Below are positions 1 through 64,000 of a DNA stretch of 64,000 nucleotides, piece by piece; the stretch's first letter is position 1, and each line of letters starts with the position of its first letter. Position numbers and translations under genes: made by a program. The notes under the pieces are model-generated. The model ran no database searches and had not been told where the DNA came from. It saw only the letters and a list, made by a program, of their open reading frames with translations. Source of the stretch: Paramacrobiotus metropolitanus (taxonomy: Eukaryota > Tardigrada > Eutardigrada > Parachela > Macrobiotidae); contig NW_026570221.1 in the NCBI RefSeq assembly GCF_019649055.1, positions 496,001 to 560,000 on the forward strand. Reading direction: 5' to 3'.

Positions 1-659
1 GAACCATTTTTAAAGGCTAGTGAGATACCCAAAACTCAAAAGGTATGCATTACGGTATAATGCAGTTACTTTACATTCCTTAAATTTGCGCTCCGTTTTT
101 GCATAACAGCAAATCATTACAGACATAAAACATTAGAATAATTATCAGTACAAGTTATGACGAAAAATCAGCAAAAGTATGGACAATCCGCGTCATTCAC
201 TGATCTCCAACTGGTGTGACATCATGAATCGTCAACTGGCCTAATGTATGCCGCAAACGATTAAAAAAGGTCCTGACGGAACGGCGCGCCTGAGATTTAT
301 CAGTTTGACACCCTTTTAAAGTTTTTAGGCAGCCTTCCAACTTCGAACGGTGCAACGCTAGCAGCATCACTTTATTTAATTTGAACACATCCAAACAGTG
401 CAAATGGTACCGTTGATCAGTCAATTAATCGCTTCTGCTTTTTATGCTAACAGACCAGTTACGGACCAGCGGTACAAAAAAGGGCGAAGAACAAGCTCAA
501 ACGAAAGATGAAACACGGCTCTACTATAATTACAACCGACTTTGTTAGTTAACCATCCAGCATTCCAAAAGCGACGGTATCAGCAGAGAAGTCGTATTTA
601 CTTCATCTATTACGTTGAAGCGGAAGTCCCTGAACTATTCAGCAACCTACATGTTCATG
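1..659. other. Region 3' of the secreted-glycoprotein gene, no clear gene
   Basis: I see no recognisable gene here. A 75-codon frame lies on the minus strand at 197-424. It begins right after a stop with a TTG and has no family resemblance I can name. It could be a chance frame or a 3' exon. Confidence 0.4.
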
Positions 660-2073
660 TTACATAATTATCCCATCATCGAACACGATTTTTTCGCCGA
701 CATTTGCCGGTACCGCAGCAGTATAATTGGCACCTTTTGTCGAAACCGTAACATTCCCGATGCATATCGGCGTATTTTGACGGAAGACTTCCAGATTAAC
801 ACGATACACGGTCAACTCGTTCAGGTGAACTTCCCCTGAAACGCGTTTCGCGTTGTCCCTGAAGTACAATTCGTGCGCTTCAATCACCTCATCATAAGCT
901 AGTATTACCGAAATTGGTGCTGTACTGTTAGTGCCATTCATCCTCTCCCGCACCCACTCACGATGGCTCCTGAGAACGTCATCCAATCGGCGTGCTTTGA
1001 CATCGGGACGCTCAGTCGACCAAAACGTTGCCCCCCACATTTCCGACGTAAAGTTAGCGGTTGTGGTACAATTATACGGGAAAACAGCTTCCATTTTCCG
1101 TTCCCTTTCCAGTCTTTCCATTTCGTCATCTTCAACGAACTCGTTTTCGCCTAACAACTTTTCAACGGCTCCTGCAACGAGCGTTTTAGTGAAACTGTTG
1201 TAATCCTTAGCGGACATAAACACGTGATTTTGCCCGGCTGAGAGCCGTTCCGCAACGAAGTTAACAATCGTGTTGTTGGGAAGATGGGTTGTATCGATGC
1301 ACAGTAGAGTCGAACGAACGCTCGAGTCTATTGCGAAAGCAACAAATAAACGCGATGCAACAATCCCACTATCGTCCCACATCGTATCGTTGTACGTGGC
1401 GTCCTTGGGACAGGCAATGCGCACGGAGGCCGTCGGGTCCCAGTTGGTCAGGAACTGCCAAGCACTGGTTGTGGTCGTTGGGGTGGAGTCATTGGTTGAG
1501 TAGCCTACCAGCATCCATTTAAAGTCGAACGGAGGCAACTTGGCTTGCACACGGAGGTACATGAGCCAGGAAGCTTGGTCTCGTGCAAAACCGGTAAAAG
1601 CCCATTCATCCTCCACCCGAGTGATTGTTACTGAACCTAACAGACAGTTTGTATTTGGCTCAACGGTCACGGAAGCGGACACCAGAGCAGATGACAAGAG
1701 TCTCGGGGCAGATGCATAGAAGAGCGGCGTCCTATCCGATGGATTGCTAAAGACTTGAATTTGGACTCTATCGTATGGAATTTTAATTGTATTTGTTCCT
1801 GCAATTACAACATTGTTATATGCCTGTAAATTATAATGACATTGACGCACAGAATCGTAAAGCCTTGCTAAACCATTGAGAATAAATAACACTCTTGACA
1901 CTGCTGCTGATAGCCTACTGCGCTGTCTGTAATGCGCCAGTTTAATAACTACTGACGATGATTACTGTATACGTATATGCTGATTTTACATGAACATCTG
2001 CATTGCACTCACCGCAATCACCCGTATAAACCAGCAGGGAAATGAGTAGTACTTTGTCCAGAAAACGGCCCAT
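660..2073 (-). CDS. Secreted glycoprotein of unknown family, two exons
   Basis: Function unknown. Exon 1 is 2013-2073: ATG followed by a hydrophobic signal peptide (MGRFLDKVLLISLLVYTGDC), then a GTGAGT donor. Exon 2 runs from 1906 (or 1903; both AGs keep the frame) to the stop at 660, giving about 435 aa. The mature part has many N-glycosylation sequons (NDS, NDT, NNT, NCT, NFT, NGT, NST, NVT, NYT), scattered cysteines and no further membrane segment, so it is probably secreted. A charged helical stretch (VEDDEMERLERERK) lies near two thirds of the length. A TATA box lies 84-89 bp upstream of the ATG. The C-terminal 200 residues are clearly homologous to the partial gene at 63401-64000 on the same strand, so this is a small family. 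The exon structure is inferred from frame and splice signals. Confidence 0.75.
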
Positions 2074-2156
2074 TTTACGGAAAAGACAATGGAACAGATG
2101 CACTGTTTTTACAATGCTGACACCGGTCCAGTAAACTAACGAAACGACGTCGTGTT

Positions 2157-2162
2157 TTTATA
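2157..2162 (-). promoter_or_regulatory. Probable TATA box of the secreted-glycoprotein gene
   Basis: TATAAA on the minus strand, within a GGAATATAAAAACACG context, lies 84-89 bp upstream of the signal-peptide ATG at 2073. That fits a start site near 2130 with a short leader. Confidence 0.45.
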
Positions 2163-2264
2163 TTCCACGATACTGCACCACGATACTGTATCGTAATGCC
2201 GTCTTTTAACGATGCAGACGCTGAAGGCATAATGACGGCGCGTATGTATCGGTAACAGTGTAAA

Positions 2265-2720
2265 GTCTTTTATTAAAAGCAGATTAGTTCTAGATCCTGA
2301 TTACGATGCATAAACCGATAAATGTGATATTATGATATATTGTGCTTCAAGGGTTTTGTGGTGGTCGTTGTTGATTCATGATAAATTTAGTTCCGTAAAA
2401 GCACTTTTCTGTCGGGCAGTGAATCCGATTCTGGCAGGCTGGCAGTACGAGTCATCGTGTCGTTCCCAACGGCTGTTTTCCAAAGCACAACAGTTAACTT
2501 TTTATCCATATCACACTTCTTTGAACATCTAACGAACTGACATGTTTTGCACCGCAAGCAAAAAGCAATTAAGCTCGATTCCGGCTTCGCTGCTGTTAAT
2601 GTATTGACTATGATCGTAATTAGTAGTATTACGGGGACTTCCTGGATGTAAAGTAATCTGGAACGATATAACAAACCACCGGGAGGTATGCGATACGCAC
2701 CCTTGATGAAGTTCCGCATT
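2265..2720. repeat. Duplicated segment, also at 61145-61620
   Basis: Similar to 61145-61620 in the same orientation, with shared blocks such as TTTTGTGCTTC/TTGTGCTTCAAGG, GAACTGRCATGTTTTGCA and ACTTCCTGGA. A 112-codon minus-strand frame (2725-2387) has a hydrophobic leader (VPVILLITIIVNTLTA) followed by a Cys-rich stretch (CLRCKTCQFVRCSKKC). It could therefore encode a small secreted peptide. The second copy has stops in this frame, so coding is doubtful. Confidence 0.5.
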
Positions 2721-2949
2721 CCCATTTTACGTCTTCACCCGGGCGCATTTCGATGCAGTGCACATTGTGGACCTGTTTGGAAAGCATCCGCACTGCGAGA
2801 CGCTAGCGTTAAACGTGGAGCGCATTGCAACGTGCACTTTCAGGGAAGCGACAGCGGAGAGAACTTAAAGAAGGCCAGGGAAGCGATGAATGTCCAGACC
2901 GCGCCACGGTAGACGTGACCACGACCACGAAGGCTCACCGAACACCGGC

Positions 2950-3260
2950 ACAACCCCCGTGTGATGCGCTAGGTGGATAACTGTCGATCGGATGATTTGC
3001 TTTTTCACTTTCATTCCTGAGTTTTCGCTTTTCTGTAGTTATCATAACAATCCGAATCTGTTAAAATCTATACGGATTGTTCCTCCTGCTTGATTTCGTT
3101 TGATTCTTTTCGTTGATTCTTTATCTCTTTCCTGCAGATGCGACCACAGCATGCCCGATTGCAATTTTTACTGTTTTGATTATCTGCAATAGTTTTAAAC
3201 ATAGCATTCAGAAACATTTAAAAATAAAGTAAACGGTATTAAGACTTTCCGGACGCGGAA
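2950..3260. repeat. Dispersed repeat, related copy at about 12970-13280
   Basis: The start (CCGGCACAAC...GTGATGCGCTA) and the following ACTGTCGATCGGATG...TTTGCTTTTTCACTTTCATTCCTGA recur in diverged form near 12977-13060. I see no coding capacity. It is probably an old duplicated non-coding segment or element fragment. Confidence 0.45.
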
Positions 3261-3309
3261 CGTTCGACCGTACTTGGACGTTATGGACAACACATTTCAC
3301 GCTGTACTA

Positions 3310-3755
3310 TAACGCGGGCGGTTATGCCGGCGCTCTAGTGGGTTGGCGTGATGACCGTACCACGATGTTGTGTCGGCTGTTGATGGAAATGTCGGCACTG
3401 CCATCCCACATAATTTCACTTGGCCGGAATGGTAGATCGATGGGGAAACAACGATAACGGTTGCAGTAACGAGGTGATTGTTCGGTTCGTACGAAACGAT
3501 TGTTGTTACGATCATAACGGTACACAAAGCCGGTGCGATTCGCATATCGCCATGTGTTATCGTCAGAAGGGTATCTGATCCACTGGGATCTGCTGAACTT
3601 TTCAAAACGCCAAGATTGGAAATAGTGGGGACAAGACGGTACACATGGGCACAGGAAACGAGCAGTACTTATGCCGGCGTTCTAGTGAGCTGGCGTGTTG
3701 ACCGTACCACGGTGTTGTGTCGGCTGTTGATGGAAATGTCGGTACTGCCAGGCGT
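3310..3755 (+). repeat. Direct repeat of about 90 bp, two copies 360 bp apart
   Basis: Copies at about 3313-3402 and 3672-3755 share GCCGGCGYTCTAGTG, CGTACCACG and TGTTGTGTCGGCTGTTGATG. The core ACTGCTGATGGAAAAAT near 36832 resembles it, so it may belong to a dispersed family. Confidence 0.5.
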
Positions 3756-4047
3756 GAGCTCAGCAGTGAATCGGAAGTGGGTTTACATTGTCAAGGACGA
3801 GCGGGATGATGTGTGCATCCTTCCGAGGAGTCAACCAAAGCAACGTCGTTTTCAGGCATTTAATCAACAAGCGTACAAGCAGGACAAGCAGTTACAAGCT
3901 AAAACAAGCGGGGCAAGCATCCATTCTAGTCTTTCTCTAATGAAAAGTCTGTTCCATTCTCTTAGACATTTATCCGATAAAAGTGTAGAGAAAAAGAAGG
4001 ATAAATCACTCAGTTACACGGTGAAAACAACAACCAATGAACAGTAA
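3478..4047 (+). CDS. Uncertain open frame spanning one of the direct repeats
   Basis: An open frame of 190 codons with a non-ATG start covers the second ~90-bp repeat and a basic, Gln/Ser-rich 3' half ending TNEQ. I recognise no domain, signal peptide or membrane segment. The repeat content argues against a conserved protein. Listed only because no other gene explains the stretch. Confidence 0.15.
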   Translation: MFGSYETIVVTIITVHKAGAIRISPCVIVRRVSDPLGSAELFKTPRLEIVGTRRYTWAQETSSTYAGVLVSWRVDRTTVLCRLLMEMSVLPGVSSAVNRKWVYIVKDERDDVCILPRSQPKQRRFQAFNQQAYKQDKQLQAKTSGASIHSSLSLMKSLFHSLRHLSDKSVEKKKDKSLSYTVKTTTNEQ

Positions 4048-4094
4048 AGAAAACCAACAACACTGTAAACAAGGCGGTCCTTTGATTACTCTCG

Positions 4095-4405
4095 TTACAG
4101 TATTTCAATGCCAAGACGCTGAAGCAAAAACTCAGAAGAGCGCCCTTCCTCAGTAGCAACCTTTATTCGTGCGCTCAGTTCGCGCAAAAACTTCATACAA
4201 GCTGGGACACCGATACAGAAAGTCTGAAAATCTAAAAGAACAAATGTGCTACTCTTTTGTTAGATAGTCGTATTTCCGACGCTCTTCATCTTCTGCTGTC
4301 CTGGCTGCTTTTCCTGCTGTGGTGTTGCTGCTAATTCTCAGGGCAACTGTGTCCGCGCATGTTACGTCCCGGGTAAGTCGTACTTCGTTTCTCCATGGCG
4401 TCTTG
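4095..4405 (-). pseudogene. 3'-terminal relic of a second RT/endonuclease retrotransposon
   Basis: Read on the minus strand, this encodes DVTCADTV, then an alanine-rich stretch, then ERRKYDYLTKE, then after a 1-bp shift near 4255 FVLLDFQTF, and finally EGRSSEFLLQRLGIEIL with a stop at 4095-4097. These blocks match, in order, the C-terminal endonuclease end of the large ORF at 5082-8069 (WDVTCRDTM, GKYKSLTD, FVAFACETFG, GESRSTCFLFQRLSLEI). It is a diverged, frameshifted copy of a related element. The 5' part is not detectable, as is usual for 5'-truncated non-LTR insertions. Confidence 0.55.
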
Positions 4406-4766
4406 GATGTACAGTATGTACTTGCTTTCTAAGGTCAATGGGTTTCTCTTGTGTGTTGTGTCAGTTTTACAAGGTCAGGCTTCATATGCTGTAAGTACTT
4501 GACACTTAAAAAATATTTCATTATTCATTAAGTCAATCCATTAGGAGCTGTTGCAAAAGTTCCGACGTTCCGTAGTTGGTTTGCAGGGCATTAACTTTCT
4601 GCTGCTATGCGTTCTTTTGCTCTGTATATCTGTGAAATACTATCGCAAATGAGGAGAAGGAAGTGATGCCAATTAGTTTCTAGCCTATGAAATGCGAGCC
4701 AATAACAGGCGACCGCGACCTAATTTCATATAGGCTGCATACGAAAAATACGTTCTTTGCGGCATA

Positions 4767-4965
4767 TAGGGGGACAAACAAGTCTACTCGGCCCGGTTCC
4801 CTGTACTGATGCCTTCACCCGCCTGGAGTGTGACGTTACGGCAATACATACGGTTAAATCAGGCGCGGTACATAAGCGCCATGTATAGCCACAACGTAAA
4901 ACACCAGCCGGCTGACATTAGAAGTACAAGGGACTGGTTCGGCTAGGCTCATTTTTCCCCCTATA
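4767..4965 (+). mobile_element. MITE family 1, copy 1 (TATAGGGGG termini)
   Basis: 199 bp bounded by TATAGGGGG and CCCCCTATA, with no ORF. A second copy in inverse orientation lies at 32778-32978. The two align over nearly the whole length (shared core CATACGG-TAAATCAGGCGCGG and AGCCGGCTGACAT). It sits in the 3' trailer of the adjacent retrotransposon ORF. The related trailer near 17370 lacks it, so it inserted after that element did. Confidence 0.75.
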
Positions 4966-5081
4966 TTTGCGGATTTTTGTAGCGACTGCTGTTTTTTTGT
5001 GCGTGATGCTACTGAACTTGTGATTTTGGCTGGACTTTATTTCTCAATATGTACAAGGCGAGCTTCGCTCAACAAATATCA

Positions 5082-8069
5082 TCAAATGAAGAATTTGTCC
5101 CAATTAACATGAGAAGGGACCGTGCACAAAACACTCATAGCGTTACCACGCATAATCTCCAAACTTAAACGTTGAAACAAAAAACAAGTAGAGCGACTCT
5201 CACCTGTCCTTAAAAACAACTTCTTACCGATCTCCTTTAACGTTACAATGCCGGTCTCACACCAAGTCCCAAAAGTCTCACATGCAAAAGCGACAAAATT
5301 ACAGCGGTCAGTAAGCGACTTATATTTTCCAATCTTCTCCCGGCAAGCCAGTTCGGCGGCAGCGCCAGCACACTTTGAGGGCGCATCAATGTATGAATCC
5401 GCCATCGTGTCTCTGCAAGTAACGTCCCATACTAAGGGCTGTCCGCGGTACCACTTCCAACGCGTAGCTCCATCCGGACGTTTTCCGTTTTCGCGCAAAA
5501 AGTCAATGGGCTCCGGGTATGACTCAATGCCGGCATTACACAGCGCTCGCAATATGATATCGTTAATGCCGTTATGACGTTCCCTTCTCCCGATGCATTT
5601 CTTACACGCTAACCCATGGTATCCGTTTTCCGCAACCTCTTTACCACATCTCGCACACGAATGCTGCTCCACGATCTTAGCGCCAAGCCACAGGCCAACA
5701 GAAATGCGGAAAGTCTGATCGTCCAGGAAGTTGCCGAATACTTTCGCGGGAAGGGCGTTAAGCCAGGCCCCGGCGTACTTTGTGCTAACTGCTCTCAGAC
5801 GTGCTTCGGCTCTTTTATCGTCACCAACATTATTCCACAAAACGTCGACGTCCTTTTGTATTACCGCGTTATCCCATACGAATTGGTGAACACGTGCCAG
5901 ATCCAACGGCAATTCTTCACATTCAGACTCCAACTTCCAATTTTCGCACGCATCGTTGACCAACTGTTCGCTGTTGCCGTTGAAAATTCGAAATGTTAAC
6001 TGGCGAGTCGAATGCATGGAAGCCAAAAAGGCCGAAGGAGCCAATGCTTTCGCACGCCGCACACCCAAACCTCCTTTGGCAACAGGGAGCATTGCCTGTG
6101 TGTACACAAGTCCGTCCAACTTGGTATTAGTGATTTCTTCTAGAGCATCTTTAACGTGTCTATCGAAATCATCCAACAGCTCCGGCGCTTTCCAGCACGG
6201 ACTGCAACGCAGCGTATACATGAGCTTCGGAATGGACAGGCAGTTCCGCAAGAGGTAGAATCCGTGGTGGGCGTTAAGTAATTTCAAGCGCTCTGTAAAA
6301 ATTTTCAAAGAGGCAGTTTTCTGTTGCAGTGAGTGTTTCATAGCCTCATTAGTTAATGGTGCACCAAGAAACGTAACCGTTTCAGGCTGCAAAACAATCG
6401 CACCGGGAGCAATTGAGTGCAGCCTGTTCTTGGCCACCTCGCGTTCTGCAGCACTTCCACCAATTAGTAGCATCTCGCACTTCGCAGGGTTCAGTTGGAG
6501 TCCAGCGGCGCTGCTGGCGGCGATGATTGCTGTTAGATCGTCTGCCACTTCTTCCACTGTGCCTCCCAAAGCACCGTCATCCAGGAAAAACACCCTCAGT
6601 TTTGATGACAAACTAATGCAGAAAAGCAGAGGGACGAGGCAGAAAAGCAGTGGTCCTAACGGATCGCCTTGTTGGATCCCCGTGGCGGACGCTACGTTCT
6701 CGTCACTGCCGCTGCATGACAGCACGGACGACGCCCCATAAGCACTCAAAACGAACGGATAATACTCTGGAAAATGTTCTAGAACAGACTGTAACATAAC
6801 ATCACGACGGACAGTGTTAAAAGCATTTCGGAAGTCGATTTTAAACAGGACTCGTAGGCCAACAATCCCTTCGGAAATGAAACTTCTGACGGCGTGTACG
6901 GCTCCCTCTGCTCCCCCGCGTGTACCACATCCAACTTGGACGGGAGTAAACAGTTCCATCGCTTTCTTTCCACACCGCTTAGCAACAATCTTAGCTGCCA
7001 GTCTTCGTAGAACGTTACCCACAGCAATAGGCCGAACGCCGCCATCCTTCTTTGACAGGGCAGTCAGGTTTGCGCCAAACAGAGCAGGTCTTAGCTCCTC
7101 CGGTAACTTACCAGCCACGATAAAATTAACTAACTTGCAGAGTGCAATACGTAACGGAGACTCTACGGCATCTTTACAGCTCAGCATATCTTTGATGTGC
7201 TGGGGACGTAAGCCATCCAGACCTCCTGCAGAGCCGCTGGGAAAGCTAAACACGGCACTGATAACTTCAGCGGTTGTAACAGGAGTAAATGCTGGTATGT
7301 CGATGGCGCTAGGTGAGGGGAAAACAGTGTCGATAGGAGCATCGGGATGCTTTGAGTGCAGAACAGACAAAACTTGAGCGTCTATCTTCAAAACACTTTC
7401 TTCCGACGCCAAGCGAGCAACTGCTTTGTGAACAGAGCACTCGTTAATATACGATTCAACCATACGGCGTAGGTGCTCTGCATCATCTGTCGACTGGTTA
7501 CCGCCACGGGTACGGCTTGCGGGGGTGCTGCAAGGGGAGGACCTAACTCCGCTTTCAAAATCAAGTAGCTGACGTCGAAAACGTCCGGTTAGAGTTTCTT
7601 TCTTCTTCGACGAAACCTCTCCATCAGTAGCGAAACACTGTGAGGCGAACAGGAGCAGGGAAGTCCAGTTGACAATGGTGGGTTCCTTCACACATTGCTC
7701 AATAGCTCTAGCAAAGGTTTCTGCTGCTAGTGCACGGGCTGCTCTTGGGATTCCTTTGTTAATTTTCCCCGTGCTCCTCGCCTTTTTAAGTAAATTTATG
7801 ACGGTCTCGGAAGATGACTGTGAAGGGACGCCAGCAGATTGCGAGGAGGAGGGGCCGGTGGAGGCAATCGGGACATGCTCCAGCGTAGAGGACAAAGTTT
7901 TCGGGCAGGCATTTTTGTGGTTCCCCCATCCACGTAATTCCTTGCCACATCCCGAACACGTAAACGGCTGCGAGGGCATAAGATGGCTGCAAACGAAAGT
8001 ACAAGGGCAGAAACAAAGTTCTATCGAACAGAAGATGTCGACCCAGAACCGAGGAAACGACGTACCCAA
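5082..8069 (-). CDS. Non-LTR retrotransposon protein: zinc finger, reverse transcriptase, restriction-like endonuclease
   Basis: Uninterrupted frame of 995 codons. M31 (MPSQPFTCSGC) is the likelier start because the first 30 residues look like leader read-through. A C2HC finger (C38, C41, H51, C55) is followed by a Ser/Thr-rich linker. The reverse transcriptase spans about 275-570: SAGGLDGLRPQHIKDML at 280-296, motif A FKIDFRNAF at 409-417, QQGDPLGPLLF at 466-476, catalytic FFLDDG at 494-499 and LNPAKCEMLLIG at 526-537. A second finger (C805, C808, H818, C822) precedes a PD-(D/E)XK-like endonuclease signature: RPDG at 864-867 and WDVTC at 881-885. Such enzymes nick DNA and prime cDNA synthesis at the target. 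The intact frame suggests recent activity. A family name needs a phylogeny. Confidence 0.85.
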   Translation of the reverse strand: MGTSFPRFWVDIFCSIELCFCPCTFVCSHLMPSQPFTCSGCGKELRGWGNHKNACPKTLSSTLEHVPIASTGPSSSQSAGVPSQSSSETVINLLKKARSTGKINKGIPRAARALAAETFARAIEQCVKEPTIVNWTSLLLFASQCFATDGEVSSKKKETLTGRFRRQLLDFESGVRSSPCSTPASRTRGGNQSTDDAEHLRRMVESYINECSVHKAVARLASEESVLKIDAQVLSVLHSKHPDAPIDTVFPSPSAIDIPAFTPVTTAEVISAVFSFPSGSAGGLDGLRPQHIKDMLSCKDAVESPLRIALCKLVNFIVAGKLPEELRPALFGANLTALSKKDGGVRPIAVGNVLRRLAAKIVAKRCGKKAMELFTPVQVGCGTRGGAEGAVHAVRSFISEGIVGLRVLFKIDFRNAFNTVRRDVMLQSVLEHFPEYYPFVLSAYGASSVLSCSGSDENVASATGIQQGDPLGPLLFCLVPLLFCISLSSKLRVFFLDDGALGGTVEEVADDLTAIIAASSAAGLQLNPAKCEMLLIGGSAAEREVAKNRLHSIAPGAIVLQPETVTFLGAPLTNEAMKHSLQQKTASLKIFTERLKLLNAHHGFYLLRNCLSIPKLMYTLRCSPCWKAPELLDDFDRHVKDALEEITNTKLDGLVYTQAMLPVAKGGLGVRRAKALAPSAFLASMHSTRQLTFRIFNGNSEQLVNDACENWKLESECEELPLDLARVHQFVWDNAVIQKDVDVLWNNVGDDKRAEARLRAVSTKYAGAWLNALPAKVFGNFLDDQTFRISVGLWLGAKIVEQHSCARCGKEVAENGYHGLACKKCIGRRERHNGINDIILRALCNAGIESYPEPIDFLRENGKRPDGATRWKWYRGQPLVWDVTCRDTMADSYIDAPSKCAGAAAELACREKIGKYKSLTDRCNFVAFACETFGTWCETGIVTLKEIGKKLFLRTGESRSTCFLFQRLSLEIMRGNAMSVLCTVPSHVNWDKFFI

Positions 8070-8779
8070 ATTACCTGGGGTTCATTCAACATTCCCCCCA
8101 AGTAAATTTGTCGGAAGCCCGAGCAGAATCACAGGAACCAGCATGAAAACTTTCCAAATATTCCAGAGATATCAATGTTTTATGATATTATAATAATGAT
8201 ATATCAATGATTAATAGTTTATCACTGAACAGTTTATCACTGAACAGATTTTGGCTTATTCGCTTTAATGATTGGTTTTCTGAACGGCAAGTTATCTAAC
8301 CTTCATTTTATAAGAATTTGCATTGAATTTTTACAGATCGGCGGCGTAAGTGGAGGTTTTCAAACGAATAGTTAAAAAACATATTTATTTCCGATGAAGC
8401 AATAGTCAACAAAAAATTAAAACTTAATTTTTATTTCAAGCCGAACGCGTACACGGTTTAAGAACAGCTAAATGAACAAGAGCTCATTAAACATTTCCAC
8501 TCTCTCTATGGTGCCCAAAACAGAGGCGGCGTTGCCGCGTTGTATCTCAAGAGACAGTCGCTATCGAAGAAATTCGTGAGAGCGGACTTCTCCTGAATGG
8601 GTCCGTAAACGCTTTATTATACGCAAACGCAAAACGCAAAAACGCAAAGAATTATTTCAAACGTCGTAAACGCAAAAAAATATTTACTGCAACCAACTAA
8701 TATCCCATGTCGCAGTTCATAACTTCATTTTACGTTGTACACATAACGCTGACTTGCATAATTGCTGTAGCAGATGTTT
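8070..8779. other. AT-rich region upstream of the retrotransposon ORF, no gene seen
   Basis: Contains the presumed 5' end of the retrotransposon, whose boundary I cannot place. It also has a short duplicated phrase (AGTTTATCACTGAACAG, twice near 8217-8248). No other feature seen. Confidence 0.3.
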
Positions 8780-9706
8780 AATAGATGCAAATTGCAATGC
8801 GATGCAGGAAATAGTCAACAGTGCTGAAAAAGCAAACTTGGCCTAGTAATGCACAAGTACCTTAAGAGTTAAGAGCAATACTCTAATATTATTCTTGAGA
8901 AATTTCACCGACGGGCCACTGGTAGCTGTGCAGGCTGTAGCTTTATGTGTGCTCATGTTATGTCTAAGTCATTGGCGGCGCAATCAGTCAGTGCTATCTT
9001 GAGATGAGCAGTTCGATAATTCATGCCTACCGCTGATTATGTCGGACCGTGAAACTTAATGCATATCGATTACTGGAATCTAATTCCACCAAATTTTCAT
9101 ATTACGGACGTGGTGTGCTGCCACAGCGAAACATGCGAAGAAGATGCCAGTTGGGCCCGCGCTCAAGCTCTGACTCAGACTCTGACCGCTCAAACTCTGA
9201 CTCTGACTACTCAAAGTCTGACTCTGACTGTCCAAACTCTGACTCTGCCTCTGAATACAAAGTCTCACTCTGACCTAAGAATAACCTAAGAAACTTAAGA
9301 AACCTAAGAAACCTAATCACCTAAAAATAACCTGAGAATAACCTAAGAAACCGAAGAATAACCTAAGAAACCTTAAAAACCTAAGGAAAACGTAAAAAAC
9401 CTAAGAAACCTTCAGAATCAGAGTCAGACTTTAAGTGGTCAGAGTCAGACTTTGAGTAGTCAGAGTCAGAGTTTGAGTGGTCAGAATCAGAGTCAGAGTT
9501 GGAGTCTAGGCCTGCCAGTTGCCAACTCATATACACATAGCCCATAGGTATGCAAACCTGTATAGTATTAGCCAATTCTTATACGCGTGTGCATTATGCA
9601 TTGTTGCTTTATTATCACGCAGAGACACAGCATTCTGTTATCAGTCATTGCAGATTCTTTTGATATAATTATTGTTATTACTTAGGCAAAAGCCAGATAA
9701 GCCAGA
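8780..9706 (+). repeat. 5' flank of copy A, segmentally duplicated with the flank of copy C
   Basis: The sequence from about 8800 to the start codon at 9707 matches about 17770-18323 upstream of copy C, including GCAGGAAATAGTCAAC and CGAAACATGCGAAGA. The one large difference is the 359-bp insertion at 9154-9512, so the duplication predates that insertion. Any promoter of A and C lies here, but I see no convincing TATA box. Confidence 0.7.
9154..9512. mobile_element. Mutator-like foldback element with 9-bp target duplication TGCCAGTTG
   Basis: Exact boundaries are visible: TGCCAGTTG occurs at 9145-9153 and 9513-9521, while the paralogous flank of copy C (about 18137-18145) has it once. The element begins GGCCCGCGCTCAAGC and ends ...CTAGGCC. 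Its long inverted ends consist of tandem ACTCTG-type hexamers, and the centre is an irregular CCTAAGAAA array. There is no transposase. The 9-bp duplication and long inverted ends suggest a non-autonomous Mutator-like element. The apparent Ser-Asp-rich ORFs across it are by-products of the hexamer array. Confidence 0.85.
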
Positions 9707-11746
9707 ATGTATCTGTACGAGCTGCAAAAGGTTGAAAGATCTCTGTACGCCTGGAATGCCGTGGATGTGGAGATTGGCGGTCTCCTTCAATACGGCCACG
9801 TCATTGGCCTGGAAGAAACTGACGGAACAACGCCGCGTTTGATCGTCGACTTCGGCTGTCCGACCCAGGATGCAGTGCTAGTGGAAGAAGGGGCGATCTT
9901 CGACAGCTCTTTGCGCCCTACCTCCAAGAAACGCCCGCCCACGGGAGCGCAGGTGGAAGTGCTGATGTTCGAGAGCAAAAATGGTCCCTGGAAATGGTAT
10001 CCGGGCAAGATCTTGATTAAGTCCTTCCTCAACTTGGAAAAGACAGCGCTGGTGGAAGTGGAAATCAACGGCTATCGTCAGCGCGAACTTCTTCCCGACC
10101 AACAAATCCGCCGATCACTGTCGCAGAATAAACTACAGCGAAAGCGCCTGCAACCAGGACACTTCGTCATGCGGACGTGTCGTGTGCCTAACGGGTACTG
10201 GACGTTGGACCGGTCTGTAGCAGATGCATTGTGCCGTAAGGTGGAAAAAAGATTTCATCTGCACTCTACGCGCGTCCTTTAGCCAGGAGATGCAATACGT
10301 GCGGCGGTGCGATGAGCCTCCAATGGATAATGCGGATGTGGTAAGGTCCCCTACGAGACCAGTTTCACATCCCGAAATCGTTGTTGTTTTGGTAGTGCAT
10401 GGGGTCGTCTCTTATCGAACGTTAGTTATACTGTATTCTGCGTAAACCGGCAAGAAAAAACCGGAAACTGTGTTTCACAAAAAAATATAGAAAAATATTT
10501 TTACAAAATTTTTTTCTTAAATTTGTGTTGTTTGCTCTACATAATTATCCGTAAGCTCTAACTAAAACTGTGTTCTATTCTTTTTTATTTTAGGCAAAAC
10601 TTTTCGAAAGGCAGAAAGGGAAATGCGTACGTTCTCATTACGACGGGGAGTCGGAGAGCGAACGAAAGCGCAAAAAGCGGCAAACTACAGGTAATTGCGG
10701 TTTAGCACTGCCAGTCGAAATCTTGAAAGAGATCTTCCTCTCACTGCACACCGTCGATCAACAGCGCTGCAGACGCACTTGTCAACTGTGGGATGCCGTG
10801 CTGACATCGGGAGACGAGTGGAGAAAATTCGTGCGAGTACAGATAGAGGCAGAGGACGATTATGCCATTCATCCATACATTGGGTATAACTGCCTTTTCA
10901 AGAACATCACGCCCGCTACGCGAACCATTTGCCAGCAAGATCCGGAATGGGGTCTAGACTGCGAGGACCGCGACGATTGGATTAAGGTTAACGAAGCCAT
11001 GAACTTGATTAAAAAAATCTTGGACGATGGTGGCATACGCATCGACCGACTTATCCTGCACAAACGCGAGATGTTGACTGACTTAACCGAACTGCCGCTG
11101 AAAACGCTTTTCGCCGAGACGGCAGCACTGTTTTCCACACTGGCATCCTGCTGTGACTGTTTAATTTTGAAGCAACACCGCCTGATTTATCAGTGTACGA
11201 ATGATAACTTCTGGGAATTCCGTATTCCATTGGCTGTCATGAATCCCGGCAGTGTAGAGGAAGCGCTAATCTGGGATGTGTGTGAGAAGCATCTGTGCTG
11301 TGTTGGACCAAAAATAGAGCTGTACGAAAGGCATCGGTGTCATCCGCCGGTCGACAGGCAGCGTATGGCCCACTGCCTAACGAATCTGATTAACAGCCGA
11401 GAGAGGGCGTCGACAGTGAAGAAGGTGCTACATGCACTCGTACTGTACATAGACCTCCTCTACAGTGCTCTCCGCAAACCCGCGCATGAGTTCCACTATT
11501 TTGCTCTTTCTAATGGCATTCCGGTTAGCTGAAATGATTTTGCAGATTCTGAAGGATTGCCAAACCTGCGATCCGCGTTCCTCTGCTCATTACCGGAATT
11601 CCAAATGGATTCTGTATAATATGGCTAACGTGGACGTCAACAAGCTGAACAAATTGTGTCTGCTTGGCCTGTGGCGCGAAATGGCGTTCTGGTCGGAAGC
11701 ACCTGCCGATGAGGGCGTCAGCGACAGCTCAGATTCCGACGACTAG
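9707..11746 (+). pseudogene. Copy A: Agenet-like/F-box family gene with one frameshift
   Basis: Three-exon gene nearly identical to copy C. Exon 1 is 9707-10340 (donor GTAAGG), exon 2 10594-11424 and exon 3 11546-11746 (stop 11744). Exon 1 is 634 nt, one more than in C. An extra base near 10279 (GTCCTTTAGCC against GTCCTCAGCC) turns the frame into a stop after residue 191, just past the KH-like segment and before the F-box. Exons 2 and 3 stay fully open (277 and 66 codons), with LPVEILKEIFLSL and the acidic tail SDSSDSDD. The lesion is therefore recent or an assembly error. If real, only the N-terminal domain would be made. Confidence 0.85.
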
Positions 11747-13715
11747 GGCAGAAAATGGCGCATTATTACTGGAATATTTGATTTTTTTGGGAAAAAAATT
11801 ATTGTTCAGGCGTCGTGCTTATACTGACGATTACTTCTATAGTTAGTACTTTTCAAAGATAACTGATTGATTAATTGACCTTCATTCGTCACAGTCAATG
11901 CTGCGTGTGATACTAATATTGCCGCGGTAGCACCATCTGCAACGAGGTTAAATGCCCGTTGGCAAAGTTTAAGAAACCGGTGAAGTTATAGTTTCAAAAA
12001 CGGCCGCGCTTCGCTTCCGCGTTTCCTGTGGTCTCAAGTCATAAACCAAGCAAAAGAACATACATATAATCACACGTAACATAAACGTTCAATTTTCCGT
12101 TGAATCTTTGATCAGCACACACGGTGAGAACAAGACAGTAGGGCTTCGTTTAGCTGACATTGGTACAGCAACGAATTTCAGTAAAGAATTATAATTGCTC
12201 GTAGCTTCCTATTCTCGGCCACCTGTCACAACAGTCACGCACTTGAAGAATTTTGCAGCGTTACTTGGTGCGCTCGGATTTTGAATTTTATGTTGCGAAG
12301 ATTACGTAATTTTAAGCGCTGAATTCAAAACACTAACGACTTTCACTTTGTTGAGTTTCAATTTTCCGGCCTGTTGCGCTCGGTGCCTCTAACAAAATAA
12401 TTCAAGTTGGACTCTTGCAACTCAAACAGTCTGATAAATTACCGCGCACTCCGATAAGGCGATAACAAGCATTCCGTAAGCATGTGGCGAAGAGCACTGT
12501 AACACAAAATTTATTCATGTTTACTGTATGTTTACCGATGTAAATGCCGACAGTCTTCCTGGGCCGGGAGTACTGGATATTAGCAGCGAGTCTGATTCCG
12601 ACTGAATGTGTTTCTGAAAGGGCGAAAGGTTATGTTCCTTCGACAGTTGTGTAATTTCAAGCAATTCAGTTGTTGACATGCAGTGAATAGTGAATGCTGT
12701 TATTACTTTTATGCGATATTTGATTCTAAACTAATACTAATTTCCAAATACTGGATTTACTTTACTTGTTCGAAAGTTATTAGCCCATGCCAATAAAACA
12801 CATTTGAAATATAACAGCCCCCCGAAATACAAGCCCATGCCCGTGATTAAAGCCCTTCCGCAGGGCCTTCCAACTTTGAAGCCCAGAGCTTAAAATTCGA
12901 TTTTTACGGTATGCAGTATTTTGATTTTAATGATTTTACTTATATTTCGCTCTACGCATATATTGCTCACTGATAACCGGCACCATCCTCTTGTGACGCG
13001 CTATACAGGAAACTGTCGATGAGATGGTTTGCTTTATCATTTTCATCCCTGATTTTCTGCCGTTATCGCTCAGCTTATCAGAACAATTCGAAATCACTGA
13101 AATCCATATTCACGAAAGACCAATTGTTCCGCAGTACCTTCGGTTTAGCTCCTGCTGTTCGTTCCTTTTTTTATGGAACATTGTTGTTGTTTATGCTTCG
13201 AAATTCATAACCCAAGTGCTTGCTATTAATCATTTCTGTAAACTTTGCATTGCGAATAAATTTTAGTGCTTGGTGCGCAATGTTCCAGGCATGACCTTGA
13301 CGTTAGCGAAACTTGGGAGGAATCCAAGTAACAATTTTTCATAAGAGAAAGGTATAAAAGCAGACATGCGCGCAGTACGTACTCTTATGCCTTATCAAGA
13401 GTGGACGCACAACCTCAGAAAGGAAACAGAAATGTGGCCCATAAGGTCAAAGACTTTGGCAGACTACATCGGATGCGGATTACTCGAGCAATCAGCTACA
13501 TGAAACCGCACTTATACCAGCAGTTATTCACAACTTATTCTGCTAAATGAAAAAGCTCGGGCTTTTCTGATGATGAATTTCGATGTAACTACAGCAAAAA
13601 CGTACTTCCACTGACTGCATCGGCAACGATCTGCGCGGACACACAACGCGTTTATTATTTGGAAATTCTCAGACTCACAACTGCCGCTTGTGTTTACACC
13701 TGGGCGAATTCTACT
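11747..13715. other. Intergenic region between copies A and B
   Basis: No gene seen. About 12150-12250 resembles about 24510-24600 (shared CATTGGTACAGCAACGA and CACCTGTCA). A short frame at 12560-12614 (ending SSESDSD and a stop) looks like the acidic tail of a decayed family exon 3, too short to be sure. About 12970-13280 is the second copy of the repeat at 2950-3260. Confidence 0.4.
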
Positions 13716-16561
13716 TTAAGGTGCTTCAACCCGTTTCCGAACGTGGTACCACAAGACGTGCAGGCATAACGTGTTCAGCTTGCGGACGTCCACGCTGGCC
13801 ATAGCGTCCAGCGTCCACGTGACCCCACGGTAGTGCGTTGATGGGCGCGGGTCAAAGGACTGAAATGTCTCGAGAACCTACGGGTAACCAGAAGAAATTA
13901 AATTATGTTAATAAAAAACAAGTAATCGTAGTACTTGAAAGAACTAGTAGTAAAAAAACTCACGGTGTGTCAGGAACAGAAAATAAAATAAGCTTAAATA
14001 GCGCTCTTGGTTTATCATTAAGCGTTTTTGTACATTTGTTACTTCCCAAAAGCATCAAATTGAAAGATTTGACATCCGTCGGAAAAAGTTCAAAGGGTTT
14101 ACTAAATAAACACAAACTGAAACTGGTCAGTTTCACTAAACGTTTTAAGTACTGTAGCCGCCCGCACAAGTTGCCCCACAGAGTGAGGTATACGGATATT
14201 TGGCCTCACATTGCTCGCTGTTCAGCGCAGTGTGTGCAGGGAGAAGGCAGCGGCCGGATCTGCCAATGGAGCAACTTGTGCGGGCGGCTACAGTACACTG
14301 GCAAATCTTTCGTCAGCTTATTAATATTGATTTCCTTATTTATATTAGTATTAATCAGTTCTTTAAAGTTACTATTCTGTCAGTATTCTATGCTGTTATT
14401 TTTCTGTTAATAATATTATACTCTGTTATTATTCTCGTACGTACATTTCTGACTAACAAATCCTTTGCAAGCCAGCTAGTGCAAGTAGAACTGGCTACAC
14501 ACTGCGCGATTCGCTCCATATCCAGCGGTGGTCCGTCGCAGTACAGAATCTTCTCAAACAGGTCCCAGATCTGCGCTTCGTCAGAATTCCCCAGCATGAA
14601 GACCGCAAACGGCACACGAAATTCCAGTACTAGAACAGATCTATTTTTGTATTGCAAGGAATAATCTTTCCAGATTAAACGGTCACAGCCTGTCGCCAGC
14701 CGAGAATGCAACGAGGCCATCGCGGCAAACACTTCTTTCAACGCCAACGATTGCTCGATCGTCAGTGAGCGCTGGTGCACAATCACACGCTCTTAACGGA
14801 TGCCGGCGTTGTCCAAAACCCGTTTAATCAAGTTCAGGGCTTCATCAACCTCACTCAAGCCCTCCCTATCGCCGCTGTAAACCTGTGTATCGTGGATGCA
14901 GATCGTTCGCACTGTGGGAGTAATATGCTTGAACAGGCAGCTATATACCGCATAATTCCCGTTCCATTTCTTCACCGACCGCGGTGCAAAGGCTCGATCG
15001 ATAAAGGGAGCGCGAACATCTTTGCACAGCTCCGCCGATGTGAGAAGGGTTTCCCAGAGTTGACAGGTGCGTCGGCATCGTTGCCGGTCAATGGTGTCCA
15101 GAGACAAAAAGACCTCTTTCAAAATTTCAAAGGGAACGCCAAAGCGCATCCCACCTCATTGTATCGCGCTTTCCGCTTTTGTTCGACCGCTTCCTCCTCC
15201 TCACCGCGTGAATTAACGGAGTGCACTAAGACGGAACACACTAGGTCCCTTCGTGCTCCATGGAAAAATTTCATCTAAGATGGAAGAGTGGAAAAATGTC
15301 AGTACTTTACCGATGCTCAGTCTCCAGTTCTCAAAAATAAGATCCATATGCTACAGGAGACCGCTGTCAACCAGACTGTCAATAATAATAAAATCTGACC
15401 ATGGGTCAATCAACAAACTGTTCCAACATAGCAACCGATTTTGAAACTCGATATGGTCGTCGGCCATGCAATTCTAAGTGAAAATGGCGCTTGAAAATCA
15501 CCTTGGGCGTTAGGAGCATTAGAGACAGAGCTAGAAACAGGTTTTTCCATTCTGCACAGTTTTTAAGAGGATTAACTAAGCTGGTACCCACTTTGCTTTC
15601 AAAACATTTAAGGCTTAAGCTGTGAACAAATTTCTGTCAATAAATTTGGAATTAGCGCTATTGATTGCCTAGAAGAACTGTACAGCGCGTTTTTCGGTCT
15701 AATTCCCAATAACCCGAAGCGGTTTTTGGAACTACTAGTCAGGAACTTATTCGCATTCGAAATTTCAAAAAAATTTCTATATCAAAAATTGGTTGGAGAC
15801 GAGCACGGATTGCTTGTATTAAATACGTAGCCAGATCTGCCTTTAAAAAATTACATATGGTCAATAAGAAAAAAACCACATATGGTCGATACGTCCTCCA
15901 TATATTAGCCATTGCCAATAACCATGCTGACTTTGCGGCAAACAACTTACGATTGTGGCTGAGTGGACGGGAGTCCTTTCGCGTAGTTGCAGGTAGTGCA
16001 TCTTCCGGCTGAGAATGCACGAAAACCGCAAGCGGAAGGTGCGCTCAATGTTGCGGACCAACTGCGCGGCCAAGGAACGATTCAGAGTCCAGTAGCCACT
16101 GGGCACACTGCACGTCCGCATAATGAAATGCCCCGGTTGAAGACGCTTTTCTTCGAGTTGCTTTGATGAGGAGATGCAACGTATCTGTCGGCTAGGAAGC
16201 AGTTCGCTAGTACGCTGTCCCGCCACGGCCACCTCTACCAGCGCGTAGTCCAACAAATCCACAAAGGAATCAATGAGGACTCTCCCGGGATACCACTTCC
16301 AGGGATGATCGAACAGCAGCACCTCCACAGGAGCCCCCGCTCGTGGTCTCCGGGATGGTTCTGTGGAACAGTCGAAAACCTTTCCGCATTCTACCGGCAC
16401 TGCCTGATGTGTCGGACACCCGAAATCCACGAGCAGACGCCGGGAGTTCCTTTAATTTCCTCCAGACCGGTGACATGGCCGTGCTGCAACATTCCGTTTA
16501 TCTCCACATCCACAGCGTCCCATCCATACACGGACCGCGTACTGTCTTCGTAGAGATGCAT
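13716..16561 (-). pseudogene. Copy B: decayed Agenet-like/F-box family gene
   Basis: Exon 1 is 15951-16561 (MHLYEDSTRSVYGWDAVDVE, donor GTAAGT). Exon 2 is about 15225 down to 14490, and exon 3 is 13716-13877 (DPRPSTHYRG, MASVDVRKLN). Lesions: a 1-bp deletion in exon 1 near 16440, a 1-bp deletion just before the F-box near 15140, and an in-frame TAA at 14793-14795 inside the conserved GIR-x-ER motif. The 3' end of exon 2 is lost. Intron 1 has grown to about 725 bp, against 78-253 bp in most copies, and intron 2 holds a MITE. Exon 3 is still open but lacks the acidic tail. The gene cannot make a full product. Confidence 0.85.
14152..14293. mobile_element. MITE family 2, short copy (CTGTAGCCGC inverted ends, TA target)
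   Basis: 142 bp with near-perfect inverted ends, starting CTGTAGCCGCCCGCACAAGT and ending with its complement, flanked by TA on both sides. No ORF. It shares its first ten bases with the 412-bp element at 28433-28844. TA duplications fit a Tc1/mariner-type mobiliser (inference). It lies in intron 2 of pseudogene B. Confidence 0.8.
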
Positions 16562-16999
16562 TTTGGCTTATTTGGCGAAAAGACAGAACTCTAAACAAAA
16601 CCTGTTCAAAAGACTGTAGAATAGACGTGCTCTGATGGAAGTCTAAGAAGTTCTAAATCTGTACCTGGATTAAAAGAGTCGAAACGGCATAATATTCTGC
16701 CTTACAATAATAATCACGATTGTCGACTTTCCACAACAAAGGTGAAAGTAAATCTACAGTATTTCACGAAAAAATCTAATTGCATCAACCGTAGATCGTG
16801 CTTGTAACTGTAAGTGACCCACTTTGCACTAAGCAATAAACCACCACCCCACTATAGAAGTGGCAAAAGCAGAGGGCATTTATCACCCACGTGTGCGACC
16901 TGGTATCGTATCGTATTGAGTTAACGGACGGGTAACAGGATGCCTGAGCGATTAGGCCAGAAAGAAGAAGGCAATACGCGCAACACGTTATATCGGCAA
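16562..16999. other. Region upstream of copy B, no gene seen
   Basis: Would hold the former promoter of copy B. I see no convincing core promoter or other feature. Confidence 0.3.
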
Positions 17000-17445
17000 C
17001 GACAAATGCACGGACCGCATACTTTTTAGGATTCCATTTCTTGTAACTGGATTGCAGTCTCCGCGTGAAGTTAAAACCTACAGAGAAAGGCCGAAGGTTC
17101 TATACAGTAGTATCCCCCAACCGGCAACGCTCCTGGAATCAGTGTTTGCATGTGTGTATTGAAGTTCCCGTAAGATGGTGGGTAAGTCTCTTGTAAGGTT
17201 CCCATAAGTCTCTTGTTCTAAATAAAACGGAAGCTCGTTTGAAAACTTCTTGAAAATGAAGACCGGAAAACTTGCAGTGCAGAGAAAGAATCAATAAAGC
17301 AAATAATCCAAAATCACAAGTTCAGCCGTACCAGCGCACACTTAAACAGCAATCACAACAAAAACATCGTAATTATGCCGTATAGCATTTCGAATCAAGC
17401 CGATATGAAAAATTAGGCCGCGGTCGCCGGTTAGTAGTTCATTGG
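17000..17445 (+). pseudogene. Degenerate 3' end and trailer of an RT retrotransposon
   Basis: The stretch 17285-17445 matches the 3' trailer of the minus-strand RT element, read in the opposite orientation: AATAAAG, CCAAAATCACAAGTTCAG, then ATTAGGYCGCGGTCGCC. It lacks the MITE found at 4767-4965, so it preserves the MITE's empty site. Upstream, a very degraded match to the C-terminal coding region may start near 17000 (for example CTDRILF, GNAPGISV). The coding part is tentative, the trailer is firmer. Confidence 0.5.
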
Positions 17446-17769
17446 TTAAAAAATACTGACATTACTTGCGAATTCGCATTTGCAATTATGTTATTCAAGA
17501 TAAATATAGTAACTGAATGCTTAGCAGCAGGAAAATTATTATCCTGCAAAGTGCAAACCAAGTTCGGCACTTTTGCATTAGCTCTAAATGGACTGTAATA
17601 TTTGTTTACTGTTTAAACATGACCGTGCAAAACTGACCAGTGAAACCCCATGGACCAGAGAAAGCCAGTAAAACCGAAATTCGCGAGAATAAATTTTAAG
17701 AACACGCATCTGAACTGAATTGGTTTAACAAATACCTTTCCACGTTTTTAACAGACGCAAAGTGCGATG

Positions 17770-18323
17770 CGTTGCAGGAAATAGTCAACGGTGCCGAAAA
17801 GAAAACCTGGCCTAGAGTACTAGTATTTCAAGAGCTACAAGTAACTCGTACGTTGATAATAGAAGTAGAAGTATTCATGATAATAAATTTTCCCCGACTG
17901 GCCACCGGTAGCTATAACATATGCATTTGCTTTGCGTGTGCTCATTTCATGTCTAACATCGGCGGTGCAATCAGTTAGTGCTATCTTGTAATCTTGAGAT
18001 GATGATCTCGATAATTCGTGTCTACCGTTGATAATGTCCGACCGTAACACTCAATGCGTATCGCTTAATGAGATCTAATTCCAAAAATTTTCATGTTACG
18101 GGACGCATTATGCCGCCGCAGCGAAACATGCGAAGAACATGCCAGTTGCCAACTCATATACATGTACCGGTATACAAACCTCTATAGTAAGTCAATTCTT
18201 GTACGCGTGTGCACTATCCATTGGTGCTTTATTACCACACAGAGATACAGCATTCTTCTATCAGTCAGGGGAGATTCTTTTTGATATATTCTTATTACTT
18301 AGGCAGACGCTAAATAAGCCAGA
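17770..18323 (+). repeat. 5' flank of copy C with the empty transposon site
   Basis: Paralogous to 8800-9706. At about 18137-18145 the sequence ...CATGCCAGTTGCCAACTC... carries the 9-bp target once, which shows the uninterrupted ancestral state of the copy A flank. Confidence 0.7.
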
Positions 18324-20362
18324 ATGTATCTGTACGAGCTGCAAAAAGTTAAGAGATCTCTGTACGCCTGGAATGCCGTGGATGTGGAGATTGGCGGTCT
18401 CCTTCAATACGGCCACGTCATTGGCCTGGAAGAAACTGACGGAACAACGCCGCGTTTGATCGTCGACTTGGGCTGTCCGACCCAGGATGCAGTGCTAGTG
18501 AAAGAAGGGGCGATCTTCGACAGCTCTTTGCGCCCTACCTCCAAGAAACGCCCGCCCACGGGAGAGCAGGTGGAAGTGCTGATATTCGAGCACAAGAATG
18601 GTCCCTGGAAATGGTATCCGGGCAAGATCTTGATTAAGTCCTTCCTCAACTTGGAAAAGACAGCGCTGATAGAAGTGGAAATCAATGGCTATCGTCAGCG
18701 CGAACTGCTTCCCGAAAAACAGATCCGACGACCGCTTTCGCTGGATAAACAACAACAAAAGCGTCTGCAACCAGGACACTTCGTCTTGCGGACGTGTCGT
18801 GTGCCGAACGGTTACTGGACGTTGGACCGGTTTGTAGCAGATGCATTGTGCCGTAAGGTAGAAAAGAAATTTCATCTTCGCTTTACGCGCGTCCTCAGCC
18901 AGGAGCTGCACTACGTGCGGCGGTGCAATGAGCCTCCAATGGATGATGCGGATGTGGTAAGGTTCCCTACGAAACCGGTTTGACCTCCCAATATCATTGT
19001 TGTTTTGGTACTGCGTGGGGTCGTTTCTTGTCGAACGTTAGTTATACTGTATTTTGCGTGAACCGGCAAGAAACAACCGGAAACTGTGTTTTACAGAAAA
19101 ATATAGAATAAAATTTTTGCAAAATGTTTTTCTTGAATTTGTGTTGTTTGCTCTACGTAATTATGCGTAAGCTCTAACTAAAACTTTGTTCAATTCTTTT
19201 TTATTTTAGACGAAACTTTTCGAAAGCCAGAATGGGAAATGTGTACGTTCTCCTAACGAAAAGTCGTGTCTGAGCGAACGAAAGCGGAAAAAGCGCCAAA
19301 CTGCAGGGGATTGCGGTTTAGCATTGCCAGTCGAGATCCTGAAGGAGATCTTCCTGTCACTGCACACCGTCGGTCAACAGCGCTGCCGACGCACCTGTCA
19401 ACTGTGGGATGCCGTGCTGACATCGGGAGACGAGTGGAGAACATTCGTGCGCATACAGATAGAGGCAGAGGACGATTATGCCATTCATCCATACATTGGG
19501 TATAATTGCCTCTTCAAGCACATCACGCCCGGTACGCGAACAATCTGCCTGCAAGATCCGGAATGTGGTCTTGACTACGAGGACCGCGAAGATTGGATTA
19601 AGATCAACGAAGCTGTGAACTTGATTAGAAAAGTCCTGGACGATGGAGGCATACGCATCGACCGATTTATCCTGCACCAACGCGAGATGTTAATTGACTT
19701 ATCCGAACTGCCGCTGAAAATGTTTTTCGCCGAGACAGCCGCGCTGTATTCCACACTGGCATCCTGCTGTGACCGTTTAATATTGAAGCAACACCGCCTG
19801 ATTTATCAGTGCATAAATGATAATTCCTGGGAATTCCGTATTCCAACGGCTGCCATGAATCCAGGCAGTGTGGACGAAGCGCAAATTTGGGATGTGTTTG
19901 AGAAGCATCTGTGCTGTGTTGGACCGAAGAGAGAGCTGTACGAAAGGCATCGGTGTCATCCGCCGGTCGACAGGCAGCGTTTGACCCACTGCCTGGCGAA
20001 TTTGATTAACAGCCGAGAGAGGGCGTCGATTGTGAAGAAGGTACCTCATGTACTGTACATATACCACGGCTACAGTACTCTCCGAGAAACTGTGCATGAG
20101 TTCTGCAATTCAGCTCTTTCTAATGGCATTCCGATTATCCGAAATGATTTTACAGATTCTGAAGGATTACCAAACTTGCGATCCGCGTTCCTCCGCTTCT
20201 TACCGGAATTCGAAGTGGATTTTGTATAATATGGCGAACATGGACGTCGGAAAGCTGAACAAACTGTGCCTGCTTGCCTTGTGGCGCGAAATGGCGTTCT
20301 GGTCTGATTCATCCTCGGATGAGGAAGAAGGCAACAGCGACAGCTCAGATTCCGACAACTAG
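18324..20362 (+). CDS. Copy C: intact Agenet-like/F-box protein (556 aa)
   Basis: Exons 18324-18956, 19210-20040 and 20156-20362, all phase 0 with GTAAGG/TTTTAG and GTACCT/ACAG junctions. Residues 18-66 (VDVEIGG...PRLIVDLG) and 82-137 (QVEVLIFE, WKWYPGKILI, ALIEVEINGY, ELLPEKQIR) look like two Tudor/Agenet barrels. Residues 150-192 (GHFVLRTCRVPNGYWTL, CRKVEKKFHLRF) look like a KH0-type segment. KRKKRQ (236-241) could be a nuclear signal. The F-box is 249-290 (LPVEILKEIFLSLHTV, RRTCQLWDAVL). A conserved ~250-aa C-terminal part follows (CLFKHITPGTRTIC, DDGGIRIDR, LASCCDRLI), then an acidic tail (SDSSSDEEEGNSDSSDSDN). The F-box implies Skp1 binding and substrate delivery for ubiquitination. The Agenet-like part would recognise the substrate, perhaps a methylated protein or an RNP (inference). 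Confidence 0.85.
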
Positions 20363-20934
20363 GGACGGCGCATTACTGGTGAACCTTGTTACATTTAGCG
20401 CTATATTCTTATACTTTGTACTATATAATTGCACCAGACTGCGCATTGGCAAACCGGGACGCAGCTCTCATGGTCGGGGCTGCAGACTTAGCTCTGCCTG
20501 TTTCATCATAACAACATTATCCAGATTCAGATCTATATTGCCACGAATGGGATACACCAGAGCCGGCAAACCAGAAAAGACTGACCAAAACCAATAATAT
20601 TATATTCTGAAAGCCCGTAGTCGAAAACCCGGCCAGATAGTACTCATTTCATTCAAAACCTCTCCCGCTTCGAACGCCAAACGGAAGAGTTTTGACTACC
20701 TTCACCAAATGTAACTAAATTATTATAATAATAATTATCATCGTGGTATTTTTAACCAGGTAGTGTTGCCACGTAAACAAACTAAAATACAGTTAAAAAA
20801 CGAAAGTATTTTCCACTAATTAAAGTATCAGAATTAATTTAATTTGCAGACGACTACAAATTTAACGACTACATATTTAAGAACGACTATATATTTAACA
20901 TTGTCATCGAGGACAATTTCTAAACAAGTGCCGG
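20363..20934. other. 3' flank of copy C, no gene seen
   Basis: Only the first ~50 bp resemble the 3' flank of copy A (GGCGCATTA), so the A/C duplication ends soon after the stop codon. The rest is AT-rich, with TTAACGACTACA-type short repeats near 20860-20900. Confidence 0.3.
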
Positions 20935-21830
20935 CCGAGCAGCTATCGCCACACTATCACTAATGTGATTGTCTGTTCAATCAGTGATAGACCGAACTAC
21001 CGCCACTGTTCAGTGCACAAACCCGTTAGTTCACTGAGTGACCGAACTACCACTACGGATAGCTATGTGAGCGGTTGACCGAGCTGTCATCACTATCCGA
21101 TGCACAAAGCCCGATGGGTGAGCGGGTGACCGAGCTACCACTACCGTCCATGCACAGAGCCCGGTAGGTGCGCGGGTGACCGACCTGTCATTACTGTACA
21201 GTGTACATGAGTGACCGAACTACCAGTCTACCACTGTAGTCCAGTTGACACAGCCAAAAGGGATGAATAAAAACGATTAAAACAGAAATTCGAATCGACC
21301 GCCCGTAAACCACAAGAAATGCGGAGGCGAAGCCGAGGTGACCAAGCTACCACTACTATCCCGTGCGGAGTCCGCTAGGTAAACGAGTGCACAGAGCCCG
21401 GTAGGTGAGCGGGTGACCGAGCTGCCACTACTGTCCAGTGTACAAAGCCCGTTAGGAAACGAGTGACTGAGCTACCACTACCGTCCGTGCACAGAGCCCG
21501 GTAGGTGAACGAGTGATCAAGCTGTAATTATTGTACAGTGTATATGAGTGACCGAACTACCACTGCTGGTGCAGGAAACCCGTTAAGTAAACGAGCTACC
21601 ACTACTACTTTCGAGTGCACCGAGTCCGTTAGGCGTTAGGTGAGCAGGCGACCGAGCGACCACAACTGTCCGGCGAACAGAACCGGTCAGATAAGCAAGT
21701 AATCGAGGTACCACTGCTGACCGGACACACACTACCGGGCATCCACCACTTTCCAGTGAAAAGAGCCAGTGAAGTGACGAGTCACCGAACTAGTGATCCA
21801 GTGCACTATCACTGTTTCGAATTTCATACA
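20935..21830. repeat. Minisatellite with a unit of about 52 bp
   Basis: Imperfect tandem units built on GTGACCGAGCTACCACTAC, TCCAGTGCACAGAGCCCG and GTTAGGTGAGCGG run across about 0.9 kb. They are broken at about 21240-21345 by a block that recurs near 21905-22090 (shared ACCACAAG...GCGGAGGCGAAGCCGAGG). No ORF. Confidence 0.8.
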
Positions 21831-22054
21831 TCATAGACTGATATTTCGGCTTTCTTTTTGGGTAGTAGATAGTAGTATCATAAAAATTATCTGTATGTAC
21901 AGCCAAAGGGAATGCTTTCAAGGTTGAGAGAATCATGAACTGGTTTTCATACAAAATTCGTGTTTGCCCAATTGCATTTACCGATCATGTTTCGACGAAA
22001 TATAGATGTTATTCTAATAAATATTCATTCAACTTCAAACAAAAGGGCTATGGA

Positions 22055-22385
22055 CCACAAGACACGCGGAGGCGAAGCCGAGGCTGTTTCTTGTACTTAT
22101 TATGGGAACAGCGGAAATGGTACGGCACCATTTCGACTCGTGACACAGGGAACGTTTAACTGTTACATAGCAATTATTTGCGCGCTAACAGTTATTCACG
22201 CCGATGCCCTTCGCACCTTTATAGCAATCTACTTTGTGGCGATGCAGCTGATGCCTAAAACCATCAAGCTTATAATGCGCTTTTATTAACTCAACTCTAC
22301 AACCATTACGAGCTTTTCGTAAGAACGTGGCTCATGATTGCTGTATTACTATGTGGCGTTATGCGCACATTAGCGGCTTTTTAAC
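22055..22385 (+). pseudogene. Possible remnant of a multi-pass membrane protein
   Basis: A frame ending at 22289 contains CYIAIICALTVIHADALRTF and IAIYFVAMQLMP. If a 1-bp shift near 22273 is allowed, it continues as LYNHYELFVRTWLMIAVLL, CGVMRTLAAF and a stop near 22385. Three consecutive hydrophobic helices in compatible frames suggest a decayed membrane-protein gene or an exon I mis-splice. Family not recognised. Confidence 0.25.
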
Positions 22386-22559
22386 TGTTTCTCTTGGAGA
22401 TAGTATTCGATTAATATACCTTTACATATTCGTACAGTTAACCCGTTCCACACCATGCGTGTTAGACCGACATGGTGGCGGACTTCTTCTCTACCGTCCG
22501 TTGTTGTGGTCACAGGTTGCTTTAAATAGTTTTATTTCAAAGGGGAGATGTTAGACTAA

Positions 22560-24110
22560 GTTTAAACTATGTAACAGTTAGCTGCACCATGTCCGTGAAG
22601 TCTGGGGGGTGACCAAACATGGTCAAAATTGACCAAACTGGGCTCCCGGAGGTCCTGCTTGTCTCTACACTCACGTTAGCGTCAGATAATTACCACAAAA
22701 ATTAGAAAGGAAGTTACTGTCAAGCTTTATGGAAGTGCGAAACAAAGTTCAGAGAAAAAGCGCCCGCTGGTCAGTTCTGGTCAAATGAAAATACCATGTC
22801 GAATTCGACACGGTTGGGCATGGTACTAATTTATTTATAATCTTCAAAAATGCATATCAATTGATAGAAAAATCGTACACGGTAGCACAAATAATCAAAA
22901 TAGAGGTCATAAAAACCTCTAAATAATGGCCTGAGCATAGTGGTCAGCAAGGTGACCACTGGTCAATACTGACCGGAAATACGAAAAATGTAGTTGTTGA
23001 CTGAGCGCTTCTAAAATCAGTGTGAATTGAATGTTAACGAATTTTATAACAGCCCTCTTAATAGCGTTGAAGTCACGATAATGCTCGGAAGATGCCCGAT
23101 GCTTCTCAAGGTGCTTTGAACGCTATTATTACCATATACGGATGGTATTCGGCAACCCGGCTAATTCACTGTCCCATTCCAGTTCTTATAACTTATTCTT
23201 TCCACGTTTCACGTTTTCAACTGCACTAACTAGTTAATAAACCTGCGGAAGTTACTGATTTTGCATAGATACTTTGATAATGAAACTTCTGCCCTTGCAT
23301 TAAACAGGCGCCATTCGAACTTTCCGGTCCACGGGCGCTCGTAACCTTTAGCACTGATCTGTGCAGAACGTTTACTATATCAAAAGGGAGTATTCTACAA
23401 TGCGTTGCTGTGTATACACAACGTCTAGGTACTAACTAGCAGCGGCGGCGTCTAAGAGAATGCAAAGTACATGCATTCCCTCACACATTTTGGCTAATTA
23501 ATGCTTAAAAAATTAGTTGTTCTCCTGTACAGTAAGTAATAGGGTTGTTTGGCACAACGTTACTGAACCTTTTTTGCGGCACTTACGGCGGATACTTCCA
23601 TATTTCGCAGCAACTGGTCACTTGTACGACACTGGGAAGAATGGTCACCGGTCCATAACGATGGTAACCATGCTAGCCAGAATTCCTCCTCTTTATCTCA
23701 GCTATCTCATTCAGTTGCGCAACCGGATATAGTATTACTTCAAATGTGTACATCATTCGAATTTTGATCCACAACAAAGCCGATGACCAACTGTCCAAAA
23801 CGTAGGGCGGAAGTGACCAACTGTTGCGAATTGTCGAAGCTCTACTTATGCACTGCTATATATGAGTGGTTCTTCGTTTTTAAATTTTCTTTGACCACTG
23901 GTCATCTTGATGACCATCACAATGCATCCGCGTTCAAGTACTCGTCGAGATCTATCGTTTGAGCTATTGGCACATTCTGTGCGATTTTTCTGTCAGCTGT
24001 TATAAACGGCAATGAATAACATGTCGGTGCAACATGGTTACCATGCGTGTCAGTCCGACATGGTCATCTCCTGCTTGACCTATGGTCGCTAAAAATTTGA
24101 AAAAATTATT
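22560..24110. repeat. Possible DNA element rich in TGGTCA/TGACCA motifs
   Basis: Related phrases bracket the region: ACCATGCGTGTTAGACCGACATGGT near 22455 and ACCATGCGTGTCAGTCCGACATGGT near 24042. Inverted blocks (TCAGCAAGGTGACCACTGGTCA near 22945; GACCACTGGTCATCTTGATGACC near 23892) occur inside. No ORF. Boundaries and class are uncertain. Confidence 0.35.
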
Positions 24111-24484
24111 TTTCTCTTAATTAGATTTTTCTGTCCCAGACTGCCAATTTTCGAAACTGTAGTCCAATCCCTTCTAGTACCCGGTTTTCCTGGGTTAATA
24201 CGACGCGTGATAATAATTATGTGTCAACTTGATAAGCTTTTACTAACCGAGCACCATGTGCAAAAGGGCAAAAGGAAAAAATGCCGGTTGACAAAAGTTA
24301 TGGTGCAGTAATAATTTTACAAAAGTCTGCGACTTCGCCTCCTTTTTTTTGTGCGGTCTGACGTCGTAAACCAAGAGAATATTATGCATTATGATATTTC
24401 GTAGCTCAGACGTCGAGATTTCGGTTTTACCTTTGATCACCGCACTGGTCCTCGTTTTTGTTTCATAAACGAAGCCTTAATGTC

Positions 24485-24610
24485 CTCACTGTTTGCGGTT
24501 GCCATTGGTACAGCAACGATGTTCAGTACAGATAGAGACCTGTGGCTGCCCGTGGCTTCCACCTTTATATCACCTGTCAGGACAGTGAACAACTGCTGAA
24601 TGGTGCAGCA
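24485..24610 (+). repeat. Segment related to 12130-12250
   Basis: Shares GCCATTGGTACAGCAACGA, GTGGCTTCCACC and CACCTGTCA with the region downstream of copy A. Together with the exon-3 relic just after it, this suggests a decayed duplicate of part of the F-box gene locus. Confidence 0.4.
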
Positions 24611-24752
24611 CTATAGCAATATTTTGCGATTTTTGTGCAAAGATAACGTGGTTTTCGCGCTAATTAATTGTGTGCCTAGTTGGTTCGTACAGTCGACTAG
24701 GTTGATTTTTTCATTGGCGTACTATAAATAATTACCGGAATTATTCCGCAGA

Positions 24753-24860
24753 TTTTGCAGGATTATCAAAACTGTGACCCACGTCTTTATGCGCAATATG
24801 GGAATTCCAAGCTGATTCTGTATAATATACATAGCTACCGTAGACGTTGAGAAGCTGAAT
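24753..24860 (+). pseudogene. Relic of F-box family exon 3
   Basis: After an acceptor-like TCCGCAG, the frame reads ILQDYQNCDPRLYAQYGNSK and then LILYNI, matching exon 3 of copy C (ILKDYQTCDPRSSASYRNSK, WILYNM). A 1-bp insertion follows, after which TVDVEKLNK is recognisable in another frame, then a stop. No exons 1 or 2 lie nearby. Confidence 0.7.
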
Positions 24861-25389
24861 AAGGCGAAGCCGAAGCTGAGAAAATTTCGGAACCCGTTTT
24901 GCGATAAAAAAGTGTCGAAGCTGCGGCAGGCTAGGTGTTTTATACTTTAAACGTTGCAGAGAGCTTTCACCGGTGTTTTTGGTCATCAGTCATAATTATG
25001 CAATTGTTCATGGGACAGCTGTTAGCAGTAACATTTAAAACAAACCTACGTAGTCGTATCCACGGAAGACACGGGAAAACCAATCGTACCAGTCTGCATG
25101 GGCAACGTGCTGAATCAAACCGATACCTGGATTTGTTGCTCATCTTGTTAATACTAATACTGTTGGACTCGGAAGAAAGAGCAGATATACTTGTACCCGT
25201 AATTCCGGCAATAGTTACTTATTCCTTGACCTTTTACTGTTGGTTCGCCTTCGCTTGGCCCTAGGCTGCAATTAAAGGCGCGAGGAGTGCATGCGCTACG
25301 TTTCGTACGAAAACCGCAGTTTATTATTTCATTAAGCACTGCTCCTAGATATTTGTAAACTCATCTCCTAAAGCAGCTGAAGGTATCTG
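24861..25389. other. No supported gene
   Basis: Contains short hydrophobic frames only (for example LLILLILILLDSEER near 25140 on the plus strand). Nothing I can support as a gene. Confidence 0.3.
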
Positions 25390-25545
25390 TCAACCCTTCA
25401 AATTCCTCATGATGTCGAGCACTGATATCTATATATCTATATAACCTATCTATGTATATCTATATCTATATATCTATATAATATATATATATATCTATAT
25501 AATCCTTCAAATTCCTCATGATGTCGAGCATTGATATCTATAATG
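25390..25545. repeat. TATCTA microsatellite within a local 38-bp duplication
   Basis: CCTTCAAATTCCTCATGATG begins a ~38-bp phrase at about 25397 and again at about 25503. Between the copies lies an array of TATCTA/TATATC units. It looks like a local duplication with microsatellite growth. Confidence 0.7.
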
Positions 25546-25953
25546 GCAGCTGCGTTACCTATGACCTGAATGTTGGTGTCTAAGAACACGCAATCCTTTA
25601 AAAACGAGCGAACTCCATTCCCCCAGCGCATGTTAATTGCTGCGCGGGCGCGCGTTTGAAATAGTTAGTTCTCAGTGCCACTAGAGTTTGTTTGAGATTA
25701 TTCAAGAACTTTTCCAGTAAACCCTAAATTTTAAAAAGTTTTTCTTTGTTACAAACGGTAATGCAAAGCAGTTGAAATGTTCGGCATATGTAACTTTATT
25801 ACGTTATGAGAAGAAATATAAAACCAGTTTTTGCTCCCATCCATACAAATTGTAGCACACTCCTTATGCAAACATATGTGTTCAGAAATTACCAGAATGA
25901 AAGGTGAATAAGCAGGGCGCTATCCACTGGAAACCGAGAAACGGCTGAAAAAA

Positions 25954-26024
25954 GCGCCGATGGTGGAATCGAACCCCGGCTACGTCGTTAGATCCGCGTA
26001 GGCAGTACCACTGCACCACGGCGC
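25954..26024 (-). tRNA. tRNA-like sequence, probably a tRNA pseudogene or SINE head
   Basis: On the minus strand, the ends GCGCCG and CGGCGC pair. A GCAG/CTGC D-stem, an A-box-like TGGTGCAGTGG and a perfect B box GGTTCGATTCC are present. The anticodon arm is abnormal: a bulged 7-bp stem around the loop GATCTAA, with A in place of the invariant U33. The T-stem is mispaired, with one extra base before the acceptor. The loop would read TCT (Arg). Pol III promoter boxes are intact but the fold is not that of a working tRNA. Confidence 0.45.
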
Positions 26025-26385
26025 AATACGTTGAAATCATTTGAAAGATTTTGTCGCTGTACGTGAGCCGCTTCTCCGCTCACAGGTGAAATCGAGTAAT
26101 CGACCAAATGACAGATTGTCAATCCAATACAGTATACGTACATTGAGCGTCATAACAGTAAAGTATCGCTTTCCTGCTCTTACAATCCGCGTCTGAGAAC
26201 GAAAAAACTCGCTAAAAAATCACCGCACCTATCAGTTCCGATTGGCAGTCAGGGTATCAGGACTCCTGGATATGCACTAAGTACAAATAGCTGCATATCA
26301 GTTTTTCGCAGATATTTCCTGGTCAGCAAGGCGCATACGTGCACAGAACAAATAGAAGTACAATACTATATTCGAAAAGAACTGA
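26025..26385. other. 5' flank of the chemoreceptor-like gene
   Basis: No gene seen. Presumed promoter and leader of the gene at 26386. Confidence 0.3.
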
Positions 26386-28194
26386 ATGAGACGAATTCCG
26401 TCAAAACAGTGGCTGTCTCTTAAAATTGAGCATCGTGCTTTATTTCGTAACCTTTCTAAATGTCCGTATTTGCCAAATATTAAACCATATTCTTCAAATT
26501 ATTCTTTCGCGGTTCCATGTCAGCAGTTGATTTGTACGAGCAATTCTACAGTTGCAGCAATTTCGTTCGCAAGTAAGGGCGTTTTATTTTGGTTATATTT
26601 CGATAACAATCAAGTACTCAACATGCGGCATCAACTTCCATCTGGATACGATCTGATTTTAAATATCCTTGGTATCAGCAAAGTGACATCTCAACATCGC
26701 GGAATTAAAACTATAAAGATTCTGTGGTCACTAGTTTTAGTAGCCTTTCAGAGGCTTGTTTTTGTTGGAAATACTCTTGCCGGTGAAATCAAAAAGAATT
26801 ATGTACTCTTATCACAGTTCAATATTTTTACGATTTTAAAAGTAGGCGCTCGTTATTACGCAGCTGTCCACGGAACACTGATGATCGTTGTGTGGATTAC
26901 AAATGCTTTATATATCTGTACTGCTGAACTGAGTATACAGCAGGATCTCATCCCGTTTGTGCCAAAGGTCACGCTCCGAAAATCCGATATTCTCGCAATG
27001 TTTTGGGCCATTATCCCTGTTATAATCGGTATGGTTGGGGAATGCTCGGGCAAAGACGGCTTTGTGAATCATTTTTCAAACAACAACACCTATTGGGTAA
27101 CACCGCGACCGCTGTTCGGATTTTGCTCAAAATTATCAGTCCGAGTTATGCCGTACATCGGCGTACCGAATTTTCTTGTACTTACAGCTTTACAGTATTT
27201 TTATTTAAGCGTCCCTTATGCCAGACTAATAAGTTGTATGTATGGGAGACGGACTTATCTCGAAAACATTCATGCGGTATTCGCTGATCCCACCGTTTTT
27301 GGCAAGAAACAATTAATTCATCAACATCTGGGAAAGTGCGGACGTCTGTTTAGGTTGAATCGGAAGATCAGTCGGGGTTATGGTGCCTTGTTGATGATTA
27401 ACATCTATCAGTCTGTTGTTGCAGGGCTCGCACTTAACGAAATAACATTAAATTTTGAGCCGCATAAGTTGCAAAATGCGGATCTTACATTTGTTTATTC
27501 CATCCTGCCTGTGTCGGTCCTTCTAACGTTTGCTATCATAAGAGTTAAAGACAAAGTTAGTATCGTACAATATAAAACGTTATTTTATAATAAGTTATTA
27601 TCGTTATTTTAACAATTACTAATTGTTAAAATAAACGACGTACTATTTTAATTAAGAGAGTTGACCTTGTAACTAAATACGAGTACTTGTGCTTTTGCGT
27701 GCGCAAAAACGAAAATTTTTGTAATTACACACACATCTGTACGTCTGTAGTTGGTACCATGTACCGGGGTAGGAACTCTATCCCGTACAGGATGTACCCG
27801 GTCATGCACTTTTCTTGAGCAACTAAACTTCGGCTTCTTTATTATTGTAATGACTTTTCTTGTCGTAGTTGGATGACATTCTGGAAGAATTTAAGGACAT
27901 AGTGGACAACGAAGCTTACAGTGACGCAGTGCGAAAAGTCTGTAAGGAATTCACAGAACGCTCTGATTCTGATCTCTTCATTAACGCTTGCGGAGTAAAG
28001 ATTACGACACGGCGCATATTCCAGGTTTGGAATTTTTCATGGCAAAACAAAAATATGAAAAATAGTTCAAGCTCAGAATTTATTTGTTAATCGTGTATAA
28101 TTCATTGCAGATATGTGCGCTATTCATAACCTCTTCCGTTGTGCTTATCCAAATCAGCAATAGTACCTTTAGCGTACCAACTGCAAGAAACTAG
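26386..28194 (+). CDS. Gustatory-receptor-like seven-transmembrane protein (469 aa)
   Basis: Exons 26386-27555, 27869-28024 and 28111-28194, all phase 0, with junctions AAA|GTTAGT, GTAG|TTG, CAG|GTTTGG and TTGCAG|ATA. Exon 1 alone would stop at 27612 after 408 codons and lack the last helix. Splicing restores FINACGVKITTRRIFQ joined to ICALFITSSVVLIQ, the arrangement typical of invertebrate gustatory receptors (a last intron just before TM7). Hydrophobic helices lie at about 57-72, 112-130, 155-178, 202-218, 258-278, 333-350, 367-386 and in exon 3. Expected role: plasma-membrane ligand-gated chemoreceptor. Ligand unknown. The intron calls are my inference from frame and signals. The TYxxxLxQ signature is only partly kept (VVLIQ). 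Confidence 0.75.
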
Positions 28195-29335
28195 TTTTCA
28201 ATGAATATTTATTAAGAATACCTATTTCGTCGAAACATAATCGGTACATCGCAATAGCGCAAAAAACGGATCTTATATAAAAACACGGATTTTATTTTCA
28301 TATGATCTTTTTAATCAGTTCATGATTCTTTCAAATCACCATAAATTCTCACAACTGAATTCATGTTGTATATGATGCGTCACGATTACGCCATAATTTA
28401 CAAACCTAAAGAAGCTGTGAAATTATTACGTACTGTAGCCGCTAGACCAGATTGCACCACTTTTAGATCCAGCCGTAGCCGGCCACTGGCCAGGCACTGA
28501 GCACGAGCCTTCCTCCCACCGGGCGGCGCACACGCTGCATTTTTGATTTTAATGTATTAAAGCCAGCTGACTGAAACATCCGCCCCTGCAATGGGCACCC
28601 CAAAAGCCATAACAAGTCAGGTTTACAAAACTATATCAGAGCTCTGAATTTGTCATTTCTTTAAATTTTTGTTGCCAGTAAGTAAATAAAGGTTTTATCC
28701 CATCCAGAGCAGTTAAGGAATGGCTTGAAGATACTCTGTACAAGCAGAACACGAAATTTTGTTGCAGGGTGCAAAGTTCGTATATCAGACTTGCATTTTT
28801 CCGTATACCAGACTCTGTGGTGCAATCTGGTCTAGCGGCTACAGTATAGAAGTATGTGTTTTATCGTAATTTAATTCGGAGCTAACATGATTTAAAAGGC
28901 GAACAATAAATAACAGAATTTAATGTGACAAGAAATAAACAAGTTGCCAAAAGTTCTAGCGCGATAGCGAGATACCGATTTACAGCAAGAGACAATACAG
29001 TAAACCGTAATAACTGACCCAACAACATGGACGAGCGAGTAAAATAACAAAAATTTAAAATTCCCACCACGAAAGTGAACGCAGTAACTGAATGTGCATA
29101 AAATGAACAGATGCACGATAACACAAAATTCAAAAATCGTTAGATTTCGCTCCGCGCATCTGATAGCAAATTATAAAGCCTAAAATGTGTGAGATACTTC
29201 CTTATTACATTCTGCTATCTAGCCGCCGGAAACGGTTTTTCTGCTGTTCCTTCACTTGTCGCTCACTACCACTACCAAAATTCATCAACAGACTCATAAT
29301 TTTGCAATAATCAGGATTTAAGGGCCATTCCACAG
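28195..29335. other. Region between the chemoreceptor gene and copy D
   Basis: Holds the MITE at 28433-28844. Beyond it there is only a short hydrophobic minus-strand frame at 28882-29133 (LAIALELLATCLFLVTLNSV), which might be a membrane-protein exon but has no recognisable family. Confidence 0.35.
28433..28844. mobile_element. MITE family 2, long copy (CTGTAGCCGC inverted ends, TA target)
   Basis: 412 bp with about 28-bp inverted ends (CTGTAGCCGCTAGACCAGAT at the left, its complement at the right), flanked by TA on both sides. No ORF of useful size. It shares the terminal ten bases and the later TTGC with the element at 14152-14293. Confidence 0.85.
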
Positions 29336-31857
29336 TCAGGAGTTTCTGGGCTCGTTGTCGGATTCGGATCCACTGCTTAGCTCGAAGCTAGAATCGCTGG
29401 ATTCATCGCCGGGCTCACTGCTTGACTCGTTGTTAGGATCGCTGAACACACTGCTAGAATCGCTTGATTCGCCGGATTCCGGAGCTTGCGCGCCCGCGTC
29501 GACGCATGCTTGAGGCAAGTTCCGTAAGTAGTGCGATAAAGCATACAGGCAGAATCGGTTTAGCTTGCCCACATCCACGTCACCCAAATTGTACAAGTGC
29601 CACTGATGTCCGAGATGAAGCATCGACGGGCGTGGATCACATTCTTGGTAGTCCCGGATAATCTGCGAAATTACTCACTTGGTTAAGCACATTGGAAAGC
29701 TTCAGGCAACAGCCATAGCGTCGCGCGATTTGAACTTTCGGGGACTGTTGACTCAATGCAGTAAGTTCTAGGCAAGTCAGTGGCTCTGTATAACCATGTA
29801 GCATGATGACCGTGTGACTCTACCGCGTTCAAAGTTCAAATTGCTACAGTGGTACAGCCTACAGTCATGTCAACATACCTCTTTCACTTTCTTGGCCCTC
29901 GACTCGCTGTCAACCAGACTAGTCAGTTTCTGGCCGATTACCTCATTATCCAATAGTGGCTCCTCCGAACAGAGATTTTTCTCAAAGAGGTCGACAATCT
30001 GCAAGTCATCAACGTGTCCCTTGGTGGTGCCAGCAGCAGGAATGCGGAACTCCATGCCGACTGCGTCTCGCTCTGGAAAACCCACATTGACCTTAACAAC
30101 ATATTCTTTGAAGATCACACGATCACAGCCCGACGCCAGCGTAGACTGGAGCGCGCTGATTTCGGTGGAAAACACGCCCAAATTCCATTGATCAAATGCT
30201 GACTGTGCGATATGAAGAACTCGCTGGTTCATGATGAGGCGCTCAATACGGATGCCGGCGTCGTCCAAGAGCTTCTTAATCAGATCCGCCGCTTCATCGG
30301 CAACTAAAGCTTTCCTGTTCCGACGAGTAAGGTAAAGCGGATCGGGATCGCGAATGCAGATGGTGCGGGTGGCGGTTGTGATATGCTTAAAGAGGCAGGC
30401 GTACATAGAATAATTCCAGTCCGAGTCCACGGGCTGTGAACAGCTGCGCTCCTCCCGAAATATGCGAATATCTTTGCACAGTTCCGTCAAAGTCAGAAGT
30501 GTCTCCCACAACCGACAGGTGCGGCGGCAGCGCTGTCGGTCGATGGTGTCCAGTGAATGGAAGATCTCCTTCAGCACTTCATTCAGCAATAATTCCCATC
30601 CCATTTCAGCGACACTCAGAGGCTTTTTCCGCTTTGGCTCAGCGTCCACGTCTTCGTTCTTCTCGAGTAATTTACGGTGGAATGAAGGAAAATTCCTTTT
30701 TTCTTCGAAACTTATTGCCTATGGTGGAAGACAAAATGAATGGAGAACGCTATGCTAATAAACATAAAGTTGGACTTCCAATATTTGACATTTCCTGAAA
30801 TTTTTCAAACGGTAAATCTTCAGGCGATGTTGATAAACGTTTTCTTTTTTTCAATTGTTGGAAATTTTTGAAAAAATGGTATTATATTACGAGGTTTTAA
30901 TAAAAAGCCTTTTGGGGCTTTATTTAATATTTAGAGCCCTGCGCGAGTGCCCAGCCTCGACTCGGCTCGCGAGCCGAATTGGCGAACTATAATCTGTTTT
31001 GGCAGTTTTTTCACGAGCCGAGCCGAGCCAAGTTGTCGAGCGTCGAGCAACGAGTGAGCCGCATTCAGGGGGCGCGAGCGGGCTGAGCAACACATTTTGT
31101 GTTGGCCGTGAAAAAATGCTATCGTCATTTGAAAACGTAAATATCTTTTGTTTATCATGCTAGTATTCTAAGGTAGCTTTGCGGTAGACTATGACGCCCA
31201 TTCTCTAAACTCAACGCGCCTGCTCTATCAACGACTTACTATGTCAAAATCCCCCAATGGCCGCTCATCAGATCGCCGGTGATAGTGCATTGTCTGGCTG
31301 AGAATCTTCACAAACCGCAGCTCGAGCTCCTTTTCAATCCGCCGGAGTAGCAACGCCGCCGCCGACGGCTGCATAGTCCAGTAACCGTTAGGCACGCTGC
31401 ACGTCTGCATGACGAAATGACCGGCTGTAAGGAGCCCTGGCCTGACTGCTTCTCCTGAGGAATCCCGAATTTGTCGGTAGGGAATCAGTTCGCGACGACA
31501 CTGTCCGTCCAACGTTATCTCCACAAGCGCAACATTGATAACCTGCTTTACACGACTAATCAGCATAGTCGCAGGATACCACTTCCAGGCACCATTTTTG
31601 GCTTCCCTCAGCAGTACCTCCACGTTGTCTCCCTCGCTGGCGCTGCGATGTCGTTCGAAAGAGCAATCCCAGATCTTCCCATAGGAAACCTGTACCGATT
31701 GTTGTGCCGGACACCCGAAATCGATGATCAGACGCGGCGCACTGGTGGCGTTCTCTTCCAGGCCGATAACGTAGCCGTGCTGCAGCAGACCGTCCCTCTC
31801 CACATCCACCGCGTTCCATGCGTGGACCGAGCGCTCGGAATTTTCGTACACGTGCAT
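29336..31857 (-). CDS. Copy D: intact Agenet-like/F-box protein (594 aa)
   Basis: Exon 1 is 31240-31857 (206 codons, donor GTAAGT), exon 2 29879-30718 (280 codons, acceptor CATAG, donor GTATGT) and exon 3 29336-29662 (acceptor CGCAG), all phase 0. Exon 1 carries both Agenet-like modules (AWNAVDVERDGLLQHGYVIG; VEVLLRE, WKWYPATMLI, ALVEITLDGQCRRELIPYRQ) and the KH-like GHFVMQTCSVPNGYWTM. Exon 2 has EPKRKK, the F-box (NEVLKEIFHSLDTIDRQRCR, RTCRLWETLL) and CLFKHITTATRTICIRD. Exon 3 has DYQECDPRPS and the longest tail in the window, about 60 residues of Ser/Asp/Glu. Intron 1 is enlarged (521 bp) by a GC-rich insertion. A putative SCF adaptor. Confidence 0.85.
30935..31125. repeat. GC-rich GAGCCGAGCC repeat inside intron 1 of copy D
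   Basis: Contains CGACTCGGCTCGCGAGCCG and CACGAGCCGAGCCGAGCC, partly self-complementary, in an otherwise AT-rich intron. It explains why this intron is several times longer than in E, F and G. Probably a small inserted element. Confidence 0.5.
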
Positions 31858-32777
31858 TCTTATTAAGATTTGGCTATACGCCGTGCGTAACGGCGAAGAC
31901 AGGAGCGGTTACTAAAATAATTATTCCCTAAGCAAATGCACGACAAGTAAGTATAGTATATTCGCTTTCGAAGATGAGAGTACCTGTAACCTGGGTACGA
32001 GTAGAGACTAAAGTCACTAAATCCGGTTTGGTTAATGCGGTCATGTCCGATTAAACGCTATTATTTTTATCTTTGCTGCGCTGCCTCTGCTTTGTCTGTC
32101 TGTTCCCGACCTAGCCCATCGAGAGGATGTTTTGTACTATTTGAAGAGTTTATCGTTGCACGAGCAGCGAGTAACATCTGTTGTTGTTAAAATTCCATCT
32201 ACTGTACTCGTTCTCTGCTCCGGTCTACAACAACCGGATTTGCATTAGCGTTAGCCGGAACTATGTCAAAAGGCCGGGCGGTCAACCGCATACATATTGC
32301 CCAACCCGGAACCCGGTGTATCACATGACTGTATTACAGCTGTATATAGATGTACGTACACAGTGTACACACAAAGCTAAAGGCGTAGTTATACTTCCAT
32401 CATACGAGCCAAATGATCATCATTTACTGTCATTTCAGTGATGCTCATTCATATTTGAATACAGAAATTTGGTTTATCATTGTCATATAGTATAAACACA
32501 CCTTCATGCAAAATGATACCTGACGCCAATCATGCAAAAATGGCACTGAATGATGACAAAAATTGGTGAAATAGTCCTGTTCATTCTGTCTGTTGTCATG
32601 ACTGTATCATGCGTCAGGTTTACAGCTGTTTTCAACAGAAAGAACTTTTGCAAGAAGATTTTTGTAATTTTGTTTGAAGTAAAGTTCGTAAATCTTCAAG
32701 ATTTCAGCAGCGAAACGGAAATTTTCAGTCTTTTCGAAAAACCTAACGAAACTTAACAGTACGCAGTTTCGGGAATA
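31858..32777. other. 5' flank of copy D
   Basis: Presumed promoter region of copy D near 31858. Two short plus-strand frames (32181-32441; 32550-32756, the latter with a hydrophobic start VLFILSVVMTVSC) are not supported by anything else. Confidence 0.3.
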
Positions 32778-32978
32778 TATAGGGGGAAAAAGCAGTCTAC
32801 CCGAGCCAGTCCCTTGTGCTTCTGATGTCAGCCGGCTGGAGTTTAACGTTGTGGCTAAACATGGTGCTTATGTACCGCGCCTGATTTAGCCGTATGTACT
32901 GCCGTAACGTCACACTCCAGCCGGGTGACGGCAGCAGTGCCGTGAATTGGTTCGACTGACATGGTTTTTCCCCCTATA
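32778..32978 (-). mobile_element. MITE family 1, copy 2 (TATAGGGGG termini)
   Basis: 201 bp, TATAGGGGG to CCCCCTATA, the inverse-orientation partner of 4767-4965. The two copies align over nearly the full length with scattered substitutions, so they are not very recent. No ORF. Confidence 0.75.
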
Positions 32979-34112
32979 TTAACGAAAACTTAGCGAATAT
33001 ACTAAACCATTTAACGAAACTAAGCGATAACGAAAACTATTTTGCTTTTGATGTAATTGATATTGGAAAAGCATAACCATTCAGTATTTTGTGATATCAA
33101 AGCATATTATAGTCTATTGTGAAAAGGATACATTTCACAGACAGATGGCAACCGCCCTGAGTAGTCGTTGTTGTCAACCGCCCATGGTAGCTTCAGGCGG
33201 CGATAGAGGCACCCGCCCACGTTACGGTTGCGTGCAGACGCCCACGGGGGTGGGTTACTCGACTATGGCATGCCGACATTAGAAGTACAGTATGGCTCGT
33301 CAGGGAATAAAAAATACGGCTCGGGGGGTGAAAATAGGGCATGTTTCGCTATGCGCCGCTGTCTGTCAAGTTTTACAACGTAGAATCGAACTAATAAGTA
33401 ACCAGACATACTTATTGTGATATTTTACATACTGTATTTTCTAATGAAATCTTGTTAATATTGCATGCTCGGTGTCATAGTAACAATTGTAAGTATTGTA
33501 ACTACTAACTAGTAACTACTGTAAGTACTGTAGTCAAACTGTAAGTACAATAAATCTTATTGACGAGCAGAATTTCCACCAGAGTTTCACAGGAGTGAAA
33601 GCCCTGAGGCGGTACAATAACCACAGTTGTGCCTTTTGCAAGGAGGCCGAGTATCCTTAATGCCTAATGGTACCAGTACAGTGTACATGTACTTACAAAA
33701 TTTTCGCTTAAGCGCATTTTCAACGTTTTTGACTAGTTTAGAGTATTCAAAATCCAGGCGATTTCCATAAATTGGCGTTAAACCCGTCTGTGGGCGCAAC
33801 ATCCGGTTAAGATTCCACCCTACTGTAATTATCAGTAGTTGCGATTTACGAAATGACAGAAGGTACAATGAAGTGCAAAATCAACTTAAGGTTGACGACG
33901 ATAAAGCCGGTTTTGCAGCTGGCCTGATCCGTGGTTAGGTTAATGTTGCTGTCAATTGTAGCTCAGAAAATAATAATCAGGAGGTATCTTATTTTTTGGG
34001 TTGAATAGAATATCTGAACAAAGAAAGGTTCTTCCGATGATTATTCACTACTGACCAACACAATAATTTCAACAACTTGGTGCGAAATTCATCGAACAAA
34101 ATTTGAAACTGT
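32979..34112. other. No supported gene
   Basis: Contains a phrase resembling one end of MITE family 1 (GCCGACATTAGAAGTACAGT near 33270) and an AT-rich stretch with repeated TAAGTACTGTA/TAACTACTAACT near 33480-33550. No gene seen. Confidence 0.3.
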
Positions 34113-36414
34113 TTACTCCTCGCCGCCATCCGACTCGGAATCTGTGGTATTGCTGGATTCACTGCTGGACTCGTCGGAATGTACAGCTTGCGCGGCGTCA
34201 TTCCCGGATGCCGGCCACCAGTCCTGTATGCCGCGCCATAAGGCGTACAGGCACAACCGGTTGAGCTGGCTCACATCCACGCTGGCTACATTGTACAGCG
34301 TCCACGTGTGGTTTCGGTAATGCGCCGACGAACGAGGATCGCAAGACTGGAAGTTCCGTAGGATCTGTAGAATTACCCAGCAAAATGAACAATTTACTAC
34401 TCCAGGAAAGAAGTTAAATTATCATAAATAAAATCATACTGGTTTTAAAATCCAGCAAAAAAACGTTTGGAAAACCAGACTGGACCATTCGCAGTGGTAC
34501 AATTTGCGAGAAACCTTGATTCTCGATTATCCTCAATGACGAATGTTCTTATTAATCCTAGAAACGCTAAAATGTGAAACATTTAAATCAATCCGTAATG
34601 GATTCTTCACGCCATGTCACACAACAAATCCTTAGTTATTAAAATATGTATTTTTAAAAAAATCCTCAATTTAAGTGCGTATACAGTCTGGACAATTGCT
34701 CAGTCACGTTATGCGAGCTGATCGGTAGTGGGTGCTAGGCTCGCTGCTGCTCGATGCAACTCGCATAGCGTCCGTGGATAGTTGGCCAAATATAACAGAA
34801 GAAAAAACGGATAATCGCTGAGAAAATCATAGGAACTTAAGGTACCTCTTTCACTTTCTTGGCGTTCCTCTTGCAGTCGATCCGATGGGCCAAGTACTGG
34901 GCAATGCGCCGCACATCCAACAACTCCCCTTCGTAGAGCAGATGCTGCTCTAACACATCCACAATGCGTTCCTCATCGACATGTCCCGTGGTGAACACAG
35001 CAAGGGAAATCCGGAAATCCATCAAAGCCGCGTGTTTCTTGTCCAGCAGTGTGAGAACTTGATCTTTCCAAATTAGCCGATCACAGCACGCCACCAGCTT
35101 GGACAGGTGCTCGGAAATCTCAGCGCACAGTGAGTTGAGTTTCCATTTACCATCGTACGTCAACGCTGTTATGCGGATGGCTCGCTGGTACATGACGAGT
35201 CGGTCCAGGTGCAGGCCGCCCCTGAGCAAGACCTTACTGATTAAGCCCAGCGTACCACGCAGGCGGAGACCAGGAGTTTCGGCATCGCGAATGCTGACGG
35301 TGCGGGTGGCGGGCGTGATGAGCTTAAGGATGCAGGCGTACATGGGGTAGTTGCAGTCCCACTTCTGCCGCAGCGGAGGGGTGGGTGGCTCCCGCGATAC
35401 ACGCACCTCGAGACCCATCTCCCCCGTGGTCAGGATGACCTCCCACAGTTGGCAAGTGCGCCGACAACGCTGTCGATCGATGGTGTCCAGTGACTGGAAG
35501 ATTTCCTGTAGCAGTTCGATAGGCAACTTGAAGCTGCCTGCATCGAAAAAAACCACAGGCAACGTGGAACCTTCATCACCCACGTGCAACAGCTTTCTCC
35601 GTTTAGGCTTCGACTCAACCTCGGGCTCTGCACATGAGTCGTTGTTTTTCCGGAGCGCGTCGCGGTAAAAGTCTCGTTCAAAACAAATAGCCTAGAATTA
35701 AGAGTCAGTAAGAGAATGCGAAACCTGGTTATAGTGCTGCTTCTCAGACAAAAGGTTCAACTGTGGGTCTGCCACAAACAGCCATCAACGACAACTCACA
35801 ATATGTTCATCCCACCAAGAATGCTTGTTGAGGGTCCGCAGATAGCGCATCTCCTTATCAAGAACCTTGACAAACCGCAACTCAAAAGACTGCTCAAATT
35901 CTCGCAGCAGGGAAGCGGCTACAGACGGCTGCAGATTCGAGTACCCTTCTGGCACATTGCACGCTCCCATGACAAAATGGTCCGCTGCAATGAGTCCTGG
36001 CCGGGCAGTTTTTCCCACCACATCGCGAATCTGTCGGCAGGGAATCACTTCGCGACGACACTGCCCGTCCATCACCACCTCCACCAGCGCCATATCTTCC
36101 AGACGGCCGAAGGCCAACCCAGGAATAAGCATTTTTGCGGGGTGCCACTTCCAAGGGCGATGCTGGCCGTCGTGCAACAGCACCTCTACAGCGGCGCCTT
36201 CGCGCGCCCGACTGTGTCGAATGGTGGAGCTTTTCCAGATCTTTCCGTATTCCACCAGCACCGCCTGCTGTGTCGGGCAACCGAAATCGACAATTAAACG
36301 CGGCGGAGTCTGCTCCAAGCCGATAACGTGGCCGTGCTGCACCTGGCCATCAATCTCGACATCCACGCTGTTCCAGATGTACAGAAAGCGTTCACCATCT
36401 TCGTACAGGTGCAT
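34113..36414 (-). CDS. Copy E: intact Agenet-like/F-box protein (570 aa)
   Basis: Exon 1 is 35800-36414 (205 codons, donor GTGAGT), exon 2 34846-35691 (282 codons, acceptor TTCTAG, donor GTACCT) and exon 3 34113-34364 (acceptor CTACAG, stop TAA), all phase 0. N-terminal modules: NSVDVEIDGQVQHGHVIGLE, then VEVLLHD, WKWHPAKMLI, ALVEVVMDGQCRREVIPCRQ, then the KH-like DHFVMGACNVPEGYSNL. Exon 2 has KPKRRK, an F-box (LPIELLQEIFQSLDTIDRQR, RTCQLWEVIL) and ITPATRTVSIRD. Exon 3 reads NFQSCDPRSSAHYRN, NVASVDVSQLNRLC and an acidic tail (SDESSSESSNTTDSESDGGEE). Head-to-head with copy F across about 890 bp. A putative SCF adaptor. Confidence 0.85.
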
Positions 36415-37305
36415 TCTTGTCAGACAAGTGAATAGTAGAAAGGCGAACGATGTGCCGAGTGAAAATGGTACGGAATTCGAACGAGACAGCCTGATAACTT
36501 CCGCAACGATGCCAACCGACGGGAAAAAGGGTTCTCAGTCTTTCTGAACCAAAGAGCCAACTAGCAACTAGCAATTTGAACCAGCAATTTTCTATGCAGA
36601 CTTCGCTAATAAAACGAAAGCGAAAAAGCCAACGGGCGACGACCGATAAGCATGCCAGCTGTGCACGTATTCAGCGTAACCGCAACTAGAAGGCGCGTAT
36701 CCTATGGGCAGAAAAGCCATGTGAACGATGCTAACAATGTGCAGAACAGCGAACGGAGACCGTACTAAGACAAAACAGAGTTAGTTCGGATTAATGGCCG
36801 CTTGTCAAAATGGCCGACAGAACAGCGCTACTGCTCACTGCTGATGGAAAAATCGATGACTCGTGACTCGTCGATGAGGGCCCAGTTTTCTAACAAAACG
36901 GCGTTTTCCTGTCGTGTGGCAACCGCCCCCCAGTCATGGGTGAAGCAATCGACTGCTCTAGCATTTCTGCACCCGCCAACTAGCAGGGGTTACATTGACA
37001 AATTAAGTACGAGCTGTGAAGGTAGTAAAACAGCGAAAGAAATAACCGCTTATAGCGGCACTTACAGTACCTATGAAGGACTTACAGTTCTGCCATGAAG
37101 GCTGTCAGCTTGAGCTCACAGTCCATTCTGAGGCATTCTCACTGTTTACCTGAGCAATTACAGCCCAGTTTCTGTCGTCTTGGAACGAGCAACTTTTCTC
37201 TTATTCCTTTATCTGGCATTGCTCTCTGGCTGAGTGTCTGCTGAAGAATTTCTGTTTACGCCGACTCTTCACACACGGCTGCTTCTCAAAACCAGAAAGA
37301 ATAAA
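36415..37305. promoter_or_regulatory. Divergent intergenic region between copies E and F
   Basis: The two genes point away from each other, so both promoters must lie in these ~890 bp if each has its own. I see no strong TATA box. Near 36832 a phrase (ACTGCTGATGGAAAAAT) resembles the repeat core at 3380 and 3730. Confidence 0.35.
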
Positions 37306-39584
37306 ATGCCATCTGTACAAAGACGCTGAACGATATCTGTACGCGTGGAACTCTGTGGACGTGGAAATCGACGGTCAGCTGCAGCATGGCCATTTCATCG
37401 GTCTGGAGGAAAGGCCAGTGCACGATAGCAGTCCACCGCGCCTGATCGTTGATTTCGGATGCTCGTCACAGCGAGTGGTGCTGGTGGAATACGGGAAGAT
37501 CTGGGACTGCTCCGACGAGGACTGCAGAAGCCGTCTCATGACAGGCGAGGTGGAGGTGCTGCTGCATGACGGCCCGGATCGTCCGTGGAAGTGGTATCCG
37601 GGGAAAACTTTGAAGTCTTCGTATTCGTTTTCGTGGTTCCACTGCATGGACAATATGGAGCTGGTGGAGGTGAGGGTGGACGAGCAGTATCGCCGTGAAC
37701 TCATTCCCCACCTACAACTTCGTGATCAGCCGCGAGAAGCGGTGCAGCCAGGCCATTTCGTCATGGAAACGTGTAGTGTGCCGAACGGGTACTGGACTCT
37801 GCAGCCGGCCGTATCGGCGATGCTGCTCCGGAAAGTGGAACGGTACTTGCGCCGGCGTTTCGTTCGGGTGCTCAGCCAGGAGATGCACTATTTGCGGCGG
37901 AGCCAAGAGTCCACTGGACCCGATGTTGTAAGTCGATTTATAAGTTTGCTGGTTCCTTCCGGAATTAGTGTGATAGACTTGCGCATTCTCTTGATCTGCT
38001 TTTAGGGGATTTTGTTTGAGTGGGAAAGAAACGACATTGAATACCACCGCAGCATTTCCAAGAAGATAAATGACGATTGCGAGGCAAAGCGGAAGAAACG
38101 GCGGATTGTCAAAAGGGCCTCCTTTCGATTTGCCCGTGGAACTGCAGAAAGAAATCTTCCATGCAATGGAGACGGTGGACCGACAGCGCTGTCGCCGAGT
38201 GTGTCCGCTGTGGGATGCCATTCTCAAGTTAGACGAGATGTGCAGAGACGTGCGTGTAACGCGGCGACAGATCATTGCCGCCCCGGCGTACTGGCGCCGC
38301 CGAGAAAGATGGGAGCGCAGTTATTTAATGTACGCGTGTTTAATCAAGCAAATCACGTCCGCCACCCGCAACATCTGCATCCGCGACACGAAATCGGACT
38401 ACCAGGGTAGCGAGGAATTGAACACAACCGATGCAACCGTGGCCTGTATTAAGCAGTTGTTGCACGACGCTGGCTTCCGCATTAAACGTTTCATCATGCA
38501 CCAGCGCTCGGTCAGAATTTCATTCTGCATTCGATCAGTGGAATTTTGAGGTGCTGACCGCCGAGATCTCTGCAAACACGGCCGAGTTAGTGGTGCGCTG
38601 CGATGGGGTGATTTGGAAGGAGTATACCCTCACGCTGCTGGACAAGGAACATGCCTCCATGATGGAGGCCCACATTCCGTTTGCCGTCTTCACGCAGGAA
38701 GAGGTGGATGAGGCGGACATTATGGACGTGTTGGAGAAGAATCTGCGCTGTAGTGAGGGACTGCCGTTGGATGTGCAGCACGTTGCGCAGTGCGTAGCTA
38801 AGCGGATTGAATACAGGGAGGAGGCGCGGAAAGTGAAGAAGGTACAGTGCTGACATTGCACCGAAAGGCGGCGTAACAGGGGGTCAAGATTTTGCATAAG
38901 GTCCTTTAAATCCCAAAAGGTTAAAGACTACGGGCTAATCTTCTTGAGGTGCGAGGATGCGCTAAAATACGTGATAGACAAAAAAACCCAGCGAGAATCA
39001 GTGATAATCCAGTCACGTGTTGTGCAGCAAAGCGTCTATCACGTTAAATTTTCCGATGAAAACTGTAGGAGGAGTTTTTTTTGAAAATTGCACAGGGGTC
39101 TCGCGACGGGCATGAATTCACGTATACTAAGCGCCTTCTAATAATTATAATAGATATAATATTTTTGAATAGCAGAAAATTTTGCTTGGCTTTTGAGCTC
39201 CCACTCGTTTTCACCTTCTAGCATTACCTATTTTTACACCGGATAATTCGATAACCGTTCACCATAATTTTCCACAAATATTGAAAGTATGTAGGTAATT
39301 CTGAATGAAAAAAACCCAGTGTACTTCTTTAAAAGCACCGTTTTAAGAAGTGATCATTATGAAATAATAATTTATCTTATGGAGCTGTACTGTCAATATA
39401 CGTATCTCGTGTGGCTATATTTAAATTAATTGTAGCATTAATTTTGTAAAGCTCCAGTTGTCACCGTAAACGGTTTCTCCCATAGAAAACGATTACTGAT
39501 TTACTGTAATTTATTAAGAACATACATTCTCGTTGAGTGAAGGGTTGAATTGGCTGTGTAATTGCGCAGATCCTGCGGGCCTAC

Positions 39585-40895
39585 TATAACGCGGGGCCGT
39601 ATGGGCGCCACGCGTATCCTCGACAGCGAACAGCGGTGAACCCGGATGAGGCTTTATTGCCGAATCTAATGCGCACCGTGGCGCAGCAACACCAAAACTA
39701 ATGAGGAAGGATCCTGCAGCCAGTGCAACTGTGCTGCAGGTCCGTCAAAACAGCGCAGCAATGTGCGGGGTGGAAATCCCCAGAAACAGCGAATAGCTAC
39801 TCAGGAGGGCGGGGCGTCCCGCCCTTACACCCCTTTTGCAGGCATCGCTACGTCCTCGGAGCGAAATCTCCCAGGATTCGGAGGATCCGCACCCCCCGCC
39901 GGTTCGGCTCATGTTGGGTTCCGGGTCAGTTCGGTCCGGTTCGGGCGGTTAATCCGATCGGCTCGGTTCCAGTTTGGTCGGCTCAAATCCGGTTCGGCTC
40001 AGGTTGGGTTCCGGGTCAGGTCGGCTCTGGTTCGGTCCGAGTCAACCGTCTGGGTCAACGCACTGTCGCGCCAGATCCAGGGTCCAACCCGGAAACGGGT
40101 GAATTCCGTGGTTTCTTCAGCAAGGGAAAGGTCACGTTCTGGGGAAATTTGGGCAGGGGTTTGGGGTCTATGTGGCCCGTGACCCCTGCAAAAAAACAAA
40201 GCACGCAAATCCGCGGTGAAATCCACTGCTCCGTCCGGGGGGATGTCGCCGTCCCAGGAAGTTCGGGCAGTGTTTTGGTGGGGGAATTCTTCGGCGTGGT
40301 GCTGGTGGTCGATCCGTGCCGTTGGGATCGGAGTTGGTGCTGCTGTTGGCGGTGTATCCGTTCTGGTTTCCCGCTGGTCCGGGTCGCGTTCGCCGTCGGC
40401 ATCGCAGGAGGCAATTCTCGCTCCACGGCATCGCAGGAGGCGTTTCTCGCTCCGCGGCATCTCCGTCCAGTTTGGGAGGCATCCGTCGCGGGAGGCGTCC
40501 ATCTCCGTCAGTTGGGAGAGGATCCATCACGTTCCGCGTGGGGGTGGGAATGTAGCTCCACACCCCGGGGTTAAATGGGGTTCATAACTCAGAGGTGCTG
40601 CGGGCGCGACGAGCGCGCGCAGCTGGAAACGATAGCCAGATCTGCTACCATATAACGCGGGGCCGTATGGGCGCCACGCGTATCCTCGACAGCGAACAGC
40701 GGTGAACCCGGATGAGGCTTTATTGCCGAATCTAATGCGCACCGTGGCGCAGCAACACCAAAACTAATGAGGAAGGATCCTGCAGCCAGTGCAACTGTGC
40801 TGCAGGTCCGTCAAAACAGCGTAGCAATGTGCGGGGTGGAAATCCCCAGAAACAGCGAATAGCTACTCAGGAGGGCGGGGCGTCCCGCCCTTACA
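39585..40895 (-). mobile_element. Non-autonomous LTR retrotransposon (TRIM-like)
   Basis: Two 245-bp direct repeats (39585-39829 and 40651-40895) differ at only about one visible position and bracket about 820 bp. CTAC is duplicated at 39581-39584 and 40896-40899. Read on the minus strand, the LTR starts TGTAAGGGCGGG. It is followed directly by TGGTAGCAGA, a plausible primer-binding site resembling those that pair with initiator tRNA-Met. The internal part ends in a polypurine AAAAGGGG right before the second LTR. The internal region holds a GGTTCGG-type tandem array and no intact gag or pol. A poorly supported knuckle-like CVLCFFAGVTGH lies near 40170-40205. The near-identical LTRs mean a recent insertion. 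Confidence 0.85.
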
Positions 40896-41103
40896 CTACC
40901 AAGGCTGTGATCCGCGTCCATCCGCAGAATATGGCAATCACAAGTGGACGTCGTACAATGTGGCCAGTGTGGAAGTGGGAAAGCTGAACCGATTCTGCCA
41001 GCACGCCTTATGGTACTACATGCAGGACTGGTCGCCAGCACCCATCCACGATGTACAATCCAGCGATGACAGCGATGAGTCTAGCGAAGCCGGCAACTCG
41101 GAC

Positions 41104-44100
41104 GGCAGGGGGTAAAACGTGGCATTGGCACCTGCCAGTGGCACTGCCAATGGCATGGCGAGCGATAAAACCTGGAGACTCTGGCACCTGGCAAAAGATA
41201 AAATCTGGCAGATGCCGCATAAAATGTGGCAACTAATAAGTGTTTGGTCAACTGCATAATTTTTCAAAATCTTGCCAGTAAACCTTCAGTGGTACATGTA
41301 AAATGTTAGCACGAACATTGGCCATGCACGAAATTCTTAAGTAAGCGCCGCCAAAAAGCACTCAAAAGGTCATATTGCATTACAGATCTAGCTACAAAGT
41401 TCGATCGCCGCTGGAATAAAGCTTGCGGTTGAACGGGGTGCTGTAATCGGTTAACAGCGTTACAAGTAGGGTAGAGTGTTGACAACTCACCGGGTCAGCG
41501 CAGGTACCAGCCAACCAGGCTACCAGCACGGTGGACGCCAGCTGACGCACCACTTGGGCCTGTTTTTACTCGACTTTTGTTGCATTGTTTTTACCTCCGG
41601 GAAAATATACATACACAGATGAGCTCTGGTGTGCATGAAATTAATGCAAGTGCGTCGGTACATATGGTGCAAACTGTTGTACATACATAAACTAACACCT
41701 TCGCTTTCGCGCATGCAAACCCTTTTTCCCTTGCTTTAAGCCATCCTAGTCAAATAATTTGCATACACTGGCGAGAAAATCATTTGGGCGTGTTTAGGCG
41801 TGCAGGAACACAACTTTAGTACAGTAGTTCAAACGCACTGAGATCCCACGCAAAATGCCACAATCGATTGCCGTATACCCTGATTAACACCGAGCGCACG
41901 TTTCCAATTTTTTTTTCGAATTTTAAAATAATTTTTTCTATGATTCTTTTTAAAATTGAAAATCATTCTTGGAAATCATGTTCGGCGTATAAACGATCCT
42001 ACTATCCTAATAGTAATGAGTGTTTTCATGAAAGATTTGGAGCTCTGTTTGTAAAAATACTTTTCGTGCACTTATGTATGTTTGAACTTATGGAATTTTA
42101 TTTCGCTCACAACTCCCGAACCGGAGTGTGTGCATAAAAACGGTCTTCACGCCAGTGAATACTACTTCACGCTATAAAAATGTTGGGAAACATTGCCAAA
42201 AAGTGTTAGGAAGAAATACCGTGGAAGCAAGAAATACCGTGGACGGTGCATGCATACAATTTGGTACCATCCGCCGGCACACTTCCCTTAAATAGAAGGC
42301 CGTAAGAAAAACGGCACTGAGCTCCGGTTCTTATCCCTGAAGTGAGCAAAAGAGACCTTCGCTTTATGCGTAATTTACACTCGAAATAGTTAATCAAAAC
42401 ATGGAAATCATAGATTTAACTTCAGTTTGAATTTACGCGCTACTTCATGTTGGCTGTGATACATTTTGGACACTTCCGACAGGAGATATCCATATAAATG
42501 TTAATATTAATTAAGGGAAAAAAGGTAAAAACCCAAAGTAAGCTAGGAACTTAGTATTACTTAGTCGAATACTGAGAACATTCTGAGAACACAAATACAG
42601 TCTAACACGAATTTATTTCACTTTGTGTGTCCCACTAAAATCCTGTTTACCTTGATGGAGTCCACATTTCATGAAGAGGAGCCGGCATTGTTAATACTCC
42701 AAAAATAGCGTCGCAATCAGAGTCAAATGTACAGTACATGAACGTTTTAACGCAACCGATTTTAACGTGCGACATTTTCGCATATCAAAAACATAATAAA
42801 GAAATCCATTTTCGTTAGCTTATAGTTTATACCACTTGGGTACATCTGCTTGTGTCGTCGTTTATGTACCAGTACAACGGGCTAAATAATCAAAACTACG
42901 AAGTACGAGTACAAGATAAGGCTTGCTGTTTGCAGGGCTACCCTGCGAATGAATGTAAAAGTGGACGCACACGAGGCGCCGATTTTTTTTAGATAACAAC
43001 GAAGTCTCACATGCACGCATACCGAACATGAGACGAGCCAGCGATAGTCCGTAGTCAAAACATTCGCTGTACAGACAGATCGCGCTACAAAACGCGGCTT
43101 CACTCATTGTCAAGTTTTAACCGTCATTTTCTCGGCAGAAATCATTTCGCGATGCTTAACAAATTACAACACTATATTTTCCCTTGTAATTTGAAACATT
43201 GTCTTCAGTATTACGGCAGATCATGGAGTATTACTGGGTATGTGCAATTAACATTACAGTGTATAACATTACCAATAAATTATTTTTATTATGACTGTAA
43301 AAGTATGAGCACTAGGTCATATTTTTTTATCAGTTTTGATTGATAACGATCCAGCATATACGTATCCGTATAGTTATTCATAATTAGTTATCTACGCTGT
43401 CAGAGGCCCACGACTGCGCCTGGTGCGTACGGCCCACCATGGACGTACTTGCACTCATGCTTGCCGTTATCGCCTCTCTCGCTGTACGTACGTGTGCTGC
43501 TGCACTGCACTCATACCCGCTGAAGCGGATATACGCGGCGCACACACTGAGCATACTTGCTCTCTCGTCCCTCTCTCGCAGTATGACTCAGCGTTCATAC
43601 GCTCGCGTTGGATTGAGTCCAGTCTGCGCATCATCACACAGCTGATGGCACACAGCACGTGCTTGCCGCGAGTTGCTTTTTCACGCCTTGGCGAACGCTC
43701 AAGAGCTTTTCTAGCATTCACTTGCTTGCTTAGCCATCAGTGCTTTGTTTTTTGCTTCCCCTGCTATTACGCAGCATTGTTCCCTTTATTTGTCAATAAA
43801 GCATCACTCGTGATCTCCTCGCGCTTGCCTGTTACAACGCCTAGCACCCCGCCCGTATGGTTCACAATAGAGAATAAAGAGTACAGTATGTTACAGTTTC
43901 AGTTATTTTTTATCAGCGGTTTGACGTAGTGTACACTGTACAGATATAATTATCTTTTACACAAACTATTCGAACAAAATGTACGCAGATGCACTTTTGG
44001 AGACAATCATTGCCTCTGGCTTTGTCCACACTTTCCACTACTGCAAGTGCGTCTGCACTCTGCAACGTTATACACCATGAATCGTTCGTTTGTTCCTGAG

Positions 44101-44877
44101 TCGGTCCACTGGAGAGTGGGAATCAAAGATCTTTTAATTTAGAATTGCTGTGTTATGTGCGAACAATTTTGCATGCTATAGTACAGTACTGTGCAGAAAT
44201 ACGGCTATTCAGAAAATAACTGGTAAAATCAGTTTCATATGTTTCATATGTTAGTTAAACTGGTCTGAACGTTTATTTTTCCTCATAAAATTAGATCAAA
44301 CTTGTTTTAATTTGTGACAGAAGAAGTGTTTGGTTACTTTATCGCTGGCTTTGAGTTAGAGCACCTATCACAAGTTAAAACGACCAAATGAGAGTGCAAA
44401 GAAAACTGAATATTCATTTTTCCATCAATTAACCGCACCTGATAAACCGAATAAAGTGTCATGCAGGTTTACGGTTAACCACCGCAAGGCATATTCCAGC
44501 GGCTTGCATTCTGCTCATGGATCTGTGAGCGTCGCGTCAGCCGCGACTGCATTAATAACGCGACTTGGGTTTCTGTTTTATGGCGTTGCTTGGTGCAAAA
44601 TGCAATCTGACCTCTTGAAACCGTGTATGCCGGCGCTTACTTAAGTATTTCGTGCATGGCCAATGTTCGTGCTAACATTTTACATGTACCACTGAAGGTT
44701 TACTGGCAAGATTTTGAAAAATTATGCAGTTGACCAAACACTTATTAGTTGCCACATTTTATGCGGCATCTGCCAGATTTTATCTTTTGCCAGTTGCCAG
44801 AGTCTCCAGGTTTTATCGCTCGCCATGCCATTGGCAGTGCCACTGGCAGGTGCCAATGCCACGTTTTACCCCCTGCC
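41104..44877. mobile_element. 3.8-kb Mutator-like element, 9-bp target duplication AACTCGGAC
   Basis: AACTCGGAC flanks it at 41095-41103 and 44878-44886. The ends are about 245-bp inverted repeats (41104-~41350 and ~44630-44877), nearly identical, starting GGCAGGGGGTAAAACGTGGC. The ~3.3-kb interior has no transposase I can recognise. Part of it (42095-42165) resembles the foldback sequence near 49175-49220. Terminal GGCAGGGG and a 9-bp duplication are shared with 48018-50241, so both belong to one family. It interrupts exon 3 of pseudogene F. Confidence 0.85.
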
Positions 44878-44937
44878 AACTCGGACAGCGAGTACGCCCA
44901 TTCTGAGGATGCCGAATCCGGGGACAATGAGGAGTAA

Positions 44938-45759
44938 CAATCGTGAACTGTTTTTGATTTTGTTGTTCAGTTCAGTGTAATGTCGACCATAGTATGTAAA
45001 ACTCAAATGCGAGTGAAACTTTGTTTTTTTTCCTGTTTACGATATCTGCCCTTTAATGGTTGTACAACTGCATTACTGCTTTCCGCTAGCTGAAGCTGCT
45101 AAACCAGCGTCAGTGTGTTTGCCTAGACGAAGCGATTTCACGCCGTTTCGATGCACAGACATTCCCTGTATGAAACCAATAATTCATTAATTAGGCTTTC
45201 TGCAAGAGTTAAGAAAAGTTTAAAAAAATGGAATCCCAAAAAACGCGCGCCGACTCATTTATTAGTACGTTTAACACCTGCTTGAGCCAATGCGTCTTTT
45301 GACCTCTTTCTACAGACACATTCCGCTTAAATCGCACACTGACGACAAAACGCTTATTTCCAATGGCGCCATTAACATGCACATTCAAACTGCATGTTAA
45401 ATCGTACAATTTTTCCTTAAAATCTCTGTTGTCTGGATTCTTCTGGTTTTCCAGAAATTGTGCATCGTTTTTATCAGCGGCGGACAACATAATAAGAACT
45501 GTCAACTAGGACATTTCTTATGAGTTATTTTCAGTACTGGCTCAAGTGGACGGAACATCATTTGTAAATGTCAAATTATTAAGGCATTTATTACCAACTT
45601 CCTAATGATCCAATAATGATACTGATGAATTCTTATCCAATTTCACAATAACTTAACAGTAAACTTACTATTGTAATCAAGTAAGATACTTGGTGACCTT
45701 GATGGCTTGATAAGGGAATGTAGATGAGGGGTGTGACCTACGGGTTTATTCTAACGCCG
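44938..45759. other. Region downstream of copy F, no clear gene
   Basis: A 98-codon minus-strand frame (45209-45505) has no recognisable family. No further feature. Confidence 0.3.
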
Positions 45760-46022
45760 CTCCAGAATGGTCATCTTCTGACTAAGAGCCTCGAAGAGTC
45801 GCAAATAAGACTTCTATTCAACTTGTCGTACCAGCAGCACCGACAAGGACGGCTGCAGGCAGTGCAGGGTTCAGTAACTGTAGACACGAGGCAAGGATCC
45901 ATAACAAAACGGGCCAGCTGGAAGGTTCTTGGCCTGACAGCTTTTCCAGGTGCATCCCGAATGTGTCGGCCGGGAAGGACTTTGTGGCGCTACTTTCCAT
46001 CCTGTAGCACCTCCACCAGCGC
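45760..46022 (-). pseudogene. Relic of F-box family exon 1 (3' half)
   Basis: Minus strand: ALVEV, an interrupted DGK-RHKVLP, RHIRDAPGKAVRP, then a degraded ARFVMDPC. These match the second Agenet-like module and the start of the KH-like segment (in E: ALVEVVMDGQCRREVIP, RQIRDVVGKTARP, DHFVMGAC). Stops are present and neither flank continues the gene. Confidence 0.6.
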
Positions 46023-46525
46023 CCGATAGTTTATTATAGTTTAATGAGAACAGACTTAGGTCAACCGGACTTTGATTCAACTAATAAGTCAAATTAGCAC
46101 ATGAATCAATAAAACTCAGAACGCCTCTGCTAACACTGTTTCTAGCAGTTTTTTAATGAAACAGAGCGCGATGTCCTTCAGGGTATCAGGCTACCGATCA
46201 ATACAATGAAGCAGTTTACCGGGATGCAGCCGCTGTGCAACAATAATGCCAAGGGGAAATCCATTGATCCCAAATTCGCAACACCTCAGTCTCATTGTAC
46301 AAATGGCTTGACTTACAGAGTACATTGTACAGATAGTTTGCCCAAATACAGGACGGAATGCCGGGCTGAAAAGTTTAATCATCGATCCGTTATTCATGCG
46401 TTTCGTACACTGGTAATTTGGGTTCGTAATCGACTTCAACGCAAAACATATGCGGCATATTATATCAAGTACTGGACCGAGGATGTTTTTGTTAAACGAC
46501 TCAGTACACTTCCTTCTAGCAAATC
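46023..46525. other. 5' flank of gene H
   Basis: No gene seen. It would contain the promoter of gene H. Confidence 0.3.
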
Positions 46526-46849
46526 ATGCCTTCGTATATAAGCAAGATTTCGAAAGATCGTTTGTATTTTTCGGGCTATTATGACAGCTTTGTAGTGGAT
46601 ATCGTGCAGGGTGACTCAGTGTCACGAGGGTTTGTTGTTTATGCTGTCGAGAACGGCCTTGTCATTGACTTCCACCATGAAGGCGAATCCACCGCGGTGA
46701 TACCGTTTTCGCAGATTCGCACTCTACCAGCTAAGCGGAGCGCCGCATTTTGCTACTCTTTCGAAGTGCCTGCCGCCAACGCCGAAGTGGAAGTTCTTAT
46801 TCGTCAGGCTGGGTGAGTGTTACTGTACTTGCTGTCCATAAAAATTGTT

Positions 46850-47160
46850 ATTAAAGGACGTGTACATTAAGCACAAGATACCAAGTTCATGTTCGAGTAC
46901 ACGGACGGGAGCCTTCGCTTTCGCTCACGTCTAAACATTTTTCTGTGCTGTTTTATGACATTCTTTGGTAAAGGGATTGGTACGAGTATACATTGGCGTG
47001 AGACCAGTTTGTTTCTTGTACCGTTGTGGAATTATCGGTGAGAAAACTATGAATGCCTACAGGCACAACAGCACCTTCATAATGGACCGATCGTCTTCAG
47101 TTTCCGCACATGAACACATTTTTTTTACGCCGAACGTTTTACACTCAACCAGGGTTCCAC
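46850..47160. repeat. Fragment related to the foldback at 48679-49353
   Basis: Within the intron of gene H: ACCAAGTTCATGTTCGAGTA, TTTATGACATTCTTTGGTAA and GTATACATTGGCGTGAGA parallel the left arm of the foldback (CACCAAGTTCGTGTACATCC, TTTATGGTATTTTGTAGC, GTATACCTAGGTGAGA). A diverged, partial copy. Confidence 0.5.
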
Positions 47161-48017
47161 CGTAAATTAAGTTTTAAATTCATTAAAAGTTAAAACTGTT
47201 CTTCCACCGTTTTAATTAATTTTAAAATTTTTAAAATTCAGATTGAAATTTGAAAAAATGCTAGGTAATGTGGCCGACAGGGTTGCCGGAAGTTGCAGTA
47301 TGGAATGATTTTTTTAAATCTTGCACATCAACAAACATATATGCTGCCGTTTTGTTTTCACCGACAATCGTTTGGCTTCCGATAAAAAAAGTTTTTGTTG
47401 ATCTTCTGCAAACAGACTTATAGACGGTACATTCATATTCGAGAAGCTAACAACAACGAACTGTTAACGTTTATCACTCAACGCTTTGTATGATTACCGG
47501 TGCTACCAAAAATGGCACAACTTAAACAAATTCAACATTGCCGGTTTCTTTTTAGAGGTAAACCGTTGGCGTGGACCAAAGCCACCTTTCTAGAATGTGT
47601 GCCTGACGAAAGTACAAAATTGCGTCAGTATCCAGCTGTCGAGCGGTTTGCCCTCGTGCAAGTGTCTTCCAGCGCGTCGCTCTCGTTAGCTGCCGTGAGA
47701 TGGTGTTGCCCATCATCATTCGCCGGGGACGTGCGAATCCGACGGCAACGACACTGGCACACGGTCACAGAGACAACGTTTCGCAAAATCACAGTACCTT
47801 TCCGACGCTGTCCAAAAGATTCCTGTCCGTTTCCGGACATGCCGATTGCTTGGGCCCTTGACGTAATCGATACGATGAAATCTATTTGGCTGCGCAGCAC
47901 AAACACCCTAATTGTGTCGGCGGACCGGATGGGCATTACCGTACTGTGCCGAAAGGTTACGCGGCGACTGGCTATAAAGTTCCATCGACTGGTATTCCAC
48001 CGCTATGAGGATCGACT

Positions 48018-50241
48018 GGCAGGGGATAAAAGGTGGCAGTGGCACGTGCCACTGGCAACTGCCACCGGCAGTGGCAGTTGCCACTACGCGTTCTGGCAAG
48101 CGATAAAACGTGGCAACTGTTAAAACCTCAAAAATCAAAATACTGAAGGAAGGCACCACCTTTCTCATTATTAACAGCTCAAAAACCCTTAAACTCTTGA
48201 AGGCGTGCATGTGCATGGTCCACGTCAAGTATAATGAACCCTGATTACAAAAAAATATTCTTAGTGCGACTTAGTACGAGCTACGAGGGATACCGAACCG
48301 AGTGCGTACCGATTGTTCGCTCAGGGTTTGTTCAGAAAAGATAAAAAACGAAAATAAACTGTATAACAAATTTTGCACACCGACCACATCTGTACGTAGT
48401 ATCTACAGCACAGATACATGAAAAATTATAACCAGACGCGCTCTTTAAGTTAAGAATTAAGCGCAGGCCATTTTTACCTTTTCGTCTTATAATCTGTTGG
48501 GCGTAATTGTAGCCTTTGAAGACTTTAAGCCGGTGTTGGGCACATCAATGCGGCCATCGTCATATGCGCCCCATTCGTCAGTAGACAAAGGCGCCTGCAA
48601 TTCGGCTTGCACTGTGCAGTGACTGAGTGTGCACGTTGTGGCATAGCAGTCTGACTCGTACAGACAAAACATTTTTCTAGCCTTTAAGGGATTTTGCCCG
48701 GTACATAGCACCAAGTTCGTGTACATCCAGGGGAATTTTCGCTGGTGCGCGCTCCCAAACACTTCTTTGCATTTCTTTATGGTATTTTGTAGCCAGAAGA
48801 ATTGTATACCTAGGTGAGAAAACCGTTTGCACGCGCAACATCCGGTTGCGAAGTTATGAGGGTATCAAAATTCCAAAAAGTTTAAATGCATTCAGGTGTA
48901 CCAAAAGTCTCATTATGGACCGATCCCTTTCGAACTTTGTACGTAAATGCACATAACTATGAAGATCGTTTTGACACGGATCCATTGTTCTAGCATGTTT
49001 TTCAAATTTTAAAATTCATTTTAAAATTTGAAAAAAATCGTAGAAGTCTGGATCCGTGTCAAAACGATCTTCATGGTTATGTGCATTTACGCGCAAAATT
49101 TGAAAGGGATCGGTCCATAATGAGACTTTTGGTACACCTGAATGCATTTAAACTTTTTGGAATTTTGATACCCTCATAACTCCGCAACCGGATGTTGCGC
49201 GCGAAAACGGATTTCACGCCTATGTACACCAATCATTTGGCTACACAATGTCAAAAAGCAGCACCCAAAAAAGTGTTTGAAAGCGCGCGAAAGAGATTAT
49301 TCCCGTCAATGTACACGATTTTAGCGCTATGTACCGGGCCAAATCCCTTAAGACTTAATAATTTTTTTAGGTTTCTTGCGCTTTTTGCGTTCCTTAGAAT
49401 TCTTAGGGTTATTAGGTTTTCATAGAATTCATGATTTGTTTATTTTTAGAAAGTCTAAGAAATCCAAGAAACTAAGAAATTTAAAATTAAGAAGACCATA
49501 ACATAACGATAAAAATGAACAAGACCCGAATTTTGATGGTCTGTCTCTGACTTTTAGTAGTCAGAGTCAGACTCATCCCTACGGCCGCGGGCCTGTAGGC
49601 TGTAGCCCAACAGCTTTAAGCACTTTTGTCAACATCAGTTTTCTGCATTAGTTACAACTCGCAACTTATAAAGGGAAATCCTGAACGATACACAACGAAT
49701 TTTTGTATTTTCGTTTTTATTATTACAAATACCGGACCTTCGTCAAACACGCTTGTTTTACGCCGCGCTTATCATGAGTGCCAGAATAGTTAGTTTAGCT
49801 TTTCAGGATGTGTTATGTGTTATCCAAAATTAAACGGTTTCTGGAGATCGCCAGCTCTTAGCTGAATGCAGGAATGGAACGCTTTTACAATACCGTCGCA
49901 TTACCGCGCTTCAATCGTGAGCGGCAACGATTCTCAGTGTAATCTGTGACAGTTTCGTCTGCTAAACAGCGTTGCAGCAATCATTTAATACTGCATTGGA
50001 AGGCGCAGACACAAGGCTCAGCTGGGGTCTGCGTCCATAGACAAGTTTTATAGAGTCCATCTGTGAAAATACAAAAATGCTCTCCCTAGAACTTATCGTT
50101 AGATGGCAAAATTGTCTCAAGCTGATTCTGAATTTTTAACAGTTGCCACGTTTTATCGCTTGCCAGAACGCGTAGTGGCAACTGCCACTGCCGGTGGCAG
50201 TTGCCAGTGGCAGGTGCCACTGCCACCTTTTATCCCCTGCC
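48018..50241. mobile_element. 2.2-kb Mutator-like element, 9-bp target duplication GGATCGACT
   Basis: GGATCGACT flanks it at 48009-48017 and 50242-50250. About 105-bp inverted ends start GGCAGGGGATAAAAGGTGGC, rich in TGCCACTGGCA-type motifs. Same family as 41104-44877. The interior carries a large foldback (48679-49353) and a fragment of the ACTCTG-type element (about 49366-49615: AGGTTTCTT spacer, AGTAGTCAGAGTCAGACTC, GGGCC). No transposase seen. It interrupts the last exon of gene H. Confidence 0.85.
48679..49353. repeat. Large foldback: inverted arms of about 335 bp
   Basis: The arms meet at about 49016 (CAAATTTTAAAAT/ATTTTAAAATTTG). The inner ~170 bp are nearly perfect, for example ATCGTTTTGACACGGATCC against GGATCCGTGTCAAAACGAT and CGCAACATCCGGTTGC at the arm middles. 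The outer parts are more diverged. No coding. Transcripts through it would form a long hairpin. Confidence 0.8.
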
Positions 50242-50335
50242 GGATCGACTAATGCATGAACTTATAAAAAGTGTACCGAAATGTCGCAGTGAGCGGCTGG
50301 CACAACGAATTTATTACGAAGGTTTGCGGGCCTAA

Positions 50336-53300
50336 GATTAAGAAAATTTGCACAGTTTCGTCGGACCGGTAGAGTCCTTAGGCATCTGACAAGAAATGTC
50401 AAAGAACATTTTGGTTACAAAATTAATTTACATAAAAACATCCATAGAATACGGATGCATAAAGTCTGCATAGTATGGGAGAATGTGCACTATTGCTCTT
50501 TCGTAACTGCAGTCGCGCTTTGCTTTTGAGCACTTTGGTGACTCAATAAGTAATTGCGAGCCACGCAATAATATACAAACTGCAAGTCAGAACCAACTTG
50601 TGGGCGGAAAATTTACTTTTCGTATGACAGGGTTTCAAGACCAAATCTTTCTTCGGTCGTACAAAAAGCGCGTGTCCTTGGTAGAATTACTGGAAAAATT
50701 TACTACTAAGGCTTTCAATTTTTTTTTATAATTAGGTTGCACGGATTTAATTGAAACATGGTTCGCCAGGACGTTCCACAGGTTATGGTATTTCCGTAAG
50801 TGGCTGAAATCTCAAAATCTGAGTGAATCCATCATGTCGGGCGATCAAGATCGACAGGCTAAAGGTAATACAGGCAAGTGTTGTTTCTCAGGGTCTAAAA
50901 AAATACAAGAATTCAAAGCAATTTATGACCTTCTAGAGTGGCCAATAGCCTTACTCCGTTTAAAGATAACCATCCCGTCCCTCTCAGATCTACCGGACCT
51001 TATACTCCAGGAATTTTTTTGGACCTCGATCGGATAACACTTCATGCGAGAGCCGGCCACTTTCGCGTCCGATCACTTCGGCCGCGTCGCTATAATTATT
51101 GCAACAAAAAGGACTGATTTCGGAGAAAAGCATCATCATGAGTTTGTGGATCATGATGATGTGAATCACTGCATCCTAACCTGATCATGAGATACAAATA
51201 TACATAGGCAGACTGTCTACCAAAGGCATGACACATCGCCTCCGTAAACCAGGATTTTCTGCTCTTGCACTGGGCCTGCACCATCTTGTTGTAATGTTTT
51301 TCATTACTTCCTGTTTGTATACTTACGACTTATAAGTGCATTTCTGTGTTTTTTTCCTTGCTTAGCAATGAAAAAAACACAGAAAGATTTGATGCAGCGC
51401 GAATGATGGAGTGTCGTAACTGCGGAAAAAAATACATACGCCCGCCCTCGTCTTATAGAGTGGATTTTTGATTTAATACCGGGATATAATAAATATTACT
51501 TTAGTTTTGATGGGAGTATAACTGAGATCCTGGTTGGTTTGCAGAATTGGTCAGTTTCTGGAAGCAAAAGATCGTTTGGCATCCGGTGTCCGCGTGCCTT
51601 CCAAATGTCATTAATTGTAATTACTGTACTTTCAGAATTTGTACACGTTCGCTACCGTCATACTTTTCGGTTATCATGTACTAACATAAAAATTTTTAAT
51701 AACATTTTTTTTTCTGCAGATATGCTTTGTAACCGTTTCTGGGATCTTTCTAGTTGCCAAGAAAACTTGATTCCTATTGTAAGATCATAAACTACACTGT
51801 GTTATACACATGATTTTTTACGTCTGTGGTCAAAAGCGTTTCAACAGGTGTTGCTTCACTACGCCAGAACAATGAAACTGTGCAATACAATTAACAAGTA
51901 AGAGTTGATGAAGTTAAAATAACGCTGTTTTGCGGATAGGAGTTCCTTGCAATAAGCCTATCCAGGTAAGCTTAACGCCGCTTGTACTCCTGTTTCGTCC
52001 GGCTTCAAGCAAGAAAGCTCATTTTCCGACTGTTTTACAACTTGCCGCTCTGCCACTCTTTTCACATTTGCCTAACGGGAAGATCACCTAATTAACCATA
52101 AAATACAGATACATCCGCTGTCGTTGGCCGTAGTTCGAGGATGCCTGAATAGATCCACCTAGCAAAGTTGGCAAGACAAACGAAGTGAAAAGCCTGAATC
52201 AAAAGCTTTCAGGAAGTTATTGGCACCAGATGCGAATAAACATGTTAACTAAAATGTTACAGATGGCGTATTTCTGTCTTCCCTTTTCGTGTTTCGGCAA
52301 TGCAGGCATTTCTCATTTTGTTCGCTACTCATAAGACGTTTACATGAAACAATCTTTGTATGGAAAAATGGGATGACACGCCCATCAACTTGCTCATATT
52401 TGTAATTGTTGCCTGTAATGTTCGGTAATTATAGACTATAACTACACTATAAATTATAGTAAAAAAGTTTTATTCGATTTGTTTAAAGCTACATATCAAG
52501 TTCGCTGATGTACGTAGACAAAAAGCATAAAACTGATTCCGTTTCTTGAGGCGTGGTCCACGGGAACGTTCATAGAGCCCCTTTACCACCGCAACAATTT
52601 GGCAACTCCGAGCCTCCGATGGATGTAAATAATGCAATAATGTAGTACGCTGTTGTCGTTCTGTCTATCCAGATATGATTTATTCGATTCCGGCAGTTAA
52701 GTGATATTGGCTTTCTGACTGGCGAAAAAAATAGCAGAAATGAAGATGGCTTCAATAAATAAAGGTCACCAGAACTATGAAACCTGCTTGAATTTTTCTA
52801 ACATTAATTTTAATGTTCCGTCTTCAAATAACGTATTCAAAACGTATTCGTACAACATAAGCCTAAAGGGATTTGGAAAATGGGTGAAGCAAATCATACA
52901 CCTCTTGTAGTAGTAAGGGTAGTTGATACGCCTGTTGTACAACATCCTGAGCCGTGTCAAAAAAAAGTTTATGTGTGGTCGTTGGCCAACGCTGGTGGTG
53001 ATAACGATACTTCATAATCCGCGGAGAGAAGTTGTCCGACCTGTCGCGGATTAAGAGCCGTGTGAACTTTGAAGCGATCTTAAGGGTTCGTGCAGAGCCG
53101 CTGCACCGATGACCACAAATTCATTTCAAACGACGAGATGGAGAATCGATGGAAAATTGTTCTCGAGAGGTCGAAAAACCCGGCCGAACAGCTAAAATCA
53201 TACGCGTTTTCGACATGAGAAGTCTGGTGCAAAAGGAAAACCTCGTAAAAAACGTGTCTGATAAACCTGTTTGAGCTACGCGATGATCGAGTTTTATTAT

Positions 53301-53615
53301 TTTTTTTGCATTAGGAAGTTCCAACTTTTATTTTACTACGGTTCTCACACTTATTATAAAGTTTAAGCAGAATCTTTACTAGTATTACTGCTCTTCCTAC
53401 GCAGGTATTTGTTTACGCGTAAGTAATGGCGTGTTTGATATACATCAGCAGCCGACGGTTTGTGGAAGTGTTTTTTTCTGGGTTAGACAAATACTCCGAA
53501 AAGATAAAAAAACTGGATGCCCATAACTCCGATGTTCTTCGATTACCGATTGCTTAAATTAGGAGTTAAGCGATCACCGCTATCAGTAAGCAGCGGTTAA
53601 CGAAGCAACGAAGCG
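50336..53615. other. 3.3 kb without a supported gene
   Basis: A frame at about 50735-51037 (with WFARTFHRLWYFRKWL) has a donor-like CCGTAAGTGG and could be an exon. An exon-like piece after TTTTCTGCAG at 51720 reads ICFVTVSGIFLVAKKT and a stop, reminiscent of the last exon of the chemoreceptor gene. Neither is convincing. About 51065-51088 (CGCGTCCGATCACTTCGGCC) is a fragment of the element end at 53700. Confidence 0.3.
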
Positions 53616-53698
53616 TGCGTAGGTCATCTATGTTCAGCGAATATGGAAAATGTGGTGTCCGTCCGTCGGTCACCGCCACCAAATGCACATATGCGCAG

Positions 53699-54627
53699 TT
53701 GCGCGTCCGATCACTTCGGCCGCGTTACATTTCGGCCGCACATGATCACTTCGGCCGGCACTCACTTCGGCCACCGCTCATTTCGGCTTTGGTACATTTC
53801 GGCCGTTTTCTTAGGTTTCTTACGTTTTCTTAGGTTTCTTCGGTTTTTTTTAGGTTCCTTGGGTATTCTTAGGTTTCTTAGGTTTGTTAGGTTTGTTATT
53901 TTTTTTAGGTATTTTAGGTTTTCTTAGATATTTCTTGATATTCTTAGGTTTCTTGGGTATTCTCGGATTTCTTAGGTTTGTTAGGTTTTTTAGGTATTTT
54001 AGGTTTTCTCAGGTATTCTTAGGTTTCTTGTGTATTCTTAGGTATTCTTTTTTTTGTTGGTTTCTGAGGTATTCCTTTGCATACCTAGGTTTCGTAGTTC
54101 ATTCCTATTTTTTCTAAGGTTACTTGGGTTTGTTTGTGTGGGTTTTCTTTGGTTTTCTAGCCTTCGCCCTCGTGACGGTTGCCTTCATGCGATCGTCCAT
54201 GTTTTCTCAGTCTTCTTAAGGTGATGCGGATCATTTGTCATTTTAAGCTTTTTTGGAAGGTTTCGCCTTGTGTTTGCTATATTGGGTTGTGTATTAATTA
54301 AATGCTGATGATAAAGTTTTCTCAATTTTGTTTAATTTTTAAAAGTTGCACGATGGGATGGCAAATTGTTAATGCAATGCCATTTTTTAACCCTTTTTAG
54401 GATTTATGTTTCCGACAAATTTTATATCGAAAGTAACGTTTTCTCTTAAATCTAGAAGTATCCAAAATTAGCTACGGCCGAAATGTATTGTGGCCGATGT
54501 GATCGGCGGCCGAACTGAGTGACGGCCGAAGTGATTGGCGGCCGAAGTGAATGGCGGCCGAAAAACTTTGGCCGAAATGAGCGCAGCCGAAATGAAAACG
54601 GCCGAAGTGATCGGTAGCCGCGCAGTG
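53699..54627. mobile_element. Foldback element with CGGCCGAAGTG-repeat inverted ends
   Basis: The left end repeats ATCACTTCGGCCG/ACATTTCGGCCG. The right end (about 54472-54625) repeats the complement, CGGCCGAAGTGATCGG. The middle (about 53808-54130) is an irregular AGGTTTCTTAGG array like those in 9154-9512 and 62537-63108. GCGCAGT occurs on both outer edges as a possible, imperfect target duplication. No ORF. Confidence 0.65.
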
Positions 54628-55019
54628 ACCGTTTCCTACGCAGGTATTGCTGCTCTGCTCTGATGATGATGGTGGACCTACTAATAAACCTACGTGCAAA
54701 CTGGAGAATAAACCTACGAGCTTGTGAAGCTACAGACGTAGTACACCCAAACTGAAAAATACGAGCATGACCTACCATTTAATGCGGTGCAAAGGTGAAG
54801 ACACCAAAACGGAACCTTCATCTTATTAGCGTCCACAAATTTGTACAATATTCAGCAACTGAAACTTGTTATTACAAATTTTAAATTATTATCCTCAACA
54901 CTGCCGTTGTGTTGTAACTAGCACAACGCTACATTAGACTACAGTAGTTTTATTGGATGTTCTCGAGAATTTTTGGCACATAATTTCTTGTCATCATTCT
55001 GATAATTCTTTTTAGAGCA

Positions 55020-55290
55020 AAACGTGCGAGAACGTGCCCGTGCCCGCTAAAAGCGGGCACGTTCTCGTACGGCCATACCTCGAGTCGGTATGGCCGTACG
55101 AGAACGTGGGTATTGTGGCCACAATTATTTTCCGCCATACTTCGAGTCGGTATACGGCCATACCTCGAGTCGGTATGGCTCGAGTCGGTATGGCGGAAAA
55201 TACCCACACGGCCACGGCCACTCGTACGGCCATACCTCGAGTGCGCTCGTACGGCTATACCTCGAGTGCACTCATACGGCCACGGTCTGT
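55020..55290. repeat. Array of palindromes around CCTCGAGTCGG
   Basis: Hairpins GAGAACGTGCCCG...CGGGCACGTTCTC (about 55029-55066) and CCGTACGAGAACGTGG with its complement, plus at least six units of ACGGCCATACCTCGAGT or CGAGTCGGTATGGC in both orientations. Strong cruciform potential, no coding. Confidence 0.75.
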
Positions 55291-55440
55291 ATCTATTCAC
55301 TTTCATATGCGGTGACCGACGGGCGGATACCACCAGTTACGTAGGCCGGGAGTATATACGGCCACTGCGCATATGTGCATTTGCTGGCGGTGACCGACGG
55401 ACGGACACCACATTTTCCATATTCGCTGAACATAGATGAC

Positions 55441-56097
55441 CTTCGCTACGCTTCGGTCGAAAATAAGGCCTAAGTAGTCCTATGCTCGTACGTCATCGCC
55501 AAAGACGGTTTTCAAGCTCTTTCCGGTACGAGTAGTGCTTTAACGTGGCCGTCATTGACTGATGCCGGCTAAAGCATCGTGCTAAAGGCAACTCGGGATG
55601 GTTTCTTCTCTGGCTGTATCACAATATTAATACGATCATAGCAGGTACGTACTTCATAGGAAGCACTTGTACGATCATAGGAAGTCCTTGTACTCTTCTG
55701 ACCTTCCCTTTCCTTCGGTGACCTTCCCTTTTCAACGTTATCGGGCATCAAATTGCCGCAGCCTTGTATGAGCTAATATTCTAATTTCGATTAATTTGAT
55801 TGGTGGAAGCGCAAAGCCGACGCATCGCGGCTTAAAAAAGGCTGGCGCTTTGCTGGTGTGATGGCTGCGGACGATCATTAACTCGCTAGTAACATATTCC
55901 TAAATATTTCATAAAACTCCGTGGACATGCTGTCGATGGATTATTGTTTGTAACATGTCCAGCACACTTTCCGCAGAGTGTTTCCTCTAAGAAGTCTACT
56001 ACCCTGTCTAAAAGCAGTCTTTCGATGTCGATTCAGTGACGTAGAAAAGCGGTTCTCTGCAGCATTAACAGCAAAGTCTTAGACGCGCAGCGCCAGA
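55441..56097. other. 5' flank of copy G
   Basis: No gene seen. Presumed promoter and leader of copy G. Confidence 0.3.
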
Positions 56098-58087
56098 ATG
56101 CACATTTACAAGAAAACCAAACGCTCGGTTTACGCCTGGAACGCTGTTAATGTGGAAGTGGATGGTCAGCTGCTGCATGGCCGTGTCATTGGCCTGGAAG
56201 AGAAACCAGCAAACGACAGCACCCCACCGCGCCTGGTCGTTGATTTCGGATGCCCGACACAGGAAGCGGTGCTGGTGGATGACGGAAAGATCTGGGATTG
56301 TTCCATTCGCCGATCCACTCGTGTGAACGACGGAGACAAAGTGGAAGTGCTGCTGCACGAGGGTCCAGAGCGCCCCTGGAAATGGCATCCCGGAACAATG
56401 GTAATTCCAGAATTCTTGATGGTACCTGATGTGGCGCTGGTGCAGGTGATGATGGACGGGCAGAGTCGTCGCGAACTGCTTCCCTGGATACAGATTCGCG
56501 ATCCGCTTCAGCGAGATCTCCTTCCAGTGGGCCACTTCGTCATACAGAAATGCCGTGTGCCTAACGGCTACTGGACCCTGCATCGGGATGCATCGGAGCG
56601 GCTGATACGACAAATTGAGGAAAAGTTCCGTCTACGGTTTTTCAAGGTTCTTAGCCAGGAAATGCACTATGTGTGTCGACGCCAGAAAAAGCCACTGACG
56701 GATGAAAATCTAGTAAGTCGTTTGCTTCTGAATGCAGCCTTCTATTGTAATGTCTGAAGAATCACGATTTTGTTTAGAAGTAGAGTTATCCTTGTGCATA
56801 GGTGATCGAGTTCGAGAGAGGCAAAGAGAACCCTTTGCCTTCGCCTCCTCGCAAATTGTGCGAAAAATTCGAAGATCCGGATAGTGAACTAAAGCGGAGA
56901 AAGTCGTACCGTGTCGGTGAAAGCCGTTTACCGGTGCCTTTGGAATTGCTGAAGGAAGTCTTCAACTCACTGGACACCGTCGACCGGCAACGCTGCCGCC
57001 GCACTTGTCAGCTCTGGGAAGCGATGCTCACTTCGCCGGATGTGTGCCAAGAACTTCGTTTGCCGCTCGGGACACTTGCCCATAAACGAAGAGATCCAGT
57101 GAAGTACGATTCTAATTACTTCACTTACGTCTGCATCTGCCAGCACATCACGCCCCTCACCCGCACGATCTGCATCTACGGTAGCGAAACGAATAGCCGT
57201 GAGCCGTGGCACATGGGTGGTGCCCGCGAAGCAATGGACCTCATTACGAATATCCTGGGCGCTGACAACAACCGCATCGATCGTTTGATCGTGCAGCTGA
57301 AAGCCATAACGATTTTAAAGCCGATTTATCTGGCGAAGTTGAGCGCACTCTCTGCCGCGATATCCGCGTTCATGTCCAACCTGATGTCTTGCTGCAAGCG
57401 TGTGATTTGGAAGGATTGTTTCGTGACATACGGGGCAGATGATCTTTTCTTTAAGACTCGTATTCCGTTTGCCGGGTTCTCGCACGGAGACGTCGGTGTG
57501 GTCGACCTTGTGAACATGATCGAGAAGGAAATCCGCTGCGAGCAGGCGCCGTGGGATGTGCAGCTCTTCGCCCAGCAGCTGGCCATTTGGATCGCCGATA
57601 AAGAGAGCACCTGGGATGTGATAGAGGTACAACTATTAACACTGCGACATCGTCGTGACTTTTCGGAATGGAAAACTTGTAATGCTTAATCCGGATTCCA
57701 AATGGAGATAGAAACGTGAAACGATGTGGGAAGAGCGTCATTGCGGATCGTTCTTCTTCCGGGCGCCCATTATTTTCATTGTCAAGGAGTCTGACAAATG
57801 CGTGACGCGTTACTTTGTTTCCTGATGCACATTTTTGTGTAATATGCTGAAAACTTTTGCAGATCTTGGAGGACTTCCAGTCATGTGATCCGCGTCCATC
57901 GGCGCATTACCGCAGTCAGCACTGGACGCTGCACAACGTGGCCAGCGTGGACGCGGGCAAACTGAACCGGTTCTGTCTGTTCGCTTTGTGGCGGTACATG
58001 CATGGATAGAATCCAGCACTGGCAGATTACCACAACGCACACGATGAGCCATCCAGCGAAGCCAGCATTCACGAGTTGGAGGAGTAA
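56098..58087 (+). CDS. Copy G: Agenet-like/F-box protein with a truncated tail (528 aa)
   Basis: Exon 1 is 56098-56712 (donor GTAAGT), exon 2 56802-57626 (acceptor GCATAG, donor GTACAA) and exon 3 57863-58009 (acceptor TTGCAG), all phase 0. Modules: NAVNVEVDGQLLHGRVIGLE; VEVLLHE, WKWHPGTMVI, ALVQVMMDGQSRRELLPWIQ; KH-like GHFVIQKCRVPNGYWTL. F-box: LPVPLELLKEVFNSLDTVDR, RTCQLWEAML. Exon 3 reads DFQSCDPRPSAHYRS and LFALWRYMHG, then TAG (58007). The same frame stays open after the TAG to TAA at 58085-58087 and still spells an acidic tail (EPSSEASIHELEE). The tail was therefore lost by one nonsense change or is reached by read-through. Otherwise intact. Confidence 0.85.
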
Positions 58088-59052
58088 ACGGTGTAGAATG
58101 TTGGTGAATGTTGATAGGTGTATGGTGCATTACGGCTGAGAGAACAGTAGAAAGGTTCTTCCCTGTTCATCTCTTCTGGAAATGAGGAGGCCTAAAGTCT
58201 AGCGTTACAAGTGTCTCGAGAATTAATTTTTTAGCTGCAACAAGAGCCACGAGCGTAGTGGTTTCACTTCACTTGTTTTTCAGTTTGATAAAACTGTTCA
58301 TTCAGTAACAGTTTTATCAAACTGACATTTTGTTCATTCAGTAAGGGTTTTACATTTTGTTCATTCAGTAAGTGATCCACAGGTGGAAATAAATGATCGG
58401 GAAAGTCTTTAGGCAATTATGGTTGACATAAAACTGCAGTATTAATTTACATTTTTTGTAAGCTTTATCGATGACAGCGGTCTCTGTCATTTGAATTATT
58501 ATGAAAGTCTGTCTACGGCACCTAAACCTCCTCCACTGCGGGTGCAACTGGAACACATCTGCACTCGACGCGTTGGTGAATACGGCAGTGGGAATATGAA
58601 AAGCCATTTAGGTTATATTCTACATATTAATTGCTGTTTTCTCTACGATGAAAACAGTACTTGACCATCGAACGCTCACAGCACGACACTAGACTGAACG
58701 TTTGCATGGCAATATCGACGGAAACGCGCGCGCTCAGTCTCCAACTAGTCAAGAATGTGCCCTTTCGACGGGCTACCAACAATCAACGTGGGCGTCAGAG
58801 CGCAACTTCGGGACGCGTCTGTGGGCATCCGTCCTCAGAATAGCACAGAACACAAAGGCCAAGCTGCAAAAATCGTGACTGTTACGTTTCAGACTTCTGG
58901 TTTAATTAATCAGCGTTTCCAGTTGAGATGCATTAACCGTATTGCCTGAATAAAGACCGCCACCGTTCAACTGACCATGCTAGTATCATTTGCGGTGTCA
59001 TTCTTTGTCAGCTTCTTCTAGCAGTTGGCGGTTGAAACCGATGAGCAATGTC
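58088..59052. other. 3' flank of copy G, no gene seen
   Basis: No gene. Contains the perfect hairpin at 58281-58324 and three copies of TTCATTCAGTAA nearby. Confidence 0.35.
58281..58324. repeat. Perfect 16-bp stem hairpin
   Basis: CAGTTTGATAAAACTG, a 12-nt loop (TTCATTCAGTAA), then the exact complement. The loop motif is repeated twice more downstream (about 58335 and 58359). Function unknown. Confidence 0.6.
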
Positions 59053-59190
59053 GCAGTTTCTTGAGAATTATCAAACCTGCGATTTGCGTCCCTCAGCGAA
59101 TTATCGAACTCCTCAGTGGACGCTGGAAAATTTGGTTAAATTTCACTGTTGCACCGGTTTGGCTGATCTATTGGAGTTCCCATAGGCAAT
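59053..59190 (+). pseudogene. Relic of F-box family exon 3
   Basis: After a GTCGCAG acceptor-like site: FLENYQTCDLRPSANYRTPQ, then WTLENL, matching exon 3 of the intact genes (DYQTCDPRSSASYRN, W-L-N). Resemblance fades after about 25 codons and the frame stops near 59190. About 1 kb downstream of copy G, in the same orientation. Confidence 0.65.
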
Positions 59191-59825
59191 GCATAGGGTC
59201 GGGTCGGCAGAATTGTGGGTGCAGTTCGGCAGATTTATGGGAGAAAAACCACTTTGCTGCCAGGCTCGCCAACAGCCAACAGGCCAGTAGATCTGCCGGC
59301 TACAAAAACGCCCTTAACATGGGTGCCGGACTTATTTTCCAGTTCTAGGAAGCTCTTTACTTCGGAATGCTTTTTTTTATTTCTGCAAATGCTATCTGGA
59401 TATTCGTGTAATTGCCATTGTTATGCAATTAAAGGTATGGATCTCAGATCTCTTTTCGAAAAACAATAATTGTAACTAGCATATGCTTCAAAGCAAAAAC
59501 AGTTATTAGATGATAGAAAATGGGTGTAAAATGAGGGAGAAAAAGAGAATTTATGAAGAGGGTAATGGGGATGAGAAATTCTGTAATGGGCAGCTGTGGT
59601 ATGAACGCTATATTTTGACCCGGTTTTTTGCGAAAAGAAACGTTTGCAATTAGGGTAGGAACAAATATATTTCTGCAGCGAACATGTCATGCGTGTTTTA
59701 TGCGACAAGTGCGGAGCATGACAAACTGTGACCAACAACCTCTATATGCCACATACTGTACAGAGTATAAATATTATCCACAGACCACAGTTACATCAAG
59801 ACCCCATTGACAAGCGTTACAAAAT

Positions 59826-60625
59826 AACCACCGTTAACATTGATGCCGGGTGGGGATGTTACGTTAAAACGCACGACCCGGCAGGGATGTTAACGTTTAG
59901 CAGATGCGATAGTAATTCTCACAAATTAGTTAATAACTATCACAGCATCTACTGCACAACAATGGCAATTACACAGATTACAGATAGCATTTGTAGAAAC
60001 AGAATGCACATTCCGGAGCAAAAGATTTTTCTGAACCTGGAAACTTAAGCTCGGCCCCCATGTTAACGGCGTTAAAATCCCTGCCCGGTTTCAGCGCTAT
60101 CGGTGTAATTTGATACCTGTATGCTGGCTATCTGTATACCTAGCAAGTTAAACAGCCACGCGCAGACATGCGTAAGTAAATAAGCAGAAAGTATGTGTAG
60201 AAATTTTAAGTCAAAACATACTTTTAGTATAAGTCGTTAATTACTGATTCACGAAATCCGTTGATTTGATTTCAAAAAACAATAATAATTGTAACTGAAC
60301 GATAAGTATGTCACTTTTTTGTTCCCGCAACTGTGCGTTTTATTTTCGTTTTATGCCCCTTTTATGCCCCCTTTGCTGTTTTGCAAACATTAATTTTTCT
60401 TGCACCAACGTTTTTTCTTGCAACAACGGCAAAATAATTAACCTCGATGCAGGCAAATATTAGTAGACACATTAAAGGGTTTGTATATCCCTACATTGTA
60501 TATCCCTACATGTACAACATGTACGATTTCGGTCGTTAACATATGGGCCCGGCGAGAATGTTAACGTTAATATGCTCGTTCGCAGACATGTTAATGCGTG
60601 AACCGTTAACATGTTAACAGTTTTG
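59826..60625. repeat. Possible element with GTTAAC-rich ends
   Basis: ATGTTAAC/GTTAACAT motifs cluster near 59834-59900 (CCGGGTGGGGATGTTACG, CCGGCAGGGATGTTAACG), 60058-60090 (inverted: AATCCCTGCCCGG) and 60535-60622. This suggests short inverted modules. No clear boundaries or target duplication. Confidence 0.3.
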
Positions 60626-60788
60626 CCGGCTACGGATGTAGCGCTCACTGCAGTGGAATCGAAATATGAATCGAAAAAACAGACGTGCCATTGGGGCTTG
60701 GAAGACCGGTGTCCTATCGGTTGTGGTGTCAAAGACTTGAGTTTGGAAGCTGCAAGGGGCTGCAAATGTTGTCTGGGTCAAGTTAGCT

Positions 60789-60993
60789 ATTCCTGGAAAG
60801 CAATATTATTATACGTCGTGTGACAATTCTGCGTGATAGCATCGACACAAAAGCCTGGAAACCTGCTTTACTGTTCGGACTGGATACCAGTCTGCTGCTG
60901 ACAGCTGTGGCGTTTGCCGGTTTCTGCGTTTTAGTCGTCTGTGCAGGCGCCATGCCGTTTTGTTGTAATGGTGGCTATTGCATCAGAAACTAA
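60789..60993 (+). CDS. Possible terminal exon with one membrane helix
   Basis: After GTTAG at 60788 the frame stays open for about 68 codons and ends ...AWKPALLFGLDTSLLLTAVAF, AGFCVLVVCAGAMPFCCNGGYCIRN and a stop at 60991-60993. It has one strong hydrophobic helix and a Cys-rich end. Upstream exons not found. Family not recognised. Confidence 0.25.
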
Positions 60994-61144
60994 TTTCTGC
61001 ATAACAGCAACGTCCTTATCTGCTATGTAAAAACGTACAGACGTTGCACATAAAGAATGGGATATATCATTGCTATTAAACCTTAGAGCAAGTTTCTTTA
61101 CCAATGACCGCGCTCTGAATGGTATTGATGGCGGAAGATGTGTT

Positions 61145-61620
61145 TTTGATAGAAAAAATCTTTATTACAGAGCAGTTTAGTTCCACATCATGATTCAGAT
61201 TGATTACTATGCATGAATGTTAGATTACGACACGTATTATTTTTGTGCTTCGAGGATTTTACTGATAGAACCTAATCATACCTCACTCATTTTAAATTCC
61301 TGAACCGCACGCTTGTAACGCTTGGCCTAAGTACTGAGTAAGTAAGTACTGAATCAGCAAGCTGACACGGCACACCATACTGTCGTTACCAACAGCTGTG
61401 TTCATCATCCTCATCGTTACCAATCATACATACATCCATATGCAGCTTCTTAAAATGTCTAGCGAACTGGCATGTTTTGCAGCGAACTGAAAAGCGGTCA
61501 GGCTAAATTCCGGCAACGCTGCTGTCAAATGGTGTGCTGACCGTAATTAACTACGAGTGCCTGTACTTCCTGGAAGATGTAACCTGGAAAGCGTTTGCCC
61601 GCACAGTGGTAAATTTGCGA
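61145..61620. repeat. Duplicated segment, also at 2265-2720
   Basis: Same orientation as the copy upstream of the secreted-glycoprotein gene at the left end (GAACTGGCATGTTTTGCA, CGCTGCTGT, ACTTCCTGGA). In this copy the small Cys-rich frame seen at 2387-2725 contains stops. It suggests an old tandem array of the glycoprotein locus. Confidence 0.5.
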
Positions 61621-62536
61621 AGCTCACCAGCAATTCGTCAGATCTGGTTGAAGATCAGGTCTTTAAATGAATGAAGTGGTTTGCGGCAGGACATAAACCA
61701 CAAAACAATTTGCCGGGAAAGCTTTAGACGCCGTTTGGACCTAGCAAAGTTCGGTCCGTCTACTTTACCTTTGCCCACTCTTTTTCTTTACAGTTTGCTC
61801 TTTTCAACCCCACCTCTACCTTTGCCGGCGAGATTACCTTCACCGTCACAGGTGACCGTTGGAAACACGCATAAAACTCTGGTCCCGTTAATTAACCTTT
61901 AACAAATTAGCGTTACCACTTTACCGTTTGACAAATGCGACTCGTGCTGGTCGATGAATATGCGATTTTGCAACTAAACCTAAGAAACTAAATTTGGCCC
62001 ACCAAATTATTTTCGCGCTTTCGACACGTAATACGTACGTTCACTTAAGTAGGAGCAGTACGTTAGTTCAAACACTTTCAGCCGGGAATCATATGTGCTA
62101 ATACGTGTACCTGCTGATAAAAGTTTACTCAGCAAGCGTTTTAAATTATCATTAAACGACACCCGTCATCTGACCCATTGCCCAAGCGTTAAAAATAAAA
62201 TCAAGCACTCTAAAAGCGACACATTCAAAGTGAGCTAGAACACAAGCTTAGATGTCAGTACTGATTTTCCTGATCAAGTTTAAGCCGAACTCGTTAACCT
62301 GTGTAAAAACTCAGTAAATCAACTGGCCGCCAACTTGCTGATGACTTTTTACTGACCGACAAAATGTTTACCCGACAATTTGCTAATATAACAGATCGAT
62401 GATTGACAAAATGCTGGACGACAGTTTGCTGAACCCCGACAATTCGTTGACGACGATGTACTGACTATTTGAGGCTAGGAAAACATAAGAAACGTAACCG
62501 AACATAAGAAAACACGAAATAAACACAAGGATAACG
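61621..62536. other. No gene seen
   Basis: AT-rich. Some TTTGCTGA/GACAATT-type short repeats near 62320-62460. No supported gene. Confidence 0.3.
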
Positions 62537-63108
62537 GCCCGCGCTCAAGCTCGGACTTGGACTCGGACTACTAAAATTTGGACTTGGACTTCACTTGGAC
62601 TCTAAAACTCGGACTTCGCTTGGACTTTAAAACTTGGACTTCACTTGAACTCTCAAACTCGGACTCTATGACTTAGACTTGGATATAGGCGTTTCTCATG
62701 TCTTCTTACGTTTCTTCATGTTTTCTCAGGTTTCTGAATTCTGAGGCTTTTTCGGTTTTCTTAGGTTTCTTAGGCTTGTTGGGTGTTCTTAGGTTTCTCA
62801 GGTTACTAACATTTCTTAGGTTATCTAGGTATTCTTTGGTATTCTGAGAAACCTAAGAAACCTAAGAAACCTAAGAATCCTAAGAAACCTAGGAACACCA
62901 AAGAACACCAAAGAAACCTAAGAATAAGCTAAGAAACTTCAGAAACTTAAGAAACCTAAGAAAACATGAAGAAACGTAAGAAGACAGAAGAAACATAAGG
63001 AACGCCTAATTCCAAGTCCAAGTCATAAAGTCCAAGTTTTAGAGTCCAAGTGAAGTCCAAGTTTTAGTAGTCCAAGTCCGAGTCCAAGTCCGAGTTTGAG
63101 CTTGGGCC
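62537..63108. mobile_element. Mutator-like foldback element, 9-bp target duplication AAGGATAAC
   Basis: AAGGATAAC flanks it at 62528-62536 and 63109-63117. It begins GGCCCGCGCTCAAGCTCGGA and ends ...GAGCTTGGGCC. The inverted ends are arrays of ACTTGG/ACTCGG hexamers, and the centre (about 62700-62990) is an AGGTTTCTTAGG array that itself inverts near 62845. Same design as 9154-9512 with a different hexamer. No transposase. Confidence 0.85.
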
Positions 63109-63117
63109 AAGGATAAC

Positions 63118-63400
63118 ATAAGAAAACGTACGAAAAGCAAATAAGAAGATATAAGACGATAAGAAAACATAAGAACGTAATTTGAAGAAAGTATAAGAAA
63201 ACGTAAAACAACACCGAATATAAGAAACCAAAGAGAACAAAAGAAAAACATAAGAACCAAAGGCGAGCTAAGAAACCAAATTGATTAAAAAAACCGAAGG
63301 AAAAGTAACCGAAAAGCCTAAAATCCTAGAACCCAGAGTGGTAAGCAGGCTGTCGGTAAACAAAATAGATTTAGCAAAACGTCGGGCAGCAAACCGGAAG
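63118..63400. other. 3' flank of the partial glycoprotein gene
   Basis: AT-rich, A-rich on the plus strand. No feature beyond the presumed 3' trailer of the minus-strand gene ending at 63401. Confidence 0.3.
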
Positions 63401-64000
63401 TCACCAATATTCGGAGCCCTCGGTGTGCCCATTAATCCACTTCTGGGTTGCATCATCCACCTCCAACCAGCCTTTATTCTCCGGTCGCCTACCACTATAT
63501 TCGGCGCCGGTGCGCGTGAATGAAACATTCCCGTAGCATACCGGCGTAGCCTGACGAAGCACTTCCAGATTCACACGATACAAGGGCAGCGTTTTCATCA
63601 CAAGTTTTCCGTCGATGAAGCCCATTCTGCTATCATATATCGCCTCTAGATAGGCATGCCATATCGGAGCTGGTGCCGGAATGGGATCCGATTCTCGATT
63701 TGCAACTATCGCACGCACCCAAACACGCTGGCTGCTCAGAACGTCATCTAATCGACGAAGTTTTAAATCGGGGCTCTCAGTCGTCCAAATAGTTTCCGCC
63801 CACATATCCGCCGTGAAATTTTCGGTTGTGGTGGCGTTTAACGGGAAAACTGTCGATATTCCACTGACCAATCTGTCTATTTGCTCCTCATCGACGAACT
63901 CGTTTTGGCCCATCATCTTTTCAACCGCTGATGCAACGAGTGTTTTAGTAAAATTGGCGTAATCATTGGGCTGCATATACCCGTAGTTCTGACCGGTTGA
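63401..64000 (-). CDS. Partial secreted-glycoprotein paralogue, cut by the window edge
   Basis: Open from the window end to a stop at 63401 (199 codons). The first visible residues are STGQNYGYMQPNDYANFTKTL, aligning with SAGQNHVFMSAKDYNSFTKTL of the gene at 660-2073. Further matches: GQNEFVDEEQIDRL, TTTENFTADMW, RRLDDVLSSQ and LYRVNLEVLRQATPVCYGNV. The 5' exons lie outside the window. It lacks the hydrophobic end of the first copy and ends GHTEGSEYW. Confidence 0.75.
   Translation of the reverse strand, partial: STGQNYGYMQPNDYANFTKTLVASAVEKMMGQNEFVDEEQIDRLVSGISTVFPLNATTTENFTADMWAETIWTTESPDLKLRRLDDVLSSQRVWVRAIVANRESDPIPAPAPIWHAYLEAIYDSRMGFIDGKLVMKTLPLYRVNLEVLRQATPVCYGNVSFTRTGAEYSGRRPENKGWLEVDDATQKWINGHTEGSEYW

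Follow-up and report, generated by a model that had tools for sequence, protein, structure and literature searches.

The DNA analysed here (the window) is a 64,000-nucleotide stretch, C1:496001-560000, from a 169.8-Mb genome of 533 contigs, to which all genome-wide counts refer. Window positions 18324-20362 on the plus strand hold a three-exon gene, designated copy C, which encodes 556 residues and has GT/AG borders and phase 0 at all junctions. The coordinates and exons originally given for this gene are correct, with open frames and phase-0 splice borders throughout. Its features are as follows.

18324..18956, plus strand: exon 1; 211 codons in an open frame, donor GTAAGG, phase 0; tandem Tudor/Agenet and KH0-like segment
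18372..18521, plus strand: Tudor/Agenet 1, approximately residues 17-66; A1 profile aligned to FXR1, FXR2 and the genome's own FMRP; strands present in the model; marginal alone
18564..18737, plus strand: Tudor/Agenet 2, approximately residues 81-138; identified by the Tudor 2-only profile against own FMRP; pLDDT ~68-79
18771..18956, plus strand: KH0-like segment, approximately residues 150-211; assigned by position, by its first strand aligned to FMRP KH0 and by its inclusion in the A1b match to L122 and L128; not significant alone
18957..19209, plus strand: intron 1, with its donor directly after the KH0-like segment
19210..20040, plus strand: exon 2; F-box and C-terminal region; acceptor AG, donor GT
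19321..19449, plus strand: F-box, residues 38-80 of exon 2; PF12937 E 2.2e-4, 21.3 bits, below cut-off
20156..20362, plus strand: exon 3; 68 residues, acidic tail; acceptor AG, phase 0

A sister copy, copy A, has a readable exon 3 too, near 11.55 kb. Altogether, seven exon-1/exon-2 pairs occur within the window on both strands, four with frames open up to the splice sites and three broken. The six pairs other than copy C are listed below.

9707..11616, plus strand: sister copy A, 90% in exon 1; broken by a stop and a frame change late in exon 1
14475..16561, minus strand: family member, broken by a frame change in exon 1 and a stop in exon 2
29891..31857, minus strand: family member, both exons open as far as the splice sites
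34858..36414, minus strand: family member, both exons open as far as the splice sites; also a match of the cousin L122
37310..38826, plus strand: family member, broken; usual ATG absent, frame change in exon 2
56098..57611, plus strand: family member, both exons open as far as the splice sites

The family had been predicted to be amplified, and this was borne out by the seven window pairs, by at least 158 exon-1 matches genome-wide (copy C exon-1 query; 150 of 818 candidates scored) and by 95 exon-1/exon-2 pairs. The accompanying claim that every family member has the same exon-1 modules was too strong, given the three broken copies in the window (9707, 16561-14475 and 37310). The copy C exon-2 query gave at least 120 matches (119 of 811 candidates scored), and for 95 of the 120 listed exon-2 matches one of the 150 listed exon-1 matches is located no more than 4 kb upstream on the same strand. 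An exon-2 match was also present on the wrong side of 13 of the 150 listed exon-1 matches, as is expected from tandem neighbours. Contig C1 carries 31 of the listed exon-1 matches between 0.39 and 0.97 Mb. A stray piece of the exon-2 C-terminal region, for which no neighbouring exon 1 was found, lies at window position ~2716-2856 (plus strand).

The three broken copies, together with a transposon-like insert within the neighbouring gene H, could indicate that most copies are non-functional and belong to a decaying, repeat-like family. We consider this very improbable. The dN/dS ratio was 0.26-0.63 in all 23 exon-1 pairs of at least 60% identity and 0.34 in the one exon-2 pair, and judged by these ratios the copies are under purifying selection. 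In addition, the majority of listed exon-1/exon-2 matches have no internal stop, and the donor GTAAG is present in 28 of the 47 copy-C-class exon-1 sequences ending in V or V-S/R, where only the AAG is informative, the V codon itself supplying the GT.

Searches of Pfam and PDB with the single sequence of copy C exon 1 returned nothing useful. A profile (A1) was constructed from 60 copies; 68 frames had been found and 64 listed, with L052, L053, L054 and L064 omitted as partial. When this profile was compared with 177,635 distinct PDB sequences, FXR1 ranked first (E 0.011), ARID4A second (E 0.029) and FXR2 third (E 0.084), and the FXR1 and FXR2 chains aligned to it in register over both Tudors. 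The profile scored 27.2 bits against the genome's own FMRP, over FMRP 9-138, and 30.0 bits against the first 220 residues of that protein, where 2000 shuffles reached at most 6.9. The bulk of this score is contributed by Tudor 2, which alone gave 17.5 bits, a score equalled by 0 of 5000 shuffles; on its own, Tudor 1 was marginal (62 of 5000 shuffles as good), and the two together gave 29.3 bits (0 of 5000). None of the 60 copy-C-class members approached the Pfam Tudor/Agenet cut-offs, the best matches being to Tudor_FRX1 (E 0.0063, one member) and Agenet (E 0.011, four members). The two-module pattern originally described (W, G-K/A, LVEV, REL-P, QIR) holds in relaxed form for the second module, in 57 of 60 copies, but not for the first, which has a pattern of its own, V-D-V...G..QHG.V...LIVDF...Q..V, in 58 of 60.

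An AlphaFold2 model of exon 1, generated with the seven window sequences, had a mean pLDDT of 51, with the second Tudor at ~68-79 and an unreliable KH0 part. Foldseek searches with this low-confidence model placed FMRP N-terminal structures at ranks 1-7 (best E 1e-4). In VIA-align, FMRP ranked first (Z 9.8; 4.1 A over 125 residues) and the first five ranks all went to FMRP and FXR1 (Z from 9.8 to 8.6); a plant Agenet pair, at rank 6 (Z 8.5), was tied with the FXR1 at rank 5. The fold alignment covers residues 14-153 only, with the KH0 part outside it. Neither a fold without two Tudor barrels nor a better match elsewhere, the outcomes named beforehand as speaking against an FMRP-like head, was obtained: profile, reciprocal and fold searches all placed FMRP/FXR first. 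These results support the assignment of the predicted head of copy C as a tandem Tudor/Agenet of the FXR type.

A reverse search was carried out with residues 1-200 of the genome's own FMRP, which gave 88 matches at E up to 10, among them cousins of the family from 8.9e-7 and copy-C-class genes from 0.012. Twenty-six FMRP-like matches were hand-picked from the 88, and an F-box exon was present downstream on the same strand in 22 of them (11 of 12 and 11 of 14, in neighbourhoods of ~2 kb), three of the 22 being of the copy C class (L133, L143 and L147). The ~2-kb stretches of L125, L139, L141 and L144 yielded no F-box; the genome-wide listing of F-box-like matches has one at C76:161189, at the edge of L144's stretch. 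The clearest cousin class is that of L122. Its nine-sequence profile reached 64 bits with own FMRP (residues 5-194) and, among the 177,635 PDB sequences, matched six chains with E no higher than 10, every one FMRP/FXR (6e-13 to 1.7e-10), scores that carry a selection bias because the cousins were picked by their similarity to FMRP. Three full-length FMRP chains aligned to this profile through KH0, with the best match extending to chain position 180. As a single query, L122 matched FMRP at 1.6e-7 (residues 8-186), copy-C-class genes at ~1e-9 to 1e-6 and, within the window, the copy at 36010-36381 at 1.4e-6. At least 150 L122 matches were found genome-wide (150 of 654 candidates scored), and 91 of the 149 listed (86 places; the FMRP match excluded) are on contigs with no listed copy C exon-1 match.

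The cousin class also bears on whether the N-terminus might be a tandem Tudor/Agenet from another Royal-family line, such as plant-type Agenet, SGF29 or ARID4A, that merely resembles FMRP. Plant Agenet pairs and SGF29 (Z 7.4) follow closely in the VIA-align ranking, Agenet is matched by four of the 60 members against one for Tudor_FRX1, and ARID4A stands second in the PDB search; against this, the cousin-class profile finds FMRP/FXR chains only, the family is recovered by the reverse search with own FMRP, and L122 matches both. We therefore give this alternative little credence and retain the FXR-type assignment.

Three further observations were made during these searches. An intronless FMRP orthologue is unusual for an FMRP gene; own FMRP (L001, G000:C5, minus strand) occupies one 630-codon open frame, at least 550 codons of it from the FMRP start, without introns there. 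By eye, the locus L141 (G000:C107:303850-306100) resembles Tudor 2 and KH0 of FXR proteins, and it may be another FXR gene; its segment gave no match to the cousin KH0 profile (534 of 5000 shuffles as good). Single-exon Agenet-like frames (NYGNTVLV..WWLGYVQDIDGD type and relatives) were seen at L004, L005/L086, L071, L072, L073, L074, L080, L081 and L083, with no F-box in the short stretches around them. This class is possibly a sister radiation and is excluded from the claim of fusion.

The third segment of exon 1 had been likened, by its placement, to the KH0 fold that follows the Agenet pair in FMRP/FXR proteins. A conserved third segment is indeed present (F153 in 55, C158 in 53, P161 in 56 and W165 in 56 of 60 copies), with a regular expression for it matching 29 of the 60 only, and the cousin class aligns to FMRP through KH0; it is the direct tests on copy C's own class that fail. 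The copy-C-class KH0 profile alone scored -3.7 bits against FMRP (2139 of 5000 shuffles as good), and it was not significant for four of five single cousin KH0 segments (shuffles as good: L122, 204 of 5000; L134, 515 of 2000; L138, 149 of 2000; L144, 65 of 2000; L135, 4 of 2000). The KH_9 (FMRP KH0) Pfam model, searched across the genome, identified the own FMRP gene only. Built from nine cousins, on the other hand, the KH0-only profile reached 9.3 bits with own FMRP, a score equalled by 0 of 5000 shuffles; built from the first five, it gave a weak 2.9 bits (15 of 5000). Profile-profile alignment of the KH0 segments of the copy C class and the cousins was colinear over 62 columns (P 0.012). 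The match of the copy-C-class profile to L122 and L128 spans profile positions 9-205 and so takes in the KH0-like segment. A phase-0 intron follows the KH0 segment in the copy C class and in six of eight cousins picked by eye, the six in which the donor reads GTRAG; the exceptions are L144 and L124. A KH0 is thus supported, as a predicted domain, in the cousin class, and since the direct segment tests fail in copy C's class, we infer its KH0 through the chain of cousins.

Exon 2 had been read as an F-box, and PF00646 was matched by 33 of 33 exon-2 sequences at E <= 0.1 (best 4.3e-9); this set (A3) comprises 33 of 39 references, the six excluded being four fragments from the window plus L078 and L098. 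Copy C alone falls below the Pfam cut-off of 24.3 bits for PF12937. The F-box of L122's gene scores 34.3 bits, above the cut-off of 24.3, and other cousin F-boxes exceed their curated cut-offs (L078, 28.4 bits; L084, 22.3 bits; L098, 21.7 bits). The exon-2 profile ranked FBXO31 first in PDB (E 0.044). Genome-wide, the F-box-like model gave at least 149 matches, all above cut-off (150 of 997 candidates scored), and 10 of the best 20 have an FMRP-like module within ~3 kb upstream when compared by eye. Among diverged copies, the exon-2 profile was matched in 12 of 15 downstream stretches and not in those of L094, L099 and L100; the F-box of L099 is located in L078, and L100 (the C54 gene) has an intron-split F-box that scores 20.5 bits with its two exon pieces joined, exactly the PF00646 cut-off. 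An F-box is, on these comparisons, fused to a predicted FMRP-type module in several diverged classes.

The region following the F-box is common to the classes as well, with exon-2 profile positions 15-175 matched in L122, 4-211 in L129 and 12-174 in L132. The simplest history for a region shared in this way would be a single founding fusion whose descendants duplicated and diverged. The model of this region had a mean pLDDT of 53 and no convincing fold was obtained (best Foldseek E 0.12). A relationship to a part of acetyl-CoA carboxylase was rejected as unconvincing, the best Z being 6.8 only, as was a barnavirus polyprotein, the sole match with E < 0.001 in the viral structure library, which had a TM of 0.20 and is not credible.

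Profile comparison and, weakly, the modelled fold show the Tudor pair, the F-box and their pairing in one gene. LRR, WD40, kelch and FTH/FBA are known client modules of F-box proteins, and the copy C family, an F-box family by sequence, appears to have a new F-box architecture. FMRP, FXR1 and FXR2 share with it two Tudor/Agenet domains followed by KH0, in the same order (the KH0 being that of the cousin class), and phenylalanine at the position of FMRP F32. They differ in that here an F-box follows, the Y96 position is non-aromatic, there are many copies, and neither KH1 nor KH2 was found when exons 1 and 2 were scanned with Pfam, which returned no KH family; on this ground members of the copy C family are not FXR proteins. 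Taken together, copy C is in our judgement probably a member of a lineage-expanded F-box family carrying an FMRP/FXR N-terminal module (Tudor 1, Tudor 2 and KH0) without KH1 or KH2. In the literature searched, some of it available in excerpt, we found no family or expansion in which an F-box is fused to FMRP or to a Tudor head.

F-box proteins bring clients to Skp1-Cul1, and four Skp1-domain matches are present in this genome. The F-box of the copy C family would dock on Skp1/Cul1, while the Tudor-Tudor-KH0 head would capture clients, possibly aided by the C-terminal region, in the way that the FMRP head binds RG/RGG-rich or methylated RNP proteins; alternatively, the head may pair with FMRP/FXR proteins. 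Captured clients would then be ubiquitylated. According to the available text of PMC5430443, the FMRP tandem Agenet binds methyl-lysine and interacts with DDX5, FUS, EWSR1 and LSM14A, potentially via RGG/RG motifs and with sensitivity to F32L and/or Y96L. In PDB profile alignments of the 60-copy and cousin profiles, phenylalanine occupies the F32 position in 57 of 60 copy-C-class sequences and nine of nine cousins (L in copy C itself), and the Y96 position is V in 51 of 60 (V or I overall) and i in the cousin profile. With F32 kept and Y96 replaced by V/I, the predicted head probably still binds a partner, though not exactly as FMRP does. The likeliest reading is a repertoire of putative SCF receptors with an FMRP-type client-binding head. 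Clusters containing broken copies suggest that the set of clients is changing, and foreign or selfish RNPs are our guess as an example.

The FMRP N-terminus takes part in dimerisation, and the head of these proteins is homologous to it. The head might thus mainly hetero-oligomerise with the animal's own FMRP/FXR and control the levels or granules of that family, rather than act on foreign or RGG clients. In the part of PMC5688124 available, mammalian SCF-Fbxo4 binds FMRP, FXR1 and FXR2 and has FXR1 as its substrate, so that the SCF system is linked to FXR proteins there too; the difference is that FXR1 is the substrate in that case, whereas in the copy C family the adaptor itself carries a fused FXR-type module. 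One FMRP gene, perhaps with L141 as a second, would hardly need so many diverging adaptors, and we regard control of FMRP as unlikely to be the main role, preferring a repertoire of client receptors.

UHRF1 combines a tandem Tudor with a RING E3 ligase. It resembles the copy C family in that a tandem Tudor reader is joined to the ubiquitin system, and differs in acting on chromatin as a RING ligase instead of as an F-box adaptor, with a Tudor of another subfamily.

The expanded F-box proteins of nematodes have FTH/FBA-type C-termini, and F-box proteins serve as antidotes in the toxin-antidote elements of C. tropicalis. Such elements are described in the portion available of PMC12680543. The F-box families of Caenorhabditis (39 to 1426 genes; PMC8665587, seen in extract) are, like the present family, tandem-duplicated, species-specific expansions of F-box adaptors, and one nematode F-box class carries a transposase HTH according to the accessible sections of PMC12062965. 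Those families differ from copy C's in their FTH/FBA or transposase-HTH parts, and Tudor/Agenet is unmentioned in the same sections of PMC12062965. The resemblance, and the clusters with broken copies, raise the prospect of an arms race or of selfish elements, in which the F-box adaptors would be antidotes or immune receptors and the head a decoy or pathogen-binding surface. With dN/dS below 1 in 23 of 23 pairs, which still permits selection at single sites, we think this rather doubtful, if not to be set aside lightly.

A more ambitious form of the receptor reading is that a single fusion of the RNP-binding head of FMRP to an F-box gave rise in this animal to a very large superfamily of SCF receptors. 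With their Tudor-Tudor-KH0 head these would take hold of RNP proteins, be they methylated or RGG-rich, the animal's own or foreign, and have them destroyed, perhaps in the service of intracellular defence. We put this forward tentatively, as a real possibility for which the odds are somewhat against. If the proteins work as their parts suggest, they would be a new kind of disposal (ubiquitin-ligase) adaptor. An RNA-binding-protein head on an F-box, in well over 100 copies, would link SCF ligases directly to RNP granules, and the family would supply natural variants from which the targets of the FMRP N-terminal domain could be learnt. The family would further be a case of F-box adaptors elaborated, in an animal lineage, around a head other than those of nematodes and plants.

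The window contains a further Agenet-like gene, gene H, with the following features.

46526..46813, plus strand: first exon of gene H, with the H-class Tudor 1; PF18336 14.4 bits, below cut-off 25.9
47494..48008, plus strand: later exon of gene H, cut by an insert; related to the L069 and L003 frames; direct repeat and terminal inverted repeats

Gene H had been noted for keeping IPFSQIR, close to the end of Agenet-1 in FMRP. Gene H itself stays below the Tudor_FRX1 cut-off, and it is its relatives L002 and L003 that pass, the Tudor of L003 with 27.3 bits; the later exons of the H class gave no profile match to FMRP or to copy C's class. The transposon-like insert in gene H extends over window positions 48009-50250. 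It has 116-base terminal inverted repeats (48018-48133 and 50126-50241) that are 97% complementary, 9-base direct repeats at its flanks (48009-48017 and 50242-50250), and a second palindrome inside with 241-base arms (48775-49258). Elsewhere in the window, an open frame of 999 residues around position 5459 (minus strand) includes a zinc-finger-like stretch and is, by eye, probably a retroelement.
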